Source of the DNA: Bradyrhizobium sp. PSBB068
GTDB taxonomy: Bacteria; Pseudomonadota; Alphaproteobacteria; Rhizobiales; Xanthobacteraceae
Length of the DNA: 64,000 bases
Direction: 5' to 3'
Assembly: GCA_016839165.1 (NCBI GenBank)
Contig: CP069300.1
Span: forward strand, 2,914,001 to 2,978,000
A model generated the notes under the pieces. The model was not told where the DNA came from. It did not search any database and worked only from the letters and a program-made list of their open reading frames with translations. Below are positions 1 to 64,000 of the stretch, piece after piece. The position numbers and the translations under genes are program-made. How positions within the stretch are numbered: position 1 is the first letter of the stretch; every line of letters begins with the position of its first letter.

Positions 1-1
1 G

Positions 2-193
2 GCGCTGGTCGGATTGCTCGGCATTCTAGCCGGTGAGCAGATCGTGCCCGTCGCCAGGCAGATGATGACGGGCGAAGGCCTTGCGGCTGCATGGCGGCAA
101 GCGAAGTGCGCGCCTCACATGTTCGGAATGCTGCCCGGGCGGCACGCCGGCGAGGGCAAGGCTACCACGGACACCGCGGAGAAGACCTCATGA
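2..193 (+). CDS. C-terminal fragment of an unidentified protein
   Basis: An open frame enters from the left edge and ends at a TGA that overlaps the ATG of the next gene (ATGA). The visible 63 residues start with a hydrophobic stretch (LVGLLGILAGEQIVPVARQ), which could be the end of a membrane helix. A polar tail rich in Ala, Lys and Thr follows. The stop/start overlap suggests translational coupling with the amidohydrolase, so it is probably the upstream member of the same operon. I do not recognise the family from this fragment. Confidence 0.55.
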   Translation, partial: ALVGLLGILAGEQIVPVARQMMTGEGLAAAWRQAKCAPHMFGMLPGRHAGEGKATTDTAEKTS

Positions 194-2067
194 GCGCTCC
201 TGACACGATTTTCCATAGCGGTCTCTTCACGACGCTTGATCGATCGAATCCGACTGCGAGCGCGGTTGCGATTAAGGACGGCCTGTTCACCGCCGTGGGG
301 CGCGATCATGACGTCATGAAGCTTGCCGGTCCGGAAACAAGGATTATCGACCTCAAGGGGCGCCGTGTTCTGCCCGGGCTGATCGACAATCATCTCCATA
401 TCATCCGGGGCGGCCTCAACTTCAACATGGAGCTGCGCTGGGACGGTGTTCGGTCGCTCGCCGACGCGATGTCCATGCTTAAGAGGCAGGTCGCGATCAC
501 GCCACCGCCGCAATGGGTGCGGGTCGTCGGTGGGTTCACCGAGCACCAGTTCGCCGAGAAGCGCTTGCCGACCATTGACGAGCTCAATGCGGTAGCACCG
601 GACACGCCGGTCTTCATCCTGCACCTTTACGACCGGGCGATGCTGAATGCGGCCGCGCTGCGCGCTGTCGGTTACACAAAGGAGACGCCGGAGCCGCCGG
701 GGGGCGAAATCACGCGCGACGCCAGGGGCAACCCAACCGGGCTGCTATTGGCGAAGCCGAACGCCAACATCCTGTATGCGACGCTGGCAAAGGGGCCCAA
801 GCTGCCGTTCGACTACCAGGTCAATTCGACCCGCCATTTCATGCGCGAGCTCAATCGGCTCGGTGTCACCGGCGCGATCGATGCGGGCGGCGGATTCCAG
901 AACTATCCAGAGGATTACGCAGTCATCCAGCAACTGTCGGATCAGGGACAGCTCACGATCCGCCTTGCGTACAACCTGTTCACCCAGAAGCCAAAGGGCG
1001 AGAAGGACGACTTCCTGAACTGGACCCGGACCTCTAAGTACAAGCAGGGTACGGATTATTTCCGCCACAACGGCGCGGGCGAGATGCTGGTGTTCTCGGC
1101 GGCCGATTTCGAGGATTTTCGCGTCGCACGACCGGACATGCCACCCGAGATGGAAGGCGAATTGGAAGAGGTCGTCCGTGTGCTCGTCCAGAACAGATGG
1201 CCGTGGCGGCTGCATGCGACCTATGACGAGACGATTTCGCGTGCGCTCGATGTGTTCGAGAGGGTCAATCAGGACATGCCGCTTGACGGCCTGCACTGGT
1301 TCTTCGATCACGCCGAAACCATCTCCGACCAGTCTATCGACCGCATCGCGGCGCTCGGCGGTGGTATCGCCGTGCAGCATCGCATGGCCTATCAGGGCGA
1401 GTATTTTGTCGAGCGTTACGGGTTTGGTGCGGCAGAGGCCACGCCGCCGGTCAAAAAGATCATCGACAAGGGAGTCAAGGTGTCGGCCGGCACCGACGCG
1501 ACCCGTGTTGCTTCCTATAATCCCTGGGTCTCACTTGCGTGGCTTGTCACCGGCAAGACGGTCGGCGGGCTTCGCATCACGCCGCAACGCAACTGCCTGG
1601 ACCGCGAAACGGCACTCAGGATGTGGACCGAGAACGTCACCTGGTTTTCCAACGAGGAGGGCAGGAAAGGGCGCATCCAGGTGGGGCATTTCGCCGATCT
1701 GATCGTGCCCGACCGCGACTACTTCTCCTGCGCCGAGGCCGAAATCGCCGATATGGCGAGCGATCTCACCATCGTTGGCGGCAAGGTGGTCTATGGCGCC
1801 GGCGACTTCAAGTCGCTCGACGAAGCCGTCCCGCCGCCGGCAATGCCGGACTGGTCGCCGGTTCGCAGCTTTGGCGGTTACGCCGCCTGGGGAGCCTCGG
1901 ATCAGCAAGCGACGACCGCGTCACGGATGGCGTTCAGCGCCTGCAACTGTGCGAGCCAATGTTCGGTGCATGGCCATGATCACGCCCGGGCCTGGACGAG
2001 CCGGATTCCGGCGTCCGACCTCAAGTCGTTCTGGGGCGCGCTTGGCTGCGCCTGCTGGGCGGTCTGA
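190..2067 (+). CDS. YtcJ-like amidohydrolase (amidohydrolase 3 family)
   Basis: This 625-residue metal-dependent hydrolase resembles the amidohydrolase-3 (YtcJ/exoenzyme-regulatory) group, which cleaves amide or related bonds in small molecules. The metal-binding motif HLH is at residues 68-70 (LIDNHLHIIRGG). Later barrel ligands are suggested by LHATYDE, FDHAETISD and a late GTDA motif. The ATG at 190 is preferred because it overlaps the previous stop and aligns with the usual N-terminal beta-sandwich (DTIFHSGLFTTLD). The C-terminus has an extra Cys/His-rich tail (CNCASQCSVHGHDH) beyond the usual family end. The substrate is unknown. The DoxX, VOC and porin genes downstream suggest a catabolic role. 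Confidence 0.85.
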   Translation: MSAPDTIFHSGLFTTLDRSNPTASAVAIKDGLFTAVGRDHDVMKLAGPETRIIDLKGRRVLPGLIDNHLHIIRGGLNFNMELRWDGVRSLADAMSMLKRQVAITPPPQWVRVVGGFTEHQFAEKRLPTIDELNAVAPDTPVFILHLYDRAMLNAAALRAVGYTKETPEPPGGEITRDARGNPTGLLLAKPNANILYATLAKGPKLPFDYQVNSTRHFMRELNRLGVTGAIDAGGGFQNYPEDYAVIQQLSDQGQLTIRLAYNLFTQKPKGEKDDFLNWTRTSKYKQGTDYFRHNGAGEMLVFSAADFEDFRVARPDMPPEMEGELEEVVRVLVQNRWPWRLHATYDETISRALDVFERVNQDMPLDGLHWFFDHAETISDQSIDRIAALGGGIAVQHRMAYQGEYFVERYGFGAAEATPPVKKIIDKGVKVSAGTDATRVASYNPWVSLAWLVTGKTVGGLRITPQRNCLDRETALRMWTENVTWFSNEEGRKGRIQVGHFADLIVPDRDYFSCAEAEIADMASDLTIVGGKVVYGAGDFKSLDEAVPPPAMPDWSPVRSFGGYAAWGASDQQATTASRMAFSACNCASQCSVHGHDHARAWTSRIPASDLKSFWGALGCACWAV

Positions 2068-2068
2068 C

Positions 2069-2494
2069 ATGCCCACCCATGTCGATACGCCGCGGCTGAT
2101 TCGCGGCATTCTAGGCTGGCCGTGGCTCTGGCCTGTGGTGCGCCTCGCGCTGGTGTCGGCCTTCCTGATCGGAGGGGTTACGAAGTTGCTCGACTTCAGC
2201 GGTGCGATCGCCGAGCAGGAGCATTTCGCGCTGCGTCCGGGTTGGCTGTGGGCAAGCCTTGCCATCATCGTCGAACTGGGCGGCTCGGCTCTGGTGCTGG
2301 CCGGTCGCTGGGTCTGGTTCGGCGCAGGCGGCTTGGGCGTGCTGACGGCTGTGGCAATGCTGACGGCGAACAACTTCTGGGCCCTTGATGGTCATCCGCG
2401 CTTCATGGCGCTTAACGCGTTTTTCGAACATCTCGGCTTGATCGCGGGATTGATTTTGGTCGCTATGATTGCGTCCAAGAATCGGCCTGCGTGA
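2069..2494 (+). CDS. DoxX-like small membrane protein
   Basis: This 141-residue protein starts one base after the amidohydrolase stop and looks translationally coupled to it. It has about four hydrophobic segments (around residues 20-38, 58-78, 82-100 and 118-136). The motif LIGGVTKLLDFSGAIAEQEHF after the first helix is typical of DoxX/DoxD-type proteins, where a helix is followed by a conserved K and a polar turn. Such proteins sit in the inner membrane and are linked to redox or sulfur-compound metabolism, but the exact job here is unknown. Its frame overlaps the next possible GTG start at 2491. Confidence 0.7.
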   Translation: MPTHVDTPRLIRGILGWPWLWPVVRLALVSAFLIGGVTKLLDFSGAIAEQEHFALRPGWLWASLAIIVELGGSALVLAGRWVWFGAGGLGVLTAVAMLTANNFWALDGHPRFMALNAFFEHLGLIAGLILVAMIASKNRPA

Positions 2495-2532
2495 TCCGAT
2501 CCGCTTTCGACTTTGCCTTGAGGAGGTGCCTC

Positions 2533-3432
2533 GTGATCTCGTCCAAAACCCTTGCTAGCCTGATGTTTGCAGCATGCTTGTCGCTACCGCAGATCGCGCA
2601 CGCGCGCGAGGCGGCTCCCCGTACGGTCTACGGTGTCGCACCGCAATATGACACGACCCATGTCTATGTCGCGTTCGAGGACGTCGACAAGTTCGTGCAA
2701 AGCTTCCTGGCGACCTTCGGCGGTCAGAGCACCAAGCAGGTTGTAGCGACCGTGACGCCGACGCCGAGTAGCGCGACGTCACAGCTCCTGCAGACGCCGG
2801 TTGGTACGGTCTCGCTGTTTGGCTTCAAGACGCCGATTCCGTACCCGTTCGGCGCCGAGCGCACCGGATACCTGGTCACTGACATTGATGCCGCCGTGAA
2901 GGCGGCGCAGGCGGCTGGTGCGGATGTGCTGGTTGCACCCTTTCCCGATCCGATCGGGCGCGACGTGGTGATCCAGTGGCCGGGTGGCGTCAACATGCAG
3001 CTATATTGGCACACGACGAAGCCAAACTATGCCGCGTTCCAGACCGTTCCGGAGAACCGGGTCTACGTCTCGCGAGACCGCGCTGACGCCTTCGTGCGCA
3101 GCTTCCTGCGGTTCTCCCAAGGCAAGAAACTGTCAGACGAAACCCGCGCTCCGGGGATCGAGATTGGCCGTCCAAACGATACCTATCGGCGCATCCGCGT
3201 TGAATCGGCATTTGGCAAGGTGACAGTGGTCGCCACCGACGGGCACTTGCCGTACCCCTACGGCCGCGAACTGACCGGGTATGAAGTGACCGATCTGGGT
3301 GAAACCATCGGCAAGGCAAAGGCGGCGGGTGCGACGGTGCTGGTCGAGCCTTTCGTTGCGGACCACCGCCAATCGGCGATGATTAAATTTCCGGGCGGCT
3401 ATGTCGCCGAAATCCACGCCGCGGCTAAATAG
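2533..3432 (+). CDS. Exported tandem VOC (glyoxalase-fold) protein
   Basis: Starting at GTG 2533, behind an AGGAGG at 2521-2526, gives a 299-residue protein with a clean signal peptide (about 22 residues, ending AHA). The GTG at 2491 lies further upstream and has no such Shine-Dalgarno site. Two similar halves follow. Each has a YVxxxDxxxFVxSFL helix, then a PYPFG/PYPYG motif, a GYxVTD strand, a KAAGA helix and a final WPGG/FPGG motif. This matches a duplicated vicinal-oxygen-chelate fold. Dioxygenase or lyase activity is possible, but no substrate can be read from the sequence. Export to the periplasm is unusual for this fold. Confidence 0.7.
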   Translation: MISSKTLASLMFAACLSLPQIAHAREAAPRTVYGVAPQYDTTHVYVAFEDVDKFVQSFLATFGGQSTKQVVATVTPTPSSATSQLLQTPVGTVSLFGFKTPIPYPFGAERTGYLVTDIDAAVKAAQAAGADVLVAPFPDPIGRDVVIQWPGGVNMQLYWHTTKPNYAAFQTVPENRVYVSRDRADAFVRSFLRFSQGKKLSDETRAPGIEIGRPNDTYRRIRVESAFGKVTVVATDGHLPYPYGRELTGYEVTDLGETIGKAKAAGATVLVEPFVADHRQSAMIKFPGGYVAEIHAAAK

Positions 3433-3492
3433 GAGCGTTCGTTCTGCAGCGCAGTACGACGGCGGCCTTTAGCTTCGTCGGAGCCGCGAACG

Positions 3493-4917
3493 GTGAGGCA
3501 TGTGTCGATTGTGAGGGCAAAGGCGAACAGACTTGTTGACATGGCGGCGGGGCTCGCCGCCTGTCTCTGTGCCATGCCGGCGTTGGCTGACGATGCGACG
3601 CCGGTGCGGCCCACAATCGGGATGAACCGCTGGCAAGAGGACTGGTCTGTGCTGGCCAACCCCGCGCTCCGAACCGATTTCTTCGATCCGATCAAGTACA
3701 TTCCGCTCATGCCTGGCGATCCCAAGAGCTTCGTCTCGCTGGGTATGACGCTGCGCGAACGCTTCGAACACGTTGACGCGAACGCGTTCGGCACGAGTGG
3801 CAACAAGGCCGACAACTATCTGATCCAGCGCCTGCAACTGCACGCCGATTTTCACTTCGACGAGCATTGGCAGATGTTTCTGCAGTTCGAGGATGACCGC
3901 GCCTTCGACAAGAATGTGATCACGCCAGTCGATCAGGACCGGGTCGACCTGCGGCTCGCCTATCTTGCCTACGTCAATGCGACCGCCGATGGTACGTTCA
4001 AAGCGCGGGTCGGCCGTCAGGACTTCGCCTTCGATCTGCAACGCTTCGTGTCATCTCGCGACGGACCGAACGTACGTCAGTCATTCGATGCCGCCTGGGC
4101 GGATTGGGAGACCGGACAATGGCGCTTCATCGGCTTCGTCAGTCAGCCGGTGCAGTACTATGACGTTCATCCATTCGACGACACATCAAACAGTCATTTT
4201 CGCTTTCACACGCTGCGTGTGGAGCGGCTGGTATTCGGCAAGGACGAGCTCTCCGCGTACTATTCTTACTACGGACGAGACAATGTCCGTTTCCTTGACG
4301 CCCGCGGCGACGAGAAACGTCACGTCTTCGACGCTCGCTTCGCCGGCAAGTGGCAGCAAATCGACTGGGATCTCGAGGGAATGGGCCAACTCGGCACGGT
4401 CGGCGCCAAGGACATCCGGGCCTGGGGCGTCGGAGCGCGCGCCGGCTATACGTTCGAACAGGCCGCATGGAATCCGCGGATAGGACTGCAGTTCGACGCG
4501 GCGTCCGGCGATCATCATCCCGGCGATAACATTATCGGCACGTTCAACCCATTGTTTCCCAACGGCTACTACTTCACATTGGCCGGATTTACCGGCTACA
4601 CCAATCTGATCCATCTCAAGCCGTCGCTCACGGTGAATCCTGTGGCAGCATTGTCCATCATGGTTGCGGCGGGGCTGCAGTGGCGCGAAACCACAGCTGA
4701 TGCGATCTACGTGCAGCCGAATATCCCTGTGGCCAACACTGCGGGTACGGGCTCGGCATGGTCCGGCGTCTACGCGCAATTGCGGGCCGACTACCGGTTC
4801 GACGCGCATCTCACCGGCGCGGTCGAGGCCGTGCACTACAAGGTCGGCGATACCATCTTGCGCGCTGGCGGCCATGACAGCAACTATCTCGGCATCGAGC
4901 TCAAATATGGGCTGTAA
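3493..4917 (+). CDS. Alginate-export-family outer membrane channel
   Basis: This 474-residue protein has an N-terminal signal (KANRLVDMAAGLAACLCAMPALA), followed by alternating amphipathic beta-strands throughout. Typical phrases of the alginate_exp porin family are visible: SLGMTLRERFEH, QRLQLHADFHF, LQFEDDRA, LRLAYLAY and RVGRQDFAFDLQRFVS. The ending LGIELKYGL resembles a terminal beta-strand. It should form a beta-barrel pore for an anionic or aromatic small substrate. GTG 3493 has a GGAG nine bases upstream; GTG 3511 is an alternative. It fits as the outer-membrane entry point for the cluster. Confidence 0.82.
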   Translation: MRHVSIVRAKANRLVDMAAGLAACLCAMPALADDATPVRPTIGMNRWQEDWSVLANPALRTDFFDPIKYIPLMPGDPKSFVSLGMTLRERFEHVDANAFGTSGNKADNYLIQRLQLHADFHFDEHWQMFLQFEDDRAFDKNVITPVDQDRVDLRLAYLAYVNATADGTFKARVGRQDFAFDLQRFVSSRDGPNVRQSFDAAWADWETGQWRFIGFVSQPVQYYDVHPFDDTSNSHFRFHTLRVERLVFGKDELSAYYSYYGRDNVRFLDARGDEKRHVFDARFAGKWQQIDWDLEGMGQLGTVGAKDIRAWGVGARAGYTFEQAAWNPRIGLQFDAASGDHHPGDNIIGTFNPLFPNGYYFTLAGFTGYTNLIHLKPSLTVNPVAALSIMVAAGLQWRETTADAIYVQPNIPVANTAGTGSAWSGVYAQLRADYRFDAHLTGAVEAVHYKVGDTILRAGGHDSNYLGIELKYGL

Positions 4918-4926
4918 GGAACGTTC

Positions 4927-5622
4927 ATGACCCGAGACCTGTTTCGTCCGCTGCTACCGCTGGTGCTCAGCCTCAACGCGGGATACGTCGACACGGCCGG
5001 TTTTCTTGCCCTGCAAGGCTTGTTCACCGCGCATGTCACCGGAAACTTCGTGACGCTCGGCGCATCGCTGGTGCTCGGCACGTCAGGCGCTGTAGCCAAG
5101 CTGCTTGCGCTGCCGGTGTTCTGCCTCGTTGTCATCCTTGCACGACTGCTCAGCAGCGCGTTGTTGCGGCGCCGGTTGCCGGCGCTGAAGGTGGTTCTTG
5201 GGGTTAAGTTTGCGCTCCTGCTCATCGGTGCGGTGCTCGCGATTCATTTCGGGCCCTTCACCAACGGCGACGCCGGGCCGGCAGTCTTCACGGGTATGGT
5301 GCTGGTCGCCGCCATGGCTATTCAGAATGCGGCTCACCGTATTCATCTGGGCAGCGCACCTCCGTCAACATTGATGACCGGAACGACGACGCAGGTGATG
5401 ATTGATCTTGCGGACATGCTGCAGGGGCCCAAGCCGGATGCAGGCGCGCCCGAGAGTCGATTGGCGCGCATGTCAATCAATATCGTAGCGTTCGCGGTTG
5501 GTTGCGCGGGTGCGGCCTTGCTGTACGCGAAGTTCAGCGTGTGGTGCTTCATAGTACCGCCTCTACTTGCCAGCGTTAGCCTGTTTCTTCGTGCCGGGGC
5601 GGCGGACGTTGGTAAGTCCTAG
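4927..5622 (+). CDS. YoaK-type DUF1275 membrane protein
   Basis: This 231-residue inner-membrane protein has about six hydrophobic helices. The opening motif LNAGYVDTAGFLALQGLFTAH, continuing to GNFVTLG, is the hallmark of DUF1275 (YoaK family). A second conserved stretch, AMAIQNAAHRI, is followed by MTGTTTQVMIDLADML. It begins nine bases after the porin stop, behind a TAAGGA site, so it is probably the last gene of the operon. The family has no firm function; transport of a small molecule is a reasonable guess. Confidence 0.85.
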   Translation: MTRDLFRPLLPLVLSLNAGYVDTAGFLALQGLFTAHVTGNFVTLGASLVLGTSGAVAKLLALPVFCLVVILARLLSSALLRRRLPALKVVLGVKFALLLIGAVLAIHFGPFTNGDAGPAVFTGMVLVAAMAIQNAAHRIHLGSAPPSTLMTGTTTQVMIDLADMLQGPKPDAGAPESRLARMSINIVAFAVGCAGAALLYAKFSVWCFIVPPLLASVSLFLRAGAADVGKS

Positions 5623-6132
5623 GAGCTAAGCTCGTCGCTATGCTCTCTTCGGATATAGAGCTGGGTCGTTGGTCGTTAGCTGCCCCACCCGAGCGACAGC
5701 TCTCGGCGCTCAGCGGCCCTCAGTATCTGACGCGGGGAGGCAAGTGAGCGATGGGCGTGGTCATGGTGTAATCCAAACTTCTTGATGATCTTGCTTCGGC
5801 TTCGTTGCAGACGCTGAAGATCGCGCACTGGCTTAGACTGATCGAGGTCGGGGTTCCACGCGCTTTTCGCTGGCGGAGTACTGCGGCGTACCTGATCGCC
5901 AAAAGGGCGGGGCTGGTCTCAGCAATAGGACGCTGCCGTCGTTGCGCGTACCGCCCCGACACGGCGCTCTTCCAGCCGTGCTGAATGAAAATTGCAATCT
6001 TCTCGGGCGCAGTCCGCGGCCTCTGCCGGCTGTCTCCTCAGCAGGTTTCGCCTCGACGCTCTCAACTGCGCGGACATCGCCCTTCAAACCGGTACGAGAA
6101 TGACGTAGGAGAAGCAAAGATGAGGATTTGAG
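5623..6132 (+). other. Intergenic region with no credible gene
   Basis: About 510 bases follow the DUF1275 gene. Short frames on both strands have no recognisable motif, no good Shine-Dalgarno site and no hydrophobic or domain pattern. The stretch runs directly into the truncated IclR-type frame and probably includes decayed sequence as well as the promoter of that frame. Confidence 0.5.
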
Positions 6133-6297
6133 ATGGCGAGACAGAGCGAGAAGAAGCCGCCCGCACTCAAGGGGGTATCAGCGGCCGAACGGGCGCTAGC
6201 AGTCTTGACGGCCTTTCGTCGGGGCGACAGCGCCTTGACCTTGGCTGAGTTGGCCGAGCGCACAGGGCTGGTCAAGAGCACGCCGTGTCATATCTGA
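6133..6297 (+). pseudogene. Truncated IclR-family regulator (N-terminal HTH only)
   Basis: The 54-codon frame reads GVSAAERALAVLTAFRRG, then LTLAELAERTGL and VKST. That is the N-terminal winged helix-turn-helix of IclR regulators up to the recognition helix. The frame then stops at TGA 6295, where a full protein would continue for about 200 more residues. None of the three following frames restores an IclR ligand-binding domain before the convergent gene ending at 6389. The break near position 6285 looks like a deletion or recombination joint. The intact gene may once have controlled the catabolic cluster to its left. Confidence 0.7.
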
Positions 6298-6388
6298 CGC
6301 TGTTTGAAACCGTTGAACCGAACTGCGCGCTGTTTATCCTGCGCGGGCAGGGCGTCTCGCCACACTTCGAATGGCGCCCATACGCCGA

Positions 6389-6988
6389 TCACGGCTCCTT
6401 CTTGAACAAATCCTGGAAGATGAGCGGGCCCCAAACGCGGCCGCGTGCGTGCACGAGCGCGCCACCCTCGTTGAACTTTCCGAGCTTGACGGGTGCGAAC
6501 CCGAGTTGCTTCGCCAGGGCCGCCACGGGGGCGATCGTGTCGTCGTCGTCACCAGACAGAAAGACCACCCGGTGGCCGCCCTCGACGATCGGATCGGCAG
6601 CGAGCTTCGCCGCAATCAGGTGATTGAAGCCCTTCACGTAACTGGCGCCGGCGAACGCCTTCGCGGCGAAGGCGGAGGACGGAAGACCGTCAAGCTCCTC
6701 AGGCGGAAGCAACGCGTTCATCGCGTCGATCACCGTCTTACCTTGCCAGTCCGGCAGCGCCTTCGCGACCTCGCGATGCTCCTCGAACGGGACAGCCAGG
6801 ATGATCGTGTCGGCCGCGAGTGCGTCCCGCAGCGATCTGGCGACAACCGTGGGGCCGATCGCCTGGGCCTGCGGCGCCAACGCCTCGGGCGGCCGGCGGC
6901 TTGCGACGGTCACGTCGATGTTCTTGCGGGCGAACGCCTTGGCAAGAGCCTGGCCGATCTTGCCGAATCCTATAATCGCGTAGCTCAT
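6389..6988 (-). CDS. NADPH-dependent F420-reductase-like NAD(P)-binding protein
   Basis: This 199-residue protein begins with a Rossmann motif (IIGFGKIGQALAKAFARK), followed by TVASRRPPE for NADP phosphate recognition. It continues with TIILAVPFEEHREVA, KTVIDAMNAL and KGFNHL, as in the NADPH:F420 oxidoreductase/NADP-binding family (F420_oxidored). Many rhizobial members do not use F420 and probably act as NADPH-linked reductases of unknown substrate. It lies 39 bases downstream of the SDR gene on the same strand, so the two are likely co-transcribed under the divergent LysR gene. Confidence 0.82.
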   Translation of the reverse strand: MSYAIIGFGKIGQALAKAFARKNIDVTVASRRPPEALAPQAQAIGPTVVARSLRDALAADTIILAVPFEEHREVAKALPDWQGKTVIDAMNALLPPEELDGLPSSAFAAKAFAGASYVKGFNHLIAAKLAADPIVEGGHRVVFLSGDDDDTIAPVAALAKQLGFAPVKLGKFNEGGALVHARGRVWGPLIFQDLFKKEP

Positions 6989-7027
6989 GATGCTTCTCCG
7001 ATCCGTGTTGATATTGATTGTCCGCCT

Positions 7028-7762
7028 TCAAATGGCTGAGAAGCCGCCGTCGACAGACAGCTCCACCCCATTCACGAAGCTGGACTCGTCAGAAGCAAGG
7101 AACAGCGCGGCCGCGGCAATTTCCTCGGGACGCCCCATCGTTCCCCGCGGGATCAGGGATTCGAACATCCGCTTCGCCTCTTCGGTGAGGACCTGGTCCT
7201 GCATCGGTGTGGCGATCGGCCCCGGGCTCAGCACGTTCACCCGGATATTCCTGCCCTTCAGTTCGTTGAGCCAGGTGCGCGCGAATGAGCGCAATGCCGC
7301 CTTGCTCGCCGCATACACGCCGTAACCAGGAAAACCCTTCACCGAGGCAACTGACCCGGTCATGAAGATCGATCCGCCGTCGTTGAACAGCGGCAACGCC
7401 TTCTGAACCGTGAACAGCGTGCCGCGCGCATTCAGGCCGAAGGCCGCATCGAAATGCTGCTCGCTGATCTCGCCCAATGGGACGGCTTCGCCGATGCCGG
7501 CGCTCGCGTACAGGACGTCGATCCTGCCCTTTTCCCGCTTCACCGTATCGAACAGGCGGTCGAGGTCGTCGAGATTGGCCGCGTCGCCGCGCACGCCCGT
7601 CACGTTCCGGCCGATCAGCCTGACGGCCGCGTCGAGCGTCTCCTGCCTCCGGCCCGTGATGAAAACATAGGCGCCTTCTTCGACGAACCGCTTGGCGCTC
7701 GCCAGCGCCATGCCGCTCGATCCACCTGTGACGACTGCAACCTTACCTTCAAGCTTTCCCAT
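7028..7762 (-). CDS. SDR-family oxidoreductase
   Basis: This classical short-chain dehydrogenase has 244 residues, the usual size. It shows the cofactor motif VTGGSSGMALASAKRF, the NAG-like ASAGIGE, a catalytic Ser in FMTGSVAS, YxxxK in YAASKAAL, and the late SPGPIATPM motif. GITGRR after the second strand suggests NADP preference. The start at 7762 has a GGAG site in front (GAAGGAGAAGTC before ATG); the longer upstream frame has no domain. It is the first gene of a two-gene unit with the F420-reductase-like gene and is divergent from a LysR regulator. Confidence 0.88.
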   Translation of the reverse strand: MGKLEGKVAVVTGGSSGMALASAKRFVEEGAYVFITGRRQETLDAAVRLIGRNVTGVRGDAANLDDLDRLFDTVKREKGRIDVLYASAGIGEAVPLGEISEQHFDAAFGLNARGTLFTVQKALPLFNDGGSIFMTGSVASVKGFPGYGVYAASKAALRSFARTWLNELKGRNIRVNVLSPGPIATPMQDQVLTEEAKRMFESLIPRGTMGRPEEIAAAALFLASDESSFVNGVELSVDGGFSAI

Positions 7763-8031
7763 GACTTCTCCTTCGAGCTTCGCCTTCGTTCGGGGATGCC
7801 CCCGAGAACGCCAACATGGGTCCGCCGCAGTCAGGCGTTGAGTGCGGAAGCGCGCACATCGGTGGTGCGAAATCGATCCGGCTGGACGACTGACGCCAGT
7901 CGTGACGATTGGTATCTGCGGCTCGGAACCGGGCCGCGCTCGTCGGCATAGGCTATGATGGCCGCCCGTATTGCCGTTCGATGTGTTAGATGCGGGCTTG
8001 GAAGGCGCACCATGCGGTGCCGGATTGCACC

Positions 8032-8928
8032 ATGATCGACTGGGATGACGTTCGCTATTTTCTTGCCGTCGCGCGCGGCGGCTCGGTGCGGGCTGCCGCC
8101 GAGCACCTCGGGGTGAATCACTCGACCGTGCTGCGACGCATCGCCCAGCTCGAGGAGCGTCTCGGGGCGCAGATGTTCGAAAAGCTGCCTTCGGGCTACC
8201 GGCTGACGGCTGCGGGCGAAGAGGTCCTCGAGTTCGCGGACCAGATGGATGCGTCGTCGCACCAGCTGCAGACGCGCGTCTTCGGTCGCGACCAGGGCGT
8301 GCGCGGGCTTCTGCGGGTGACGCTGGCACCGACCCTCGCGACACACCTGCTGATGCCGGATTTCGCCGATTTCGCGCGTTTGCACCCGGACATCGAGATG
8401 GAAATCCTGTCGTCAGGCGAGCTGGCGAATCTGACCAATCGAGAGGCCGACGTCGCGATCCGTGTCGTCTACGACCGCAAGACCCTGCCGCTCAATCTTC
8501 ACGGCCTGAAGGGGCCGGATCTGTTCGGCGGCGTCTACATGTCGCGCGATCGACTGGCCGCGTGGCGCGCGGGCGCGCCTGATCCCGTCAGGTGGATCGT
8601 CATCAGCATGCATGGCATCCCGGACTGGGCCCGCGAGGGTGAGGTTCGTACCGCGGGGGTTCCATTCAGGACCACGGACGGTGAGGCGCAGATCGCTGCC
8701 GTTCGGCAAGGGCTCGGGATGACGACACTGCCGTGCTTCGCCGGGGACGCCGACCCCCTGCTGGCGAGGGTGCCGGGCACCGACCTGCACATGCATGGCA
8801 CGCTCTGGCTCCTCACCCAGGGAGAGACACGCAAGACCAAGCGCGTGCGGCTGTTCACGGAGTTCGTATCGCGCAGGCTCGCCGCGTACGCGCCGCTGCT
8901 CGCGGGATTGTCCGTATCGCGCGACTGA
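8032..8928 (+). CDS. LysR-family transcriptional regulator
   Basis: Starting at ATG 8032 gives 298 residues and places the HTH at about residues 16-37 (GSVRAAAEHLGVNHSTVLRRI), as in LysR proteins. The linker helix and periplasmic-binding-protein-like effector domain follow. The phrase ADVAIRV is the common dimer/effector signature of the subgroup that controls oxidoreductases. The gene is divergent from the SDR/reductase pair (starts at 8032 and 7762), which it probably regulates through the 269-base spacer. Confidence 0.88.
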   Translation: MIDWDDVRYFLAVARGGSVRAAAEHLGVNHSTVLRRIAQLEERLGAQMFEKLPSGYRLTAAGEEVLEFADQMDASSHQLQTRVFGRDQGVRGLLRVTLAPTLATHLLMPDFADFARLHPDIEMEILSSGELANLTNREADVAIRVVYDRKTLPLNLHGLKGPDLFGGVYMSRDRLAAWRAGAPDPVRWIVISMHGIPDWAREGEVRTAGVPFRTTDGEAQIAAVRQGLGMTTLPCFAGDADPLLARVPGTDLHMHGTLWLLTQGETRKTKRVRLFTEFVSRRLAAYAPLLAGLSVSRD

Positions 8929-8946
8929 GGAGCTTGATCCACCGCC

Positions 8947-8972
8947 GTCGTCCTGGCCTTCGCCAGGACGAC
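8947..8972. repeat. Dispersed palindromic element (GTCGTCCTGGC hairpin)
   Basis: A perfect 11-base inverted repeat, GTCGTCCTGGC with its complement, closes a CTTC loop 18 bases after the LysR stop. There is no T-run, so it is not a classical terminator. Hairpins of this sequence type are abundant extragenic palindromes in Bradyrhizobium and Rhodopseudomonas genomes. It may stabilise the 3' end of the LysR message. Confidence 0.6.
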
Positions 8973-9085
8973 AGTGGTGCACGTAGAGGCGGTGTTGCGA
9001 CAAACGGATTTCCCGCGATTATTTTCGTCGGCCTGTCGGTTGCCGTCGTCGCCAATCGTCCTCCGCGCAAACAAGGAGACCGCAC

Positions 9086-9559
9086 ATGACCGATCTCGTC
9101 ACATGCCTGTGGTTCGACCAGGGCAAGGCGCGCGAAGCGGCGGAGTTTTACGCCGCGACCTTTCCCGACAGCCACGTTGATGCGGGGCATGTCTCGCCGA
9201 TCCCGGGCATCGGGCAGGGCGACGAATTGACGGTCGAGTTCACCGTGCTCGGCCGCCGCTTCGTCGGGCTGAACGGCGGTTCCAACTACGTGCCGAACGA
9301 GGCGGTCAGTTTCATGGTGCTGACCGACAGCCAGGAGGAGACCGACCGCTACTGGAACGCGGTGACGACCAACGGCGGCGCGGAATTGCCGTGCGGCTGG
9401 TGCCGGGATCGTTGGGGCTTCACCTGGCAGATCACGCCGCTGCGGCTGCTCGAACTGATCAACGGCGCCGATCGCGCCGCCGGGCGGCGCGCGATGGAGG
9501 CGATGATGACGATGAAGAACATCGACATCGCCGCGATCGAGCGGGCGGCCGCAGGGTAA
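9086..9559 (+). CDS. VOC/PhnB-like protein
   Basis: This 157-residue protein matches the PF06983-type group often misnamed 3-demethylubiquinone methyltransferase. It shows [23 protein letters not shown] at the start, [16 protein letters not shown] in the first module, and [15 protein letters not shown] near the end. These are vicinal-oxygen-chelate folds without an assured catalytic activity. An AAGGAGA site lies just before the ATG. The gene stands alone between two repeat- or palindrome-containing spacers. Confidence 0.85.
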
Positions 9560-9649
9560 TCCATGTGCCGGAAATCCTGGCGCCGGCATGCGCTCGCGGC
9601 GACGATCACCCCCGGCGCAAACGCGGGATGTGGTCGTAGCCCGCGCGTG

Positions 9650-9664
9650 ATACGAAATTCGTAT
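9650..9664. promoter_or_regulatory. Perfect palindrome ATACGAA-A-TTCGTAT (candidate operator)
   Basis: Seven-base arms around a single A lie 23 bases before the start of the serine hydrolase gene. The size and symmetry suit a TetR- or MarR-type dimer. The sequence is AT-rich inside a GC-rich spacer, so chance is less likely. No regulator gene is adjacent, so the cognate protein is unknown. Confidence 0.5.
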
Positions 9665-9686
9665 TGCAGCCCTGGAGCCAACCTTG

Positions 9687-10946
9687 ATGTCCGTCGCAGC
9701 CGCCAATCAGCAGCAAACTCTCACCGCCGCCGAGACCGATCCGAACGAGCTCGGCTGGATGCAGGGCTTTCCGCCGCCGCAGGACAAGACCATCACCTTC
9801 CAGAACGGCTCGTTCCGCAGCTTCCCCGAGCTGCGCTGGGCCTGGAGCAACATCCGCCAGCTGGTGCCGACGGTGAACGTCTGGCGCGGGGCAGGGCCGG
9901 CGTCCGTGCTGCCGCGCGAAGATCACGACATCGGCGCGTCGGCGTCGGTGACGATGGACGGCCGGCCGCAGACTTTTGCGCGCATGCTCGAGGACAGCTA
10001 CGCCGACGGCATCGCCGTGCTGCACCGGGGCAGACTGATCTACGAGCGCTATTTCGGCGCGTTGAAGCCGCACAAGCCGCATATCGCGATGTCGGTGACC
10101 AAATCGTTCACCGGCACGCTCGCCGGCATCCTGATCGCCGAGGGCAAGATCGATCCGCAGGCGCCGGTCACCGACTATGTGCCGGAGCTGAAGGCCAGCG
10201 CGTTCGGCGATGCTCGCGTGCATGATGTCATGGATATGACTACGGGCTTGAAATACACCGAGGTCTATACTGACAAGAATTCCGACGTCTGGGGGCTGCG
10301 CCGCGCCAACGGCATGGCGCCGATACCGCCGGGCTATGAGGGCGCGACCACCATCTTCGATTTCCTCCGCGCGCAGCAGAAGCAGGGCGAGCACGGCAAG
10401 GCCTTCGCTTACAAGACCGTCAACACCGACGTGCTGGCCTGGATCATCAGGCGCGCCAGCGGCATGAAATTGTCGGATCTGCTGTCCGAGCGGATCTGGG
10501 CGCCGATGGGCGCGGAGGAGGACGCGCACTATCACGTCGACCGCATCGGCACCGAAAGCGGCGGCGGCGGGCTGTCGACCACGCTGCGCGATCTGGCCCG
10601 CTTCGGCGAGACCATCCGCAACCACGGCCGCTTCAATGGCCGCCAGATCGTGCCGTCGCAAGTGGTCGAGGACATCGCGCGCGGCGGCGATCCCGAGAAG
10701 TTCAAGCCGGCCGGCTACACCACGCTGCCCGGCGCCTCCTACCGCAACCAATGGTGGGTGACGCACAATGCGCATGGCGCCTTCATGGCGCGCGGCGTGC
10801 ACGGCCAGGGAATCTACATCGATCCCAGGGCCGAGATGGTGATCGCGCGCTACGCCTCGCACCCGATGGCCGGCAATGCCGCCAACGATCCGGTGACGCT
10901 GCCGGCCTACATGGCGCTGGCGAAGGATCTGATGGCGGGAGGGTGA
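9687..10946 (+). CDS. Beta-lactamase-fold serine hydrolase (6-aminohexanoate-dimer-hydrolase-like)
   Basis: This 419-residue cytoplasmic-looking protein (no signal peptide) has the class C beta-lactamase/DD-peptidase fold. The nucleophile motif SVTK is at residues 136-139 and a conserved Tyr sits in FAYKTVNTDVLAWI. The downstream GGGGLSTTLRDLARFG and HGQGIYIDP motifs fit NylB/EstB-type esterases or amidases. ATG 9687 is preferred over the preceding TTG. The ATACGAA palindrome just upstream may be its operator. The substrate cannot be assigned. Confidence 0.82.
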   Translation: MSVAAANQQQTLTAAETDPNELGWMQGFPPPQDKTITFQNGSFRSFPELRWAWSNIRQLVPTVNVWRGAGPASVLPREDHDIGASASVTMDGRPQTFARMLEDSYADGIAVLHRGRLIYERYFGALKPHKPHIAMSVTKSFTGTLAGILIAEGKIDPQAPVTDYVPELKASAFGDARVHDVMDMTTGLKYTEVYTDKNSDVWGLRRANGMAPIPPGYEGATTIFDFLRAQQKQGEHGKAFAYKTVNTDVLAWIIRRASGMKLSDLLSERIWAPMGAEEDAHYHVDRIGTESGGGGLSTTLRDLARFGETIRNHGRFNGRQIVPSQVVEDIARGGDPEKFKPAGYTTLPGASYRNQWWVTHNAHGAFMARGVHGQGIYIDPRAEMVIARYASHPMAGNAANDPVTLPAYMALAKDLMAGG

Positions 10947-10953
10947 AGTCGGC

Positions 10954-11451
10954 TTAACCGCGCGACATCTTCTCGAACCGCTTGATCAGGCGCTCCCGCT
11001 TCAACCGCGACAGCCGCCTGATCCAGAACATGCCATCGAGCTGATCGATCTCGTGCTGATGGCAGACCGCGCGCAGGCCGTCGGACTCCTCGGTCTGCGC
11101 GTTGCCGTCGGTGTCCTGATAACGGATGCGGATTCGCGCATGGCGTTCGACCTCGTCGGTGACGCCGGGCATCGAGACGCTGCCCTCCTTGTGCAGGATC
11201 ATCGCGTCCGAGGCGGTGATGATCTCCGGATTGACATAGGTCCGCGGCCCCTCACGCGCGTCGAGCTCGAGCACCACGACGCGCAGCGCCACGCCGATAT
11301 GCGGCGCGGTGATGCCGATGCCGGGCGCGGCGCGCATGGTCTCGAGCAGGTCCTGCGCCAGCTCGCGCAGCGCGTCGTCGAACAGGGTCACCGGCTCGGC
11401 GGGCAGCGCCAGCCGTGGATCGGGATAGCGGACGATGGGGCAAATGGTCAT
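10954..11451 (-). CDS. Peptide-deformylase-like protein lacking metal ligands
   Basis: The 165-residue length and order of motifs follow peptide deformylase. All three metal-site motifs are altered, however. Motif 1 reads GIGITAPHIG (44-53), with His in place of the usual Gln. Motif 2 reads EGSVS (89-93), with Ser instead of the metal-binding Cys. Motif 3 reads HEIDQ (133-137), with Gln instead of the second metal-binding His. The general-base Glu of HE is kept. Two of three metal ligands are therefore missing and classical deformylation is unlikely. It is probably a paralogue beside a housekeeping def gene elsewhere. It converges with the serine hydrolase. Confidence 0.8.
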   Translation of the reverse strand: MTICPIVRYPDPRLALPAEPVTLFDDALRELAQDLLETMRAAPGIGITAPHIGVALRVVVLELDAREGPRTYVNPEIITASDAMILHKEGSVSMPGVTDEVERHARIRIRYQDTDGNAQTEESDGLRAVCHQHEIDQLDGMFWIRRLSRLKRERLIKRFEKMSRG

Positions 11452-11514
11452 CCCGGTGTCTTAGGCCAGCACATCGCGCCGGACAACATGGCAACCCCGC
11501 ACCCGGCGCCCTGC

Positions 11515-12387
11515 TCAGAGATGTTTTTCGAAGAACAGATCGGGGTAGGGGTCGTCGTTGAAGCGCGGGATCTCGGTCCAGCCGGTTCGGCGGTAGAGCT
11601 GGCCGGCCTCCGCCAGCGCGCTGTTGGTGTCGAGCCGCAGCAGTGCGATGCCGAGCTCGCGCGCGGCATGTTCGGCCGCGTCCATCAGGCGGCGGCCGAT
11701 GCCGAGGCCGCGCGCGGCGGGTGCGACCCACAGCCGCTTGATCTCCGCGTATTCGCGGCCACCACCTTTCAGCCCGACGCAGCCGAGCGGCAGGCCGTCC
11801 GACATCGCCACGATGAAGCTGCCGCGCGGGCGCACCATGTCCTTGGCCTCCGGGTCGCGCGACAGCTTGACGTCAAAGCCCTGTTTGAAGCGCCGCGCCA
11901 ACTCGGCGTAATACTCGCCGAGGCAATAGCGCGCCTCCTCGCTCCGCGGGTCGATCTCATCCAGCGACGTGCCGTCGCGTCCGAGCGCCGAGGCGATCAG
12001 ATCCATCGCCGCCAGTAGCGCCTCGCGTTGGGTGTGGTGGCCAAGGAAGTCGGTCGCCTGCCGGTTGGAGAGCGCCTCGTAGGCGTTGAACTCGCGCTTG
12101 CCGGCCGAAGTGAGCTTTGCGATGCGGCGGCGCGCATCGTCGCCATGTGCCGCGGTCGTGATCAGGTCCTCGTCCTCGAGGCTGCGCAGCAACCGGCTCA
12201 TAAGGCCGGAATCGAGCCCGAGGTAATCCCTGATCTCGCCCACGTCAGTGCGCCCATGCCCGATCGCGTTCAGCACGCGCGCCGCCCCGAGCGGCCGGCC
12301 GCGGCCGAGGAACGAGCTGTCGAGCGCGCCGACGGCGCGTGTGACGGCACGGTTGAAGCGGCGGACGCGGGCAACGGGGTCGAGCAT
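11515..12387 (-). CDS. MarR-GNAT fusion regulator/acetyltransferase
   Basis: The 290-residue protein fuses an N-terminal MarR winged helix (about residues 1-140; VGEIRDYLGLDSGLMSRLLRSLEDEDLI) to a C-terminal GNAT domain (about 150-290). The GNAT acetyl-CoA loop reads VAPAARGLGIGRRLM, followed by ALLRLDTNSAL and YRRTGW. Such fusions are common in alphaproteobacteria; the DNA-binding part probably autoregulates and the GNAT part acetylates a small molecule. The start is placed at ATG 12387 because upstream codons have no domain. The start codon lies inside a perfect 13-base inverted repeat, so transcription is probably nearly leaderless. Confidence 0.85.
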   Translation of the reverse strand: MLDPVARVRRFNRAVTRAVGALDSSFLGRGRPLGAARVLNAIGHGRTDVGEIRDYLGLDSGLMSRLLRSLEDEDLITTAAHGDDARRRIAKLTSAGKREFNAYEALSNRQATDFLGHHTQREALLAAMDLIASALGRDGTSLDEIDPRSEEARYCLGEYYAELARRFKQGFDVKLSRDPEAKDMVRPRGSFIVAMSDGLPLGCVGLKGGGREYAEIKRLWVAPAARGLGIGRRLMDAAEHAARELGIALLRLDTNSALAEAGQLYRRTGWTEIPRFNDDPYPDLFFEKHL

Positions 12388-12413
12388 ATATCTGACTTTA
12401 GTCAGATATATGC
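12384..12413. promoter_or_regulatory. 13-base perfect inverted repeat, MarR-type operator
   Basis: The arms GCATATATCTGAC and GTCAGATATATGC are separated by TTTA. The left arm contains the start codon of the MarR-GNAT gene. MarR proteins bind such AT-rich palindromes, so this is a strong candidate autoregulatory operator. It may also affect the end of the EamA-gene spacer. Confidence 0.75.
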
Positions 12414-12454
12414 CGCGCGTCAATTGCGATGGCGGCGCGACCGGGCGCCGCAAT

Positions 12455-13315
12455 CTACGCTCGCGCCAGCACCAGCACATTGCCGGCCAGGATCGCGGCG
12501 GCGCCGGCGAGCACCGGCCAGCCCAGCGCGAGGTGCTCGAACAGCGCCGACAGTACGAGCGCGACCAGCGGCACCAGGGCCAGCGTGTAGGCGGCGCGGC
12601 CGGGGCCGAGCCGGCTCACCAGCTCGAAGTAGAGCATGAAGGTGATGCAGGACGCGGCGACGGCAAGATAGAGAAAGCTCGCTGCGTAGGAGAGCGAGAA
12701 GTCGGCCGCGAATGGCGCGCGCGTCGCGATCGCCCACAGCGCGCTCGCGGCGGCGCCGACGAAGGCGCCCCAGGCCAGCACGGAGACCACGGGAAGTCCG
12801 GCGCGCTGGTTGCGCGCACCGACCGTCGTCCCGGCGCCGGTTGCGATCGCGGCGGTGAGCGCCCAGGCGAAACCCGCCAGCGACGCAGTTCCCTGTGCGG
12901 TGACGCCTGGCAGGAAGATGATCGCAAGTCCGAGGATGCCGCACAGCGCGCCCCAGACGAAGCCGGAGGAGATCGGGACGTCGAGCGCGGCGCGCGCGAT
13001 CACGGCTGCGAACAGCGACGATGTCGAGAGCACCAGGGCCGCCAGCCCGCTTGGCATGCGCGCGGCCGCTTCATAGAAGGAGATGAAGGCGATCGCGAAG
13101 AACAGCAGGCCCTGCAACGCGACCGCCGGCCGGTCCTGGCGCGGGATCGCGAGCGGCACGCCGCGCAGCCGGCCGTAGCCGAACAGGATAGCACCTGCCA
13201 GCACCATGCGCAGGGCGACCGACCATGGCGCCGGTGTCACGCCCGCTTGCATCGCGGTTGCCAGCGCGCCGCCGCCCCAGAGCAGTGCGGTCAACGCGAA
13301 CAACGCGGCCGTCAT
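12455..13315 (-). CDS. EamA/DMT-family transporter
   Basis: This 286-residue inner-membrane protein has ten predicted hydrophobic helices in two five-helix EamA repeats. Typical motifs are LLWGGGALATAMQAGVTP at the start, FAIAFISFYEAAARMPSGLAAL in repeat one, and YFELVSRLGPGRAAYT in repeat two. These drug/metabolite exporters move amino acids, metabolites or toxic compounds. Its ATG overlaps the stop of the MarR gene by four bases (13312-13315), indicating translational coupling and joint control. Confidence 0.88.
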   Translation of the reverse strand: MTAALFALTALLWGGGALATAMQAGVTPAPWSVALRMVLAGAILFGYGRLRGVPLAIPRQDRPAVALQGLLFFAIAFISFYEAAARMPSGLAALVLSTSSLFAAVIARAALDVPISSGFVWGALCGILGLAIIFLPGVTAQGTASLAGFAWALTAAIATGAGTTVGARNQRAGLPVVSVLAWGAFVGAAASALWAIATRAPFAADFSLSYAASFLYLAVAASCITFMLYFELVSRLGPGRAAYTLALVPLVALVLSALFEHLALGWPVLAGAAAILAGNVLVLARA

Positions 13316-13818
13316 GGTGCGCCGGTGTCGTCGAGCAGCGCGCGCCAGCCACCCGCGTCGATCCGCGCGCTCTCGCCCTCGAGCCGGGTGAGTGCGGAAT
13401 CGAGTGTCGTTCGCTCGCTCTGCGACAGGCGGGCCAGCAGCCGCGCCTCGATCGCGCTGCCGAGTGAGGCGATGCGGTTGAAGGCAGTCCGGCCGCTGCG
13501 GGTGATGCTGACGGCGGCGAAGCGGCGATCGGATTTGCCGGCACGTCGGACCGCAAAGCCGAGCTCCTTGAGCTGGCCGATACCGCGGCTGGTCGCGAAC
13601 GGATCGAGCGCGCAGGCGCGGCCGATCTCCGCGGCATTGGCGGCTTCGCGTTCGGCGATGACGGCGAGGATGCGCCAGCCGGCCTGGCTCAGTCCGAACG
13701 TCTCGCTGTAGAAACTCTCGAGCGGACGGGCGACCTGGGCCGCGACAAGGAACAGGCGATAAGGCAGCCAGCTGCTCAGCTTCAGGCCATCTTCGGCAGC
13801 GTGGGCCGTCTGTTTCAT
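13312..13818 (-). CDS. MarR-family transcriptional regulator
   Basis: This 168-residue winged-helix protein has a dimerisation helix (LSSWLPYRLFLVAAQVARPLE), a recognition region (NAAEIGRACALDPFATSRGIGQLKELGF) and a wing containing KSDRRF. It is the promoter-proximal gene of a two-gene unit with the EamA exporter and so most likely controls that exporter in response to its substrate. Two small palindromes sit 22-46 bases upstream of its start. Confidence 0.88.
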   Translation of the reverse strand: MKQTAHAAEDGLKLSSWLPYRLFLVAAQVARPLESFYSETFGLSQAGWRILAVIAEREAANAAEIGRACALDPFATSRGIGQLKELGFAVRRAGKSDRRFAAVSITRSGRTAFNRIASLGSAIEARLLARLSQSERTTLDSALTRLEGESARIDAGGWRALLDDTGAP

Positions 13819-13840
13819 GGCCTCAGGTTCTCACAGATAA

Positions 13841-13864
13841 TTGCATAGTGCAAGCATTATGCAA
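13841..13864. promoter_or_regulatory. Overlapping palindromes upstream of marR-eamA
   Basis: TTGCA-TAG-TGCAA (13841-13853) is followed directly by GCAT-T-ATGC (13854-13862). The outermost TTGCATA and TATGCAA also pair. This compound palindrome 22 bases before the MarR start is a likely MarR operator, with room for two dimers. Confidence 0.65.
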
Positions 13865-13896
13865 CGAGATCGGCGATCGACGGATCGCATGCGCGA

Positions 13897-13919
13897 GAAT
13901 CCCGACACACTTGTCACTC
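13897..13919 (+). repeat. 23-base dispersed repeat, copy 1
   Basis: This segment, with core CCCGACACACTTGTCAC, is identical over 23 bases to positions 29849-29871. Both copies lie in non-coding spacers on the same strand, near gene starts or ends. An exact 23-mer match 16 kb apart is far from chance and suggests a genome-wide short extragenic repeat. Confidence 0.65.
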
Positions 13920-14033
13920 CCACCATCGCCTGCCGCCGCGCCAGATTGCGGCATGGCCAATGACGAACGGCCGCCAGCAATGGAACTGCGCAGTGGTGCC
14001 GGGGTTCGTCCAATTCGAAATATGGAGATCATC

Positions 14034-14831
14034 ATGAGCAAATCGGCTGAAAACGATCGCTGCGGGCTGGCGGCAATGCAGACGCCGCCCGTGGTGTCGC
14101 GCGAGGCATGGGAGGCGGCGCGCCTGGAACTGCTGGTGAAGGAAAAGGCGCAGGTGCGCGCGCGCGACGCGCTTGCCGCCGAGCGGCGGCGGATGCCCTG
14201 GATGGCGGTCGAGAAGCCGTATGTGTTCGAGGGACCGAATGGCAAGGCGAGCCTGCTCGACCTGTTCGAAGGCCGCCGGCAGCTGATCGTCTACCGCGCG
14301 TTCTTCGAGCCCGGCGTGTTCGGCTGGCCGGATCACGGCTGCCGCGGCTGCTCGCTCGGCGCCGATCAGGTCAGCCATCTCTCGCATCTCAACCAGCGCG
14401 ACACCACGCTGGCCTACGCCTCGCGCGCGCCGCAAGCCGACATCGCGCGGCTGAAGGCGCGGATGGAGTGGGAGATGCCGTGGTACACGATCACCGACAG
14501 TTTCGACGCTGATTTCGGCGTTGCCGAGTGGCACGGCCATAACGTCTTCATCCGCGACGGCGAACGGATCTTCCGCACGTATCTCGTCAACAGCCGGGGC
14601 GATGAATCGATGGGCACGGTGTGGAGCTATCTCGACATCACCCCGTTCGGCCGCCAGGAGCTCTGGGAGGACTCGCCGAAGGGCTATCCGCAGGGCCCGA
14701 CCTACAAATGGTGGAACTGGCACGACAATTACGAGGCCGAGGCCGCGCCGAATGCGAAGTGGGCGGCGGTCACCGATGCCGGCGAGGCCGCGTTCCGCAA
14801 GATCGCGGAGCAGGAGCGCAACGCCACGTGA
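14034..14831 (+). CDS. DUF899 (thioredoxin-like) family protein
   Basis: Starting at ATG 14034, six bases after GGAG, gives 265 residues of the DUF899 family. Characteristic parts are VSREAWEAARLELLVKEKA near the N-terminus, ERRRMPWMAVEKPYVFEG, LFEGRRQLIVYRAFF, a GCRGCSLGADQ motif with a CxxC pair, and a C-terminal WWNWHDNY. The fold is thioredoxin-like, but the function is not established. The upstream frame to 13848 has no family similarity and covers the repeat and palindromes, so it is excluded. Confidence 0.85.
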   Translation: MSKSAENDRCGLAAMQTPPVVSREAWEAARLELLVKEKAQVRARDALAAERRRMPWMAVEKPYVFEGPNGKASLLDLFEGRRQLIVYRAFFEPGVFGWPDHGCRGCSLGADQVSHLSHLNQRDTTLAYASRAPQADIARLKARMEWEMPWYTITDSFDADFGVAEWHGHNVFIRDGERIFRTYLVNSRGDESMGTVWSYLDITPFGRQELWEDSPKGYPQGPTYKWWNWHDNYEAEAAPNAKWAAVTDAGEAAFRKIAEQERNAT

Positions 14832-14842
14832 TGGGGGCGAGC

Positions 14843-14867
14843 AGGGAGGACACGCCGCGTCCTCCCT
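14843..14867. terminator. Stem-loop between convergent genes
   Basis: A nine-base stem (AGGGAGGAC with GTCCTCCCT) closes a seven-base loop between the DUF899 gene and the convergent LysR gene. Its right edge touches the LysR stop codon. No T-run is present, so it is best seen as a two-way 3'-end structure rather than a proven intrinsic terminator. Confidence 0.5.
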
Positions 14868-15759
14868 AGCTGCTCTTTGCAGAGAGCGCCTTCAGCGCCG
14901 ACAGCGTCTGCCGCAGCCCGCGGTCGAGGCGCTTGTCGCGGCGGATCACGACCGCGAGCCGGCGGTAGAGCTTGGGCGACAGCGACCGGACGATCAGGTC
15001 GTGCTGCTCGGCCCTCGCGGGGACTGCCATGCGGGGCAGAATTGCGCAGCCAAGGCGGGCGCGGACCATCTCCTTGATCGCCTCGACGCTGCCGAGTGAC
15101 ATCAGCGGCTTCAGCGACACGCCGCCGCGCGCCAGCCATTCGTCGGCGGTGCGCCTGGTGTTGCCACCGGGCTCGAACAGCAGTACCGGCCCGCTCGCGA
15201 GCACCTGCGGTGTGATCCGCGCCGGCAGCTTCATGTCGCGCGGCGCGATCAGCACGAACTCGTCGTCCATGATCGGCGTGATCTCGAAGCTGCGTCCCGA
15301 CACCGGCAGCGTCACCAGCGCGACGTCGATCGTGTTGTCCTCGACCGCCCGCGCGATCTCTGCCGTGTTGCCGGTCGTCACCGTGATCTCGAGCGACGGC
15401 AATGCAGTGCGCAACTCCTTCAGGATCGGCGGCAGCAAGAAGATGCAGGCGGTCGCGCCAGTGCCGAGCCGTACACGGCCGGCCGTTCCCGTGGTCTGCT
15501 GCGCGACGGCGTCGACCGCCGAACTCACCGCGGCGTTGATCTGATGCGCGTGCGAGAGCAAGGCGGCGCCGGCGGCGGTCGGCCTGGCCCGTCGTCCGAC
15601 CCGCTCGATCAAGGTCGCGTTCAGGCTCTTTTCGAGCTGGCGCACCTGCAGGCTCACCGCAGGCTGGGTCAGCTGCAACCGCTCGGCTGCGGCGGAGAAG
15701 CTGCCGCTGTCGATCACGACAGCGAAGCTTTCAAGATAGTCGAGGTTAAGGCGCTTCAT
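14866..15759 (-). CDS. LysR-family transcriptional regulator
   Basis: The 297-residue protein starts MKRLNLDYLESFAVVID. The HTH lies at about residues 18-38 (GSFSAAAERLQLTQPAVSLQV) and the effector domain after residue 90. The earlier in-frame ATG at 15789 would add ten residues and is less typical. It is divergent from the acetyltransferase gene, with a TTAT-N7-ATAA box between them, so it likely controls the acetyltransferase/MFS unit and itself. Confidence 0.88.
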   Translation of the reverse strand: MKRLNLDYLESFAVVIDSGSFSAAAERLQLTQPAVSLQVRQLEKSLNATLIERVGRRARPTAAGAALLSHAHQINAAVSSAVDAVAQQTTGTAGRVRLGTGATACIFLLPPILKELRTALPSLEITVTTGNTAEIARAVEDNTIDVALVTLPVSGRSFEITPIMDDEFVLIAPRDMKLPARITPQVLASGPVLLFEPGGNTRRTADEWLARGGVSLKPLMSLGSVEAIKEMVRARLGCAILPRMAVPARAEQHDLIVRSLSPKLYRRLAVVIRRDKRLDRGLRQTLSALKALSAKSS

Positions 15760-15770
15760 CAAAGTAACTC

Positions 15771-15785
15771 TTATGCATCGTATAA
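15771..15785. promoter_or_regulatory. LysR-type box (TTAT-N7-ATAA)
   Basis: TTATGCATCGTATAA has the T-N11-A pattern of LysR-type binding sites with symmetric TTAT/ATAA ends. It lies 12 bases upstream of the LysR start and 75 bases from the divergent acetyltransferase start. Confidence 0.5.
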
Positions 15786-15859
15786 CCAATCAAAGCTTCA
15801 CTTATATAGCGCCGTGGCGCATGCTCGGGCAATATTGACGGCTCAGGCAGGAAGACAGG

Positions 15860-16417
15860 ATGGCGGCAGGCAGCAACGGCGTCGTGATCCGCGACGCAGC
15901 GGACGGCGACATGACCGACGTGCAGGGTATCTACGCCCATCACGTCCTCAACGGATTGGCAACCTTCGAGGAAGTGCCGCCGACGGTCGACGAGATGCGC
16001 GACCGCCGGACCGCCGTGCTGGCGGCAGGCTTGCCGTATCTCGTCGCCGAGCTCGAAGGCCGCGTGGTTGGCTACAGCTATGCGACGTCGTATCGGCCAC
16101 GGCCAGCCTATCGTCACACCATCGAGGACTCGGTCTATGTGGCTGATGGGCTGCGCGGTCGCGGCATCGGCGTGGCGCTGCTCGGGGCTTTGATCGCGCG
16201 CACCGAGGCCGGGCCGTCGCGGCAGATGCTGGCCGTGATCGGCAACAGCGGCAACGCCGGATCGATCGCGCTGCACCGTCGCATGGGCTTCGAGATGGTC
16301 GGAACGCTGAGGTCGGTCGGCTTCAAGCTCGGGCAATGGGTCGACACTGTGTTGATGCAGCGGCCGCTGGGGCCGGGCGCATCGGCGCTTCCCGCGGAGC
16401 GAGAACTGCCGCGGTGA
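15860..16417 (+). CDS. Phosphinothricin-type GNAT N-acetyltransferase
   Basis: This 185-residue GNAT enzyme matches the Pat/Bar/MddA group: VIRDAADGDMTDVQGIYAHH at the start, TFEEVPPTVDEM, VGYSYATSYRPRPAYRHTIE, the acetyl-CoA loop LRGRGIGVALL, and IGNSGNAGSIALHRRMGF. Members acetylate phosphinothricin, methionine sulfoximine or related amino acids. The stop codon overlaps the GTG start of the MFS gene (GTGA), so the two are co-translated. Such pairs plausibly modify and then export a toxic amino-acid analogue. Confidence 0.85.
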   Translation: MAAGSNGVVIRDAADGDMTDVQGIYAHHVLNGLATFEEVPPTVDEMRDRRTAVLAAGLPYLVAELEGRVVGYSYATSYRPRPAYRHTIEDSVYVADGLRGRGIGVALLGALIARTEAGPSRQMLAVIGNSGNAGSIALHRRMGFEMVGTLRSVGFKLGQWVDTVLMQRPLGPGASALPAERELPR

Positions 16418-17592
16418 TCGCCCGCCGCGTCGTGGCCGCCCTCGGGCTGGCTCAACTGATCTCGTGGGGAGCGACCTACTATCTGATCGGCGGCTTCGGC
16501 GAGCGGATATCAGCAGATCGCGGTTGGGGGCGCGACATCGTCTATGGCGGATTCGCCGCGGCGCTGCTGGTGATGGGGGTGACGTCGCCCCTTGCGGGAA
16601 GGTGGGTGGACAGAAGCGGTGGCCGTCAAGTCATGGTCGCAGGCGCCGTGATCAACGCGCTCGGCTGCGCCGGTCTCGCGGTCTCGTATCAGATCGGCGC
16701 CTATTTCGCATCCTGGATCGTTCTCGGGCTCGGCATGCGGCTGACGCTGTACGATGCGGCGTTCGCCGCGTTGGCCCGGATCGGTGGGCCGCAGGCGGGC
16801 CGCGCGATGTCCGGGATCACCCTGCTCGGCGGTCTGGCGGCCACCGTGTTCTGGCCGCTCGGCCATGCGCTCTCGGAGCAGTTCGGCTGGCGCATCGCGG
16901 TGTTGGCCTATGCGGGCTTGGTGTTGCTGACCATCCCGCTGCACTTGCTGATTCCGACCAAGCGGTTTGCCGGTGTGCCGAGCTCCGCAGCGCCGGCACA
17001 TAAGCCACCACGCGCTGCCAGCCGCCGGCAGCTTGCGACGGCGGGCGGACTCTATGCCGTGATTATGACCGGCGCCAATTTCCTGAATGCCGGCATGTCG
17101 GCGCACATGATCGCGGTGCTCTCGGGCCTCGGGCTCACTGTTACTGTGGCGGTCTGGATCGCGACGCTCCGCGGCATCGGGCAATCCGCAGCGCGTCTCT
17201 GCGAGGTGCTGTTCGGCGCACGGCTCGATCCGCTCGCGCTCAATCTGATGGCTTGCCTGATCATGCCGCTTTCTTTCATCGCAGGATTGTTCAGCGGGTC
17301 GTCGAAGGAGATGGCGATCGCCTTCGCGCTGCTCTACGGCGCCTGCAACGGCATCCTGACCATCACAAGAGGAACGCTGCCGCTGGTCCTGTTCGATCAT
17401 CGCAGCTACGGCACGCTGGTCGGTCGGCTCATCGTTCCGAGCTTCATCCTGCCGGCGGCAGCGCCGTTGGCCTATGCGATCGTGATCGACCGGTTCGGCG
17501 ATGCGAGCGCGCTCTATCTCTCGACCGGCCTCGCCCTGACGACTCTTGTCGCGGCAGCCATGCTGAAACTGCTGTTCGGAAGGGTTCCCTGA
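16414..17592 (+). CDS. MFS transporter
   Basis: The GTG at 16414 overlaps the preceding stop and begins a 392-residue protein of about 12 hydrophobic helices. The MFS loop motif appears as GRWVDRSGGRQVM between helices 2 and 3. ISWGATYYLIGGF in helix 1 resembles oxalate/monocarboxylate-type MFS proteins of rhizobia. It is translationally coupled to the acetyltransferase, suggesting export of the acetylated product or a related compound. Confidence 0.86.
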   Translation: MIARRVVAALGLAQLISWGATYYLIGGFGERISADRGWGRDIVYGGFAAALLVMGVTSPLAGRWVDRSGGRQVMVAGAVINALGCAGLAVSYQIGAYFASWIVLGLGMRLTLYDAAFAALARIGGPQAGRAMSGITLLGGLAATVFWPLGHALSEQFGWRIAVLAYAGLVLLTIPLHLLIPTKRFAGVPSSAAPAHKPPRAASRRQLATAGGLYAVIMTGANFLNAGMSAHMIAVLSGLGLTVTVAVWIATLRGIGQSAARLCEVLFGARLDPLALNLMACLIMPLSFIAGLFSGSSKEMAIAFALLYGACNGILTITRGTLPLVLFDHRSYGTLVGRLIVPSFILPAAAPLAYAIVIDRFGDASALYLSTGLALTTLVAAAMLKLLFGRVP

Positions 17593-17639
17593 CGCCGGCC
17601 GTGCAGGATATGGTCTACCAAAACGGGAGGAAGAAAAAC

Positions 17640-19103
17640 GTGACGTCGCAGACCAGGAATAACCTCGCCGCCTTGATGCTCGCCACTGGTGTCTTCCTCT
17701 TTGGAACCGGACTTGCCGTCGCGGACCCGAATGGGGACCGGACGGTTGCGTTGCTCAAGAAGCTGATCTCATTCGACACATCGAATGGCCCGGGCGATAC
17801 GCGGGCGCTCGCCGAGTATCTGAAGTCGCAGTTCGCGCCGCTCGGCGCCGAGGTGGACATCTTCGTCGCCCCGAACGGCAAGGCCGCGCATTTCGTCGCG
17901 CGGCTGCGCGGTGACGGCTCGAAGAAGCCGGTGTTGCTCGCCGCGCATGCCGACGTCGTTCCGGTCGAGCGTGAGAAATGGACCGTGGAACCCTTCGCCG
18001 GCGTGGAAAAGGACGGTTTCGTCTACGGGCGCGGCGCGATGGACTTCAAGGGCGGGCTCGCTGTGTTCGCCAGCGCGGTGATGCGACTGGCGGAGGAGAA
18101 GACGCCGCTGGCGCGCGACGTGATCTTCCTGGCCGAGGCCGACGAGGAGCAGGGGCAATACAGCACGGTATGGCTGGCGAAGGACCATTGGGACAAGATC
18201 GACGCGGAATTCGCGCTGAACGAAGGCGGTTATTTGCTGCAGGAGCGCGACGGCACGGTGCGCCAGATCAATGTCACGACGGCGGAAAAGCTCTCGGCGA
18301 CGTTCGCCCTGAGGGCGACCGGTCCCTCCGGCCATTCGTCGCGGCCGTTTCCGGCGGGCGCGATGGCCAACGACCGCCTGATCGCGGCATTGGCCAAGCT
18401 GGCGCTGCACGATCCGGCCGTCAAGCTGGTGCCGGCGACCGAAGCCTATTTCAAGGCCCTGCTTCCGATCAGCTCGGAACAGACGGCAGCCGATATCAGG
18501 CAGCTGTTGGCCGCAAAGGACCAGGGCGAGCTGGAGGCGGCCGGCAAGAAGCTGGTCGCCGACAATCCCAAGGACAGCCTGCTGCTGCACGCCCTGCTGC
18601 GCGACACCATGGTGATCACGATGATCGACGCCGGCATCAAGCCCAATGTCATCCCCGGCGACGCCAAGGCGGTCGTGAACACGCGGCTGCTGCCGGGAAC
18701 GACGACCGACCAGATGATTGCGGAGATCAAGCACGTGGTCGCCGATCCCGGCATCGAGGTCAGCCTCGTGAGCTCGCTGACGCAGCAGGAGGCGCGGGAT
18801 GCTTATCTGATGCGGAGCAAGATGCCGGGATCGCCGGTCGATACCGAACTCTATGCCGCGCTGGAGCGCAACGCCAAGCGCGTCTGGAAGGACGCCGTCC
18901 TGGTGCCGACCATGTTCGAGGCCGGGACCGACGCCACCGCCTGGCGTGAGCGCAACGTACCCGTCTACGGCATCTATCCCTATCCGCTCGACGACGACAT
19001 CCTGAGCCGGATGCACGGCAACGACGAAAAGATCGGCGTCGAGGCCATCAAGCAGGGCGCCGAGTGGGTCTACACCACCCTTCGCGAGGTCGCCAGGAAG
19101 TAG
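17640..19103 (+). CDS. Exported M20-family metallopeptidase
   Basis: GTG 17640 follows GGGAGG by nine bases and gives a 487-residue protein with a signal peptide of about 27 residues (cleavage after LAVA). The zinc-site motifs are in order: HADVVPV, GRGAMDFKGG, AEADEEQG for the general-base Glu, and a late DATAWRE/MHGNDE region. A lid/dimerisation domain starts at about residue 210 (GPSGHSSRPFPAGA). M20 enzymes of this kind are carboxypeptidases or aminoacylases, here probably periplasmic. It follows the MFS gene by 47 bases and could be in the same unit. Confidence 0.87.
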   Translation: MTSQTRNNLAALMLATGVFLFGTGLAVADPNGDRTVALLKKLISFDTSNGPGDTRALAEYLKSQFAPLGAEVDIFVAPNGKAAHFVARLRGDGSKKPVLLAAHADVVPVEREKWTVEPFAGVEKDGFVYGRGAMDFKGGLAVFASAVMRLAEEKTPLARDVIFLAEADEEQGQYSTVWLAKDHWDKIDAEFALNEGGYLLQERDGTVRQINVTTAEKLSATFALRATGPSGHSSRPFPAGAMANDRLIAALAKLALHDPAVKLVPATEAYFKALLPISSEQTAADIRQLLAAKDQGELEAAGKKLVADNPKDSLLLHALLRDTMVITMIDAGIKPNVIPGDAKAVVNTRLLPGTTTDQMIAEIKHVVADPGIEVSLVSSLTQQEARDAYLMRSKMPGSPVDTELYAALERNAKRVWKDAVLVPTMFEAGTDATAWRERNVPVYGIYPYPLDDDILSRMHGNDEKIGVEAIKQGAEWVYTTLREVARK

Positions 19104-19106
19104 CGA

Positions 19107-19616
19107 TCAGTTCGACAGGTAGTTGCCGAGGAAATCCCGCTTGCCGAGCGGCACGCCGCGATGGCGCAGGATGGCGTAGGCGGTGGTGATGTGGAAGAAC
19201 AGGCTCGGCAGCGCGAAGCCGTACAGATAGCGCGCTGCCGGCATTGGCGGGACGCCGAACGGCAACGTGATGATGCGTTCCGCCGCCTGGTCGAATGCTT
19301 GCAGCGGAACGGTGTCGATATAGTCGAGCGTTCGCGAAATGCGGGCATGGGCTTCGACGAGGCTCTGCTCAATGTCGGCAAATGGCGGGGGCTCGAGGCC
19401 GGCGAGGCGCCCGGCGGCGCCCTTGGCGTGATCACTGGCCCGTTGCACCTGACCGACCAGCGTCAGCATGTCGGGCGCCAGCCGCGCCGCGAGCATGGCG
19501 TCGGGATCGAGACCACGCTCGCGGGCGTGGGACTCGCCCTTATGCAGCAGATCGGCGAGCGCGTCGAGCATCTGCCGGAACACCGGGACGGAGGCGTCGT
19601 ACAACGTGGCGTTCAT
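19107..19616 (-). CDS. DUF1993 family protein
   Basis: The 169-residue protein starts MNATLYDASVPVFRQMLDAL, the family signature, and ends HITTAYAILRHRGVPLGKRDFLG. DUF1993 proteins are helical, DinB/YfiT-like four-helix bundles of unknown function. The start is set at 19616; the upstream in-frame codons have no similarity. It lies 20 bases downstream of the DHA2 pump gene on the same strand and probably shares its message. Confidence 0.86.
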   Translation of the reverse strand: MNATLYDASVPVFRQMLDALADLLHKGESHARERGLDPDAMLAARLAPDMLTLVGQVQRASDHAKGAAGRLAGLEPPPFADIEQSLVEAHARISRTLDYIDTVPLQAFDQAAERIITLPFGVPPMPAARYLYGFALPSLFFHITTAYAILRHRGVPLGKRDFLGNYLSN

Positions 19617-19636
19617 GGAATTATCCTCGTCTCGGT

Positions 19637-21073
19637 TCAAGCCGCCGGCTCGCGCGGCAGCCATAGCGACAGCCAGCCGCCGAGCGCCAGCAGCGCGACG
19701 TTGCAGCCGAGCGCGATGGTGAAGGCGTGTGCGTAGTCATCGGCCTGCGGATGCGGCCCGAGCAGGCTATAGAAGACGCCGCCGATGATGGCGACGCCGA
19801 GGGCGGCGCCGATCTGGAAGGTCGAGATCATCATGCCCGACGCCAATCCGGCATGGCGCGGATCGATGCTGCCGATCACCGCCTTGATGACCGACGGCAT
19901 CACGGTGCCGAAGCCGAGCCCGCCGCAGATCAGGCCGAATTCAGCGCTCTGCGGCAGCACTCCGCCGACCGACAGCATCACGATGCCGAAGCCGATGACC
20001 TGAAGCGCGAACCCAAGGGTCAGCGTGCGCGCGCCGAGCCACTGCATCACCAGCGACGACACCAGCGAGCTCACGAAGAAGCCGGTCGCAAAGGGCAGGG
20101 TGGCGAGGCCGGCCGCCAGCGGTGAAAAATGCAGCCCGCTTTGCAGGTAGACCGCGAAGGTCAAATAGAACGACGACAGCATGTAGAAGGCGAGCGCCAT
20201 CACCAGCCCGATCACGAAGTCGCTGTTGCGCAGCAGATGCAGGGCAACCAGCGGATCGCCGCCGCGCGCGGACAGCCGCGCCTCGAAGCGGACGAAAGCC
20301 GCAAGCATCAGCGGAGACGCCAGCAGCATCGCGATGATCCAGACCGGCCAGCCGGATTCGCGGCCCTCGATCAGCGGATAGACCAGAAGGCCGAGCGTGA
20401 GCGACAGCAGGACGACGCCGCCGATATCAAGCCGCTGTGCACGATCGGCGCGCGAGTCGGCGAGGTACAGCAGGCCACCGATGAACGCAATGAGGCCGAT
20501 CGGCACGTTGATCAGGAAGATCGCTTGCCAGGCGAGGCCGAACGGATGCGCCGAGACCAGCACGCCGCCGAGCACCTGGCCGCAGATATTGGCAAGGCCG
20601 AACGTCGCGCCGTAGAAGCCGAGCGCGCGGCCCTGTTCGGCCGCGGGAAAAAGCACGCGGATCGAAGCGAGCACCTGCGGCGCCATCACGGTGGCGGTGA
20701 GGCCTTGCAGGATCCGTCCGGCGACCAGCACTGTCGGTGACCACGCAATGCCGCACAGCACGGACGCAACCGTGAAGCCGGCGACACCGGTCAGGAACAT
20801 GCGCCGCCGGCCGAGCAGATCGCCGAGCCGGCCGCCCGTGATGAGGAACACCGCATAGGTCGCGGCATAGGCCGAAATCACGAACTGCACCTCGCTCGAG
20901 GTGGCGCCAAGATCGTCGCGAATGGCCGGCAGCGCGAGGTTGACGACGTTGAAGTCGAGGATCGGCAGGAAGGCGCCGGTCAGCAGCACCGGCAGCGCCA
21001 GCCATCGCCGCGGGTCCGCCGTTGCCGGCCGCGTATCGTGCAATTGCAACGTCTCGGTGGTTTCGCTTGTCAC
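19637..21073 (-). CDS. DHA2-type MFS drug transporter
   Basis: Starting at GTG 21073, with AGGAG seven bases upstream, gives 478 residues and 14 hydrophobic helices, as in the EmrB/QacA (DHA2) group. Visible motifs are LDFNVVNLALPAI in helix 1, the loop motif GGRLGDLLGRRRMF and motif C-like GQVLGGVLVS. An ATG at 21091 is an alternative start. Proton-driven export of drugs or toxic organics is expected. The divergent LysR gene at 21178 is its likely regulator, with a GATAA-N4-TTATC box in the 104-base spacer. Confidence 0.88.
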   Translation of the reverse strand: MTSETTETLQLHDTRPATADPRRWLALPVLLTGAFLPILDFNVVNLALPAIRDDLGATSSEVQFVISAYAATYAVFLITGGRLGDLLGRRRMFLTGVAGFTVASVLCGIAWSPTVLVAGRILQGLTATVMAPQVLASIRVLFPAAEQGRALGFYGATFGLANICGQVLGGVLVSAHPFGLAWQAIFLINVPIGLIAFIGGLLYLADSRADRAQRLDIGGVVLLSLTLGLLVYPLIEGRESGWPVWIIAMLLASPLMLAAFVRFEARLSARGGDPLVALHLLRNSDFVIGLVMALAFYMLSSFYLTFAVYLQSGLHFSPLAAGLATLPFATGFFVSSLVSSLVMQWLGARTLTLGFALQVIGFGIVMLSVGGVLPQSAEFGLICGGLGFGTVMPSVIKAVIGSIDPRHAGLASGMMISTFQIGAALGVAIIGGVFYSLLGPHPQADDYAHAFTIALGCNVALLALGGWLSLWLPREPAA

Positions 21074-21137
21074 CTGCCAGCTCCTCTGCATCGTCGGCGC
21101 GCCGGTCCAACGTCCGGAAGATGGCCTGTTCGCTCGT

Positions 21138-21151
21138 GATAAGGTATTATC
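21138..21151. promoter_or_regulatory. GATAA-N4-TTATC inverted repeat in divergent spacer
   Basis: GATAAGGTATTATC lies between the DHA2 pump start (21073) and the LysR start (21178). The symmetric AT-rich arms suit LysR binding. It overlaps the probable promoter of the LysR gene. Confidence 0.45.
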
Positions 21152-21177
21152 CAAAGCTGCCAAATGAGTTTGCAAAT

Positions 21178-22089
21178 ATGCACAGCGCTCTCGACTGGAA
21201 TGACCTTCGCCTCGTCCTCGCGGTCGCGCGCGAGGGCAGCCTCTCGGGCGCCGCGCGCAAGCTGGGCGTCACGCATTCGACGGTGTTTCGCCGCCTCGGC
21301 ACGATCGAAATGGCGATCGGGACGCGGCTGTTCGAGCGTTTCCGCGACGGTTACGCGCCGACACCGGCCGGAGAGACGGCAGCGGCGGCGGCGGCCCGGC
21401 TCGAAGACGAGGTTCTCGCGCTCGAGCGCAGGCTGGCGGGACAAGACCTCAGGCCGTCGGGCCCGGTCCGCATCACGACCACGGATACGCTCGGCGCGGT
21501 GCTGATGCGGCATCTGCCCGCGATGCGCCGCGCGCATCCGGAGATCGAGCCGGAGATCATCGTCTCGAATGCGATGGCCAACCTGACGCGCCGCGAGGCC
21601 GACATCGCGGTCCGGCCGACACCGGCGCCGTCAGAGCTGCTGGTGGGGCGGCGCGTCGCCGACATCGCCCATGCGGTCTACGGATCGCGTGCCTATCTTG
21701 CCCGGCGTAACGGCAAGGATCTGTCTGCACATGACTGGATCGGACTCGATGACGCGCTGGCGGGAACCGTGATCGCCGGCTGGATGCGCGACAACCTGCC
21801 TTCGGCGCGCTTGGCCTGCCGCGTCGACGCGCTTCCGACGCTGCGCGACGCCGCGGCGGCGGGAATGGGGCTGGCTCTGCTGCCGTGCTATGTCGGCGAT
21901 CTCGCGCCCGCGCTGCGCCGGCTTGCGTCGAAGCCGCTCGCCGAGCCGCGATCGGCGCTATGGCTGTTGACCCATGACGATCTCAGGCGCACCGCGCGGA
22001 TGCGCGCCGTGCTGGATTTCCTCGCCAAGGCGCTCGCGTCGGAACGCGCGCTGTTCGAGGGAAGGCGCGCCGACCGGGCGCCGCGTTAG
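21178..22089 (+). CDS. LysR-family transcriptional regulator
   Basis: The 303-residue protein starts MHSALDWNDLRLVLAVAREG. The HTH lies at about residues 20-40 (GSLSGAARKLGVTHSTVFRRL) and the effector domain contains READIAVRP. The architecture is close to the LysR gene at 8032 (same DWDDVRYFLAVA-type opening), so the two are probably paralogues. It likely controls the divergent DHA2 pump and DUF1993 gene. Confidence 0.88.
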   Translation: MHSALDWNDLRLVLAVAREGSLSGAARKLGVTHSTVFRRLGTIEMAIGTRLFERFRDGYAPTPAGETAAAAAARLEDEVLALERRLAGQDLRPSGPVRITTTDTLGAVLMRHLPAMRRAHPEIEPEIIVSNAMANLTRREADIAVRPTPAPSELLVGRRVADIAHAVYGSRAYLARRNGKDLSAHDWIGLDDALAGTVIAGWMRDNLPSARLACRVDALPTLRDAAAAGMGLALLPCYVGDLAPALRRLASKPLAEPRSALWLLTHDDLRRTARMRAVLDFLAKALASERALFEGRRADRAPR

Positions 22090-22120
22090 CCGGCAAGCGA
22101 TCTTGCGCGCCACTGGTTGT

Positions 22121-23032
22121 TCAGGACCCGGCAGCGACAGCGATGGTTCGGGTGTTCCCCGCTGCGCTCGCCGGCGGACGATGGTGCTCGCGAAAGGCGC
22201 TTGCCAATGTCTTCAAGGCCGCGCGCGACCTGGCGTCCGACAACGCCGACAGCAGCATGATCTCGGATGGGGGCAAAGCGGGGAGGCCGAACTTCTCGGT
22301 CACTTCGATTGTGCCGGGCGGCGCCACCCGGCGTGAGAACACCGAGATCGCTAGCCCCGCCGAGACCGCATCGGCGACGGCAAAAGCGCCGCAACCGAGG
22401 AAGGTTTCGGTCCACGGCAGTGCCGCTGCGTCGAGTGCACGCGTGGCGGTGTTGAGGATGCCGCAGGCGGGTGATGATGCTGCCAATCGAAACGGCTCTC
22501 CGGCGCGATGAAGAAAGTTCGGCGTGGCAAACCAGCCGAAGTGATCGGGGCCGAGAACGACGCCGTCGCGGCGATCGTCCTCCCGGAAAATGATCACGGC
22601 GTCGATCATTCCGCGATCGAAGGTGTCGAGCAGGTCACGGGCATCATCGAGGCGCACCTCGATCGTGAGCATGGGATCATGTGCATTCAATCGGGCGAGC
22701 AGGGTAGGAAGTTCGGGGGCGCCGACGTGGGTGGCGATCCCCAGTGAAAAGCGGCGGCGGGCTGACGACAGTCCGGCGACGGCGCGATCATGCGCGGCGA
22801 GCAGCTCGCGCGCGGGTGCAAGGAATTCGGCCCCCTGGGCCGACAGGCGCACCAGCCGCGGTGTCCGCTCGATCAGCCTGTGGCCGACCTGGCGCTCCAG
22901 CCGCTTCAGCTTGACGCTGATCGCGCCTTGCGTGGTGCCGAGCGCTTCGGCGGCGCGGGTGAAGCTCCTGAACTCGGCGATGGTCACGAAGGTCTTCACG
23001 GCGTCGATGTCGAGCGTGGTCATGTCAGTCAT
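22121..23032 (-). CDS. LysR-family transcriptional regulator
   Basis: This 303-residue LysR protein has its HTH in RSFTRAAEALGTTQGAISVKL. A short tail of Pro/Ala-rich sequence follows the effector domain. Either ATG at 23032 or 23023 could start it. It is divergent from the DHA2 pump gene at 23238 across a 205-base spacer and is the obvious candidate regulator of that pump. Confidence 0.86.
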   Translation of the reverse strand: MTDMTTLDIDAVKTFVTIAEFRSFTRAAEALGTTQGAISVKLKRLERQVGHRLIERTPRLVRLSAQGAEFLAPARELLAAHDRAVAGLSSARRRFSLGIATHVGAPELPTLLARLNAHDPMLTIEVRLDDARDLLDTFDRGMIDAVIIFREDDRRDGVVLGPDHFGWFATPNFLHRAGEPFRLAASSPACGILNTATRALDAAALPWTETFLGCGAFAVADAVSAGLAISVFSRRVAPPGTIEVTEKFGLPALPPSEIMLLSALSDARSRAALKTLASAFREHHRPPASAAGNTRTIAVAAGS

Positions 23033-23237
23033 CCGGAATTGTTGTCTCTGAAATATCTAGTCATCCAATTCACCAATGCTCAAGACGTCACTAGCTTTGA
23101 GCCCTGAAGCGCCGTGGCCACCCGATTCCTGCCGCTGCTGCCTCAAACCATCGTGAGTCGATCGACCGACGCTGCTGCCAGCACCCTGGCAACAGCGTGC
23201 GGTATGCCGTTGGCTTGCCACAACAAAAGGCCTGATC

Positions 23238-24755
23238 ATGTCTACTGAACTGAGCCGCCGCGGCGCTGTTGTCCTCTCCGCCGTATGCCTTGCCTGCCTG
23301 ATGTTCGGATTGGAGATTTCCAGCATCCCCGCGATCCTGCCGACGCTGGAGCAGGTGCTGCATGCCGACTTCAAGGCGCTGCAATGGATCATGAACGCCT
23401 ACACCATCGCGGTGACGACGGTGCTGATGGCGATCGGAACGGTGGCGGACCGCTACGGACGCAAGCGCATCTTCCTGGTCGCGATCGCGGCGTTCGGCAT
23501 CACGTCGCTGATCTGCGGCGTCGCTTCGAGCGTGGAAATGCTGATCGTTGCCCGCTTCCTGCAAGGGCTGAGCGGCGGTGCGCTCTTGATTTGCCAGATC
23601 GCCGTGTTGTCGCACGAATTCCAGGGTGGCCGCCTGCGCGCGGTCGCCTGGGGATGGTGGGGCGTCATCTTCGGCATCGGTCTCGGCTTCGGGCCGATCA
23701 TCGGCGGTGCCGTGGTCGCGGTGCTGAGCTGGGAATGGGTGTTCCTCGTCCACGTGCTGTTCGCAGCCGTCGCATTCGTGCTCACCATCGGCGGCGTGCA
23801 TGAATCGAAGGACCCGAAGGCCAGCAGCCTCGACGTCGGCGGCATCGTGACGATGTCGCTCGCAGTGTTCTGTCTCGCCTTCTACATCACGCAGGGGCCG
23901 GATCTCGGCTTTGCCAGCCCGAAGGGGCTCGCGATCCTCGGCGTCTCCGCGGTGAGCTTCATTGCGTTCCTCGTTGCCGAGAGAATCAGCCGGCGGCCGA
24001 TGTTCGACTTCTCGGTATTCCGGATATCCGCGTTCTCCGGCTCGATCGTCGGCTCGGCGGCGATGAACCTCAGCTACTGGCCGTTCATGATCTATCTGCC
24101 GATCTGGTTTCACGCCGGCCTCGGCTATGACAGCGTATCCGCGGGACTTGCCTTGCTCGCCTACACGTTGCCGACCTTGGTGATGCCGCCGTTTGCCGAG
24201 CGCCTGTCGCTGCGCTACCAGCCGGGCCTGATCATCCCGGCGGGGCTGTTCACCATCGGCACCGGATTCATGCTGATGAAGTTCGGCAGCGCAGCCGCGC
24301 AGCCCGACTGGCTGACGATGCTGCCGGGCTGCCTGCTTGCCGGGATCGGCCTCGGCATCACCAACACGCCGGTTACCAACACGACCACCGGCTCGGTCTC
24401 GAGCGATCGGGCCGGCATGGCTTCCGGCATCGACATGAGCGCGCGCATGGTCTCGCTGTCGGTCAATATCGCGCTGATGGGCTTCATTCTGGCGAGCGGC
24501 GTGCTCGCGCACCTGAAGGCCGTGCTGCCGGGGCTCGATGGCGTGCAACTCCGTGTCCTCGCCGAGCGGATCGCGTCCGGCGATGCCGCATCCGCGCCGG
24601 AACTGACCGGCCCGATCGTGCATCAGGCGCTGGCGAGCGGTTTCGGCTGGGTGATGCTTTATGGCGGTATCGGCGTCTGGATCATGGCCGCGATCAGCTT
24701 CCTGATCTTCAACGCACGGTTGGCGCGCCAGCCTGAAGTCCAGAGCACGAAATGA
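23238..24755 (+). CDS. DHA2/EmrB-type MFS transporter
   Basis: This 505-residue, 14-helix exporter shows typical DHA2 features: MFGLEISSIPAILPTLE in helix 1, YTIAVTTVLMAIGTVADRYGRKRIF for the loop motif, RFLQGLSGGALL and WWGVIFGIGLGFGPIIGGAV. Export of hydrophobic toxic compounds driven by protons is expected. It is transcribed divergently from a LysR gene and converges on the cupin gene, with a stem-loop between them. Confidence 0.88.
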   Translation: MSTELSRRGAVVLSAVCLACLMFGLEISSIPAILPTLEQVLHADFKALQWIMNAYTIAVTTVLMAIGTVADRYGRKRIFLVAIAAFGITSLICGVASSVEMLIVARFLQGLSGGALLICQIAVLSHEFQGGRLRAVAWGWWGVIFGIGLGFGPIIGGAVVAVLSWEWVFLVHVLFAAVAFVLTIGGVHESKDPKASSLDVGGIVTMSLAVFCLAFYITQGPDLGFASPKGLAILGVSAVSFIAFLVAERISRRPMFDFSVFRISAFSGSIVGSAAMNLSYWPFMIYLPIWFHAGLGYDSVSAGLALLAYTLPTLVMPPFAERLSLRYQPGLIIPAGLFTIGTGFMLMKFGSAAAQPDWLTMLPGCLLAGIGLGITNTPVTNTTTGSVSSDRAGMASGIDMSARMVSLSVNIALMGFILASGVLAHLKAVLPGLDGVQLRVLAERIASGDAASAPELTGPIVHQALASGFGWVMLYGGIGVWIMAAISFLIFNARLARQPEVQSTK

Positions 24756-24767
24756 GTCTGTCGCCGC

Positions 24768-24792
24768 GCTCGCCCCAAGGAGAGGGGCGAGC
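24768..24792. terminator. Stem-loop between convergent MFS and cupin genes
   Basis: A perfect nine-base stem (GCTCGCCCC with GGGGCGAGC) around AAGGAGA lies 13 bases after the MFS stop and 13 bases before the end of the convergent cupin gene. There is no T-run. It probably serves as a 3'-end structure for both messages. Confidence 0.5.
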
Positions 24793-24804
24793 AGGCGGGA
24801 TCGA

Positions 24805-25224
24805 TCACTTCACCAGCGTCAGCAGCGGCTTGTCCTTCTCGACGATGTAGGTCGCAAGCTCGCTGGCCGTGACGCTGCCGACGTTCTTCGCCGCATGGAT
24901 CGTGCCCGCGGGAATGAACAGGACGTCGCCGGCCTTCAGTGTTGCCGGCGGTCTGCCGTCGACTTCGTATTCGAGCGTGCCTGTTAGCACATAGATGATC
25001 TCTTCCCCCGGATGGGTGTGTCGGCCGAATGCCTTGCCCGGCTCGATGTCGACACGCACCTGGACGGCTTCACGGCCGGGAGCACTGAGGTCGTGACGCT
25101 GCAGGTCGGTTCGCGTGAACCCTGCCGGTTGTTGCGCCTGCGCGGTAGGAATCGTCAGGAAACTTCCAGCGATCAACGCCGCCCTTGCGAGGAGGCGTGT
25201 CGTCTTCAACAGATTGCCGGTCAT
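24805..25224 (-). CDS. Exported cupin-domain protein
   Basis: The 139-residue protein has a signal peptide (ARAALIAGSFLTIPTAQA) and a single cupin barrel. Motif 1 reads GKAFGRHTHPGEEIIYVLTG, with the HxH-Glu metal set, and motif 2 reads GDVLFIPAGTIHAAKN with the last His. A metal-binding periplasmic cupin of unknown substrate is the best description. It lies 85 bases downstream of ohr on the same strand. Confidence 0.85.
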   Translation of the reverse strand: MTGNLLKTTRLLARAALIAGSFLTIPTAQAQQPAGFTRTDLQRHDLSAPGREAVQVRVDIEPGKAFGRHTHPGEEIIYVLTGTLEYEVDGRPPATLKAGDVLFIPAGTIHAAKNVGSVTASELATYIVEKDKPLLTLVK

Positions 25225-25309
25225 CTTGATCTCCTTGATTTTCGTTCTGGCCTCTCCGACCGCGGGCCCGCGAGCGGCCGGCCCGCGTCGGGAGTTGCCA
25301 CGTGATCGT

Positions 25310-25711
25310 TCAGACGAGAGTGGTCGTGACGTCGATGTTGCCGTGAACCGCCTTGGAGTAGGGGCAGATGCCGTGCGCGGCTTCGATCAGCTGCTGCGCG
25401 ACCTCGCGCTCGACGCCGGGGACGTGCACGTTGAGGCGCGCGCTCAGGAAGAAGGCGCTGCCGGCCTGATTCAGGTCGATCTCGGCGTCGACCTCGGGCT
25501 CGCTCGCAAGCTTGACCTTGCGCTGTCCGGCGGCGAGCTGGATCGCGCCGATGTAGCAGGCCGACCAGGCGGCGGCGAACAGGTTTTCGGCGGCCGGGTG
25601 CGGCTGCGGCAGCTTGACGTCGAGGAAGCCGTCGCGCGAGCGGGCGGCGCCGTTCGGGCCGGCGGTGACATGGGTATTTCCGGTGACGAGAACCTTTGCA
25701 TTGGCGGTCAT
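25310..25711 (-). CDS. ohr: Organic hydroperoxide resistance protein Ohr
   Basis: The 133-residue OsmC-fold peroxidase has the two active-site cysteines at residues 52 (AWSACYIGAI) and 116 (GICPYSKAV), plus the common NLFAAAWSAC block. Ohr reduces fatty-acid and other organic hydroperoxides using lipoylated proteins. The start at 25711 follows an AAGGAG site. It is divergent from ohrR, with two palindromic operators between them, which is the classical thiol-peroxide switch arrangement. Confidence 0.93.
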   Translation of the reverse strand: MTANAKVLVTGNTHVTAGPNGAARSRDGFLDVKLPQPHPAAENLFAAAWSACYIGAIQLAAGQRKVKLASEPEVDAEIDLNQAGSAFFLSARLNVHVPGVEREVAQQLIEAAHGICPYSKAVHGNIDVTTTLV

Positions 25712-25743
25712 GGCTGACTCCTTTGGATTGAAGATAGATCGTA

Positions 25744-25758
25744 TCTGATTTAATCGGA
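25744..25758. promoter_or_regulatory. OhrR operator, ohr-proximal copy
   Basis: TCTGATT-T-AATCGGA is a near-perfect palindrome 33 bases upstream of the ohr start. It shares the AATCGGAT block with the copy at 25801-25815. Two such sites in the ohr/ohrR spacer fit OhrR dimers repressing both promoters. Confidence 0.7.
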
Positions 25759-25800
25759 TGCGCGTTGAAATAGACCCCGCGCCGGGCGATGTCAAGCTCT

Positions 25801-25815
25801 TCCGATTTAATCGGA
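25801..25815. promoter_or_regulatory. OhrR operator, ohrR-proximal copy
   Basis: TCCGATT-T-AATCGGA has perfect seven-base arms, 57 bases from the first copy and 44 bases before the ohrR start. The conserved flank GAT(A/G)CG follows both copies. Confidence 0.72.
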
Positions 25816-25858
25816 TACGATTTATATTGGCCGGACTTCACAAACTCCGGAGACGCCC

Positions 25859-26326
25859 GTGACCCGTTCCTCCAAGGCCGACACAAAGGGCCGAAAACTA
25901 TCGAGTTTTCTGTGCTTTGCGGTCTATTCGGCCAATCTGGCCTTCGGCCGCGCCTACAAGCCGATCCTCGATGCGTACGGCCTGACTTACACCCAGTACA
26001 TCGCCATGATCGCGTTGTCGGAAGCGGACGAGCAGACCGTCAGCGAACTCGGCGAGAAGCTGTTCCTGGAATCCAACACGCTGACGCCGATCCTGAAGAA
26101 GCTGGAGCAGAGCGGCTACATTAGCCGCACCCGCGATCCCGCCGACGAGCGGCAGGTGCGGGTGAGCCTGACGGCAGCGGGCCGGCGTCTGCTCGACAAG
26201 GAGATCAACGCGTCGCTGGTCGAAGCCACCGGGCTCGGCGACGAATTTCCGATCGTGCAGAAGAGCGTGGTCAGGCTGCGCGACAATCTGCTGCAACACA
26301 CGCGCGGCGATCCGAAGAAGGGCTGA
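25859..26326 (+). CDS. ohrR: MarR-family organic peroxide sensor OhrR
   Basis: This 155-residue MarR protein carries the reactive cysteine typical of OhrR at residue 19 (KLSSFLCFAVYSANLAFGRA). The recognition helix region is LGEKLFLESNTLTPILKKLE and the wing contains DPADERQVRV. Oxidation of the cysteine by organic peroxide should release the operators and induce ohr. A GTG start at 25859 is used. Confidence 0.9.
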   Translation: MTRSSKADTKGRKLSSFLCFAVYSANLAFGRAYKPILDAYGLTYTQYIAMIALSEADEQTVSELGEKLFLESNTLTPILKKLEQSGYISRTRDPADERQVRVSLTAAGRRLLDKEINASLVEATGLGDEFPIVQKSVVRLRDNLLQHTRGDPKKG

Positions 26327-26366
26327 TGCTGCGGCAGCGGCGTGCCGGTGCACCATGACGTGCTGC

Positions 26367-26577
26367 CTTCGGATTTGCCGTGTTGCCGCCGCTCAGGAAT
26401 GAAAGCACTGATTCCAGCGTGGCCTGCATCTGGTCGTGCAAGGTCTCCACGCCTGCGCATCGTTCTCGTGTATTCGGATCTGAGCCGTAGCCGGGTGATG
26501 GGCATTCGCAAATCGTGACTGATGGCGGCGAGCATGCGTGTGCGGATTTTCATCAGCGTGGTAACCCGCTTATCGTG
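26367..26577 (-). pseudogene. Decayed sensor histidine kinase (HisKA remnant)
   Basis: On the minus strand, IRTRMLAAISHDLR followed by MPITRLRLRSEY is the phosphoacceptor helix of an EnvZ-like kinase. The reading frame then shifts. The continuation is found one frame over as VETLHDQMQATLESVLSFL, which is the second HisKA helix. At least one base is therefore missing near 26445-26465. Neither the sensor/HAMP part nor the ATPase domain is present, so this is a remnant. Confidence 0.75.
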
Positions 26578-26698
26578 ATCGTGCCCCTCAGAGGTCGCCA
26601 CGGTCGCAAAAAAAAGTGAGTCACGGCGACCGTCTGCTGTCGGTTCCGCCTTGGTCCGTTCGTCTTCCACCCAGAACGAACTGCATGGGAGTTCCCGA

Positions 26699-27916
26699 AT
26701 GGCCAATTCGACCTATCGTTGGGTGATTGTCGCGGCCGGCGGCCTGCTCGGCTGCGTCGCGATCGGCGGCATGTTCTCGTTACCCGTATTCCTGCAGCCG
26801 ATGGCGCGCGAGACCGGCTGGTCGGTGACCGGGATATCGAGCGCGATGACGATCGGCTTCCTCGCAATGGCCTTCACCAGCATGGCCTGGGGCACGCTGT
26901 CCGACCGCTTCGGGCCGCTCCCGGTCGTGCTGACCGGATCGGTGGTGCTCACCGCGAGCCTTGCGCTGGCAAGTCGGGCACCATCGCTGCTGGCATTTCA
27001 GTTCATGTTCGGCGGGCTGGTCGGTGCTGCGACGGCCGCAATCTTCGCCCCGATGATGGCCTGCGTCGCCGGCTGGTTCGACACCCATCGCAGCATCGCC
27101 GTTTCGCTGGTGTCGGCCGGCATGGGCATGGCGCCGATGACGATGTCGCCGCTCGCGGCCTGGTTGATCTCCCACCACGACTGGCGGACCGCGATGCTGA
27201 TCGTCTCGGGCGTGGTCGGCGCGATCATGATCCCGGTGTCGTTGCTGGTGCGCCGCCCGCCGGCGCTGCAAGATGACCACGTGGCGGTGGCTTCCGAGAA
27301 CGGGGAGCCGGCGATGTCGCTGGCGCAGGCGCTGCGCTCGCCGCAATTCATCATCCTGATCACCACCAATTTCTTCTGCTGCGCCACCCATTCCGGCCCG
27401 ATCATCCACACGGTGAGCTACGCGGTCACCTGCGGCATTCCGCTGGTCGCCGCGGTGACGATCTACAGCGTGGAAGGGCTTGCCGGCATGGGCGGCCGCA
27501 TCGCCTTCGGCCTGCTCGGCGACCGCTTCGGCGCCAAGCGCGTGCTGGTACTCGGGCTGCTGGCGCAGGCATTCGGCGCGCTCGGTTATGTCTTCGTGCG
27601 CGAACTGGCCGCGTTCTACGCAGTCGCGGCAATCTTCGGCTTCATCTATGCCGGCACCATGCCGCTGTATTCCGTGCTGATCCGCGAGAACTTCCCGCTG
27701 CGCATGATGGGCACCGTGATCGGCGGCACCGCGATGGCGGGCAGTCTCGGCATGGCGACCGGACCGCTCGCCGGTGGCCTGATCTACGATACCTTTGCGA
27801 GCTACACGTGGCTCTATGTCGGCTCCTGGGCAACGGGCCTCGGCGCGTTCCTGATCATGATGACCTTCCGGCCGATGGCATCGGCGCGGCCCACTGCGGT
27901 GCCGGCGTCGGCGTAA
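26699..27916 (+). CDS. MFS transporter (oxalate/monocarboxylate-like)
   Basis: Starting at ATG 26699 gives 405 residues and 12 hydrophobic helices. The motifs FLQPMARETGWSVTGISSAMT and WGTLSDRFGPLPVV are typical of the oxalate:formate/monocarboxylate-like MFS group. GLLGDRFGAKRVL marks the second half. The substrate is probably a small organic acid. It stands alone downstream of the kinase remnant and converges with the beta-propeller gene. Confidence 0.86.
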   Translation: MANSTYRWVIVAAGGLLGCVAIGGMFSLPVFLQPMARETGWSVTGISSAMTIGFLAMAFTSMAWGTLSDRFGPLPVVLTGSVVLTASLALASRAPSLLAFQFMFGGLVGAATAAIFAPMMACVAGWFDTHRSIAVSLVSAGMGMAPMTMSPLAAWLISHHDWRTAMLIVSGVVGAIMIPVSLLVRRPPALQDDHVAVASENGEPAMSLAQALRSPQFIILITTNFFCCATHSGPIIHTVSYAVTCGIPLVAAVTIYSVEGLAGMGGRIAFGLLGDRFGAKRVLVLGLLAQAFGALGYVFVRELAAFYAVAAIFGFIYAGTMPLYSVLIRENFPLRMMGTVIGGTAMAGSLGMATGPLAGGLIYDTFASYTWLYVGSWATGLGAFLIMMTFRPMASARPTAVPASA

Positions 27917-27925
27917 GCTCGCTCA

Positions 27926-27955
27926 GCGCGTGGAGCGATTGATCGCTTTACGCGC
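27926..27955. terminator. Interrupted 12-base stem-loop between convergent genes
   Basis: GCGCGT-gg-AGCGAT, a TG loop, then ATCGCT-tt-ACGCGC forms a long symmetric hairpin just after the MFS stop. It overlaps the last codons of the convergent beta-propeller gene. There is no T-run. A two-way 3'-end structure is the likely role. Confidence 0.5.
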
Positions 27956-28592
27956 GGCTGCGTTTCGGCCGCCTGATGGCGCGCACCTTGTTGTTGGTCG
28001 AGCCGCTGCCGCAGAAGAAGCGGTCCTTGCCGTCGGACTCGAGCCCGGAGACGAACACGCCCTTCGGCATTTCCAGCCGCTCCATGACCTCGCCGGTCTG
28101 CGGGTCGATCCGCCTGACGTCGCTCTGCTCCTCTTCCCAGGTGCCGTGCCAGAGTTCGCCATCGACCCAGGAGACGCCGGTGACGAAGCGGTTGCTTTCG
28201 ATGGTGCGAATGACCTTGCCGGTTTCCGGATCGACCTGAACGATGGTGCGGTCGCGATACTGGCCGACCCACAGCGAGCCTTCAGCCCAGGCGAGACCCG
28301 AGTCGCGGCCGCCGCCGGGCGAGGGGATCGTCGACACCACGCGTCCGCTGTTCGGCTCGATCTTCAGGATGCGGTCCTCGGCGATCTGATAGAGGTGCTT
28401 GCCGTCGAAGGCGGTGCCGGCATGGGCCGCGATGTCGAGGCTGCGGGTGGTGTTGCCGCTGTCGGGATCGAACGCGACCAGCCGGCCGCCGGCCGCGAAC
28501 CACACCTGCTCGCCGTCGAAGCTGACGCCGCCGACGCTCTCGACGCCTTCGAAGGCATATTCCCGGATGATCTCGGCTTCGGACGTCTTCAT
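27948..28592 (-). CDS. YncE/SMP-30-like beta-propeller protein
   Basis: The 214-residue protein is made of repeated four-strand units, such as FDGEQVWFAAGGRLVAFDPD, FDGKHLYQIAEDRILKIEPN, WAEGSLWVGQYRDRTIVQVD and WVDGELWHGTWEE. This is a beta-propeller of the glutamine-cyclotransferase/SMP-30 superfamily. No signal peptide is visible. It starts 33 bases downstream of the HTH/TPR regulator gene on the same strand and is probably co-expressed with it. Enzyme activity cannot be inferred. Confidence 0.8.
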   Translation of the reverse strand: MKTSEAEIIREYAFEGVESVGGVSFDGEQVWFAAGGRLVAFDPDSGNTTRSLDIAAHAGTAFDGKHLYQIAEDRILKIEPNSGRVVSTIPSPGGGRDSGLAWAEGSLWVGQYRDRTIVQVDPETGKVIRTIESNRFVTGVSWVDGELWHGTWEEEQSDVRRIDPQTGEVMERLEMPKGVFVSGLESDGKDRFFCGSGSTNNKVRAIRRPKRSRA

Positions 28593-28625
28593 GCGGCGCT
28601 CCAGTTGTCTGATTTCATCCCGATG

Positions 28626-29846
28626 CTAGCCGTTCGGCAGCGGGGCAGGGAGTAACAACGTCGTCGTGAATCCCGGCACCGGGGGCGTCATCCAGCGCCG
28701 GGCGCGGGCGCGGCCGACCGACTGCACCTTGCCGGTGGCCGCCAGCGCGTCGAGCGCGCGCTGGACGGTGCGCTGGCTGGCGCCGAGCGCGACCGACAGC
28801 GCCGAGCTCGACCAGGCCTCGCCGTCGGCGAGGAAAGCCAGGACCGCCGCATGCTCCTCCTCGACCGGCAGCGCCAGCACGCTGACCTCGCGGCGGCCCC
28901 GCGGTGCCAGCACGAAGCCGTCGGGCGTGGCGTTGAGATCGGCAAGCGGCAGCAAGGCCCGGCGCAGCCGTCCGATCTCGACCCGCAGCCGCGCCCGATG
29001 CGATTCATCGGCGTGCTTGCCGCGAAACGCGCGCGCGATCAGCGTGCCGCGGGAGGCGTCCTGCGGCCAGGCTTCGCCCAGCGCGCGGGCGAGCGCGAAC
29101 AGCACCGGACGCCGCGTCAGCGAGACCGTGGTCCTGGAATCACGCACGACGTAGCGGCAGGCATCGACGACGAGCGCCTTCGATGCCATCAAGGCCTCGA
29201 CCTCATCGAGCAGCAACGGCCGCTGTTGGCCGCGCGCAATCAGGCGCGCCGCCGGTGTGGCGAGCAGCTTCGCGGTGCTCTCCACTTCGGCCGCAAGCCC
29301 GGCGATGCCGGCGCGGTGCGCGGCATCCCTGGCCCGTGCCAGCGCCGCGCGTGCCGGCTTGGTCCGTAGCCGCCGCATCGCGATCCCGGCGACGACCAGT
29401 TCATGGCCGACCCGCAGTGCCGGCGGGAAGGGCGATGGATCGAGGCCGTCAAGCATGCGCTCGGCCGCGTCGAGGCTGCCGATCAGCAGCAGGCGGCGGA
29501 TTTCGAGATAGCCGGCGTGCGCGGCGTTCAGCGCATCGCCACGCGCGGCGAGCGTCGCGCGCGCAGCGGCGAGGCTCTTGCCGGGAAAGGAGAGGTCGCG
29601 CGACACCAGCGCGATCTCGGCCTCGGCTACCACGCAGCGCGCCCGCGCGATGGCTTCCCGTGGACCGAAGGCCCGGCCGGCGCGGCGCAACAGCTCCTTG
29701 GCGCGCGTGAAATCGCCGAGCCTTGCCATCGCGATGCCGCGCAGCGCCAGCGCCGGCGCATCGTCGCGCAGCGCCACCCGTTTCAGTGCGCCGAGGGGAT
29801 CACCCGCCGCGAGTGCGCGCGCCGCAGCCGCAATCAGCGAGTCCAT
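28626..29846 (-). CDS. Winged-helix regulator with helical repeat domain
   Basis: This 406-residue protein has an N-terminal Ala-rich helical-repeat region (residues about 1-200) resembling degenerate TPRs. A winged-helix segment follows (about 235-320; FALARALGEAWPQDASRGTL through RVEIGRLRRALL). A second HTH lies at about 340-390 (SSSALSVALGASQRTVQRALDAL). It is probably a transcriptional regulator that uses the repeats for signal input. The start at 29846 lies near the 23-base repeat. The downstream propeller gene may be its partner. Confidence 0.75.
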   Translation of the reverse strand: MDSLIAAAARALAAGDPLGALKRVALRDDAPALALRGIAMARLGDFTRAKELLRRAGRAFGPREAIARARCVVAEAEIALVSRDLSFPGKSLAAARATLAARGDALNAAHAGYLEIRRLLLIGSLDAAERMLDGLDPSPFPPALRVGHELVVAGIAMRRLRTKPARAALARARDAAHRAGIAGLAAEVESTAKLLATPAARLIARGQQRPLLLDEVEALMASKALVVDACRYVVRDSRTTVSLTRRPVLFALARALGEAWPQDASRGTLIARAFRGKHADESHRARLRVEIGRLRRALLPLADLNATPDGFVLAPRGRREVSVLALPVEEEHAAVLAFLADGEAWSSSALSVALGASQRTVQRALDALAATGKVQSVGRARARRWMTPPVPGFTTTLLLPAPLPNG

Positions 29847-29848
29847 TC

Positions 29849-29871
29849 GAATCCCGACACACTTGTCACTC
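29849..29871 (+). repeat. 23-base dispersed repeat, copy 2
   Basis: Identical over 23 bases to 13897-13919 (core CCCGACACACTTGTCAC). Here it sits immediately upstream of the start of the winged-helix regulator gene, in the spacer towards a small membrane-protein gene. Confidence 0.65.
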
Positions 29872-29935
29872 TCGCCCTCCGAGGCCCGGTCCTAATCTAG
29901 CACATGACGACATGGCGCATCTCCAGCGAGATCGA

Positions 29936-30187
29936 ATGATGACCGGCTTAGAAACACATCAGGATTGGTTGAAGGGCCGGCTTGGCGGCCGTGGCGCGAT
30001 CGCCGCGCGGTGGCTGTCGCTGGCGGCGGCGCCGACCTTCGCGGTGATGGCGCTGACTGCCGCGCTGGCGCCGGCCGACATGATCTGCGGCGCGATGCAG
30101 GGACCGCTTTCATTGCAGGGGATGGTCCCGATGTACGCGCTGATGAGCGCATTTCATCTGGCGCCGTGGTTGCGCCTGTTCCGATGA
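29936..30187 (+). CDS. Small two-helix membrane protein
   Basis: The 83-residue frame has a polar N-terminus and two hydrophobic segments, about residues 30-50 (WLSLAAAPTFAVMALTAALA) and 60-80 (MVPMYALMSAFHLAPWL). The first segment ends with a Cys (PADMICGAM). Paralogous small proteins with this pattern occur in rhizobia without known function. It converges with the cyclase gene, leaving only five bases between stops. ATG 29939 is an alternative start. Confidence 0.6.
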   Translation: MMTGLETHQDWLKGRLGGRGAIAARWLSLAAAPTFAVMALTAALAPADMICGAMQGPLSLQGMVPMYALMSAFHLAPWLRLFR

Positions 30188-30192
30188 TCGGC

Positions 30193-31284
30193 TCATCTCT
30201 CCGGCAAAGTGAAGACCGCACAGGGCCGCGCGATGCCGCGCAGCTCATGGGTGCCGAGCGCGACCAGCGGCATCTCGGTCTCGGCGGCGACGGCGTCCGA
30301 GACCAGCACGGTCTGCTGCAGCGGCTTGCACAGGCCTTCCAGCCGGCTGACCAGATTGACCGCGGCGCCGATCGCGGTGAAGTCGAGGCGATCGGCGGCG
30401 CCGATATTGCCCCAATGCACCTCGCCGAGATGCAGCGCCGCGCCGAAGGACAGTGCCGGCAAACCCTGCTTGCGCCGCTCGGTATCGAGATGCGCCATGC
30501 CGACGCGCGCCGCCGACACCGCACGCAACGCCGCCTCGCACGCGCTGCGAGCGCCCGTCGTGACCGGAAAGATCGCGAGCAGCCCGTCGCCGATGAACTT
30601 CAGCACCTCGCCGCCGAAGGCGTGGATCGCGCCGGCGATGCGGTCGAACCAGGCGTCGAGCGCGGCGATCACCTCGGCGGGCGGATGGCTTTCGGAGAGC
30701 GCGGTGAAGCCGCGCAGATCGGCAAACAGCAGCGCCGCGCGGATGGTTTCGCCGGTGTTGCGCCGCAACGGCGATGCCAGGACGCGCGCCGCGCTGCGCC
30801 GCCCGAGATAGGCCTCCAGCGCCGCGGTCAGCGTGGCACGCGCCGCGAGCGCGGCGAGCGGCGCGGCCGTGAAGCGCGCCGCCTCGCGCAATCGATCCGT
30901 CTCCGCAGGCGTGAAGGCGCGTGTTCCGATCCAGCCGAGGGTCGGGCCGTCCGGCCGCGTTCCAATCATGTCCTCGTGGATCGGGCCGGGCGCGAGACTG
31001 CCGAGCCAACGTCGGCCGGCATCGGCGGATCCGATCATATCGGGCATTGCAAACGGTTGTTCCGGCGCGAATCCGAGCGCCTCGATGACCTCGCCGTTGT
31101 CGGCGCGCCACAGCCAGGTGCGCCTGGCAATAAGGGGATGCGGAACCTCGAGCGTCAGGACACCGCCGGCAAGCGGCAAGCCATCCGTGATAAGATGGCT
31201 GCCGAGGTCTGCCAGCAATCGGTTGGCGCCCGCGGTCTCGGCGGCGGCGTCGACCAGCCAGCTCAGCGTCGAGGGCAAATGCAT
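30193..31284 (-). CDS. Class III adenylate/guanylate cyclase
   Basis: The 363-residue protein has an N-terminal sensory region of about 165 residues and a C-terminal class III cyclase domain. Metal-binding aspartates are visible in LLFADLRGFTALSE and in FIGDGLLAIFP. The dimer motif reads GNIGAADRLDFTAIGAAVNL, with Asp in RLDF at the purine-specifying site, which favours ATP. It should make cAMP. The start is uncertain: ATG 31284 has GGAG very close, and GTG 31320 would add 12 residues. It is divergent from the SRPBCC gene. Confidence 0.86.
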   Translation of the reverse strand: MHLPSTLSWLVDAAAETAGANRLLADLGSHLITDGLPLAGGVLTLEVPHPLIARRTWLWRADNGEVIEALGFAPEQPFAMPDMIGSADAGRRWLGSLAPGPIHEDMIGTRPDGPTLGWIGTRAFTPAETDRLREAARFTAAPLAALAARATLTAALEAYLGRRSAARVLASPLRRNTGETIRAALLFADLRGFTALSESHPPAEVIAALDAWFDRIAGAIHAFGGEVLKFIGDGLLAIFPVTTGARSACEAALRAVSAARVGMAHLDTERRKQGLPALSFGAALHLGEVHWGNIGAADRLDFTAIGAAVNLVSRLEGLCKPLQQTVLVSDAVAAETEMPLVALGTHELRGIARPCAVFTLPER

Positions 31285-31360
31285 CACTCCATCATGGCGT
31301 TGACGTACCAGACTTGTCACGCGTTATCGCTACATCCGATCGTCCATGGAGGAGAGTTCG

Positions 31361-31813
31361 ATGACCGAAGCTTTCATCGTTCAACGCGAGATGCAGATCG
31401 CAGCGCCGCCCGCGACGGTATTCGCCTTCCTGACCGATCCGCAGAAGATCGTGAGCTGGATGGGGCTGGAAGCCGAGACCGAGTTGCATCCGGGCGGGCT
31501 CTATCTGCTCAAGGGCGTCGCCGGCGATCGCACAAAGGCGGCACGCGGCGCGTTCCGCGAGGTCGTGCCGGTGCATCGTCTCGCCTACAGCTTTGGCTGG
31601 GAGGGAGGCGCGGAGGTCCCACCGGGATCCAGCCTGATCGAGATCGACCTGATGGCGCAGGACAACGGCACGCTGTTGCGCATGACCCATAGTGGCTTGC
31701 CCAACGCGGAGCAGTGCGCGAGCCATAGCAAGGGTTGGGCGCACTATCTTGCCAGGCTCGCGCTCGCCGCCGGGGGCCGAGCTCCAGGGCCTGACCGCGG
31801 TCCGCACGCCTGA
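31361..31813 (+). CDS. SRPBCC/AHSA1-type protein
   Basis: The 150-residue protein has the START-like helix-grip fold of the AHSA1/polyketide-cyclase-like group: VQREMQIAAPPATVFAFLTDPQKIVSWMG, GGLYLLKGVAGD, and the C-terminal helix SHSKGWAHYLARLALAAGG. Such proteins bind hydrophobic ligands; a GGAG site precedes ATG 31361. The stop TGA overlaps the ATG of a small frame (TGATG). Confidence 0.85.
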   Translation: MTEAFIVQREMQIAAPPATVFAFLTDPQKIVSWMGLEAETELHPGGLYLLKGVAGDRTKAARGAFREVVPVHRLAYSFGWEGGAEVPPGSSLIEIDLMAQDNGTLLRMTHSGLPNAEQCASHSKGWAHYLARLALAAGGRAPGPDRGPHA

Positions 31814-31962
31814 TGGTCGCCGTGGCTTGCGTCGGTCATTTCGAGCGGAGCATGATCGAGCAGAAGTTCATCCTCGTGTCGTTCATGTCCCTCAGCGCCA
31901 GCGCGTCGCTGGTCGATCCGGTTTTCGCAAATTGTGACGCCGTTCATGAAGCGGAGGCCTGA
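31813..31962 (+). CDS. Possible 49-residue coupled small ORF
   Basis: The ATG shares a base with the SRPBCC stop (TGATG), a common coupling arrangement. The product has a central hydrophobic stretch (FILVSFMSLSASASLV) and an acidic tail with one Cys. No family is recognised. It may be spurious, since codon use gives only weak support. Confidence 0.25.
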   Translation: MVAVACVGHFERSMIEQKFILVSFMSLSASASLVDPVFANCDAVHEAEA

Positions 31963-32025
31963 TCGGGGATAGGGTCAACCTCACTGAAGTCGTAACCATT
32001 CACGCAACTTCTCCGAGAGGCCGCC

Positions 32026-32592
32026 ATGGACGCGCTCACGCTCTTCATCATCCGTCATGCCGAGAAGCCCGGCGAGTCCTGGCCGGGGCCTGGCTTCACC
32101 GCGGATGGGGCGTCCGACACCGAGTCGCTGGTGCTCCGCGGCTGGCAGCGCGCCGGGGCGTGGACAGCCTTGTTCGGCACCGACCTCACCGGCGGCGATT
32201 ATGCCAAGCCTGACGCGATCTATGCCGCGACACCCGGAAACGAGCCCAATCAGCCGCCGTCGAGCCGTCCGGCCGAGACGATCTCGGCGCTCGCAGCGCG
32301 TCGCGGCCTGACGCCGAACCAAGGATTCGGCAAGGGTGACGAGCCGGCGCTGATGAAGGCGATACTCGCGTCGAAGGGCGTCGTGCTGTTGTGCTGGGAG
32401 CACAAGGCGATCATCTCCGACATCCTGCCGCTGATCCCGGTCAGCAAGGGCACGCCGCCGACCAAATGGGAGGGCAGCCGGTTCGACGTCGTGCTGCGCT
32501 TCGAGCGCGCCAAGGGCGACGACAAGTTCGCCTTCAAGGAGCTGTTTCCAAAATTGCTGTTCGGCGATTCCAGCAAGCCACTCGGCGGCTGA
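32026..32592 (+). CDS. Histidine-phosphatase-family protein
   Basis: The 188-residue protein opens with LFIIRHAEKPGES, the RHxE phosphohistidine motif of histidine phosphatases. SRPAETISALA and VLLCWEHKAI correspond to the later Arg/His active-site region. Members dephosphorylate small phosphoesters or proteins. An AGAGG site lies just before the ATG. It converges with the MmcQ/YjbR gene. Confidence 0.8.
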   Translation: MDALTLFIIRHAEKPGESWPGPGFTADGASDTESLVLRGWQRAGAWTALFGTDLTGGDYAKPDAIYAATPGNEPNQPPSSRPAETISALAARRGLTPNQGFGKGDEPALMKAILASKGVVLLCWEHKAIISDILPLIPVSKGTPPTKWEGSRFDVVLRFERAKGDDKFAFKELFPKLLFGDSSKPLGG

Positions 32593-32602
32593 GCCGCGCC
32601 GA

Positions 32603-32956
32603 TCAGTCGAGCCCGAGCGCCTTGCGCGATTTCCGCGTCAGCTTGGCCGCGATCAGCGCATGGGCCTGATCGAGATAGGTCTTGAGCTCGGCGTCGGGCA
32701 GGGCATCGTTGCCGAGCAGCTGGACCCATTTGCCGCGCGCCAGATAAGGCGCCGGCCGTGCGAGCTGCTGCTCGATCAAGAGCTGATAGGCCATGTGCGA
32801 GGTCTTGAACATGAAGCCGCCGGACCGCTCGATGAAGCCGCCGGCCAGCGCGAACATCTTGCCGCCGACCTTGAACACTGACGTGCCCTCCCATTGCACC
32901 ACCTTGGTGGCGGCGGGCAGGCGCAGGCAATGGGTTTCGAAGGTTTTGGGGCGCAT
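32603..32956 (-). CDS. MmcQ/YjbR-family protein
   Basis: The 117-residue protein fits the YjbR (CyaY-like fold) family: LPAATKVVQWEGTSVFKVGGKMFAL at the start, a central FKTSHMAYQLL, and the conserved GKWVQLLGNDALPDAEL ending in a KSRKALG helix. The function is unknown. The N-terminal acid in the usual FPxxxE motif is replaced here by LPAATKVVQWEG, within family variation. Confidence 0.85.
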   Translation of the reverse strand: MRPKTFETHCLRLPAATKVVQWEGTSVFKVGGKMFALAGGFIERSGGFMFKTSHMAYQLLIEQQLARPAPYLARGKWVQLLGNDALPDAELKTYLDQAHALIAAKLTRKSRKALGLD

Positions 32957-33109
32957 GAGTCGAACGGACCGGAGGGTTCAAAGCCTTAAGCCCGCCGCGC
33001 GTCGGTCGACAAGCCCAGTGAGGGCCGACGATCCCAGGCTCGTTCCGATCCCCGCTGTATCCTCACGGCCTCACGAAAACGTGGGTTGTCGCCGTCCTAT
33101 CTGTAGATA

Positions 33110-33123
33110 TATCGTAAGATATG
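33110..33123. promoter_or_regulatory. ATATC-GTAA-GATAT palindrome, PadR-type operator
   Basis: Perfect five-base arms lie 22 bases before the PadR start, inside an AT-rich stretch. PadR regulators bind ATAT-containing palindromes at their own promoters, so this is a good candidate autoregulatory site. Confidence 0.6.
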
Positions 33124-33144
33124 TTTTCAGTAAGGAAAAAGACA

Positions 33145-33774
33145 ATGAGACGATCGATGTTTCGCGACCGGGACCACGAGGGCTTCGGATTTGGCTTCTT
33201 CATGGGACGGCACGGCAGGGGCGGCCATCGCTTTGGCCGGGGCGGCCACGGCTTCTTCGGGCGGGGTGGCGGCGGCGACTTTCCGGGATCGCGCCGACTC
33301 TCATCGCAGGACCTGCAACTCGTGATCCTGGCGTTGCTCGGCGAGCAGCCGGCGCACGGCTATGAGCTGATCAAGAAGATCGAGGAGCGGTCGGACGGCT
33401 TCTACAGCCCGAGCCCGGGCGTGATCTATCCGGCGCTGACCTTCCTCGAAGAGATCGGCCACGCCAGCGTCACCCAGGATGCGGCGCGCAAGCTCTACAG
33501 CATCACCGAGCAAGGCAAGGCGCATCTCGCCGAGAACCGTGCCACCGCCGATACCATTCTCGAAGCGCTGTCGCGGATCGGCCGCCGCATGGAGGAGGTG
33601 CGCGAAGCCTTCGCCGGCGTCAGCGATCTCGACGGTGAAGCGTCCGACGATATTCACCGCGCCCGTCATGCGCTGAAGAGCGCGCTGCGTCAGAAGCGCG
33701 GCTGCGATGCCGCCGAGGCGCGGCGGATCGCAAAGATCCTGGACCGCGCTGCGGCTGAAATCCTGCAGCAATGA
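33145..33774 (+). CDS. PadR-family transcriptional regulator
   Basis: ATG 33145, eight bases after AAGGA, gives 209 residues. The N-terminus is a Gly/Arg/His/Phe-rich segment (about residues 10-45) that could bind metal or be disordered. The PadR winged helix follows (ILALLGEQPAHGYELIKKIEE, SPGVIYPALTFLEEIG, KLYSITEQG) and then a C-terminal dimer helix. Its stop overlaps an ATG of the methyltransferase frame (ATGA), so regulator and enzyme form one unit. Confidence 0.88.
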   Translation: MRRSMFRDRDHEGFGFGFFMGRHGRGGHRFGRGGHGFFGRGGGGDFPGSRRLSSQDLQLVILALLGEQPAHGYELIKKIEERSDGFYSPSPGVIYPALTFLEEIGHASVTQDAARKLYSITEQGKAHLAENRATADTILEALSRIGRRMEEVREAFAGVSDLDGEASDDIHRARHALKSALRQKRGCDAAEARRIAKILDRAAAEILQQ

Positions 33775-33797
33775 CGCAATCGCAAAGGAAGCCCTTC

Positions 33798-34442
33798 ATG
33801 TACAATGCTGAACCGCACAGCGCGATTACCGATGCCCGCGTCATGGCCGTCATCGAGCGCCTGCAGGCCACGCGCCGGGCGCCGGTGAGAGGCAACCCGA
33901 TGCAGAGCAGCAGCCGCGATCCACACGATTATGCCGAGCAGGGTTTCTCGATCCACCCGGAGCAGGGCGAGCTGATCTACCTGCTGTGCCGCGGCCTCGG
34001 CGCCAGGCGCGTCGCCGAGTTTGCGACCTCGGTCGGCATGTCGACGCTCTATTTCGCCGCGGCGTTGCGCGACAATGGCGGCGGCACCGTGATCGGCTCG
34101 GAGATCGTGCCGGCCAAGGTCGCGGCCGCGAAGCGCAACTTGGCGGAGGCCGGCCTGGCGGATTACGCCGAGATCCGCGAGGGCGATGCACGGAAGACGC
34201 TGCGCGATCTCGGCGGCCCCGTCGACTTCATCCTGATCGACGGCTGGCCCGGCGACAAGGGACCGACACTGGCACGCCAGGTGATCGAGATCGTAGCTCC
34301 CCAGCTTCGCGTCGGCGGCTACGTCATGAACGACAATGCCGAGGCGGATTTTCTGGAGTTCGTCCGCGATCCCCACAACGGCTTCGTGTCGATCACGCTG
34401 CCGCTGAAGGGCGGCACCGAGCTTTGCCTGAAGGTGGCGTAG
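33798..34442 (+). CDS. Class I SAM-dependent O-methyltransferase
   Basis: The 214-residue enzyme has the catechol-O-methyltransferase-like Rossmann core. The SAM loop region reads GARRVAEFATSVGMSTLYFAAAL, the acidic strand end reads GTVIGSEIVPAKVAAAKRNL, and GPVDFILIDGWPGDK is the metal/active-site Asp region. Start 33798 has AAGGAAG at good spacing; ATG 33771, overlapping the PadR stop, would add nine residues. Tight linkage to padR suggests PadR-controlled methylation of a phenolic or similar compound. Confidence 0.85.
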   Translation: MYNAEPHSAITDARVMAVIERLQATRRAPVRGNPMQSSSRDPHDYAEQGFSIHPEQGELIYLLCRGLGARRVAEFATSVGMSTLYFAAALRDNGGGTVIGSEIVPAKVAAAKRNLAEAGLADYAEIREGDARKTLRDLGGPVDFILIDGWPGDKGPTLARQVIEIVAPQLRVGGYVMNDNAEADFLEFVRDPHNGFVSITLPLKGGTELCLKVA

Positions 34443-34460
34443 CCGGGTTTTGCCAGCTGG

Positions 34461-34483
34461 CGTGATTGTGAGCCGCAATCACG
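34461..34483. terminator. Inverted repeat after methyltransferase gene
   Basis: CGTGATTG and CAATCACG form an eight-base stem with a seven-base loop 18 bases after the methyltransferase stop. No T-run follows directly, so its activity as a terminator is uncertain. Confidence 0.45.
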
Positions 34484-34550
34484 TCACGCCGTGCTGGATT
34501 TTGCCGGCGCTTCTTGCTCTTCTTTGGAAAAATCAGGAGCGAAGCGCCGC

Positions 34551-35246
34551 ATGTCCGAAGTTCCGCCACGCCATCCGCTTGATCGTCCGATCTGGAGCGC
34601 GCTGACCACACGGCAGCGCGAGCTGGCGGAAAGCGACACCGCTGCAAGGCGCTTCCCGCTCGCGATCGCGCCATTTGCCGACATGGTCGACATGTCACCG
34701 CAGAGTTTTGCCGCGCTCGGCGCGCTGTTGTCGGGACCGGACATCGCGGTGCTGTTCACGCCCGATCCGCTCGCCGTGCCGTCGGAGTTCAAGGTGCTGC
34801 TGGCCGAGACCGGTGAGCAGATGATCGGTGCGCCGGCGGACTTTTCTCTGTCCGGCGTCGAGATCGTCAGGCTCGGCGAAGGCGACGTTTCCGCGATGAT
34901 GGCGCTGACGGCACTGACAAAACCCGGACCGTTCAGCGCGCGGACGCATGAGCTCGGCAATTTCTTCGGCATCCGCGTCGGCGGCGAACTGGTCGCAATG
35001 ACCGGCGAACGGATGAAGTCGGGAAACTATACCGAGATGACCGCCGTCTGCGTGCATCCGGACCATCGCGGCCGGGGCTATGCGCAGGCGTTGCTGTCGG
35101 CGGTCGGCCGCCAGATCGTGGCGCGCGGCGAAATTCCGTTCCTGCACGTCTTCACCAGCAACGCCTCGGCGATCGCACTGTATCGGCGCCAGGGCATGGA
35201 GATCCGCCGCCGTCTGCACATCACGGTGTTGCAGAAGCAGGGTTAG
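34551..35246 (+). CDS. GNAT-family N-acetyltransferase (FR47-like)
   Basis: The 231-residue protein has a divergent N-terminal half and a C-terminal GNAT core. VAMTGERMKSGNYTEMTAVCVHP is the central strand pair, DHRGRGYAQALLSAVGRQI is the acetyl-CoA loop, and FTSNASAIALYRRQGM is the final motif. This is the FR47-like layout. The ATG at 34551 follows AGGAG with longer spacing. The substrate is unknown. Confidence 0.85.
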   Translation: MSEVPPRHPLDRPIWSALTTRQRELAESDTAARRFPLAIAPFADMVDMSPQSFAALGALLSGPDIAVLFTPDPLAVPSEFKVLLAETGEQMIGAPADFSLSGVEIVRLGEGDVSAMMALTALTKPGPFSARTHELGNFFGIRVGGELVAMTGERMKSGNYTEMTAVCVHPDHRGRGYAQALLSAVGRQIVARGEIPFLHVFTSNASAIALYRRQGMEIRRRLHITVLQKQG

Positions 35247-35309
35247 CGCCGGGCTGAAGGGGGAGATCTCTACTCAGATAAATGGGGACGAAACAGTTCA
35301 GTTCAAGAA

Positions 35310-36536
35310 TTGTCAGGCGCCCCTCTCACCGCGCATGTCCCGCCTCCCTCAAAGCCTGGGGATGGAGCGGGGAGCACAGCCATCGCAGTTGCGACGATAG
35401 ACGGATTCGCCGACGCGCGGTTTTCGGCGGCGCGTGAAGCGTTCGAGGCCAATTTCGCCGATGGTGAGGAGCTCGGCGCGTCGTTCTGCGCCACGATCGA
35501 CGGCGAGACGGTGGTCGATCTGTGGGGCGGTTTCGCCGACGAAGCGTGTCGGCGGCCGTGGACGCGCGACAGCATCGTCAACGTCTATTCGATCACCAAG
35601 ACCATGACCGCGCTGACCGCGTTGTGGCTCGCCGATCGCGGCGAGCTCGACTTTGCAGCACCCGTTGCGCGCTACTGGCCGGAGTTCGCCGCGAACGGCA
35701 AGGTCGGCATCACCGTGGCGCAACTGATGAGCCATTCGGCGGGCCTCTCGGGCTGGCATCCCGCGATCAGCGGCGAGGATTTTTATGACTGGGACAAGGC
35801 GACCTCGACGCTGGCCGCGCAGGCGCCGCTGTGGGAGCCAGGCACCGCATCCGGTTATCACGTCTACACCTTCGGTTTCCTGATCGGCGAGGTGATCAGG
35901 CGCATCACCGGCAGGACGCTCGGCACGGTGTTTCGCGAGGAGATCGCGTCGCCTTTGAACGTGGATTTCTGGATCGGCCTGCCGGCATCGGAGGATCATC
36001 GTGTTGCCGACCTCGTGCCGTTCCTGCCGTCATCGGCCGCGACCGGCGTCGAGATGACGACGATCCAGAAGATCACCTTCAGCGACACCCGTACCGACGT
36101 GCCATCGACCCGCACCCGCGCCTGGCGCGGCGCCGAGATCCCGGCGGTGAACGGCCACGGCAACGCGCGTTCGATCGCCGCGATCCAGACCATCCTCGCG
36201 ACCGGCGGAGTTGCGAATGGCCAACGTATCATGTCGGAAGCGGGCTGCCGCAGGGCGCTGGAGGTGCAGATCGATGGCCCTGACCTGGTGATGCGCGGCA
36301 TCTCCGTCCGCTTCGGCCTCGGCTACGGTTTGCCGAGCCCGATCCTCAGCCTGGTGCCGCCCAATCCGAACACGCTGTTCTGGTCCGGCGGCGGCGGCGC
36401 GTTCGTGCTCATCGATACCGACGCGCGCATGACGTTTGCCTATGCGATGAACCGGATGCATCGCGGGTTGGTCGGCGATGCCCGCTCGTTCCGGATCATC
36501 CGCGCAATGTGGCGGGCGCTCGGGATGACGCCCTGA
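35310..36536 (+). CDS. Beta-lactamase-fold serine hydrolase (EstB-like)
   Basis: This hydrolase of about 390-408 residues has the nucleophile SxxK motif in VYSITKTMTAL, a conserved Tyr-containing YHVYTFGFLIGEVI, and a late FWSGGGGAFVLID equivalent to the third motif. Neighbouring phrases (ATIDGETVVDLWGG, MSHSAGLSGW) match EstB-type class C esterases and CubicO proteins. The only in-frame start upstream of the domain is TTG 35310, which has no good Shine-Dalgarno site, so the true start is uncertain. No signal peptide is evident. Confidence 0.82.
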   Translation: MSGAPLTAHVPPPSKPGDGAGSTAIAVATIDGFADARFSAAREAFEANFADGEELGASFCATIDGETVVDLWGGFADEACRRPWTRDSIVNVYSITKTMTALTALWLADRGELDFAAPVARYWPEFAANGKVGITVAQLMSHSAGLSGWHPAISGEDFYDWDKATSTLAAQAPLWEPGTASGYHVYTFGFLIGEVIRRITGRTLGTVFREEIASPLNVDFWIGLPASEDHRVADLVPFLPSSAATGVEMTTIQKITFSDTRTDVPSTRTRAWRGAEIPAVNGHGNARSIAAIQTILATGGVANGQRIMSEAGCRRALEVQIDGPDLVMRGISVRFGLGYGLPSPILSLVPPNPNTLFWSGGGGAFVLIDTDARMTFAYAMNRMHRGLVGDARSFRIIRAMWRALGMTP

Positions 36537-36554
36537 TTGGAGAGCGTCGCGCGC

Positions 36555-38468
36555 TCAGGCCAGCCTGTTGCCGGCGAGGTGCACCGTGTGCTTGTCGCAG
36601 CTCGGATCGATCGCGACGGCAATCGTCGTGATGTGCCCGCGAGCGACGACGTTGTTGCTGATCTCGATATTCCTGGCGCGGCCGACGAAGATCGCGCTGT
36701 CGGGCTTGATATGGAAGAACTCGCCGGCCCCAAACAAATTGCCGCGCACAAATGTCTGGCCGATCGCATTGCCGGCGATCCTGGCGCCGTCGGCATTGCT
36801 GACGAAGATCGCGTAGATGTAGGAATCGTCGATGTGATTGCCCTCGATGATGACGCGCCGGTTCTGGAAATTGTTCTGGAAACCCGTTGCTCCTTCCGGC
36901 GGCACCATGCCGACATAGATCGTGCCGAGCGTTCCGCTGCCGCTGGTCAGTTCATTGGCGCCGTTGACGCAATGGCTGAAGCGGTTGTTGCGGAACACGA
37001 GGTTGTCGGCGAATCCGGACTCCGACCAGAAGCCGATGTCGCTCCCTGCCTGCAGCGCGACGCCGGTCGAGAAGGTGAACTGGCAATTCTCGACGATGGC
37101 GTTCGGCGCCTTCATCAGCACGCGGCCGCAGGCGTGGAAATTGCAACGCAGCACGGTGGCGCCGGATCCGATATGCGTCAGCGAGGTGATGGCATCGCCG
37201 ACCTTGAGCGGCAGGTCCTGTTGCAGGACGACGTCGTAGATCAGGTCCGGCTGCGTGGTCGGGCTCCTGTTCTTCCAGAGCGGGGCGATCTTGGCCTTCA
37301 GCTCCGGCGCGTGACGCTTGGTCAATTGCGCGACCTTGCTGCGTCCGAGTGAACCAAACGTCGCGTGATCGCAGCTCTCGATATCGTCGCCGGCCACAAG
37401 GCCGACGTCCCATTTGGGGCTGAGCAGGAACCGCCGCGGCGCGGTCTTCGCCACGACGTAGTAGTAGAAGCCGTGCACGTTGATGGCATCGTCGGAGGTG
37501 TTGGCGAAACTGCAGTCCTCGATGGTCGGACCGTTCGCGACCGCGGTGAAGTGCGAACCATCGGAGTTGGTCGAGATCAGGCGGTCGGTTGTTGCGCCCT
37601 TCGGCCGGGGTCCCGGAACGACGGAGACCTTCTGCAGCATCATGGAGCCTTCGCCGCCGCTCTCGACAATGCCCATGCCCGGCGAGGCCAGAAGCTTCAG
37701 GTCGATCAGGCTCGTCGCAACGCTGGAGTCCACGGCGATGGCGTTCGCGCCGCCATTCGCGACGGTGACGACGTCACCGACTGCGATCGGCAGTTGGCTG
37801 GGAAAGCGATCGTTCGCGCTCCAGTGCAGGCGCACCTTGATCAGGCCGTCGCTGACGCGCGTGGCATGGGCCGGTGAGAGGAAATCCCTGGCACCGGTCT
37901 TCAGCGCCCGGTTGTGGCGATCCATCACCTTGAAGAAGCCATCGGTGAAAGTGGCGAGCAGCGCGGCATCATCGGGATAGCCGGGATCGACCTTGACCGT
38001 GATCTCGATCGCCTGCTTGTCGAACGCGGTGATCGTCCCTTGCGTGAAGGGCAGCGGGTCGTAGTCGATGGTGAGATCGCGGACGGTGAGGCGGTTGCAG
38101 CCGGAGATCGTCAGGGTGCCGCTGCGCGCCGTGTTGATCAGCTGTGCGCCATTGCCGTTGAGCTCGAAGCCGTGCAACTGCCGGAACGCAAGCGGCCGCT
38201 TGATTCGGTAGCTGGCGTTCTTTTCCAGGTTGAGCACGATATGAACCGGCCCCGCCTTGCTGGCGTCCGCTGCCGCTTTGGCGATTGAGGCCAGCGCCTT
38301 GGCGAAGGCCGCGTCGGCGTCGCCGCCTGAAGTGGCGGAGAAGGTCGCCATGTCGAAGCTGGCCGCGCCCGGGACCGGCAACGATTCGGCGCGGCTTTCC
38401 CTGCCAAGCAACGGGCTCGTTACAAAAAACGAGGCAAGCGTCAGCGCCCGCCGGCGGCTAATCGGCAT
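36555..38468 (-). CDS. Tat-exported right-handed beta-helix protein, GH110-like
   Basis: The 637-residue protein begins MPISRRRALTLASFFV, a twin-arginine signal, behind a GGGAG site; longer upstream codons are excluded. The body is a parallel beta-helix with many short N- and G-rich turns. The stretch LTISGCNRLTVRDLTIDYDP, then LPFTQGTITAF, resembles the first coils of GH110 alpha-1,3-galactosidases. DCSFANTSDDAINVHG provides paired Asp residues, as at carbohydrate-cleaving sites. A periplasmic polysaccharide hydrolase or lyase is the best guess. It shares strand with the Ro gene but is separated from it by a strong terminator. Confidence 0.75.
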   Translation of the reverse strand: MPISRRRALTLASFFVTSPLLGRESRAESLPVPGAASFDMATFSATSGGDADAAFAKALASIAKAAADASKAGPVHIVLNLEKNASYRIKRPLAFRQLHGFELNGNGAQLINTARSGTLTISGCNRLTVRDLTIDYDPLPFTQGTITAFDKQAIEITVKVDPGYPDDAALLATFTDGFFKVMDRHNRALKTGARDFLSPAHATRVSDGLIKVRLHWSANDRFPSQLPIAVGDVVTVANGGANAIAVDSSVATSLIDLKLLASPGMGIVESGGEGSMMLQKVSVVPGPRPKGATTDRLISTNSDGSHFTAVANGPTIEDCSFANTSDDAINVHGFYYYVVAKTAPRRFLLSPKWDVGLVAGDDIESCDHATFGSLGRSKVAQLTKRHAPELKAKIAPLWKNRSPTTQPDLIYDVVLQQDLPLKVGDAITSLTHIGSGATVLRCNFHACGRVLMKAPNAIVENCQFTFSTGVALQAGSDIGFWSESGFADNLVFRNNRFSHCVNGANELTSGSGTLGTIYVGMVPPEGATGFQNNFQNRRVIIEGNHIDDSYIYAIFVSNADGARIAGNAIGQTFVRGNLFGAGEFFHIKPDSAIFVGRARNIEISNNVVARGHITTIAVAIDPSCDKHTVHLAGNRLA

Positions 38469-38631
38469 GGTGCACGGCTCCCTGCGAGACCGGGATCGGT
38501 CGCGTGCATGGTCGGTTCGCGAAGATGAATTGGAGCCAAACGGCGTGGAGCCGGCGCGGCCGCTCGCGACATTGTGAATGACGTTGCCGCCGCTCGTGCG
38601 CTGCGCGAGCGGAGCGCTCGTCCGTCGCACC

Positions 38632-38666
38632 AAAAAAAAGGCCCGGGCGCATGCGCGTCCGGGCCC
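38632..38666 (-). terminator. Rho-independent terminator downstream of rsr
   Basis: On the minus strand a GC-rich stem of about 11 bases (GCGTCCGGGCC side pairing with GGCCCGGGCGC, ATGC in the loop) is followed by eight Ts. It lies 18 bases after the rsr stop and should end the Y-RNA/rsr transcript before the beta-helix gene. Confidence 0.85.
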
Positions 38667-38684
38667 ATTGTTGTCGAGCAGGCG

Positions 38685-40010
38685 TCAGTGCATCGTCTGT
38701 TCCGACGCCGCGATCCAGGCGATGACGGCCTCGGAGAAGCCGTCGACCCGCGTCCACGGGCCGTGTCCGACGCCGTGCTGGTAGGACGCCACGTTGACCA
38801 TGTATCCGCGTCCCTTCGGGGCGGGCACCTGGTCGTGGCTCTGCTCGTCGGTGAAGACGATCAGGCGATCGCCCTTGCGGTCGATCTCCGTCACCGCCTT
38901 GCCGAGATACGTCCCGCCATGCGGCTGCGAGCCGATGATCGCATCGCGCAGCGCGAAGCCGCGGCGCGGCGGCAGCTTCACGACCTCATTGCTGAACGTG
39001 AAGATCTCCACCTCGTCGCAGACTTCGCGGGCGAGGATCGCAAGCCCGCAAGCCGCCTCCGCCCGCGTCATCTCGGACTGGGCCGAGAGCGGCGAGAACA
39101 TCGATCCCGACACGTCGATCAGGAGCCGCGTGCGGCCATCGAGCCGCGCGTAGTCCTTGACCGACTTCAGCATCGCTGCCTCGAGCTCCGGCTCGAAGTC
39201 CGGCGCATACCGCGCCACCGTGATGAAGCGGTAGGGCAGGATGCGGTCCGTCCGCATTGCGTCGATCGCCTCCGCGATGGTTCGGCGCGGCACCTCAGCC
39301 TTCTGCATCAGGCGCAGGTTGCGGAGCAGCGCCAGCCCGCCGAGCCGGTTCTTGGCGATCAGGCGCTCGAAGGTTCCACGCTTGTCCTTGCCGGACGAGA
39401 GCGAAACCTCCCAGGTGTCGGGCGAGGCCAGCTCGCCGTCGACGAGCTGCTTCCACACCTTCTCCTGCGCGGCATCCTTCGGCTTGGCGTGGACCAGGAA
39501 CAGCACGTCCTTGATCCGCACCGCGCCGTCGCGATCGTACTTCGCGAGCTGGTAGGCGTCGAACTTGGTCAGCGCCCGCGCCAGGCCCTTCTTGATCTGC
39601 GCCGAGACGGGCTGACGCTTGCGCTGCTGCTGCGGGCCGAGCGCATCCGCCCAGTAGATCGCAAGCAGCTCGGTCATCTCGTCGGGCCGCTGGATCACGC
39701 GAGCCAGCGTATCGGCAACGAGGCCGCGATGGGTCGGATGCCGCGCCATCTCGCGGACCACGAGCAGCGGCGCGTGCCTCAGCTTCATGGTCTCGCGCGC
39801 AGCGATGGCGAGTTCGGCCGTCCGCTCGGGCGCGACCAGCGGCACCAGCGCCTTGATGCGATCGGCGATCGCGACGCCGTCCTCGTAGAACTGGTTCTCC
39901 CACAGGAGGCAGTTCAGCAGCGCGCGCCGCAGCTCCATCTCGGGCGTGAAGCGCTTGCTGCGCGCGCCCTCGCGGGTGAAGGCGCGCATGATCTTGTTGA
40001 TCGTGGCCAT
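38685..40010 (-). CDS. rsr: Ro60-type TROVE/vWA RNA-binding protein (Rsr)
   Basis: The 441-residue protein combines an alpha-helical TROVE (HEAT-like ring) region, about residues 1-285, with a C-terminal von Willebrand A domain. The vWA domain begins RTRLLIDVSGSMFSPLS, with the DxSGS MIDAS at 299-303. A later FTDEQSHDQ lies near the end. This is the bacterial Ro60 orthologue, which binds Y RNAs and misfolded RNA and can dock an exoribonuclease such as PNPase. ATG 40010 follows AAGGAGG. Four tandem Y-RNA-like modules lie directly upstream on the same strand, the nearest ending 44 bases before the start. No rtcB or rtcA gene is in the window. Confidence 0.9.
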   Translation of the reverse strand: MATINKIMRAFTREGARSKRFTPEMELRRALLNCLLWENQFYEDGVAIADRIKALVPLVAPERTAELAIAARETMKLRHAPLLVVREMARHPTHRGLVADTLARVIQRPDEMTELLAIYWADALGPQQQRKRQPVSAQIKKGLARALTKFDAYQLAKYDRDGAVRIKDVLFLVHAKPKDAAQEKVWKQLVDGELASPDTWEVSLSSGKDKRGTFERLIAKNRLGGLALLRNLRLMQKAEVPRRTIAEAIDAMRTDRILPYRFITVARYAPDFEPELEAAMLKSVKDYARLDGRTRLLIDVSGSMFSPLSAQSEMTRAEAACGLAILAREVCDEVEIFTFSNEVVKLPPRRGFALRDAIIGSQPHGGTYLGKAVTEIDRKGDRLIVFTDEQSHDQVPAPKGRGYMVNVASYQHGVGHGPWTRVDGFSEAVIAWIAASEQTMH

Positions 40011-40053
40011 GATGGCCTCCTTTCTGGGGGAGTATGGATTGGAAAGTGGAGCC

Positions 40054-40181
40054 GGGGAACTGGCGAGGCTGGACTGCCCTTTTAGGGCGTCGCACGCTCT
40101 TCCATCGAGCCACGGATGTATCATCCGGAAGGAATCGAACCTTCTGCCTTGCGATCCGAAGTAACAGCACTCTTCACCACC
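40054..40181 (-). ncRNA. YrlA-like Y RNA, module D (rsr-proximal)
   Basis: This 128-base module starts GGTGGTGAAGA, then GTTACTTCG, and ends TCGCCAGTTCCCC. TGGTGA can pair with TCGCCA to form the end helix expected to bind Ro. Inside, in order, are a T-arm (GAAGG-TTCGATT-CCTTC, 40128-40144), a six-base acceptor-like helix closed by an ATA loop (CGGATG/CATCCG, 40113-40127), a D-arm (GCTC-GATGGAA-GAGC, 40096-40110) and a GCCCT-AAA-AGGGC hairpin. T-arm before D-arm with a closed acceptor is a circularly permuted tRNA fold, as in YrlA. It has no CCA end and is not a tRNA gene. Confidence 0.82.
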
Positions 40182-40200
40182 TGCATTGGCGGACCACGAC

Positions 40201-40354
40201 CCGGGAACAGGCGATTGCTGAGACCCCGTTCGGCAGCTTACCCTGCCAGTCGGGAAGCGCTCTACCACTGAGCTACCGGTGCACATGACACCGGGCGGGA
40301 TTCGAACCCGCGACCTCTCGTTTCACAGACGATGTAACAGCGATCTTCACCACG
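40201..40354 (-). ncRNA. YrlA-like Y RNA, module C (tRNA mimic with anticodon-like arm)
   Basis: Starts CGTGGTGAAGA with GTTACATCG and ends TCGCCTGTTCCC. It carries the most complete tRNA mimicry of the four. There is an anticodon-like arm (TCGT-CTGTGAA-ACGA, 40318-40332; loop with U33 and GUG at 34-36), a T-arm (GCGGG-TTCGAAT-CCCGC, 40295-40311) and an acceptor-like helix closed on itself (CCGGTG...CACCGG, 40276-40294). A canonical D-arm (GCTC-AGTGGTA-GAGC, 40259-40273) and a branched 3' hairpin region complete it. The order of arms is circularly permuted relative to tRNA. Confidence 0.8.
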
Positions 40355-40373
40355 GGGCGTGGAAGGGGTCGGC

Positions 40374-40489
40374 GGGGAACAAGCGATGCTGTTGCTGCCC
40401 TTGCGGGCGAACCGCCTTTCGGCGTGCGGGCCTCGAACCCGCTCGGCGCCGTAGCGCCTTCCCACGAAGTAACAGTCATCTTCACCACC
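40374..40489 (-). ncRNA. Y-RNA-like module B (T-arm with tetraloop hairpins)
   Basis: Starts GGTGGTGAAGA with GTTACTTCG and ends TCGCTTGTTCCCC (116 bases). It has a GGCGC-TACG-GCGCC hairpin (40445-40458) and a T-arm (GCGGG-TTCGAGG-CCCGC, 40426-40442). The acceptor/D-arm part is replaced by two GNRA hairpins, CGCC-GAAA-GGCG (40413-40424) and GCCC-GCAA-GGGC (40397-40408). It shares the end blocks and T-arm with its neighbours but lacks a D-arm, so it is a divergent member. Confidence 0.7.
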
Positions 40490-40493
40490 GCCT

Positions 40494-40515
40494 GACCGGC
40501 GCATCTGCGCCGGTC
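40494..40515 (-). other. Perfect hairpin between Y-RNA modules A and B
   Basis: GACCGGCGCA and TGCGCCGGTC form a 10-base perfect inverted repeat with two central bases. It sits in the spacer between two RNA modules with no T-run after it. Separation or RNase III-type processing of a multi-module transcript is a plausible role. Confidence 0.5.
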
Positions 40516-40530
40516 GTCGATAGGTACGCT

Positions 40531-40705
40531 GGGGAACTGGCGATATCGGTGTCAGTGACGACAACACAGCCGCTCGCCTTGCGGACGAGAGACTGCGCCG
40601 GGCCGCACGCGGACCTTTGCCTGGCCGCATCCCGGTGCGTGTGTCACAGGCGGGATTCGAACCCGCTCTTTCCAGTGGAGCGAAGTATCCGACATCTTCA
40701 CCACC
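40531..40705 (-). ncRNA. Y-RNA-like module A (promoter-proximal, enlarged)
   Basis: Starts GGTGGTGAAGA, continues ATACTTCG and ends ATCGCCAGTTCCCC (175 bases). The T-arm is canonical (GCGGG-TTCGAAT-CCCGC, 40650-40666). After it come larger GC-rich hairpins, including GCGG...CCGC with a GG-containing loop that could act as a D-arm, and CTCG...CGAG with GCAA. The acceptor-like helix is not clear. End blocks and T-arm identify it with the other modules; the middle is expanded. Confidence 0.65.
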
Positions 40706-40948
40706 AGCGTCGGTTGAGCCGCAGTGATGCGGCAAACCGTTTTGAAAAATTTCGTCGCGGCGCTGTCGATGCGCCGCCGATTGCGAACTCCTCGGAGTCC
40801 GCTCTGCCATCGGTGTCCGGCTCATCGCCTCGTTCCCTCCGGCAGGCCCCGCGCACTTGGGCACGCGCGTCTCCGCGCGAGCCCCGGGATCCGGGTCTCC
40901 CGTTCCGGCTTGCGCCGGGCAATTCGAATGAGCCGTGCTGCGGACAAC
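40706..40948 (-). other. Leader region upstream of the Y-RNA cluster
   Basis: No protein motif is visible in any frame. On the minus strand there are several hairpins (GCGGCGC...GCGCCGC, CCGCA-TCAC-TGCGG, ACTCC-GAG-GGAGT) and an AT-rich AAATTTTTCAAAA stretch about 40 bases before module A. The last could belong to the promoter of the RNA cluster. I could not identify a convincing -35/-10 or sigma-54 site. Confidence 0.4.
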
Positions 40949-40983
40949 AAAAAAACCCTCCGGAGCACTTGGCTCGGGAGGGT
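40949..40983 (-). terminator. Rho-independent terminator upstream of the Y-RNA cluster
   Basis: On the minus strand ACCCTCC pairs with GGAGGGT around a 15-base loop, followed by seven Ts. It isolates the Y-RNA/rsr unit from the LysR gene upstream. It could also be the 3' end of a small RNA: two further hairpins lie just before it, GTCCG-N6-CGGAC at 40982-40997 and a 10-base stem at 41001-41023. Confidence 0.8.
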
Positions 40984-41000
40984 CCGTTTAGGCGGACTGT

Positions 41001-41023
41001 CGACCTCGCATTATGCGAGGTCG
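41001..41023. repeat. Perfect 10-base stem-loop (CGACCTCGCA / TGCGAGGTCG)
   Basis: A TTA (minus: TAA) loop separates perfect arms. With the neighbouring hairpin and terminator on the minus strand it forms a three-hairpin array in the 225-base spacer after the LysR gene. The rest of 41024-41208 shows no gene. Confidence 0.6.
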
Positions 41024-41208
41024 CTCCGATGAGCCGGGCACGCGCTACCGATCGGCCGCAGGCCGTTCGACAGTTGGCGGGATCTTTCAAATCCGTAGTG
41101 CATCATCTGGCTCATGTTTGATCGCGAACGGTGGTGCTCGCGAAGGTTGCGGGACATACGCCTCGCCGATGTCGATGTCAACAACGGAAAATGATGACGG
41201 CTGAAAAT

Positions 41209-42150
41209 TCAGCGCCGCTTGCGCGGCTTCGCTTTGCTCGCGGGCTTGCCGCCATGCGCGGCGATCCGCGTCAGCGCATCTGCAAACACGCGTGCGGCGG
41301 GGCCGAGCGGCTCGTCGAGCCGGCGCGCGAGATAGGCCTCCATTGCAAGCGATGCGTTGCGTCCGAGTGCGCCGGTCTCGACCCTCACCAGGCGGCGTTC
41401 GCTCAAGTCGCGCGCCACCTGCCAGATCGGCAGCCGGCCCCAGCCGAGCCCGGCCATGATCATGGCGTGCTTGGTGTCCTGGTTGCTGACCCTGCAAATC
41501 TGCGGCGAGAGGACGCCGAAGTTGCGGCCTTCCGACAACGGCGTCGGGTCCGACAGCACGATCTGCAGATGATCGGCGAGGTCGGCGACGCTCTTGTGGC
41601 CGCGGCGCGCGAGCGGATGGCTTGCGGAGGCGACAGCGATGATCTGCACGGAGCAGATCGCGTCGAGCGCGAGGCGGGGATCGCGAAAATCCTCCCCGAC
41701 CGTGACGGCGAGCGCGCTGCGCCGTTCGGTGAGGGCGGCGATCGGACCGCCCATCGGTTCGACCGCGAGCCGCACGCTCACCGATGGATAGGCCGCCCGC
41801 ATCTCCGTCAGCGCCGCGCCGACAGCGGCGATCGGAAACAGCGTGTCGACGACAACAGCGAGTTCCGATTCCACCCCGTCGCCAAGGCCGTGCGCCCGCG
41901 CCCGCATCGCGTCGACCCGGAGCAGGAGATCGCGCGCATTGCCGAGCAGCGCCTTGCCTTCGGCCGTCAGCACCGGGCGATGGCCGGAGCGGTCGAACAG
42001 CATGATGCCGAGCTCGGCCTCGAGGTTGGCGATGGCGTGGCTGACCGCGGACTGCACCCGCGCCAGCTTCGCCGCAGCGGCGCGAAAACTGCCGGTCTCG
42101 GCGATGGTGACGAAGACCCGGATCTGATCGAGTGTGAGGTTATCGAGCAT
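41209..42150 (-). CDS. LysR-family transcriptional regulator
   Basis: The 313-residue protein has the LysR HTH (GSFRAAAAKLARVQSAVSHAI, about residues 21-41), an effector domain, and a Lys/Arg-rich tail (KPASKAKPRKRR) not usual for the family. It is divergent from the MFS gene across a 96-base AT-rich spacer and probably regulates that gene. Confidence 0.87.
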   Translation of the reverse strand: MLDNLTLDQIRVFVTIAETGSFRAAAAKLARVQSAVSHAIANLEAELGIMLFDRSGHRPVLTAEGKALLGNARDLLLRVDAMRARAHGLGDGVESELAVVVDTLFPIAAVGAALTEMRAAYPSVSVRLAVEPMGGPIAALTERRSALAVTVGEDFRDPRLALDAICSVQIIAVASASHPLARRGHKSVADLADHLQIVLSDPTPLSEGRNFGVLSPQICRVSNQDTKHAMIMAGLGWGRLPIWQVARDLSERRLVRVETGALGRNASLAMEAYLARRLDEPLGPAARVFADALTRIAAHGGKPASKAKPRKRR

Positions 42151-42246
42151 GATCTATGAAATCGATCAAATGAATGCAAAACATATCACTCCTGTTGATG
42201 GTCCGGAAACGCTATTTGTCGTGAGGTGAGCAGGGTGGGTGGACGC

Positions 42247-43470
42247 ATGACGATCGAGACGGCCGTGGCGCGGCAAAGCGAGGCGAAGCGATGGGCGACG
42301 GTCGCGATCGTGATGGGGTGCGGGATCGGTGCCGCGCTGCAGGTCGGCAAGGTGCCGATCGCCGCGTCGATGTTGCAGCAGAACCTCGGCGTCGACCTCG
42401 CCGCGGTCGGCTCGGTCGGCGGCATCTTTGCGGTGCTCGGGCTGGCCGGCAGCGTGCCGGCAGGCGTCGTGATCGCAGCGGTCGGCGCGCGCCGGGTGAT
42501 GCTGTGCGGCCTCGCCGCCATCACGCTCGGTGCGGTCTCCGGCGCGCTCGCGCCGTCACTTGTGGCGCTGCTGGCGTCGCGCATGCTGGAAGGGCTCGGC
42601 TTCCTGCTGGTGATGGTCGCGGCCCCCGCGTTGCTCGATCGTGCCGTCGATGTCGGTGCGCGCGACGTCACCATGGCGGTGTGGAGTTGCGTGATGCCGT
42701 TCGGGATCGCGCTGGCGCTGGTTGCCGGGCCGATCTTCGGTGGCTGGCGCGCGATCTGGTGGGCCAGTGCCGCGTTTGTCGCGTTGCTGTTCGTTCTCGC
42801 CAGCGTCTTCGTCCCTGAAGTCGCGTCGCGGAGCGGCCCGGCGCGTGCCGGCCTGATGCAGGAGGCCACGGCGCTGGCGCGTCGCCGTACTCCGGCACTG
42901 CTGATGGTGCTGTTTGCGCTCTACAGCCTGATGTTCTTTGCGCTGTTCAGCTTTCTGCCGATCCTGCTCACTGCGCGGCTCGGCGTCTCAAGCCAGAGCG
43001 CCGGCGGGCTCAGTGCGTTGGCAGCGGCGGCCAACGTCGTCGGCAATCTCGCCGCCGGCAATCTGCTGGCGCGCGGCGTGAGCCGCCCGTTGCTGATCGC
43101 GGTAGCGGCCCTGGTGATGGGCGCGTCTGCGCTCGGCATCTTCCTGCCCCTGCTCGGCGGGTGGGGGGCGTTCTTTCTGTGCCTGCTGTTCTCCGCGACC
43201 GGCGGCCTGATCCCGGCGACCTTGCTCGCGACCGCACCGGCGGCAGCGGGTTCGGCGGCGATGGTTCCGGTCATGATGGGACTGTTGATGACCGGCAGCA
43301 ATTTCGGCCAGGTCACCGGTCCGATCGCGGTTGGGTCTGTGGTGTCGGCATGGGGCTGGGGTGCGGCCAGCGTCATGGTGGTTGCGGCGGCGATCCTTGC
43401 CGGTCTCGCGGCATGGCTGCTCGCGCGCGGCGCTCACAACGGCGCAAGTGAGACCAGGGACCCGGCTTGA
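42247..43470 (+). CDS. CynX/NimT-like MFS transporter
   Basis: ATG 42247 begins 407 residues with 12 hydrophobic helices; an upstream GTG at 42226 would add seven residues. The first half contains LQVGKVPIAASMLQQNLGVDLAAVG, then GIFAVLGLAGSVPAG and VGARRVM as loop motif. This fits the cyanate/nitroimidazole-type MFS branch. Regulation by the divergent LysR gene is likely. Substrate unknown. Confidence 0.84.
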   Translation: MTIETAVARQSEAKRWATVAIVMGCGIGAALQVGKVPIAASMLQQNLGVDLAAVGSVGGIFAVLGLAGSVPAGVVIAAVGARRVMLCGLAAITLGAVSGALAPSLVALLASRMLEGLGFLLVMVAAPALLDRAVDVGARDVTMAVWSCVMPFGIALALVAGPIFGGWRAIWWASAAFVALLFVLASVFVPEVASRSGPARAGLMQEATALARRRTPALLMVLFALYSLMFFALFSFLPILLTARLGVSSQSAGGLSALAAAANVVGNLAAGNLLARGVSRPLLIAVAALVMGASALGIFLPLLGGWGAFFLCLLFSATGGLIPATLLATAPAAAGSAAMVPVMMGLLMTGSNFGQVTGPIAVGSVVSAWGWGAASVMVVAAAILAGLAAWLLARGAHNGASETRDPA

Positions 43471-43533
43471 CGCCGCCTGCGCGGAGGGCGAAGGAGTGAA
43501 GCTCTCTCACGCCAACGACAACAGGAAAGTTTC

Positions 43534-43878
43534 ATGACACGCGTGCGCTGTATCACCGAAATGGGCATGGGCGTCGACGTTCACGGCCGCGACGCCACCA
43601 AGGCCGCCAAGCGGGCGGTCTCGGATGCGATCCGCCATTCCAGCCTCGGCTTCTTCCGCATGCTCGGCAAGACCGCCAACGACATGTTCGTCGATGTCAC
43701 GATCGCCGTGCCGAATCCCGAAGCGGTCGATACCGAAGCCGTCGCCAAGGAACTGCCCTATGGCACCAAGACCGTGAGGGCGATTGCGGGCGGCCTCGAA
43801 ATTCCCTCCGATCTCGGCAACGACCCGATCCTGATCGCGAATGCCGCCGTCATCGTCAGCTTCGACGACGGGAAGTAA
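43534..43878 (+). CDS. Lin0512 family protein
   Basis: The 114-residue protein reads ITEMGMGVDVHGRDATKAA, then RAVSDAIRHSSLGFFRML, then a C-terminal GLEIPSDLGNDPILIANAAV. This is the signature of the Lin0512 family, compact proteins of unknown function found in bacteria and fungi. It starts 63 bases after the MFS gene and may be co-transcribed. Confidence 0.86.
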   Translation: MTRVRCITEMGMGVDVHGRDATKAAKRAVSDAIRHSSLGFFRMLGKTANDMFVDVTIAVPNPEAVDTEAVAKELPYGTKTVRAIAGGLEIPSDLGNDPILIANAAVIVSFDDGK

Positions 43879-43907
43879 ATGCGGAGGCGGCGACCGGTAT
43901 GTTTGCG

Positions 43908-44771
43908 TTACTCGCCGGCTTTGAAATAGTCCGGCTTGCCGGTGGTCCAGGTCTCGCCCCAATGCTGGCCGCCGCCGTCGACGGTCAGCGTCTCGCCGGT
44001 GATGAACTTGCCGGAGGGCGCGGCGAGATAGACGGCGGCTTCCGCGATGTCCCAGGGCGTGCCCGGGCGCATCATCGGGTTGGAGCGCGGATAGGCGGCG
44101 CGCGCCGCCTCGCTGTACACGTTCCAGCCATCGGTCTCGATCGCGCCGGGCGCGATGCAGTTGATGCGGACGTTCAGCGGCGCCCATTCGACCGCGAGCG
44201 CGCGCGACAGCCCGATCACGCCGGAGCGTGCCGCGATCGAGTGCGCGATGCCGTAGAGGCCGTGCGTCGTGACCACGACGATGTTGACGATGCTGCCTTG
44301 ATGCTTGCGGTCGCGCCAGCGCTGCGCCGCGGCCTGCATCATGTACCAGGTGCCGTTGAGGTTGGTGTTGATGACCGCATTCCAGCCCTTGATCGAGACA
44401 TCGATCGCGGCCTGCGGGAACTGGCCGCCGGCGCTGTTGACGACATGATCGATGCGGCCATGCGCAGCCCACAGCGCGTCGAACATCGCACCGACCGCGT
44501 CGGCATCCCTGATGTCGGCGACGTGCGCGGATGCCTTCAGGCCGCGACGGCCGAGATGATCGACGAGGGCATCGAGCTTGTCGGCATTGCGTCCTGCGAC
44601 GACGACATGTGCGCCGAGCCGGGCGAACAGCCAGACGATCGCGCGGCCGATGCCGCCGGCGCCGCCGGATACGACGACAACTTGACCGGCCAGCGCATCG
44701 GCCGCGAACACGGTCGGATGATCCGCGAGCTCGTCGTCGGAAAGGCCGAGCGTTGTCTGTTGATCCTTCAT
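43908..44771 (-). CDS. SDR oxidoreductase, trans-2-enoyl-CoA-reductase-like
   Basis: The 287-residue SDR has a normal cofactor motif (VVSGGAGGIGRAIVW, AGRNADKL) and NSAGGQFP in place of NAG. The usual YxxxK is absent: the helix reads AHSIAARSGVIGLSRAL, with Ser and Arg at the Tyr and Lys positions. This is the pattern of peroxisomal trans-2-enoyl-CoA reductase and related dienoyl-CoA reductases (GAARAGV type), which use other residues. Reduction of an acyl-CoA double bond is therefore likelier than alcohol dehydrogenation. It is divergent from the GST gene. Confidence 0.83.
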   Translation of the reverse strand: MKDQQTTLGLSDDELADHPTVFAADALAGQVVVVSGGAGGIGRAIVWLFARLGAHVVVAGRNADKLDALVDHLGRRGLKASAHVADIRDADAVGAMFDALWAAHGRIDHVVNSAGGQFPQAAIDVSIKGWNAVINTNLNGTWYMMQAAAQRWRDRKHQGSIVNIVVVTTHGLYGIAHSIAARSGVIGLSRALAVEWAPLNVRINCIAPGAIETDGWNVYSEAARAAYPRSNPMMRPGTPWDIAEAAVYLAAPSGKFITGETLTVDGGGQHWGETWTTGKPDYFKAGE

Positions 44772-44841
44772 GACTGGTTGCAGACCTTGCGGCTTTCAAT
44801 GAGCTCCGTACATTAGCCACCCAACAACAACCCTGCAAAGA

Positions 44842-45555
44842 ATGTCTGACATGACCGACCTCACAGCTTTTCCCGTCACAAAACGCTGGCCCGCCCAGCA
44901 TCCGGACCGCCTGCAGCTCTATTCGCTTCCGACGCCGAACGGCGTGAAGGTCTCGATCATGCTCGAGGAGATCGGGCTGCCCTACGAGGTCCACCTGATC
45001 GATTTCAACACGGACGACCAGAAGACGCCCGAGTTCCTGTCGCTGAATCCGAACGGCAAGATCCCGGCGATCCTCGATCCCAATGGCCCCGGCGGCAAGC
45101 CGTTGCCGCTGTTCGAGTCCGGCGCCATCCTGCAATATCTTGCCGAGAAGACCGGCAAGTTGCTGCCGGCGGATGCAGCGCGCCGCTACCAGGCGATCCA
45201 GTGGGTGCATTTCCAGATCGGCGGCATCGGCCCGATGTTCGGCCAGGTCGGCTTCTTCCACAAATTCGCCGGCAAGGATTATGAGGACAAGCGGCCGTTG
45301 CAGCGCTACGTCGCGGAGTCCGCGCGTCTGCTCGGGGTGATGGAGAGCCATCTCGACGGACGGCAATGGTTCATGGACGATGAATACACCATCGCCGACA
45401 TCTCGATGCTCGGCTGGGTGCGCAATCTGATCGGCTTCTACGGCGCGCGCGAGCTCGTCGAGTTCGACCGGTTCAAGAGCGTCGCCGCGTGGCTGGAGCG
45501 CGGTCTGAAGCGCCCGGCCGTGGAACGCGGGTTGAATATTCCGAAGCGTCCCTGA
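44842..45555 (+). CDS. Nu-class glutathione S-transferase (YfcG-like)
   Basis: This 237-residue GST has the Nu-class thioredoxin-fold opening LYSLPTPNGVKVSIMLEEIG, where the first Thr/Asn pair replaces a Tyr or Ser activating residue. NPNGKIPAIL and FESGAILQYLAEKTG form the glutathione site, and an all-helical C-terminal domain ends in ERGLNIPKRP. Members act as disulfide-bond reductases on glutathione disulfide. A single 70-base spacer separates it from the divergent SDR. Confidence 0.89.
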   Translation: MSDMTDLTAFPVTKRWPAQHPDRLQLYSLPTPNGVKVSIMLEEIGLPYEVHLIDFNTDDQKTPEFLSLNPNGKIPAILDPNGPGGKPLPLFESGAILQYLAEKTGKLLPADAARRYQAIQWVHFQIGGIGPMFGQVGFFHKFAGKDYEDKRPLQRYVAESARLLGVMESHLDGRQWFMDDEYTIADISMLGWVRNLIGFYGARELVEFDRFKSVAAWLERGLKRPAVERGLNIPKRP

Positions 45556-45559
45556 GCAG

Positions 45560-46105
45560 CTACTTCAGCAACTCATAGACGACCGGATTGTCGGCGCAGG
45601 CGCCAAAGCCGCACTCGAGCAGGGTCGAGACCGCGTTCAGCGCCGTCAACCCGATCACGAGCCAGACGGCGCCCAGTGCGAATCCGTCGGGCACGGTGGC
45701 TTGTGCCGCGCGGTGTTCGAACTGGCGGTCGAACAGCAGCATGGCGGCGAGCAGCACGATCGCTGCGATGAAGGCGATCAGCGCCCACGTGTAATAATGA
45801 TAGCCGAGCAGCGCCGAGCCGTAGCCGGCATCGCCGGGGAGGATATGCAGCAGCACCTGCCGGGTCGAGACCGAGGCGCCGACGACAGCCGCCAGCAGCG
45901 ACAAGGCATAATGGCTCGGCCGTGGTCCGAAGCGGATGTTCAGGATCGGCCCGATCGCCAGCAGCGCGAAAAGGATGCGCTGCAGCAAACACAGCGGGCA
46001 GGGCAGCTCGCGCAGCATCAGCTGCGCCGCAAAAGCAGCAGTCAGCAGCAGCGAGAGGGCATAGAGCGCGAGCGCATTCAGGGTCACGGCCCTTGTGTCG
46101 GTCAT
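45560..46105 (-). CDS. DsbB-family disulfide oxidoreductase
   Basis: The 181-residue inner-membrane protein has the quinone-linked DsbB motif CPLC at residues 36-39 after helix 1. Instead of a second Cys pair in the usual second periplasmic loop, two cysteines lie near the C-terminus (LECGFGACADNP, 165 and 170), after a fifth hydrophobic segment. It should reoxidise a DsbA-type thiol oxidase. The DUF5993 gene lies eight bases upstream on the same strand, a conserved pairing. Confidence 0.86.
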   Translation of the reverse strand: MTDTRAVTLNALALYALSLLLTAAFAAQLMLRELPCPLCLLQRILFALLAIGPILNIRFGPRPSHYALSLLAAVVGASVSTRQVLLHILPGDAGYGSALLGYHYYTWALIAFIAAIVLLAAMLLFDRQFEHRAAQATVPDGFALGAVWLVIGLTALNAVSTLLECGFGACADNPVVYELLK

Positions 46106-46113
46106 TGCCGGCC

Positions 46114-46272
46114 TCAGAACGACAAGGTGAGACGGTCGGTGGCGTGATGCAGCAGGGTCGCGACGCAGGCGACCAGGATCACCGCGAACAGGCCGATCGC
46201 CAGGGGACGCGGACCACGCCAGGCCACCAGCATGGCGATGGTGATGGCGAGAAACAGTGCGGTGAATTCCAT
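46114..46272 (-). CDS. DUF5993 small membrane protein
   Basis: The 52-residue protein has two hydrophobic helices separated by a WRGPRP turn (ALFLAITIAMLVAWRGPRPL, then AIGLFAVILVACVATLLHHA). This fits DUF5993, which is regularly found just upstream of dsbB in rhizobia. It may assist or stabilise the DsbB protein. The spacing of eight bases to dsbB implies one message. Confidence 0.75.
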   Translation of the reverse strand: MEFTALFLAITIAMLVAWRGPRPLAIGLFAVILVACVATLLHHATDRLTLSF

Positions 46273-46417
46273 CCTCAGCCTCCGGGTGCGAGCCGGCCGC
46301 AGTCTATGACAGATTCGTGTGTGTTGGCGGCGGCGCGAATGGGCATTGTCGCTTGCGTGTTGCTCCGCCAAGATGGCACCACTCGTTGTGTCAAATCCTA
46401 GCCTCCCGGGACATCTC

Positions 46418-47746
46418 ATGACCACAGACGCGATCAAGCCGGTTGCCCATCCCCGTCATCAGCCCTGGTACAAGATCCTCTACATCCAGGTGCTGATCGC
46501 GATCTTCGCGGGCGTCTTGATCGGGCATTTCTATCCCGGCCTCGGCAAGCAGTTGAAGCCGCTCGGCGACGGCTTCATCGCGCTGATCAAGATGATGATC
46601 GCGCCGGTGATCTTCTGCACCGTGGTGCACGGCATCTCCTCGATGGGCGACCTCAAGCGCGTCGGCCGGGTCGGGCTGAAGGCGCTGATCTATTTCGAGG
46701 CGGTGTCGACCGTCGCGCTCGCGGTCGGCCTTTTGATCGGCGAGCTGCTGCAGCCCGGCCGCGGCTTCAACATCGATCCCTCGACGATCGATCCGAAGGC
46801 CGTTTCCACTTACGTGACCCAGGCGAAGGAGCAGGGCATCGTCGCCCATCTGATGGCGATCATCCCCGACTCTTTCTTCGGAGCGCTGGCGCGCGGCGAC
46901 CTCTTGCAGGTGCTGCTGATCTCGATCCTGTCGGGGTTCGCCATCGCCTTGATGGGCAAGCCCGGCGAGCCGATCGCCGAGGCGATCGACAAGGCGTCCA
47001 AGATGTTCTTCGGCATCATCCGGATGATCGTCCGCGTCGCGCCGCTCGGCGCGTTCGGCGCGATGGCCTTCACGGTCGGTGCCTACGGCCTCGGCTCGCT
47101 GGTCAACCTGGCGGCGCTGATCGCGACCTTCTATCTCACCAGCATCCTGTTCGTGCTGATCGTGCTCGGCGCGATCGCGCGGCTGGCGGGCTTTTCCATC
47201 ATCCGCTTCATCGCCTATATCAAGGACGAGCTCCTGATCGTGCTCGGCACCTCGTCGTCGGAGACGGTGCTGCCGCAGATGATCCAGAAGATGGAGCATC
47301 TTGGCGCCTCGCGCTCGGTGGTCGGCCTTGTGGTGCCGACCGGCTACAGTTTCAATCTCGACGGCACCAACATCTACATGACGCTGGCGACGCTGTTCCT
47401 GGCGCAGGCCACCAACACCCATCTGACGATTTGGCAGGAGCTCGGCATTCTCGGCATCGCCATGATCACCTCGAAGGGCGCGTCCGGCGTCACCGGCGCC
47501 GGCTTCATCACGCTCGCCGCGACGCTGTCGATCGTGCCCGATATTCCGATTCAGTCGATCGCCATCCTGGTCGGCATCGACAAGTTCATGAGCGAGTGCC
47601 GCGCACTGACCAACCTGATCGGCAACGGCGTCGCCTGTATCGTGATCAGCCTTTCCGAAGGCGAGCTCGACAAGGACGCGCTGCACGAGACCATGGCGCA
47701 TCCGCTCGAGCTCGGCGAGGCGCTGGAACCGGGCGGGACCGGGTAG
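46418..47746 (+). CDS. dctA: C4-dicarboxylate transporter DctA
   Basis: The 442-residue DAACS-family symporter shows all major signatures: [19 protein letters not shown] in helix 1, [21 protein letters not shown], the re-entrant loop [30 protein letters not shown], and [16 protein letters not shown] in the C-terminal sodium/substrate site. It imports succinate, malate and fumarate, which are key for nodule bacteroids. ATG 46418 is used; no regulator is adjacent. Confidence 0.93.
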
Positions 47747-47969
47747 GGCAGGATGACGTCGTCGGGCTGTCGCAGGGGGGCGTTGCCAAAATATGAAAAA
47801 CAACCCCATGCAAAGGCGCCGGCGGCGGCGATGTTCGATCAGGCGACTGTTCGACCAGGCGACTTGACACGTCGGGCAACTCAGGGCTATTTTCTAATAT
47901 TCCGAAATAGCGCGGGTGTCCGTTCGCCCCGCGGCGCCCACATCGCTGGCGAGCCCGTCGACCAGTTTG

Positions 47970-48995
47970 GTGAAGAAGATGCTCCTGGATACAGGTCTTC
48001 GCGGCGGGGCCCTCGCTTTGCTGGTGCTTCTTGCGCTCGACGCGCTGCTGCAGTTGCGCAACAGCCGGCTCGGCCGCATCACCCTTGTTTTCGACCTGTG
48101 CGGAATTGCGTTTCTCATTGAGACGGCTCCGCAATTTCGCGACAGCCAGGCAGTGTGGGTCCTCTTGCTGCGGCTGGCGAGCAATATGGCGGCTGCTGTC
48201 TTCGTGCTCTGGAGCGAGGAGGTGTTCGACGACACGGCGAGGCCGCCATGGATCGGCTGGACAGCGGTGAGTGCGATGGCGTTGCTTGCCACCTGGTCCG
48301 TGGTCACCGACTCTTCATGGGCCTGGCTCGCGACCCATGTCTGCGCTCTCGTGCTTGTGGTGATCGCGATCGGCCGCGTGCTGCTGGGCCGGGCCGACGA
48401 CCTGATCGAGATGCGCCGCCGCGATCGGGTGGTGTTCGCATGGGGTCTGGGCCTCGCGATCGCGGGCTGCACGCTGATCGGGTCGAGCAATCTCGGGATG
48501 ACACCTGCGCTTCCCGGTGTGGTGGCCATCGCGCTTGCCGCTGCCTTGCTGCGCATGCAGAGGGCAGGCCCGATCTCCGCGGTCGCTGCCGCGTCACCGG
48601 CATCGAGCCCGACCGCATCGACGTCTGAAATGACCGAGGCGGAAGCGGCCCTCTATCGGCGTTTGCTGACGGTCATGGAGGTGGAGCGGGCCTACCGCGA
48701 CGGCAGCATGACGATGGCCAGCCTGGCCAAGCGGCTCGACACGCCGGAATACCGCGTCCGCCAGCTCATCAATCAGCGGCTCGGCTACGGCAACTTCGCC
48801 CGCTTCGTCAATTCCTACCGGCTGGCGGAAGCGCGCTCGGCCCTGGCCGATGCCGGCCAGGCGCGTGTCCCGATCCTGACGATTGCACTGGATGCGGGCT
48901 TCGAGTCGATCGGCCCGTTCAATCGCGCGTTCAAGGCGGTGACTGGGGAAACGCCGAGCACATTCCGCAAAAGGACCCTGGCCGGGCCGGTCTGA
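47970..48995 (+). CDS. Membrane-anchored AraC-family regulator
   Basis: The protein of about 341 residues has six to seven N-terminal hydrophobic helices (to about residue 200). After a linker comes a C-terminal AraC double HTH (TMASLAKRLDTPEYRVRQLINQRLGY, then ILTIALDAGFESIGPFNRAFKAVTG). Such proteins sense through a membrane domain. Start choice among GTG 47970, ATG 47979 and GTG 47916 is open. The acyltransferase gene 117 bases downstream is its probable target. Confidence 0.83.
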   Translation: MKKMLLDTGLRGGALALLVLLALDALLQLRNSRLGRITLVFDLCGIAFLIETAPQFRDSQAVWVLLLRLASNMAAAVFVLWSEEVFDDTARPPWIGWTAVSAMALLATWSVVTDSSWAWLATHVCALVLVVIAIGRVLLGRADDLIEMRRRDRVVFAWGLGLAIAGCTLIGSSNLGMTPALPGVVAIALAAALLRMQRAGPISAVAAASPASSPTASTSEMTEAEAALYRRLLTVMEVERAYRDGSMTMASLAKRLDTPEYRVRQLINQRLGYGNFARFVNSYRLAEARSALADAGQARVPILTIALDAGFESIGPFNRAFKAVTGETPSTFRKRTLAGPV

Positions 48996-49112
48996 GCCAC
49001 CGATTGTCGCAAACGGCCAGACTTTGCGGGTTTCGGCGACCCTGACTGCGACTTTCGGCGCGACCGGTCCGGCCTTGGCCACCATGTTGGTCGTCCCGCA
49101 AAGGAGACGCAC

Positions 49113-50273
49113 ATGGAACAGCCCGTTCGCCCAACGCCCCACAGGCTCCTGTATATCGACAATCTGCGCTGGTCGGCGATCAGCATGGTCGTGGTCATGC
49201 ATGCCGCCGTCACCTATTCGCCGTTCGGAAGCTGGTACTATCGCGAACATCCACCATTGGGCCTGGGCACCCGGGTGGCCTTCGCGGCCTATCAGGCGTT
49301 TCAGCACGCCGTCTCGATGGGGCTGCTGTTCGGCATCGCCGGATACTTTGCCGCCGGCATGGTCGCCCGCCGCGGCGTCGTCGGCTTCTTGAAGGAACGG
49401 CTGTATCGGCTCGGCATACCTCTGCTGCTTTATATCGGGCTTATCGGACCGCTGACCGAGTACTACGTGGCGGGATCATGGTGGTCGCAGCCGCGCCGGG
49501 GTTTCATTGAGGACTGGTTGCGCCACGTCTCCGACGGGCAGCTTCTGGACGGCTCAGGCCCGCTCTGGTTCTGCCTCGTGCTGTTGCTGTTTTCCGGCTG
49601 CTTTGCCTTGCAGTGCAGATTCCGTCCGATCGGCCGGCCTTCCCCGGGACCGGTACCGGTACCGGGCCTCGCCGTTGTGCTCGGCTTTGTCCTGACGATG
49701 AGCGCCGTGACGTTCGCGGTGGGGCTGCTGGCGCCGGACGGCCGCACCATCCTCAACATCGCCATTCACGACGCGCCGCAATATCCCTTCATGTTCGCCG
49801 CCGGAGTCGCGGCATGGCGGGGCGATTGGCTGCGACAGATTTCGAGCAGTGCAGGGCGGCGCTGGCTTTTCTGCGGGCTGGCGGGGAGCATCGCGCTGTG
49901 GGCCGCCATCGTCGTGTTCGGGGGAGCCCTCGAAGGTCGGCTGGCCGACTACGGCGGCGGTTGGCATTGGCAGGCGGCTGGCATGGACTTTTGGCGGTCG
50001 GCGACGTGCGCCTCGCTCAGCCTGGGGTTGGTGGTGCTGTATCGCGACCTGTTCGACTGGCAGGGTCCGGTGACGGGATTCCTCAGCCGCAATGCCTTCG
50101 GCGTTTACGTCCTGCACGCCCCTGTGCTGATCGCGGTGACGCGCGTCATGCACGATTGGTCCGTTGCCCCGCAATGGAAATTCCTGCTGGCAAGCCTCAT
50201 AGGCGTCGTCGCCAGCTTTCTGGTTGTCGGATTGCTGGCCCGGCGCGTTCCGGGGCTGCGCGCGGTGCTGTGA
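49113..50273 (+). CDS. Acyltransferase-3/OpgC-like membrane protein
   Basis: The 386-residue protein has about ten hydrophobic segments. The opening LLYIDNLRWSAISMVVVMHAAVTYS carries the conserved Arg and His of the acyltransferase-3 family, and GPLWFCLVLLLFSG and SRNAFGVYVLHAPVLI match later motifs. These enzymes transfer acyl or succinyl groups to extracytoplasmic glycans or lipids. An AAAGGAG site precedes the ATG. It follows the membrane-bound AraC regulator. Confidence 0.86.
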   Translation: MEQPVRPTPHRLLYIDNLRWSAISMVVVMHAAVTYSPFGSWYYREHPPLGLGTRVAFAAYQAFQHAVSMGLLFGIAGYFAAGMVARRGVVGFLKERLYRLGIPLLLYIGLIGPLTEYYVAGSWWSQPRRGFIEDWLRHVSDGQLLDGSGPLWFCLVLLLFSGCFALQCRFRPIGRPSPGPVPVPGLAVVLGFVLTMSAVTFAVGLLAPDGRTILNIAIHDAPQYPFMFAAGVAAWRGDWLRQISSSAGRRWLFCGLAGSIALWAAIVVFGGALEGRLADYGGGWHWQAAGMDFWRSATCASLSLGLVVLYRDLFDWQGPVTGFLSRNAFGVYVLHAPVLIAVTRVMHDWSVAPQWKFLLASLIGVVASFLVVGLLARRVPGLRAVL

Positions 50274-50353
50274 GCATTGCAGCGCGCATGCGCGGTGACG
50301 AATGATGTCTAAAGATTAAGCGGGTAGGGATTTTGCTCAATGATTGGTTGAGG

Positions 50354-50373
50354 TAGGTGCTCTTGTGCACCTA
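50354..50373. repeat. Inverted repeat TAGGTGC / GCACCTA
   Basis: Seven-base arms with a six-base loop lie 80 bases after the acyltransferase stop, in the spacer before two small frames. It may be a 3'-end structure or an operator. The spacer 50274-50435 otherwise shows nothing. Confidence 0.4.
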
Positions 50374-50435
50374 GGAATCATGCATTTTGCCGACTTCTTT
50401 TCCTCCAGCAGTATTCATGAGAGCCCTGCGTAGCG

Positions 50436-50561
50436 ATGTCGAACCATTCTCGGCTTTCCCTTACCGAACGAGAAGCGTTGTTCGGCACGCGCAGCAGGTT
50501 TCGTATTTTAGCCGTCGAGAAAGCGGGCGACTCAGCTGTCATCGACATGGAGCAAGTCTAG
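50436..50561 (+). CDS. Possible 41-residue small protein
   Basis: The frame begins MSNHSRLSLTEREALFG and ends AVEKAGDSAVIDMEQV. It is compact and charged and is followed two bases later by a second small frame. It is less GC-rich than its neighbours and near an IS remnant, so it may be accessory or decayed. No family is recognised. Confidence 0.3.
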   Translation: MSNHSRLSLTEREALFGTRSRFRILAVEKAGDSAVIDMEQV

Positions 50562-50563
50562 CT

Positions 50564-50710
50564 ATGAAGCAAGCATGGGTTGATAACAGCTCCACCAAAA
50601 CCAACGGCGATGAGACAAGTTTTCCGAAGCTGCCGAGCAAGAAAAAAACGCGTTCTTCAAGCACCGCGAAAACCGTCACGGTGATCGAGACGGGCCTCCG
50701 ACGAATTTAA
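50564..50710 (+). CDS. Possible 48-residue basic small protein
   Basis: Starts MKQAWVDNSSTKTNGDE two bases after the preceding stop, with a Lys/Ser-rich middle (PSKKKTRSSSTAK) and the ending TVIETGLRRI. A GGAG lies 11 bases before its ATG. A small DNA- or RNA-binding peptide is conceivable, but the evidence is weak. Confidence 0.3.
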   Translation: MKQAWVDNSSTKTNGDETSFPKLPSKKKTRSSSTAKTVTVIETGLRRI

Positions 50711-50806
50711 AGAAGAAGATGCAATCAAGCGGCGGCTAGTCCGATTTACTTTTCGACGTGCCGCTGCTTTGCCGCGCTTCAAAGCCAGCGCCGCAATCCG
50801 ATTCAC

Positions 50807-51120
50807 CTAATCCCCATTCGAGACCCGGCGATTGTCCTCACGCCATGAGGTCACGACAGGTCCGCGCCAGCAATATGCTGGTGGATGCCGATCTCTGCGC
50901 GGCGCAGGTGGCTGAAATACTCCTCAGCCTGATTGGTGCAAGCGCCGTCGAGGCTGTATGCCTCCTCCTGATGGTTGATCCATCTCGAAAACGCTCATGC
51001 AGACCATACCAAGAGGTGGCTTCGTCGGCGTTGACGACCGTCCCCCTTGGCGATGCGCGCCTTGATGAATGCGACGGCTTGGCTCTCGGAGCCAAACACG
51101 GCCAGGACCGACTTGCGACC
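50807..51120 (-). pseudogene. Decayed IS1595 (ISXO2-like) transposase remnant
   Basis: Reading the minus strand across frames reconstructs the 3' half of an ISXO2-like DDE transposase: KSVLAVFGSESQAVAFIKAR, then GTVVNADEATSWYGLHERF, then EEAYSLDGACTNQAEEYF, SHLRRAEIGIHQHIAG, and EDNRRVSNGD before a TAG. At least three frameshifts separate these pieces; one is an extra G in a G-run near 51040. The N-terminal half is absent. The remnant abuts the winged-helix/TPR gene. Confidence 0.82.
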
Positions 51121-51165
51121 AACACGACCTCGCGCTTGCAGTGCTGGTTACGTGCAAAGCGCCGG

Positions 51166-52719
51166 TCAGTCCGGGACGCCGGCCGCCTTCAGCGTCTCGC
51201 GATAGGTCGCGGACATCGATTGCACCGGGAACGGAATCCGTGACAGGAATCCGGAGATCGAAAACTCCGGATCGACCTTGAGCAGCTCGCGTGCGATCTG
51301 GGTCGCGCGCGCGGTTTCGCCGGTCTTGACCAGCGCCACGATCAGGACGCGCAGCGCCACTGCGAAGCGGCGGTTCTGCGCCAGCGCCTTGTCGGCCCAC
51401 ATCACCGCCTCAGTAAAATCTCCGTCGAGCATTGCGCAGATGGCGAGCGCGGCGGAAGCGAACCAGCCGCGCGGGTCACGCGGGTTGAGCCGCTGCGCGC
51501 GCTCAATCATGGCGCGGCCGGCCTTCTGGTTGCCGCGCATCGCCTCGACCCAGCCGCCGAGCACCAGCGCCATCGCCGAGTTCGGATTGATCGCAAGCGA
51601 GCGCTCGAACAATTCGCGCGCGGGCTCGATCTCATCGGCCATGTTCCAGATCGCGAACGCCGCCATCCACAGCACCTGCGGATCACCGGGCGTAAGCTCG
51701 ACCGCGCGCCAGGCCTGCGCGACCGCGCGCTCCCGGTAGGCGTCGTCAGGCTTCAGCCAGCCCTGGACATGGCGCATCGCATGGCAATAGGCCGACGCTG
51801 CAAGCGCCGGCGCGTAATTCGGATCGAGCGTCAGCGCCTGGTCGAGGCAGTCGAGCGCAGCTTCCATGCTCTCGGGCGTGAACTCATACCTCAGACTGTA
51901 GGCGCGCAGCAGCAGATCGTAGGCATCTAGTCTGTCGGGCGGCGCTGCGCGCACCCGCTCGGCCTCGGCGACCAGCATGGTCGGTTCGATCGCGCCGACC
52001 ACGTTCTCGGTGATGCGGTCTTGCAGGTCGAACACGTCGGTCGCCGCGCCGTCGAACCGGTCGGCCCACAGATGCGCGCCGGAGCTGGCGTCGATCAACT
52101 GTCCGGTGATGCGCAGGCGATCGCCGCCGCGGCGAACACTGCCCTCGAGCACATAGCCGACGCCGAGCTCGCGTCCGACCTGGCGGATATCGACCGCCTT
52201 GCCCTTGTAGGTGAAGGCCGAGTTGCGCGCGATCACGGTGAGGCGGCTGCAACGCGCCAGCGCGGTGGTGATGTCCTCGGCGATCCCGTCGGCGAAATAA
52301 TCCTGCTCGGGATCGCCGCTCATATTGGTGAAGGGCAGCACCGCGATCGACGGACCCTCGCTCGGCCGTGCCGGCGTGGCGCTGTCCGCGACCGGACGAA
52401 CGGGTGCGGCGTCCTCCCTGACTTCGCCGACGAAGCGGAGACCCTTGCGGGGCAGGGTGCGGATCAGCCGCTGCTGCTCGCCATTGTCGCCGATCGCGGT
52501 TCGCGCGGCGTTGACCCGGCTGCTCAGGGTCGCCTCCGAGACGATCCGCCCGTGCCAGACCGCCGCCAGCACCTCGTCGCGGCTGACCACGCGGTCGCGG
52601 GCCCGGATCAGGAATTCGAGGAGGTCGAAGACTTGCGGCTCGACGGCCACCAGGGCATCGCCGCGGCGCAGCTCCCGGCGCTCGGAATCGAGGGTCAAGT
52701 CGTTGAAATGGTAGGTCAA
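51166..52719 (-). CDS. CadC-like winged-helix regulator with TolB-like and TPR regions
   Basis: The 517-residue protein has an OmpR-type winged helix (residues about 1-100; EPQVFDLLEFLIRARDRVVSRDEV, RIVSEATLSSRVNAARTAIGD, RTLPRKGLRFVG). A TolB-N-like domain follows (about 125-255; SIAVLPFTNMSGDPEQDYFADGIAEDI, YVLEGSVRR) and then TPR repeats to the C-terminus. No transmembrane helix is visible. This design is common in rhizobia. It is divergent from the epoxide-hydrolase-like gene, a possible target. Confidence 0.86.
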   Translation of the reverse strand: MTYHFNDLTLDSERRELRRGDALVAVEPQVFDLLEFLIRARDRVVSRDEVLAAVWHGRIVSEATLSSRVNAARTAIGDNGEQQRLIRTLPRKGLRFVGEVREDAAPVRPVADSATPARPSEGPSIAVLPFTNMSGDPEQDYFADGIAEDITTALARCSRLTVIARNSAFTYKGKAVDIRQVGRELGVGYVLEGSVRRGGDRLRITGQLIDASSGAHLWADRFDGAATDVFDLQDRITENVVGAIEPTMLVAEAERVRAAPPDRLDAYDLLLRAYSLRYEFTPESMEAALDCLDQALTLDPNYAPALAASAYCHAMRHVQGWLKPDDAYRERAVAQAWRAVELTPGDPQVLWMAAFAIWNMADEIEPARELFERSLAINPNSAMALVLGGWVEAMRGNQKAGRAMIERAQRLNPRDPRGWFASAALAICAMLDGDFTEAVMWADKALAQNRRFAVALRVLIVALVKTGETARATQIARELLKVDPEFSISGFLSRIPFPVQSMSATYRETLKAAGVPD

Positions 52720-52883
52720 ATCGAAGAGTCCGGCGGCCGGCGGCTGAATCCGCGGCGGAACCTAGCACAGGCCGGGCGGAGCCAAAATCACGACGGTCTG
52801 AAGGACAAATCCACGTCCTCTCAAAGCGGACGGGTTCGGTCTCTGCAATATTCAATCCCGACACCAGACTTAAGGAGATCGCC

Positions 52884-53924
52884 ATGTCCCAATCCATCAA
52901 TCCGCACCGCCGCCGCTTCCTCGGCATCGCCGGCGGGATCCTCGCCGTTTCTCGGTTCGGCTTGATCGGATCGGCCAGTGCGCAATCCAAGCCGGCGCCA
53001 GCAGCGGTCAAGGCGGGCGGCCACACGACGATCGGTCCGGTCAAGCAGATCAATGCCGGCGTGCTTGACATCGGTTATGTCGAGATGGGGCCGGCCTCAG
53101 GTCCCGCCGTCATCCTGCTGCACGGCTGGCCCTACGACATCCACAGCTATGCCGACGTCGCGCCGGCGCTGGCCGAGGCTGGCTATCGCGTGATCGTGCC
53201 GCATCTGCGCGGCTATGGCACCACGCGCTTCCTCTCCAGCGACACGATGCGCAGCGGCCAGCCGGTCGCGGTCGCCGCCGACATCATTGCGCTGATGGAC
53301 GCCCTGAAGATCGAGAAGGCCGTGCTCGGCGGCTACGACTGGGGTGCGCGCACCGCCAACATCATGGCAGTGCTCTGGCCCGAGCGCTGCAAGGCCATGG
53401 TCTCGGTCAGCGGCTATCTGATCGGCAGCCAGGCGGCCGGCAAGGTGCCGCTGCCGCCGAAGGCCGAGCTGCAATGGTGGTACCAGTTCTATTTCGCGAC
53501 CGAGCGCGGCCGCGAGGGCTATGCCAAGAACCGGCACGACTTCAACAAGCTGATCTGGCAGCTCGCCTCGCCGCAGTGGAAGTTCGACGACGCGACCTAC
53601 GACCGCAGCGCGGCCGCCTTCGAAAACCCCGACCATGTCGATATCGTGATCCACAATTACCGCTGGCGGCTTGGTGTCGCCGAGGGCGAGGCGAAGTACG
53701 ACGCGTTCGAGAAGACGCTGGCCCAGGCACCCGTGATCACGATCCCGACCATCACCATGGAGGGCGACGCCAACGGCGCGCCGCATCCGGAGCCCGCCGC
53801 CTATGCCAAGAAGTTCTCCGGGCATTACGAGCATCGGCAGCTCGCCGGCGGCATCGGCCACAACCTGCCGCAGGAAGCGCCGCAGGCGTTCGTCCAGGCC
53901 ATCATCGACGTCAGCAAGGTCTGA
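52884..53924 (+). CDS. Tat-exported epoxide-hydrolase-like alpha/beta hydrolase
   Basis: The 346-residue protein starts with a twin-arginine signal (NPHRRRFLGIAGGILAV) cleaved near AQS. The alpha/beta core shows the oxyanion HGWP (80-83), an Asp nucleophile at 152 in LGGYDWGARTAN, and the catalytic His in GGIGHNLPQE. An Asp nucleophile points to epoxide hydrolase or dehalogenase rather than esterase activity. A TAAGGAG site precedes the ATG. A periplasmic detoxification role is plausible. Confidence 0.85.
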   Translation: MSQSINPHRRRFLGIAGGILAVSRFGLIGSASAQSKPAPAAVKAGGHTTIGPVKQINAGVLDIGYVEMGPASGPAVILLHGWPYDIHSYADVAPALAEAGYRVIVPHLRGYGTTRFLSSDTMRSGQPVAVAADIIALMDALKIEKAVLGGYDWGARTANIMAVLWPERCKAMVSVSGYLIGSQAAGKVPLPPKAELQWWYQFYFATERGREGYAKNRHDFNKLIWQLASPQWKFDDATYDRSAAAFENPDHVDIVIHNYRWRLGVAEGEAKYDAFEKTLAQAPVITIPTITMEGDANGAPHPEPAAYAKKFSGHYEHRQLAGGIGHNLPQEAPQAFVQAIIDVSKV

Positions 53925-54013
53925 CACGGACGATGCCGAGATCGGTGTGGAGACCTGATCGCTCCGATCTGGCGCTGCGATGGCTGCGAGGCTAGTTTGC
54001 CCGCTGCAATCGC

Positions 54014-54397
54014 ATGCGGGGAACGGCTTTGACCATCACCATCTATGGCATCAAGAACTGCGACACCATGAAGAAGGCGCGCGCCTGGCTCGACGATCAC
54101 GGCGTCGCTTACGACTTCCACGATTACAAGACCGCAGGGATCGCCAAGGACAAGCTCAAGCAGTGGAGCGAGGAGGTCGGCTGGGAGACGCTGCTCAACC
54201 GCGCCGGCACCACCTTCAAGAAGCTGCCCGATTCCGACAAGGAAGGCTTGAACGAGCGCAAGGCGCTGGCGCTGATGGCCGAGCAGCCCTCGATGATCAA
54301 GCGCCCGGTGCTGGATCTCGGACCGAAGCGCGTCGTCGGCTTCAAGCCGGACATCTACGCCAAGGAAGTGCCGGCGAAGGCGCGCCAGAAGGGCTGA
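54014..54397 (+). CDS. ArsC/Spx-family protein (YffB-like)
   Basis: The 127-residue protein has the thioredoxin-like ArsC fold opening TITIYGIKNCDTMKKARAWLDDH with a single active-site Cys. FHDYKTAGI, LLNRAGTTFKKL and SMIKRPVLDLG follow. This matches YffB-type proteins, which may act as glutathione-dependent reductases rather than arsenate reductases. ATG 54014 is used; TTG 54029 would start closer to the domain. Confidence 0.86.
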   Translation: MRGTALTITIYGIKNCDTMKKARAWLDDHGVAYDFHDYKTAGIAKDKLKQWSEEVGWETLLNRAGTTFKKLPDSDKEGLNERKALALMAEQPSMIKRPVLDLGPKRVVGFKPDIYAKEVPAKARQKG

Positions 54398-54428
54398 TGC
54401 TCGCTGCAAAACTGATGAGACACTGACC

Positions 54429-54743
54429 ATGGACTTCGATAAGGCGGCAGCACTCGCAACCGCTTGGGTGGATATCCTTTTCGAGGGAGAGGCGCGCATC
54501 GTGCGTGAGGCCACGATCGCGAAGCCATATGGCTGGATATTCTTCTACCAATCCGCAGAATTTCTCGATGATGGCAATCCCTCAGCCCAACTCGTCGGCA
54601 ACGCTCCGATCATCGTGAACAGAGACACGTGTGAATTGCGCGTAACGGGAGTGGCAAAGCCGCTTGAACACTATTTGGCTGAGTATGAGAAAACGTTCCC
54701 GCCAATTTCACTTCAACGAACGCCGCAGCTTCCAACTTGGTAG
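54429..54743 (+). CDS. YrhB/Imm35-like protein
   Basis: The 104-residue protein has the YrhB (immunity protein 35) pattern: AWVDILFEGEARIVREATIAKP, then YGWIFFYQSAEFLD, QLVGNAPIIVNRDT, and a final PLEHYLAEYEKTF. Imm35 proteins often protect against polymorphic toxins, but no toxin gene is nearby. The gene is lower in GC than its neighbours, which hints at transfer. The next 134 bases (54744-54877) show nothing. Confidence 0.75.
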   Translation: MDFDKAAALATAWVDILFEGEARIVREATIAKPYGWIFFYQSAEFLDDGNPSAQLVGNAPIIVNRDTCELRVTGVAKPLEHYLAEYEKTFPPISLQRTPQLPTW

Positions 54744-54877
54744 GCACATCTGAATTCAGACGAACGGCATTGCGGCACAGCGCCGTTGGTCGATCGCGAC
54801 ATTTGCTGCGGTTGCGCAAAGGCGGTCGGTGTCGGGACGAACCAGCCAGCAAACGGCTATGAGTATGCGTCCCGGAG

Positions 54878-55495
54878 CTAGATCAGCTCAACCGAATCCC
54901 GGCTCGCCGGACGATCCGCCGGCACGAACCTGCGGTCGATCACGGCCCGCACGGTGACGACCGGAACCGATTTCGCCTTCACGCCCATCAGGTTGTGCAG
55001 CCGGAAGCCGCCCTCGATGCTGATCGCCTTGTAGGAGCCGATGATGTGCTCGACGCGCTCGCCGCGTCCGAACGGCAGCAGCAGCCGTTCATAGGATACG
55101 TCCTTGCCGTCGGCGTCGGTGACTTCAGCGACGGTATAGGTCGGACGCTTGCGCGCCAGGCAGGCGCGATAGGACAGGATGACGCCGGCGTAGCGCTCCG
55201 GGCCGATCGCATCATCGAGATAGCGGTTGGTGCGCAGCTGAGGCTCGACATGCTCGTTGCCATAGGCGGTGGTCAGCCGCGCGCCTTCCTGCGTGATGAT
55301 GAAGCGGGCGTCCTCGCCGCTGCCCTCGACGTCGAAGCCCATCATGTCGGCGCGCTCCTCGGTGCTGCCGTCAGTGTGGAAGTCGCACAGCAAAGGAAGG
55401 GTGTCCGGCATGCGCAGCGCGCGCAACCAGGCGTTCAGCAGCACCCGCTGCGTGATCGATTTGATCACTGATGGATCGGCACTCGCGAATGGCAT
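54878..55495 (-). CDS. PAS_5-like protein
   Basis: The 205-residue protein contains a segment like the rhizobial PAS_5 family (LLCDFHTDGSTEERADMMGFDVEGSG, then YLDDAIGPERYAGVILSYRACL, then SYERLLLPFGRG). It ends in a strand-rich region (VRAVIDRRFVPADRP). No output domain such as a kinase or HTH is present. Stress-related paralogues are frequent in Bradyrhizobium. Function unknown. Confidence 0.65.
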   Translation of the reverse strand: MPFASADPSVIKSITQRVLLNAWLRALRMPDTLPLLCDFHTDGSTEERADMMGFDVEGSGEDARFIITQEGARLTTAYGNEHVEPQLRTNRYLDDAIGPERYAGVILSYRACLARKRPTYTVAEVTDADGKDVSYERLLLPFGRGERVEHIIGSYKAISIEGGFRLHNLMGVKAKSVPVVTVRAVIDRRFVPADRPASRDSVELI

Positions 55496-55954
55496 TGGCT
55501 AACCGAACTGACGCACATCCCGGGGCGGGATGCGAGGGGTGGCCTGGCTGCGGACATAAAGCCGCAGCCGCGTGCTCAGAAGGTCACGTTGTTGGACCGA
55601 CTTGATGGCCGGGGAATTGGTGCTTTCGAAATGCAAGGCTCTAGCCGTTCATCATGCAATGGCCGGGAGTTTCGGCGAGAGGCGGAAATATTCTATGAAA
55701 GGGAAAGTCCGGAGCAAAACAGGCTTAATGGTGACTTTCCGAGGCGCAAAGCGCGCTCGAATGCCATTCGACTAAGGATCAACAGGAACCGCTTGTGCCG
55801 ATACTGCACCGCACAGCTTTCCACCTTGCGTAACCGCCGCAGATGACGGCATATTCCGGCCCGGAGGCGACAGGCCCCGGACGGTTTCCAAGACGTGCGG
55901 ACAACCTGTCGGACATGAAAAAAGCTGGCCACGCGGGCGAGGGGCTTCGCGGCG
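55496..55954 (+). other. Spacer before the liv operon
   Basis: About 460 bases separate the PAS-like gene and livG, which are divergent. Short frames here lack domains and Shine-Dalgarno support. The promoter of the liv operon must lie in this stretch, but no clear operator was found. Confidence 0.45.
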
Positions 55955-56731
55955 ATGGCGTATGGGGGAATCTATTTGGCCGATGAGTTCATCCTCGAAA
56001 CCAGCGGATTGACCAAGGAATTCGCCGGTTTCTTTGCCGTTCGCGACGTCGCGCTCAAGGTGCGTCGCGGCAGTATCCACGCGTTGATCGGGCCGAACGG
56101 CGCCGGCAAGACCACCTGTTTCAATCTGCTGACCAAATTCCTGAAGCCGTCGGGCGGGCAGATTCGCTACAAGGGCCAGGACATCACCGCGATGCCGCCG
56201 GCCGACGTGGCGCGGCTCGGGCTGGTCCGCTCGTTTCAGATTTCGGCGGTATTTCCGCATCTGACCGCGCTCGAAAACGTGCGCGTCGCGCTGCAGCGCC
56301 AGCATGGCTCGTCATTCGATTTCTGGCGTTCGAAAAGCGTGCTCGACCGCTTCAATCCGCGCGCCCATGAGCTCTTGAACGACGTCGGCTTGAGCGAATT
56401 CGCCAACACGCCGGCGGTCGAGATGCCGTACGGCCGCAAGCGCGCACTTGAAATTGCAACGACGCTGGCGCTCGACCCCGAGATGATGCTGCTCGACGAA
56501 CCGATGGCCGGCATGGGGCACGAGGACATCGACAAGATCGCGGCGCTGATCAAGCGGATCTCGGCCAAATACACCATCCTGATGGTCGAACATAACCTCT
56601 CGGTGGTGGCCAATCTCTCCGACATCATCACCGTGCTGACGCGCGGGCAGGTGCTGGCGGAGGGCAATTACGCCGACCTCTCCAAGGACGAGCGCGTGAA
56701 GGAAGCCTATCTGGGAGCGGGTCATGGCTGA
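55955..56731 (+). CDS. livG: ABC transporter ATPase, LivG-type
   Basis: The 258-residue ATPase has Walker A GPNGAGKTT, a Q-loop in VRSFQISAVFPHLTALENV, signature EMPYGRKRALEIA, Walker B MMLLDEP and switch His in LMVEHNLSVV. The PYG-type signature is common in the branched-chain amino acid/amide (HAAT) family. TTG 55976, with GGGGGA five bases upstream, may be the true start instead of ATG 55955. It overlaps livF by eight bases. Confidence 0.9.
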   Translation: MAYGGIYLADEFILETSGLTKEFAGFFAVRDVALKVRRGSIHALIGPNGAGKTTCFNLLTKFLKPSGGQIRYKGQDITAMPPADVARLGLVRSFQISAVFPHLTALENVRVALQRQHGSSFDFWRSKSVLDRFNPRAHELLNDVGLSEFANTPAVEMPYGRKRALEIATTLALDPEMMLLDEPMAGMGHEDIDKIAALIKRISAKYTILMVEHNLSVVANLSDIITVLTRGQVLAEGNYADLSKDERVKEAYLGAGHG

Positions 56732-57467
56732 GGCAAAACTGGCGGAAAGGCCCGTGGCTGCGACCGGCGCCGAGGTGCTGACGATCCAGGACCTGCAGGC
56801 CTGGTACGGCGAATCGCACATCCTTCACGGCATCAATTTCAACGTGAAGGCCGGCGAGGTGGTGACCCTGCTTGGCCGCAACGGCGCCGGCAAGACCACC
56901 ACGCTGAAGTCGATCATGGGCGTCATCAACAAGCGCTCCGGCTCGATCCGCTTCGACAACAAGGAGATCATCCGCGCCACCTCGGACAAGATCGCGCGGA
57001 TGGGAATTGCATTCTGTCCCGAGGAGCGCGGCATCTTCTCGAGCCTCGACGTGCGCGAGAATCTGATGCTGCCGCCGGTGGTGCGTCCGGGCGGCCTGCC
57101 GCTCGACCAGATCTTCACGCTGTTTCCGAACCTGAAGGAGCGTCTCAACAGCCAAGGCACCAAGCTGTCCGGCGGCGAGCAGCAGATGCTGGCGATTGCG
57201 CGCATCCTGCGCACCGGCGCGCGCTTTTTGATGCTGGACGAGCCGACCGAAGGCCTGGCCCCGGTCATCATCCAGCAGATCGGGCACACCATTGCGCGCC
57301 TGAAGTCGCAGGGCTTCACGATCCTGCTGGTCGAGCAGAATTTCCGTTTCGCCTCGACGGTGGCCGACCGCTACTACATCGTCGAGCACGGCAAGGTGAT
57401 CGATGGCTTCGCCAATTCGGAGCTGTCGGCCAATATGGACAAGCTGCATACCTATCTCGGCGTCTGA
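56724..57467 (+). CDS. livF: ABC transporter ATPase, LivF-type
   Basis: The 247-residue partner ATPase has Walker A GRNGAGKTT, the LivF-specific GIAFCPEERGIFSSLDVREN, signature LSGGEQQMLAIA, Walker B LMLDEPTEGLAP and LLVEQNFRFA. It starts inside the end of livG, so the pair is made together. It drives HAAT-type uptake with LivG. Confidence 0.92.
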   Translation: MAEAKLAERPVAATGAEVLTIQDLQAWYGESHILHGINFNVKAGEVVTLLGRNGAGKTTTLKSIMGVINKRSGSIRFDNKEIIRATSDKIARMGIAFCPEERGIFSSLDVRENLMLPPVVRPGGLPLDQIFTLFPNLKERLNSQGTKLSGGEQQMLAIARILRTGARFLMLDEPTEGLAPVIIQQIGHTIARLKSQGFTILLVEQNFRFASTVADRYYIVEHGKVIDGFANSELSANMDKLHTYLGV

Positions 57468-57507
57468 ACTCGCTCGAGCCAGAAAATTTAGAACTGAGGA
57501 AATACCC

Positions 57508-58728
57508 ATGAAGAACACGATTTCTGCGCTTCTGCTCGGCACCGCGATCGCGCTCAGCGTCGGCGGCGTGGCCTCTGCCGACGACAAGGTCGTCAAGATC
57601 GGCGTGTTGTCGGATCAGTCCGGCCTCTATGCGGACCTTGCCGGCCCCGGCTCGACGCTGGCGGCCCAGATGGCGATCGAGGATTCCGGCCTCAAGGCCA
57701 AGGGCTGGACCATCGACCTGGTCTCCGGCGATCACCAGAACAAGCCCGACATCGGCACCACCATCGCGCGCCAGTGGTTCGACGTCGACAAGGTGGATAC
57801 CATCGTCGACGTGCCGAATTCCGGCGTCGCGCTCGCGGTCAACAACGTCGTCAAGGAAAAGAACGGCGTCTACATCAATTCGGGTGCCGCGACCTCGGAT
57901 CTGACCAACGCGCAGTGCACGCCGAACACGGTGCACTGGACCTACGACACCTACATGCTGGCGCATGCCACCGGCCAGGCGCTGGTGAAGGCGGGCGGCG
58001 ACACCTGGTTCTTCCTGACCGCGGACTATGCGTTCGGCGCCGCGCTGGAGCGCGACACCACCGCGGTCATCACCGCCAATGGCGGCAAGGTGGTCGGCGG
58101 CGTCAAGCATCCGCTCAACACCGCGGATTTCTCCTCGTTCCTGCTGCAGGCGCAGGCCTCCAAGGCCAAGATCATCGGTCTCGCCAATGCCGGCGGCGAC
58201 ACCACCAACTCGATCAAGCAGGCCGCCGAGTTCGGCATCGTCAAGGGCGGCCAGAAGCTCGCCGCGCTCTTGCTGTTCCTCACCGACGTCAAGGCGATCG
58301 GGCTCGAGACCGCGCAGGGCCTCAACTTCACCGAGACGTTCTACTGGGACCTCAACGACAACACCCGCGCGTTCTCGAAGCGCTTCTCCGAGAAGTTGAA
58401 GAGCGGCGCGCCCCCGACCATGGTGCAGGCCGGCGTCTATGCGGGCCTGCTGCATTATTTCAAGGCGCTGGAAGCGCTCGGCGGCAATCCGCATGACGGC
58501 GCCAAGGTGGTCGCGAAGATGAAGACGATCCCGACCGACGATCCGCTGTTCGGCAAGGGCGAGGTCGAGGCCAACGGTCGCGTCACCCACGACGCCTATC
58601 TGTTCGAAGTCAAGAAGCCCTCGGAGTCCAAGGGACCGTGGGACTTCTACAAGCTGGTCGGCACCGTGCCGGGCAACCAGGCCTTCACGCCGCTCGACAA
58701 GAGCACCTGTGCGCTTCTGAAGAAGTGA
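57508..58728 (+). CDS. Periplasmic substrate-binding protein, LivK/amide-type
   Basis: The 406-residue protein has a Sec signal (MKNTISALLLGTAIALSVGG to ASA) and a type I periplasmic binding fold (VKIGVLSDQSGLYADLAGPG, DHQNKPDIGTTIARQWFD, NADFSSFLLQAQASKAKIIG-like strands). The ligand is likely a branched-chain amino acid, amide or short organic solute. AACTGAGGAAA precedes the ATG. It lies between the ATPase and permease genes, with a stable hairpin after it. Confidence 0.9.
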   Translation: MKNTISALLLGTAIALSVGGVASADDKVVKIGVLSDQSGLYADLAGPGSTLAAQMAIEDSGLKAKGWTIDLVSGDHQNKPDIGTTIARQWFDVDKVDTIVDVPNSGVALAVNNVVKEKNGVYINSGAATSDLTNAQCTPNTVHWTYDTYMLAHATGQALVKAGGDTWFFLTADYAFGAALERDTTAVITANGGKVVGGVKHPLNTADFSSFLLQAQASKAKIIGLANAGGDTTNSIKQAAEFGIVKGGQKLAALLLFLTDVKAIGLETAQGLNFTETFYWDLNDNTRAFSKRFSEKLKSGAPPTMVQAGVYAGLLHYFKALEALGGNPHDGAKVVAKMKTIPTDDPLFGKGEVEANGRVTHDAYLFEVKKPSESKGPWDFYKLVGTVPGNQAFTPLDKSTCALLKK

Positions 58729-58735
58729 CGATCAC

Positions 58736-58766
58736 GCCCGCCGGGCCATGCGCGTGGCCGGCGGGC
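58736..58766 (+). other. Intercistronic stem-loop after the binding-protein gene
   Basis: GCCCGCCGG and CCGGCGGGC form a nine-base stem extended by an inner GCCA/TGGC helix. It is placed seven bases after the binding-protein stop and 29 bases before livH. Without a strong T-run it likely protects the upstream message and lowers read-through, giving an excess of binding protein over permeases. Confidence 0.65.
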
Positions 58767-58794
58767 TTCATCTATTTAAGCGAAAGCTCATTCG

Positions 58795-59658
58795 ATGCAG
58801 GCTCTCTACGCACAGCTTCTGGTGGGACTGATCAACGGCTCGTTCTACGCGCTGCTCAGTCTGGGGCTCGCCGTCATCTTCGGCATGCTCAACATCATCA
58901 ATTTCGCGCACGGCGCGCTCTACATGATGGGCGCCTTCGTGGCGTACTTCCTGCTCAATCTGGGCGGCATCAACTACTGGTGGGCGCTGATCATCGCGCC
59001 CGTCATCGTCGGCATCTTCGGCATGATCCTCGAACGCACCATGCTGCAATGGCTCGCCGGGCTCGACCATCTCTACGGACTGCTGCTGACGTTCGGCATC
59101 GCACTGATCGTGCAGGGCGTGTTCCAGAACTATTTCGGCTCCTCGGGCCTGCCTTACTCGATACCCGACCAGCTCAAGGGCGGCGTCAACCTCGGCTTTA
59201 TGTTCCTGCCGATCTATCGCGGCTGGGTCGTCATCTTCTCGCTGGTGGTGTGCCTTGCCACCTGGTTCCTGATCGAGAAGACGCAGCTCGGCGCCTACCT
59301 GCGCGCCGCCACCGAGAATCCGACGCTGGTGCGCGCCTTCGGCATCAACGTGCCGCGCATGATCACGCTGACCTACGGGCTCGGCGTCGGCCTTGCCGCG
59401 CTCGCCGGCGTCTTGTCGGCGCCGATCAACCAGGTCCGTCCGCTGATGGGCGCCGACCTCATCATCGTGGTGTTCGCGGTGGTCGTGATCGGCGGCATGG
59501 GCTCGATCATGGGCTCGATCATCACCGGCTTCGCGCTCGGCGTGATCGAGGGACTGACCAAGTTTTTTTATCCCGAAGCCTCCAACACCGTGGTGTTTGT
59601 CCTGATGGTGGTGGTGTTGCTGGTGAAGCCAACGGGACTGACGGGACGGGCGGCCTGA
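58795..59658 (+). CDS. livH: ABC transporter permease, LivH-type
   Basis: The 287-residue permease has about eight hydrophobic helices, opening YAQLLVGLINGSFYALLSLGLAVIFGMLNIINFAHGA, the strongest LivH signature (only parts quoted matter: NGSFYALLSLG and NIINFAHG). The EAA-like loop is in AATENPTLVRAFGINV. It ends two bases before livM. Confidence 0.92.
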   Translation: MQALYAQLLVGLINGSFYALLSLGLAVIFGMLNIINFAHGALYMMGAFVAYFLLNLGGINYWWALIIAPVIVGIFGMILERTMLQWLAGLDHLYGLLLTFGIALIVQGVFQNYFGSSGLPYSIPDQLKGGVNLGFMFLPIYRGWVVIFSLVVCLATWFLIEKTQLGAYLRAATENPTLVRAFGINVPRMITLTYGLGVGLAALAGVLSAPINQVRPLMGADLIIVVFAVVVIGGMGSIMGSIITGFALGVIEGLTKFFYPEASNTVVFVLMVVVLLVKPTGLTGRAA

Positions 59659-59659
59659 T

Positions 59660-60628
59660 ATGTCAGCATTGACCGACGATACACTTCCGATGACGCCGCG
59701 CGCGATGCGCGACGAGATGATCGTATTCGCCGTGATGGCGGTGCTGCTGGCAATCGTGCCGTTCACCGGGATCTATCCTTTCTTCGTGATGCAGGCGCTG
59801 TGCTTTGCGCTGCTCGCCTGCGCCTTCAACCTCCTGATCGGCTATGGCGGCCTGCTGTCGTTCGGCCACGCCATGTTCCTCGGCACCGCCGGCTACGTCT
59901 CGGCGCATGCGCTGAAGGTGTGGGGCCTGCCGCCGGAACTCGGCATCGTGGTCGGCACCGCCGCCGCCGCCTTGCTCGGCCTCGTCACCGGCTACATCTC
60001 GATCAAGCGGCAGGGCATCTACTTCTCGATGATCACGCTGGCGCTGTCGCAGCTGCTTTACTTCCTCTATCTGCAGGCGCCGTTCACCCATGGCGAGGAC
60101 GGCATCCAGGGCATCCCGCAGGGCCACCTGCTCGGCATCTTCGACCTCTCGAAGCCGATGGTGCTCTATTATGTCGTGCTGGCCGGATTCCTGGCCGGTT
60201 TCCTGCTGATCTACCGGACCATCAACTCGCCGTTCGGCGAAGTGCTGAAGTCGATCCGCGAGAACGAGCCGCGCGCGATCTCGCTCGGCTACAAGACCGA
60301 CCAGTACAAGCTGCTCGCCTTCATCCTGTCGGGCACGCTGGCGGGCTTTGCCGGCTCGCTGAAAGTGTTCGTGGCGCAGAATGCCTCGCTCACCGACGTG
60401 CACTGGTCGATGTCCGGCGAGATCGTGCTGATGACGCTGGTCGGCGGCCTCGGCACCATCTTCGGTCCCGTGGTCGGCGCATTCGTGATCATCGCCATGC
60501 AGCAATATCTCGCCGGTTTCGGCCAGTGGGTGACGGTGATCCAGGGCGTGATCTTCGTGGCCTGCGTGCTGCTGTTCCGGCGTGGCCTGGTCGGCGAGCT
60601 GGCCCATCTGCTGCGGCGGTCGCTGTAG
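59660..60628 (+). CDS. livM: ABC transporter permease, LivM-type
   Basis: The 322-residue permease has about nine hydrophobic helices, with LLIGYGGLLSFGHAMFLGTA near the N-terminus and the coupling loop SIRENEPRAISLGYKTDQYK. It is typical LivM. It completes the five-gene uptake operon and is followed by a GC-rich hairpin at 60664-60687. Confidence 0.92.
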   Translation: MSALTDDTLPMTPRAMRDEMIVFAVMAVLLAIVPFTGIYPFFVMQALCFALLACAFNLLIGYGGLLSFGHAMFLGTAGYVSAHALKVWGLPPELGIVVGTAAAALLGLVTGYISIKRQGIYFSMITLALSQLLYFLYLQAPFTHGEDGIQGIPQGHLLGIFDLSKPMVLYYVVLAGFLAGFLLIYRTINSPFGEVLKSIRENEPRAISLGYKTDQYKLLAFILSGTLAGFAGSLKVFVAQNASLTDVHWSMSGEIVLMTLVGGLGTIFGPVVGAFVIIAMQQYLAGFGQWVTVIQGVIFVACVLLFRRGLVGELAHLLRRSL

Positions 60629-60663
60629 GACGGGCGGGCGAATTTCGGCCGATATAGCGGTGG

Positions 60664-60687
60664 ACGACCGCCCGTTCGGGCGGTCGT
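60664..60687 (+). terminator. Hairpin after the liv operon
   Basis: A perfect 10-base stem (ACGACCGCCC with GGGCGGTCGT) with a GTTC loop starts 36 bases after livM. A short GTTTT lies ten bases further on. Termination at the end of the operon is likely, though the T-run is weak. Confidence 0.65.
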
Positions 60688-60715
60688 GTCAGGTGTTTTC
60701 CCAGCCAGATGCTCT

Positions 60716-60733
60716 ATGACAGTTCTGTGACAG
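60716..60733 (-). promoter_or_regulatory. PHO box upstream of DUF47-pit
   Basis: On the minus strand the sequence reads CTGTCAC-AGAA-CTGTCAT. These are two seven-base PhoB half-sites with the standard four-base spacer, a near-consensus PHO box. It lies 40-57 bases before the DUF47 start. In Sinorhizobium meliloti the orthologous pair (orfA-pit) is repressed by PhoB when phosphate is low; the same control is inferred here. Confidence 0.78.
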
Positions 60734-60772
60734 TCGCTAAAAGGGCTGTCCCGGAATGATGGAACTTGAGTC

Positions 60773-61417
60773 ATGCTGCGCTGGTTTCGCGCCTTTCTGC
60801 CCAAGGAAGAGCGATTTTTCGACCTGTTCGCCCGCCACGCCCAGACTTCCGTGCAGTGCGCGAAGGCGCTGCAGGACATGCTGCGGGGCGGCGAGGAGAC
60901 GCCGGTCTTCTGCCAGCGCGTCAACCAGTTCGAGAACGACGCCGACAGCGTGACCCGCGAGGTGCTGACCGCGGTCCGCCGCACCTTCATCACCCCGTTC
61001 GACCGCGGCGATATCAAGAACCTGATCACCTCAATGGATGACGCGGTCGACCAGATGCAGGCGACCGCGAAGGCGGTCATGCTGTTCGAGGTGCGCGAGT
61101 TCGAGCCGCCGATGCGAGAGATCGGCACCCTTATCGTGGAATGCGCCAATCTGGTCGTCCGCGCGCTGCCGCTGCTGCAGTCGATCGGCCACAACGTCTC
61201 GATGCTGACCCAGATCACCGAGGAGCTGACCAAGCTCGAGGGCCGGGTCGACGATCTTCATGACATCGGGCTCAAGGAACTGTTTCTGAAGCACCGCGAC
61301 GCCAACACGATGGACTTCATCGTCGGCGCGGAGATCTACGATCACCTCGAGAAGGTGGCCGACCGGTTCGACGACGTCGCCAACGAGATCAACTCCATCG
61401 TCATTGAGCAAGTGTAA
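60773..61417 (+). CDS. DUF47 (PhoU-like) phosphate-transport regulator
   Basis: The 214-residue all-helical protein matches the DUF47/TIGR00153 family: LPKEERFFDLFARHAQTSVQCA at the start, FENDADSVTREVLTAVRRTFITPFDRGDIKNLI in the middle (PFDRGDI is the family hallmark), and DHLEKVADRFDDVANEI at the end. It sits directly before pit and probably controls or assists it, as OrfA does in rhizobia. Confidence 0.9.
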   Translation: MLRWFRAFLPKEERFFDLFARHAQTSVQCAKALQDMLRGGEETPVFCQRVNQFENDADSVTREVLTAVRRTFITPFDRGDIKNLITSMDDAVDQMQATAKAVMLFEVREFEPPMREIGTLIVECANLVVRALPLLQSIGHNVSMLTQITEELTKLEGRVDDLHDIGLKELFLKHRDANTMDFIVGAEIYDHLEKVADRFDDVANEINSIVIEQV

Positions 61418-61430
61418 GGCGGGCCATCAC

Positions 61431-62435
61431 GTGGACGCCACGCTGGGTCTTCCGGTCCTGACCATCCTGATCGCGGTCGCGCTGCTGTTCGACTTCCTGA
61501 ACGGCCTGCACGATGCTGCGAACTCGATCGCGACCATCGTCTCGACCAGGGTGCTGCGGCCGCAATATGCGGTGTTCTGGGCGGCTTTTTTCAATTTCGT
61601 CGCCTTCGCGGTGTTCGGCCTGCACGTCGCCAATACGATCGGCACCGGGATCATCGACCCGTCGGTGGTGGACGCGACCGTGATCTTCGCGGCGCTGGTC
61701 GGCGCCATCGTCTGGAACGTGATCACCTGGGGCTTGGGGATTCCGTCATCGAGCTCGCACGCCCTGATCGGCGGCCTGGTCGGCGCCGGCATGGCCAAGG
61801 CGGGCATTTCGGCTGCGGTGTGGAGCGGGCTCTCCAAAACCTTGCTCGCGATCGTGCTGTCGCCGCTGGTCGGCTTCCTGCTGGCGCTGGTGCTGGTCGC
61901 GATCGTGTCCTGGCTCTCGGTGCGCTCGACGCCGTTCGCGGTCGATCGCGCCTTTCGCATCCTGCAATTCGCCTCGGCCTCGCTCTATTCGCTCGGCCAT
62001 GGCGGCAACGACGCGCAGAAGACCATGGGCATCATCGCCGTGTTGCTCTATTCGCAGGGCCATCTCGGCGACAGCTTCGAAATCCCGTTCTGGGTGGTGC
62101 TGGCCTGCCAGAGCGCGATGGCGCTGGGCACCCTGATGGGCGGCTGGCGGATCGTCCGTACCATGGGGCTGCGGATCACCAAGCTGACGCCGATGCAGGG
62201 GTTTTGCGCCGAGACCGGCGGCGCCGCGACGCTGTTCATCGCGACCTATCTCGGGGTTCCCGTGTCGACCACCCACACCATCACCGGCGCCATCGTCGGC
62301 GTCGGCGCCGCACGGCGTCTCTCCGCCGTGCGCTGGAACGTGGCGAGCTCGATCGTCTATGCCTGGGTGATCACGATCCCGGCGTCCGCCGCGGTCGCGG
62401 CTGCGAGCTATTGGGCCGTGCAGGTATTGAAGTGA
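61431..62435 (+). CDS. pit: Low-affinity inorganic phosphate transporter (PiT)
   Basis: GTG 61431 begins 334 residues with ten or more hydrophobic helices. It carries the PiT family signature twice: FDFLNGLHDAANSIATIVST in the first half and SLGHGGNDAQKTMGIIAV in the second. GIPSSSSHALIGGLVGAG and VPVSTTHTITGAIVG are the matching partner motifs. It is a metal-phosphate symporter. The frame back to TTG 61404 overlaps DUF47 and is less likely to start the protein. It abuts the convergent SMR gene end to end. Confidence 0.92.
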   Translation: MDATLGLPVLTILIAVALLFDFLNGLHDAANSIATIVSTRVLRPQYAVFWAAFFNFVAFAVFGLHVANTIGTGIIDPSVVDATVIFAALVGAIVWNVITWGLGIPSSSSHALIGGLVGAGMAKAGISAAVWSGLSKTLLAIVLSPLVGFLLALVLVAIVSWLSVRSTPFAVDRAFRILQFASASLYSLGHGGNDAQKTMGIIAVLLYSQGHLGDSFEIPFWVVLACQSAMALGTLMGGWRIVRTMGLRITKLTPMQGFCAETGGAATLFIATYLGVPVSTTHTITGAIVGVGAARRLSAVRWNVASSIVYAWVITIPASAAVAAASYWAVQVLK

Positions 62436-62750
62436 TCAGCTGACCAGCTTCAGCCCGACGATGCCGGACACGATCAGCCCGATGCTTGCGAGCCGCATCG
62501 CGGTCGCGGGTTCGCCGAGAAGGATGATGCCGAGCGCCGCGGTGCCGACCGCGCCGATGCCGGTCCAGACCGCATAGGCGGTTCCGATCGGCAGCGTCTT
62601 CAACGCGATGCCGAGCAGGAGGATGCTGCCGGCCATCGCCGCCAGCGTCAGCACCGACGGCACCAGCCGAGAGAACCCCTCGGTGTATTTCAGCCCGATC
62701 GCCCAGCCGATCTCGAGCAGGCCTGCGGTGAACAGAATGGCCCAAGCCAT
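62436..62750 (-). CDS. gdx: SMR-family guanidinium exporter (Gdx/SugE-type)
   Basis: The 104-residue, four-helix protein has the SMR essential Glu in helix 1 ([20 protein letters not shown]) and the SugE/Gdx-type [20 protein letters not shown]. The GWAIGLKY form is typical of the Gdx branch, which exports guanidinium, rather than the EmrE drug branch. A two-hairpin guanidine-II riboswitch lies just upstream and supports this reading. GGAGGG precedes the ATG. Confidence 0.9.
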
Positions 62751-62769
62751 AACAAACCCTCCGGATTAG

Positions 62770-62817
62770 GCAGGGTCGTCCCCGCAGATGGTATGGTGAG
62801 GAGAAGGTCGTCCCTCT
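62770..62817 (-). promoter_or_regulatory. Guanidine-II (mini-ykkC) riboswitch
   Basis: On the minus strand two similar hairpins carry ACGA loops: AGAGGG-ACGA-CCTTCT (62802-62817) and GCGGGG-ACGA-CCCTGC (62770-62785), 16 bases apart. Paired stem-loops with ACGR loops define the guanidine-II class. The second hairpin ends 19 bases before the start codon of the exporter gene, close to its GGAGGG site, so ligand binding should expose or free the ribosome site. Confidence 0.85.
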
Positions 62818-62905
62818 CATGCCTATATGGGGTGGTGTGGCCACGGCGCATTGCGACAAAACGCCCTTGATTGCGCCCGTTTTCCCTGTCAAACGCTGCC
62901 CCGCC

Positions 62906-64000
62906 ATGTCCGATACCGCTGCAACCACCGAATCGCCGTCCCGCTCGCCGCTGTCAGAAGAAGTAGCGCGACGGCGCACCTTTGCGATCATCTCGCACCC
63001 GGACGCCGGCAAGACCACGCTGACGGAAAAGCTGCTGCTGTTCGGCGGCGCCATCAACCTCGCGGGCCAGGTCAAGGCCAAGGGCGAGCGGCGCAACACG
63101 CGTTCGGACTGGATGAAGATCGAGCGCGAGCGCGGCATCTCAGTCGTCACCTCGGTGATGACCTTCGAATTCAACGAGCTGGTGTTCAACCTGCTGGACA
63201 CGCCGGGCCACGAGGACTTTTCGGAAGACACCTACCGCACGCTGACCGCGGTCGACTCCGCGGTCATGGTGATCGACGCCGCCAAGGGCATCGAGGCGCG
63301 CACCCGAAAGCTGTTCGAGGTGTGCCGGCTGCGCGACATCCCGATCATCACCTTCATCAACAAGATGGACCGCGAGAGCCGCGACACGTTCGAGCTTTTG
63401 GACGAGATCGAGAAGACGCTGGCGCTCGACACCACGCCGATGACCTGGCCGGTCGGCCGCGGCCGCGACTTCCTCGGCACCTACGACGTCGTCAACGGCG
63501 GCGTCCGGCTGCTCGAGGGCGGCGGCGCCAAGACCGGCGCCACCGAGCAGATCGACATCGCCGATCTCGGCAAGCGCAACCCCAATCTCGACGTTGCCGA
63601 AGTCAAGGACGAGCTCGCGCTGGCGTCGGAGGCCTGCAAGCCGTTCGAGCTCGCGGCGTTCCGCGAAGGCCATCTGACGCCGGTCTATTTCGGCAGCGCG
63701 CTGCGCAATTTCGGCGTCGGCGACCTGCTTGAGGGGCTCGGTAAGTTCGCGCCCGCGCCGCGCGCGCAGGATTCCGATCTGCGCAAGGTCGAGGCGGCCG
63801 AGCCGCGCATGAGCGCGTTCGTGTTCAAGATCCAGGCCAACATGGATCCGAACCACCGCGACCGCATCGCGTTCGCCCGGCTGTGCTCGGGTAAGCTCAG
63901 TCGCGGCATGAAGGCCAAGCTGGTGCGCACCGGCAAGAACATGAGCCTGTCGAGCCCGCAATTCTTCTTCGCGCAGGACCGCTCGGTGGCGGACGAGGCG
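62906..64000 (+). CDS. prfC: Peptide chain release factor 3 (partial, 5' part)
   Basis: The 365 visible codons from ATG 62906 run to the window edge; the full protein is about 530 residues. G-domain motifs are present: G1 SHPDAGKTT, G2/switch I around ERGISVVTSVM, G3 DTPGHEDFSEDTYRT and G4 NKMDRESRD. The domain-II start is in SAFVFKIQANMDPNHRDR, as in RF3. It recycles RF1/RF2 from the ribosome after termination. The N-terminal tail of about 20 Ser/Thr/Pro-rich residues is normal for rhizobial copies. Confidence 0.95.
   Translation, partial: MSDTAATTESPSRSPLSEEVARRRTFAIISHPDAGKTTLTEKLLLFGGAINLAGQVKAKGERRNTRSDWMKIERERGISVVTSVMTFEFNELVFNLLDTPGHEDFSEDTYRTLTAVDSAVMVIDAAKGIEARTRKLFEVCRLRDIPIITFINKMDRESRDTFELLDEIEKTLALDTTPMTWPVGRGRDFLGTYDVVNGGVRLLEGGGAKTGATEQIDIADLGKRNPNLDVAEVKDELALASEACKPFELAAFREGHLTPVYFGSALRNFGVGDLLEGLGKFAPAPRAQDSDLRKVEAAEPRMSAFVFKIQANMDPNHRDRIAFARLCSGKLSRGMKAKLVRTGKNMSLSSPQFFFAQDRSVADEA

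Follow-up and report, generated by a model that had tools for sequence, protein, structure and literature searches.

How is a bacterial Ro60 locus with several Y-RNA-like modules organized, and what decides when its particle is made? The locus considered here lies on the minus strand of the window, that is, the whole 64,000-nt stretch from position 2,914,001 to 2,978,000 of contig CP069300.1 (Bradyrhizobium sp. PSBB068, assembly GCA_016839165.1), and consists of a Ro60-type gene (rsr) preceded by four tandem modules, a conserved RNA element (E2) and a leader containing a short uORF. The reading favoured below is that these parts probably form a single, translation-gated transcription unit for a Ro60–Y RNA particle. 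The parts, in the putative direction of transcription, are as follows.

41153-41181, minus strand: putative sigma70 promoter, TTGACA – 17 nt – TATGTC (17 of 18 aligned loci have TTGAC, whereas conservation of the second hexamer is poor)
41109-41116, minus strand: attenuator segment 1 (CATGAGCC), immediately 5' of the uORF start; pairs with segment 2, with some covariation
41011-41103, minus strand: uORF for the leader peptide MHYGFERSRQLSNGLRPIGSACPAHRSDLA, 30 codons, start and stop conserved
41023-41035, minus strand: attenuator segment 2 (GGCTCATCGGAGC), within the uORF
40971-40982, minus strand: attenuator segment 3 (CCCTCCCGAGCC), able to pair either with segment 2 or with segment 4
40949-40966, minus strand: attenuator segment 4 plus T-run, the 3' half of a terminator (the upstream terminator of the earlier note)
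40757-40919, minus strand: E2, a structured and conserved RNA that no Rfam model matches
40526-40710, minus strand: Y RNA module 1, GGATAC type, with P1, P2, T-arm and its own ACCGGG..CCCGG domain; no D-arm found
40371-40492, minus strand: Y RNA module 2, with P1, P2 and T-arm only
40200-40356, minus strand: Y RNA module 3, with P1, P2 and a tRNA-like domain in permuted order (T-arm, closed acceptor, D-arm)
40051-40184, minus strand: Y RNA module 4, tRNA-like, with one P1 mismatch in this genome
38685-40010, minus strand: rsr, Ro60 orthologue of 441 aa, TROVE plus vWA
38632-38666, minus strand: terminator-like hairpin plus T-run, 3' of rsr (stem listed by the consensus scan on the plus strand)

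The Ro60 protein and its Y RNA modules

Assignment of the gene at 40010-38685 to the Ro60 type, proposed earlier from the sequence, is borne out by a Pfam TROVE match of 53.4 bits (cut-off 23), accompanied by a vWA_Ro60 match of 24.5 bits, just under its cut-off of 27.7. The best 13 PDB matches of the predicted Rsr model are all Ro60, Rsr or TROVE entries (best E 3.8e-18; TM-scores 0.39-0.45 against Ro60 structures), the Ro60 of Thermus phage phiLo (9l5y) being one of the top matches, and Rsr, with its TROVE and vWA domains, belongs to the Ro60/Rsr protein family.

The four modules are real and not chance occurrences. Their motifs span 40703-40533, 40487-40376, 40352-40204 and 40179-40056 on the minus strand, within about 2 nt of where they had been placed; the entire 7.67-Mb genome has four matches to the 5' motif pattern, all of them at the rsr locus, with 0 control matches, and clusters of four such motifs are found in only 3 of 387 genomes of the class, each with an adjoining TROVE gene. 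Comparison of relatives indicates a shared architecture in which an outer helix (P1) and an inner helix (P2), both covarying, go with a conserved internal loop. The P1 positions are paired in 94, 94, 99, 94 and 92% of 258 unique modules (shuffled means 93, 66, 78, 52 and 73%), with a mean run of 5.8 pairs against 2.7 in shuffled sets, and sliding the strands by 1-3 bases lowers pairing from 95% in the true register to 22-56%. In P2, pair 10/t12 forms in 97% of modules (49% shuffled, 37-61% slid), and the entire helix, taken as the best of three registers, forms in 166 of 233 modules as against 37 (maximum 53) in shuffled sets under the same rule, 25 of the 258 having been dropped for length or an aberrant 3' motif. 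Both counts exclude modules with A or G before GTTCC. In the comparisons throughout, many rows are close relatives, which inflates shuffle controls. Free folding of module 4 does not show P1 or P2.

The pairing first suggested for these modules, TGGTGA of the first block with TCGCCA of the last, fared worse. Its six pairs are possible only in modules 1 and 4 of the window; in relatives, 187 of 233 modules can form the inner five pairs, with the 5' side invariant and no compensatory change, while the six-pair count is uninformative, the 3' pattern having demanded C or T at the sixth place. This helix was rejected; supported instead are P1, outside the motifs, and P2, which uses those 3' bases differently. 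A GAAG/CUUC hairpin within the 5' strand was also discarded, as CATC and CGTC variants retain GAAG (by eye).

tRNA mimicry holds in part: T-arms are detected in all four modules by pattern matches, as the earlier note had described, but D-arms only in modules 3 and 4, which thereby carry a tRNA-like domain of T-arm, acceptor and D-arm; T- plus D-arm patterns recur in 139 of 264 modules. ARAGORN reports a tRNA-His within module 3, a call that fuses the 5' block of the module to its T-arm and was rejected, and Rfam calls a tRNA in one module of locus L107 and another spanning two modules of L080. Such calls are what degenerate tRNA genes or tRNA-derived debris would give, an origin that is nevertheless extremely improbable in view of the permuted order (T-arm before D-arm), the covariation of P1 and P2, and the constant position beside rsr.

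Against the Rfam YrlA model (RF02553), none of the four modules reaches the gathering cut-off of 69 bits; modules 3 and 4 are listed below it at 42.9 and 38.9 bits (E 6e-8 and 9e-7), modules 1 and 2 are not listed even there, and the Rfam search gave no YrlA match in 15 further loci. The modules are divergent Y RNAs, outside YrlA at its gathering cut-off, and they combine the wider bacterial Y RNA features of pairing ends with a conserved internal loop, a Ro60 neighbour and, in modules 3 and 4, a tRNA-like domain. As a separate observation, standard tools miscall some Y RNA modules as tRNAs.

Module number and lineages

Y-RNA-like modules are present in 79 of the 81 rsr loci read, with exactly four in 41 and at least three in 63, so that the view of four Y RNAs for one Ro protein as unusual is weak. 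These are minimum counts, 19 5' motifs for which no 3' end was found being omitted, and module ends were picked with the help of P1, of which the P1 covariation count was independent. Motif arrays are present also in contigs of a viral collection. More than 250 species of bacteria and phages reportedly have Y RNAs close to Ro60 according to the 2014 work of Chen, with at least one tRNA-like Y RNA per species, which implies that multi-Y loci are probably already known.

Across loci with exactly four modules, the position in the array is retained in 114 of 117 best matches (264 modules overall), and by this comparison the array positions look like separate lineages. The earlier suggestion of several specificities, still an inference, gains support from such separately conserved lineages with different far ends. 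As for the grouping of Y-RNA-like modules and a Ro protein in a single unit, structure, covariation in P1 and P2 among relatives and conserved synteny (rsr with its array in 23 of 23 congeners with rsr) uphold it; the pairing proposed for it and its upstream boundary did not stand.

Transcript boundaries and the leader attenuator

Two terminators had been proposed to bound the unit. The hairpin after rsr (38666-38632) exists; that at 40949-40983 is no unit boundary, because it ends an attenuator, which is itself preceded by a promoter-like element and a uORF. Neither the putative promoter nor the attenuator hairpin passes the consensus scan, and the same scan lists no terminator between the modules and rsr on their strand. 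One transcript, putatively processed into separate RNAs, is plausible. With all modules on one strand and directly 5' of rsr, they could alternatively be a cis-acting 5' UTR, in which Rsr binding to the Y-like folds of its own mRNA would limit its own synthesis and multiple copies would make a graded sensor. This is improbable, as a sensor needs neither separately conserved far-end domains nor tRNA mimicry, and Y RNAs of known systems are free RNAs (PMC8394870).

Favouring the gated unit, the leader shows several conserved elements. The uORF ATG is invariant in 18 of 18 aligned loci, and a uORF of roughly 30 codons occurs in 63 of 64 E2-bearing, rsr-linked leaders, which were gathered via their E2 core, the ATG nearest 30 codons being used where several were in frame. 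The stop codon, beside the antiterminator strand (segment 2), is retained as TGA in 34, TAA in 10 and TAG in 9 leaders (n=53). Its distance from the GCTC of segment 2 is 21 nt in 53 of 55 measurable leaders, from a set of 59 in which the uORF frame is open by choice and the informative figures are those for the other frames, open in 32 and 20. Constraint on the peptide appears weak, judging by a pN/pS of 0.78 over codons 2-22 (0.95 and 1.04 in shifted frames); codons 23-30 give 0.23, but overlap segment 2. The peptide has no amino-acid run that would explain a stall.

Segments 1 and 2 are paired in 87% of alignment cells, and 7 cells carry changes on both sides against 2.2 in shuffled alignments (0 of 500). 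Pairs changed on both sides number 3 against 1.8, a value reached in 129 of 500 shuffles, and pair types are not unusual either (108 of 500), these being the two measures least swayed by relatedness; covariation of 1:2 is partial. Segments 2 and 3 are paired in 93% of cells, not above the shuffled level and with no both-side change in the alignment, compensation being seen by eye only in L091 and G470. As in ribosome-mediated attenuators of the trp type, which combine a uORF with mutually exclusive 1:2, 2:3 and 3:4 pairing, a leader ORF here accompanies possible helices of all three kinds. No further copies of the attenuator pattern were found in this genome, and attenuators of similar plan precede MATE genes in L066 and L092 (by eye; MATE via Pfam).

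A multi-Y locus bounded by two terminators, as in the earlier note, would be constitutive, without regulated read-through. The array, the Ro protein and both hairpins are present as it would have them, and L034 retains the array although neither the uORF nor the conserved upstream part is present there. That the upstream hairpin lies 3' of the promoter-like element and the uORF (63 of 64 E2-bearing leaders) and that the spacing from segment 2 to the stop is near-constant speak for the gated unit, and leave the constitutive version with little likelihood.

E2 and the absence of RtcR

E2 has no match in Rfam 15, at or below the gathering cut-off, and its identity with a known Rfam family was rejected. 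Four helices were chosen out of 76 pairs that had been predicted from this very alignment; their 25 pairs are 99.1% formed, with 10 changed on both sides against 3.0 in shuffled alignments (0 of 500), and the element also contains long invariant stretches. Its linkage to rsr emerges from the comparison of 72 congeners: E2 occurs in 23 of 23 with rsr at at least 80% identity and in 0 of the 49 others, and all 23 hold E2 and two to four motifs within 1.5 kb of rsr (four motifs in 20). The E2 core is missing from 17 of 80 named loci, some on short contigs, and has no exact match in viral contigs. A match with one mismatch in genome G175 was rejected as chance, with no TROVE match and no such terminator ahead of it (by script).

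The invariant stretches, as a binding pocket might have, together with the weakly conserved peptide and the lack of 2:3 covariation in the alignment, would also suit a ligand riboswitch or protein-binding switch, with E2 perhaps as sensor and the uORF incidental. We regard this as unlikely, if slightly less so than the constitutive and cis-acting versions: the uORF keeps its start, its stop and its spacing to segment 2, and E2 cannot directly set the terminator decision because it lies downstream of the terminator.

RtcR is the usual tRNA-damage activator of RNA repair operons. By PF06956, none of the 24 genomes tested that have both rsr and E2 contains it, the present genome being one of them, and as far as that profile tells RtcR control is impossible here. 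RtcR adjoins rsr in three relatives of the class (G153, G330, G407) and, of eight other genomes with Rsr that were searched, is missing in five (G037, G079, G246, G356, G467), so its absence is not special to E2-type genomes. RtcB was not found in this genome; of the 91 fetched loci, 45 have an RtcB-like gene close to rsr. With neither RtcR nor RtcB found, the locus is not an RtcR-regulated RNA repair operon.

Proposed mechanism

For the translation-gated unit, transcription would start near 41145. A ribosome that translates the 30-codon uORF and reaches its stop would cover segment 2, so that the 3:4 terminator forms and the particle genes stay off; early stalling or slowing, putatively through damaged or uncharged tRNA or ribosome inhibitors, would leave segment 2 free for 2:3 pairing, which would block the terminator and let polymerase read E2, with any function it may have, the four Y RNAs and rsr, and in many relatives the RtcB-like gene too. 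Without initiation, 1:2 pairing would form and the unit would remain off. The long transcript would be cut into separate Y RNAs, and Rsr would bind the common end of each (P1, the UGGUGAA/YGUUCC loop and P2). The differing far ends, namely the tRNA mimics of modules 3 and 4, the T-arm of module 2 and the special domain of module 1, may each attract or exclude particular partners, much as YrlA tethers PNPase.

A broader proposal is more tentative, and we hold it somewhat less probable than its negation: the sensing of damaged tRNA by RtcR would be replaced by the ribosome itself, the uORF attenuator releasing E2, as an undescribed class of structured RNA, and a set of interchangeable Y RNA adaptors through which a single Ro ring would have several partners, with RtcB added in relatives. 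A leader that reads ribosome progress would link RNA quality control to translation stress in soil bacteria and be a handle for finding which inhibitor or tRNA damage induces the locus. Loci in which three to five Y RNAs naturally accompany one Ro protein are a ready test of whether the far end sets the partner. New beside the earlier note are E2 and the conserved leader with its probable switch.

Relation to known systems

The Salmonella rsr-yrlBA-rtcBA operon resembles this locus in having Y RNA genes with an end-pairing stem beside a Ro60 orthologue and, through the RtcB-like genes of the fetched loci, in RtcB; it differs in that here four modules lie 5' of rsr, without RtcR and with a leader attenuator and E2. 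YrlA shares a permuted tRNA-like domain and, as the canonical YrlA of L147 shows, UACNUCG following the inner helix, whereas its P1/loop motif is of the GGCGAAUG type and that of the present modules, below the Rfam cut-off, is UGGUGAA/YGUUCC. With the Rsr–Y RNA–PNPase particle (RYPER) of Deinococcus radiodurans the Ro60 fold is common, 2nvo being among the best structure matches, and gating and tethering by Y RNA would by analogy be expected here likewise; unlike RYPER, this locus has several Y RNAs with different far ends, and a protein of 441 aa, whereas the 2nvo chain has 496 residues. Attenuators of the trp type and of antibiotic-response genes show the same uORF, exclusive pairings and stop codon beside segment 2, whereas here there is no run of codons for a single amino acid and the target is an RNA quality-control RNP. 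Among the papers listed, titles and abstract openings mention neither an attenuator nor a leader peptide nor E2 for any Ro locus, which does not prove their absence. Viral contigs come close in gene content, L174 having a 461-aa TROVE protein beside two motifs and L180 four modules; they differ in lacking the exact E2 core, and in that some of their modules, at about 56 nt, are mini Y RNAs.

Organization of the locus and the Rsr protein

The four tandem Y-RNA-like modules, the rsr gene (Ro60 orthologue) and the two hairpins described in the earlier note are all present at the locus; the uORF, the switch and E2, a conserved structured RNA between attenuator and module 1, were absent from that account.

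Features of the locus, in window positions
41209: end of a LysR-type gene; minus-strand reading from 41200 begins just past it
41181-41153, minus: putative promoter-like element, TTGACA-N17-TATGTC
41116-40949, minus: attenuator
41103-41011, minus: uORF, 30 codons
40919-40757, minus: E2 structured stretch
40710-40526, minus: module 1
40492-40371, minus: module 2
40356-40200, minus: module 3
40184-40051, minus: module 4
40010-38685, minus: rsr
38666-38632, minus: terminator-like hairpin after rsr

The rsr ORF matches Pfam TROVE at 53.4 bits (cut-off 23) and vWA_Ro60 below threshold, and its nearest solved sequences are the TROVE proteins 9l5y/9kop (E 4e-26). With a predicted model (pLDDT 85, pTM 0.64), the 13 best PDB matches in a structure search were all Ro60/Rsr/TROVE entries, including Thermus phage phiLo Ro60, D. 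radiodurans Rsr (2nvo) and vertebrate Ro60; TM-scores by query were only 0.39-0.45, so agreement is better for domains than for the whole chain. A genome search found no second Rsr in the window's genome. Another Bradyrhizobium genome, G037, encodes two Rsr homologues (50% and 49% identity), without an E2 core.

RtcB-like genes lie near rsr at 45 of 91 fetched loci: 14 are 60-100% identical to the L066 gene, a Pfam RtcB, and 31 are divergent candidates assigned by identity (28-32% to the L066 gene). At 30 loci, mostly from Bradyrhizobium, the divergent gene is about 30-32% identical to the L066 gene and usually lies about 350 nt after rsr. RtcB had no match in the window's genome, so the window's unit comprises just E2, the Y RNAs and Rsr.

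Y RNA modules

Comparative sequence evidence indicates that the modules are real. Among 81 loci (the best 80 of 104 rsr relatives plus the window), surveyed up to 2 kb upstream of rsr or less where the contig ends, 79 hold upstream modules with both ends, 264 in total: one in 4 loci, two in 12, three in 19, four in 41 and five in 3, counts that are minima, as 19 more 5' motifs were left without an identified 3' end. No two-ended modules were found upstream of rsr in L104 and L106, both from other phyla; a variant module is visible by eye in L104.

Across 258 unique modules, for which pairing was not a selection criterion, five positions of the outer helix P1 outside the motifs are paired in 92-99%, versus 52-93% with 3' sides dealt anew, and sliding by 1-3 bases with relatedness kept leaves 22-56% paired versus 95% in the true register; exchanges include GCCGG/CCGGC, GGCGG/CCGCC, GCTGG/CCAGC and GTCGG/CCGAC. 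The inner helix P2 joins 5' motif positions 8-15 to the bases preceding GNNYGUUCC. Its pair 10/t12 forms in 97% (49% shuffled, 37-61% slid). When the best register of three is allowed, the helix as a whole, frequently containing a single bulged base, forms in 166 of 233 modules versus 37 shuffled; outer pairs 13-15 are scarcely above shuffled in a fixed register because the 3' strand varies by one base in length between modules. Free folding returned P1, a bulged U, GG/CC and P2 for window modules 1-3, and did not return this fold for module 4.

The YrlA model search proposed in the earlier note gave a mixed result: two of the four modules match the Rfam model below cut-off (42.9 and 38.9 bits), and none reaches the cut-off of 69, nor did 15 further loci yield a match at cut-off. 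A canonical rsr-rtcB operon in the same taxonomic class, L147, scores 73.6 bits, above cut-off. Window-type modules share with YrlA the order of T-arm ahead of D-arm; in YrlA the Ro stem takes the place of the anticodon arm. As described in PMC8394870, YrlA has D, T and acceptor arms and is modified by DusA and TruB. Arm patterns for both T and D occur in 139 of the 264 modules, T alone in 60 and neither in 65. The D-arm pattern occurs in 0 of 49 GGATAC-type modules, the type of module 1, which have their own helix with exchanges read from the alignment (CCGGG/CCCGG, CCGUG/CGCGG, CCGUG/CACGG). Between four-module loci, a module's best match in a second locus sits at the same array position in 114 of 117 cases, a pattern that looks more like four RNA lineages long kept separate than like recent copying.

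Genome G470 carries a variant array with UGGCGCAG, five motifs upstream of rsr, and contigs from a viral collection also carry module arrays; some modules in L176, L177, L179 and L180 are mini Y RNAs, roughly 56 nt long, with P1 and P2 only and no tRNA-like domain. L147:1-1044 (G407) holds a canonical YrlA and, as read by eye, another two Y-like RNAs lying between rsr and rtcB, so loci of the canonical class, too, seem to carry several Y RNAs. Rfam or ARAGORN miscalled Y RNA modules as tRNAs at L107:3650-3717, L080:3159-3301 (covering two adjacent modules) and window 40287-40360.

Proposed leader attenuator and inducing signal

Alignment of 18 loci over the 480 nt that precede module 1 reveals a conserved leader that extends beyond the genus. 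The uORF occurs in 63 of 64 rsr-linked leaders with E2 (59 of 60 by script, with L161, L162, L062 and L091 added separately; L034 is the exception), spans 29-31 codons (40 in G470), and has an identical start ATG in 18/18 aligned loci; its frame is open by selection, the other two plus frames being open in 32 and 20 of 59. Four strands can pair as 1:2, 2:3 or 3:4 (terminator). Segment 2, inside the uORF, begins 21 nt ahead of the stop in 53 of 55 leaders (pattern found in 55 of 59), and this stop is kept with varying letters (TGA 34, TAA 10, TAG 9 of 53). Because the peptide is under weak constraint (pN/pS 0.78 versus 0.95 and 1.04 in shifted frames), ribosome position would fit better than peptide sequence as the sensed feature.

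Segments 1:2 are paired in 87% of cells, with both sides changed in 7 cells versus 2.2 (0/500 shuffles); pairs changed on both sides (3 versus 1.8; 129/500) and the number of pair types (108/500) were not unusual. Segments 2:3 are paired in 93% and scarcely vary, with two-sided changes seen by eye in L091 (GGTTC/GAACC) and G470 (GGGGC..GAGAGG/CCTCTC..GCCCC). Judged by this organization, the leader is a ribosome-mediated attenuator in architecture: a ribosome at the uORF stop codon would turn the unit off, one stalled before the stop would turn it on, and without translation initiation it would be off.

By eye, leader-peptide attenuators of the same plan precede MATE genes at L066 ~6950-7050 and L092 ~7450-7560. 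These genes lie about 1.7 kb (L066) and 2.2 kb (L092) downstream of rsr.

According to PMC7790460, RtcR activates the Salmonella rsr-yrlBA-rtcBA operon and senses tRNA 5' halves. A search for RtcR, the usual tRNA-damage activator, found it in none of 24 genomes that have both rsr and E2 (22 of 23 congeners, G016 being left out, plus G122 and G470). In G153, G330 and G407, all three without E2 core and array motif, RtcR lies no more than 1.5 kb from rsr; G153, with RtcR, and G470, with the attenuator, belong to one genus. RtcR is also absent from five other Rsr-bearing genomes (G037, G079, G246, G356 and G467), in which searches found no E2, and this absence speaks against arguing for translation stress from RtcR loss. 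We infer that impaired translation is the signal common to the rsr-unit and MATE attenuators.

The E2 element

The E2 core occurs at 63 of 80 named and 2 of 12 further loci; among 387 genomes of the class it turns up at four loci with an array and, apart from these, once as an isolated match with one mismatch. In 72 congeners screened for both, E2 (at most one mismatch) and rsr at ≥80% identity occur in exactly the same 23 genomes, E2 always lying ≤1.5 kb from rsr. In four chosen helices, derived from the same alignment used to test covariation, pairing holds in 99.1% of cells, and two-sided changes are seen in 10 of 25 pairs, versus 3.0 shuffled (0/500). No Rfam family matched E2. The favoured role, held tentatively and at somewhat less than an even chance, is that of a putative processive antitermination element shielding the long untranslated array from Rho; E2 might possibly be a separate small RNA or part of the Ro particle.

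Relation to known systems

Y RNAs adjoining Ro60 and tRNA mimicry are already known, and so, probably, are loci with multiple Y RNAs. As far as the literature surveyed goes, the Chen 2014 collection aside, a leader-peptide attenuator in place of RtcR, the E2 RNA and the evidence for four module types persisting as separate lineages are new.

Elsewhere in the window, a Guanidine-II riboswitch lies at 62771-62819 on the minus strand (34.4 bits, cut-off 32), and directly downstream a 104-aa ORF (62436-62750) is a candidate, by its look, for a small multidrug-resistance-type membrane protein.
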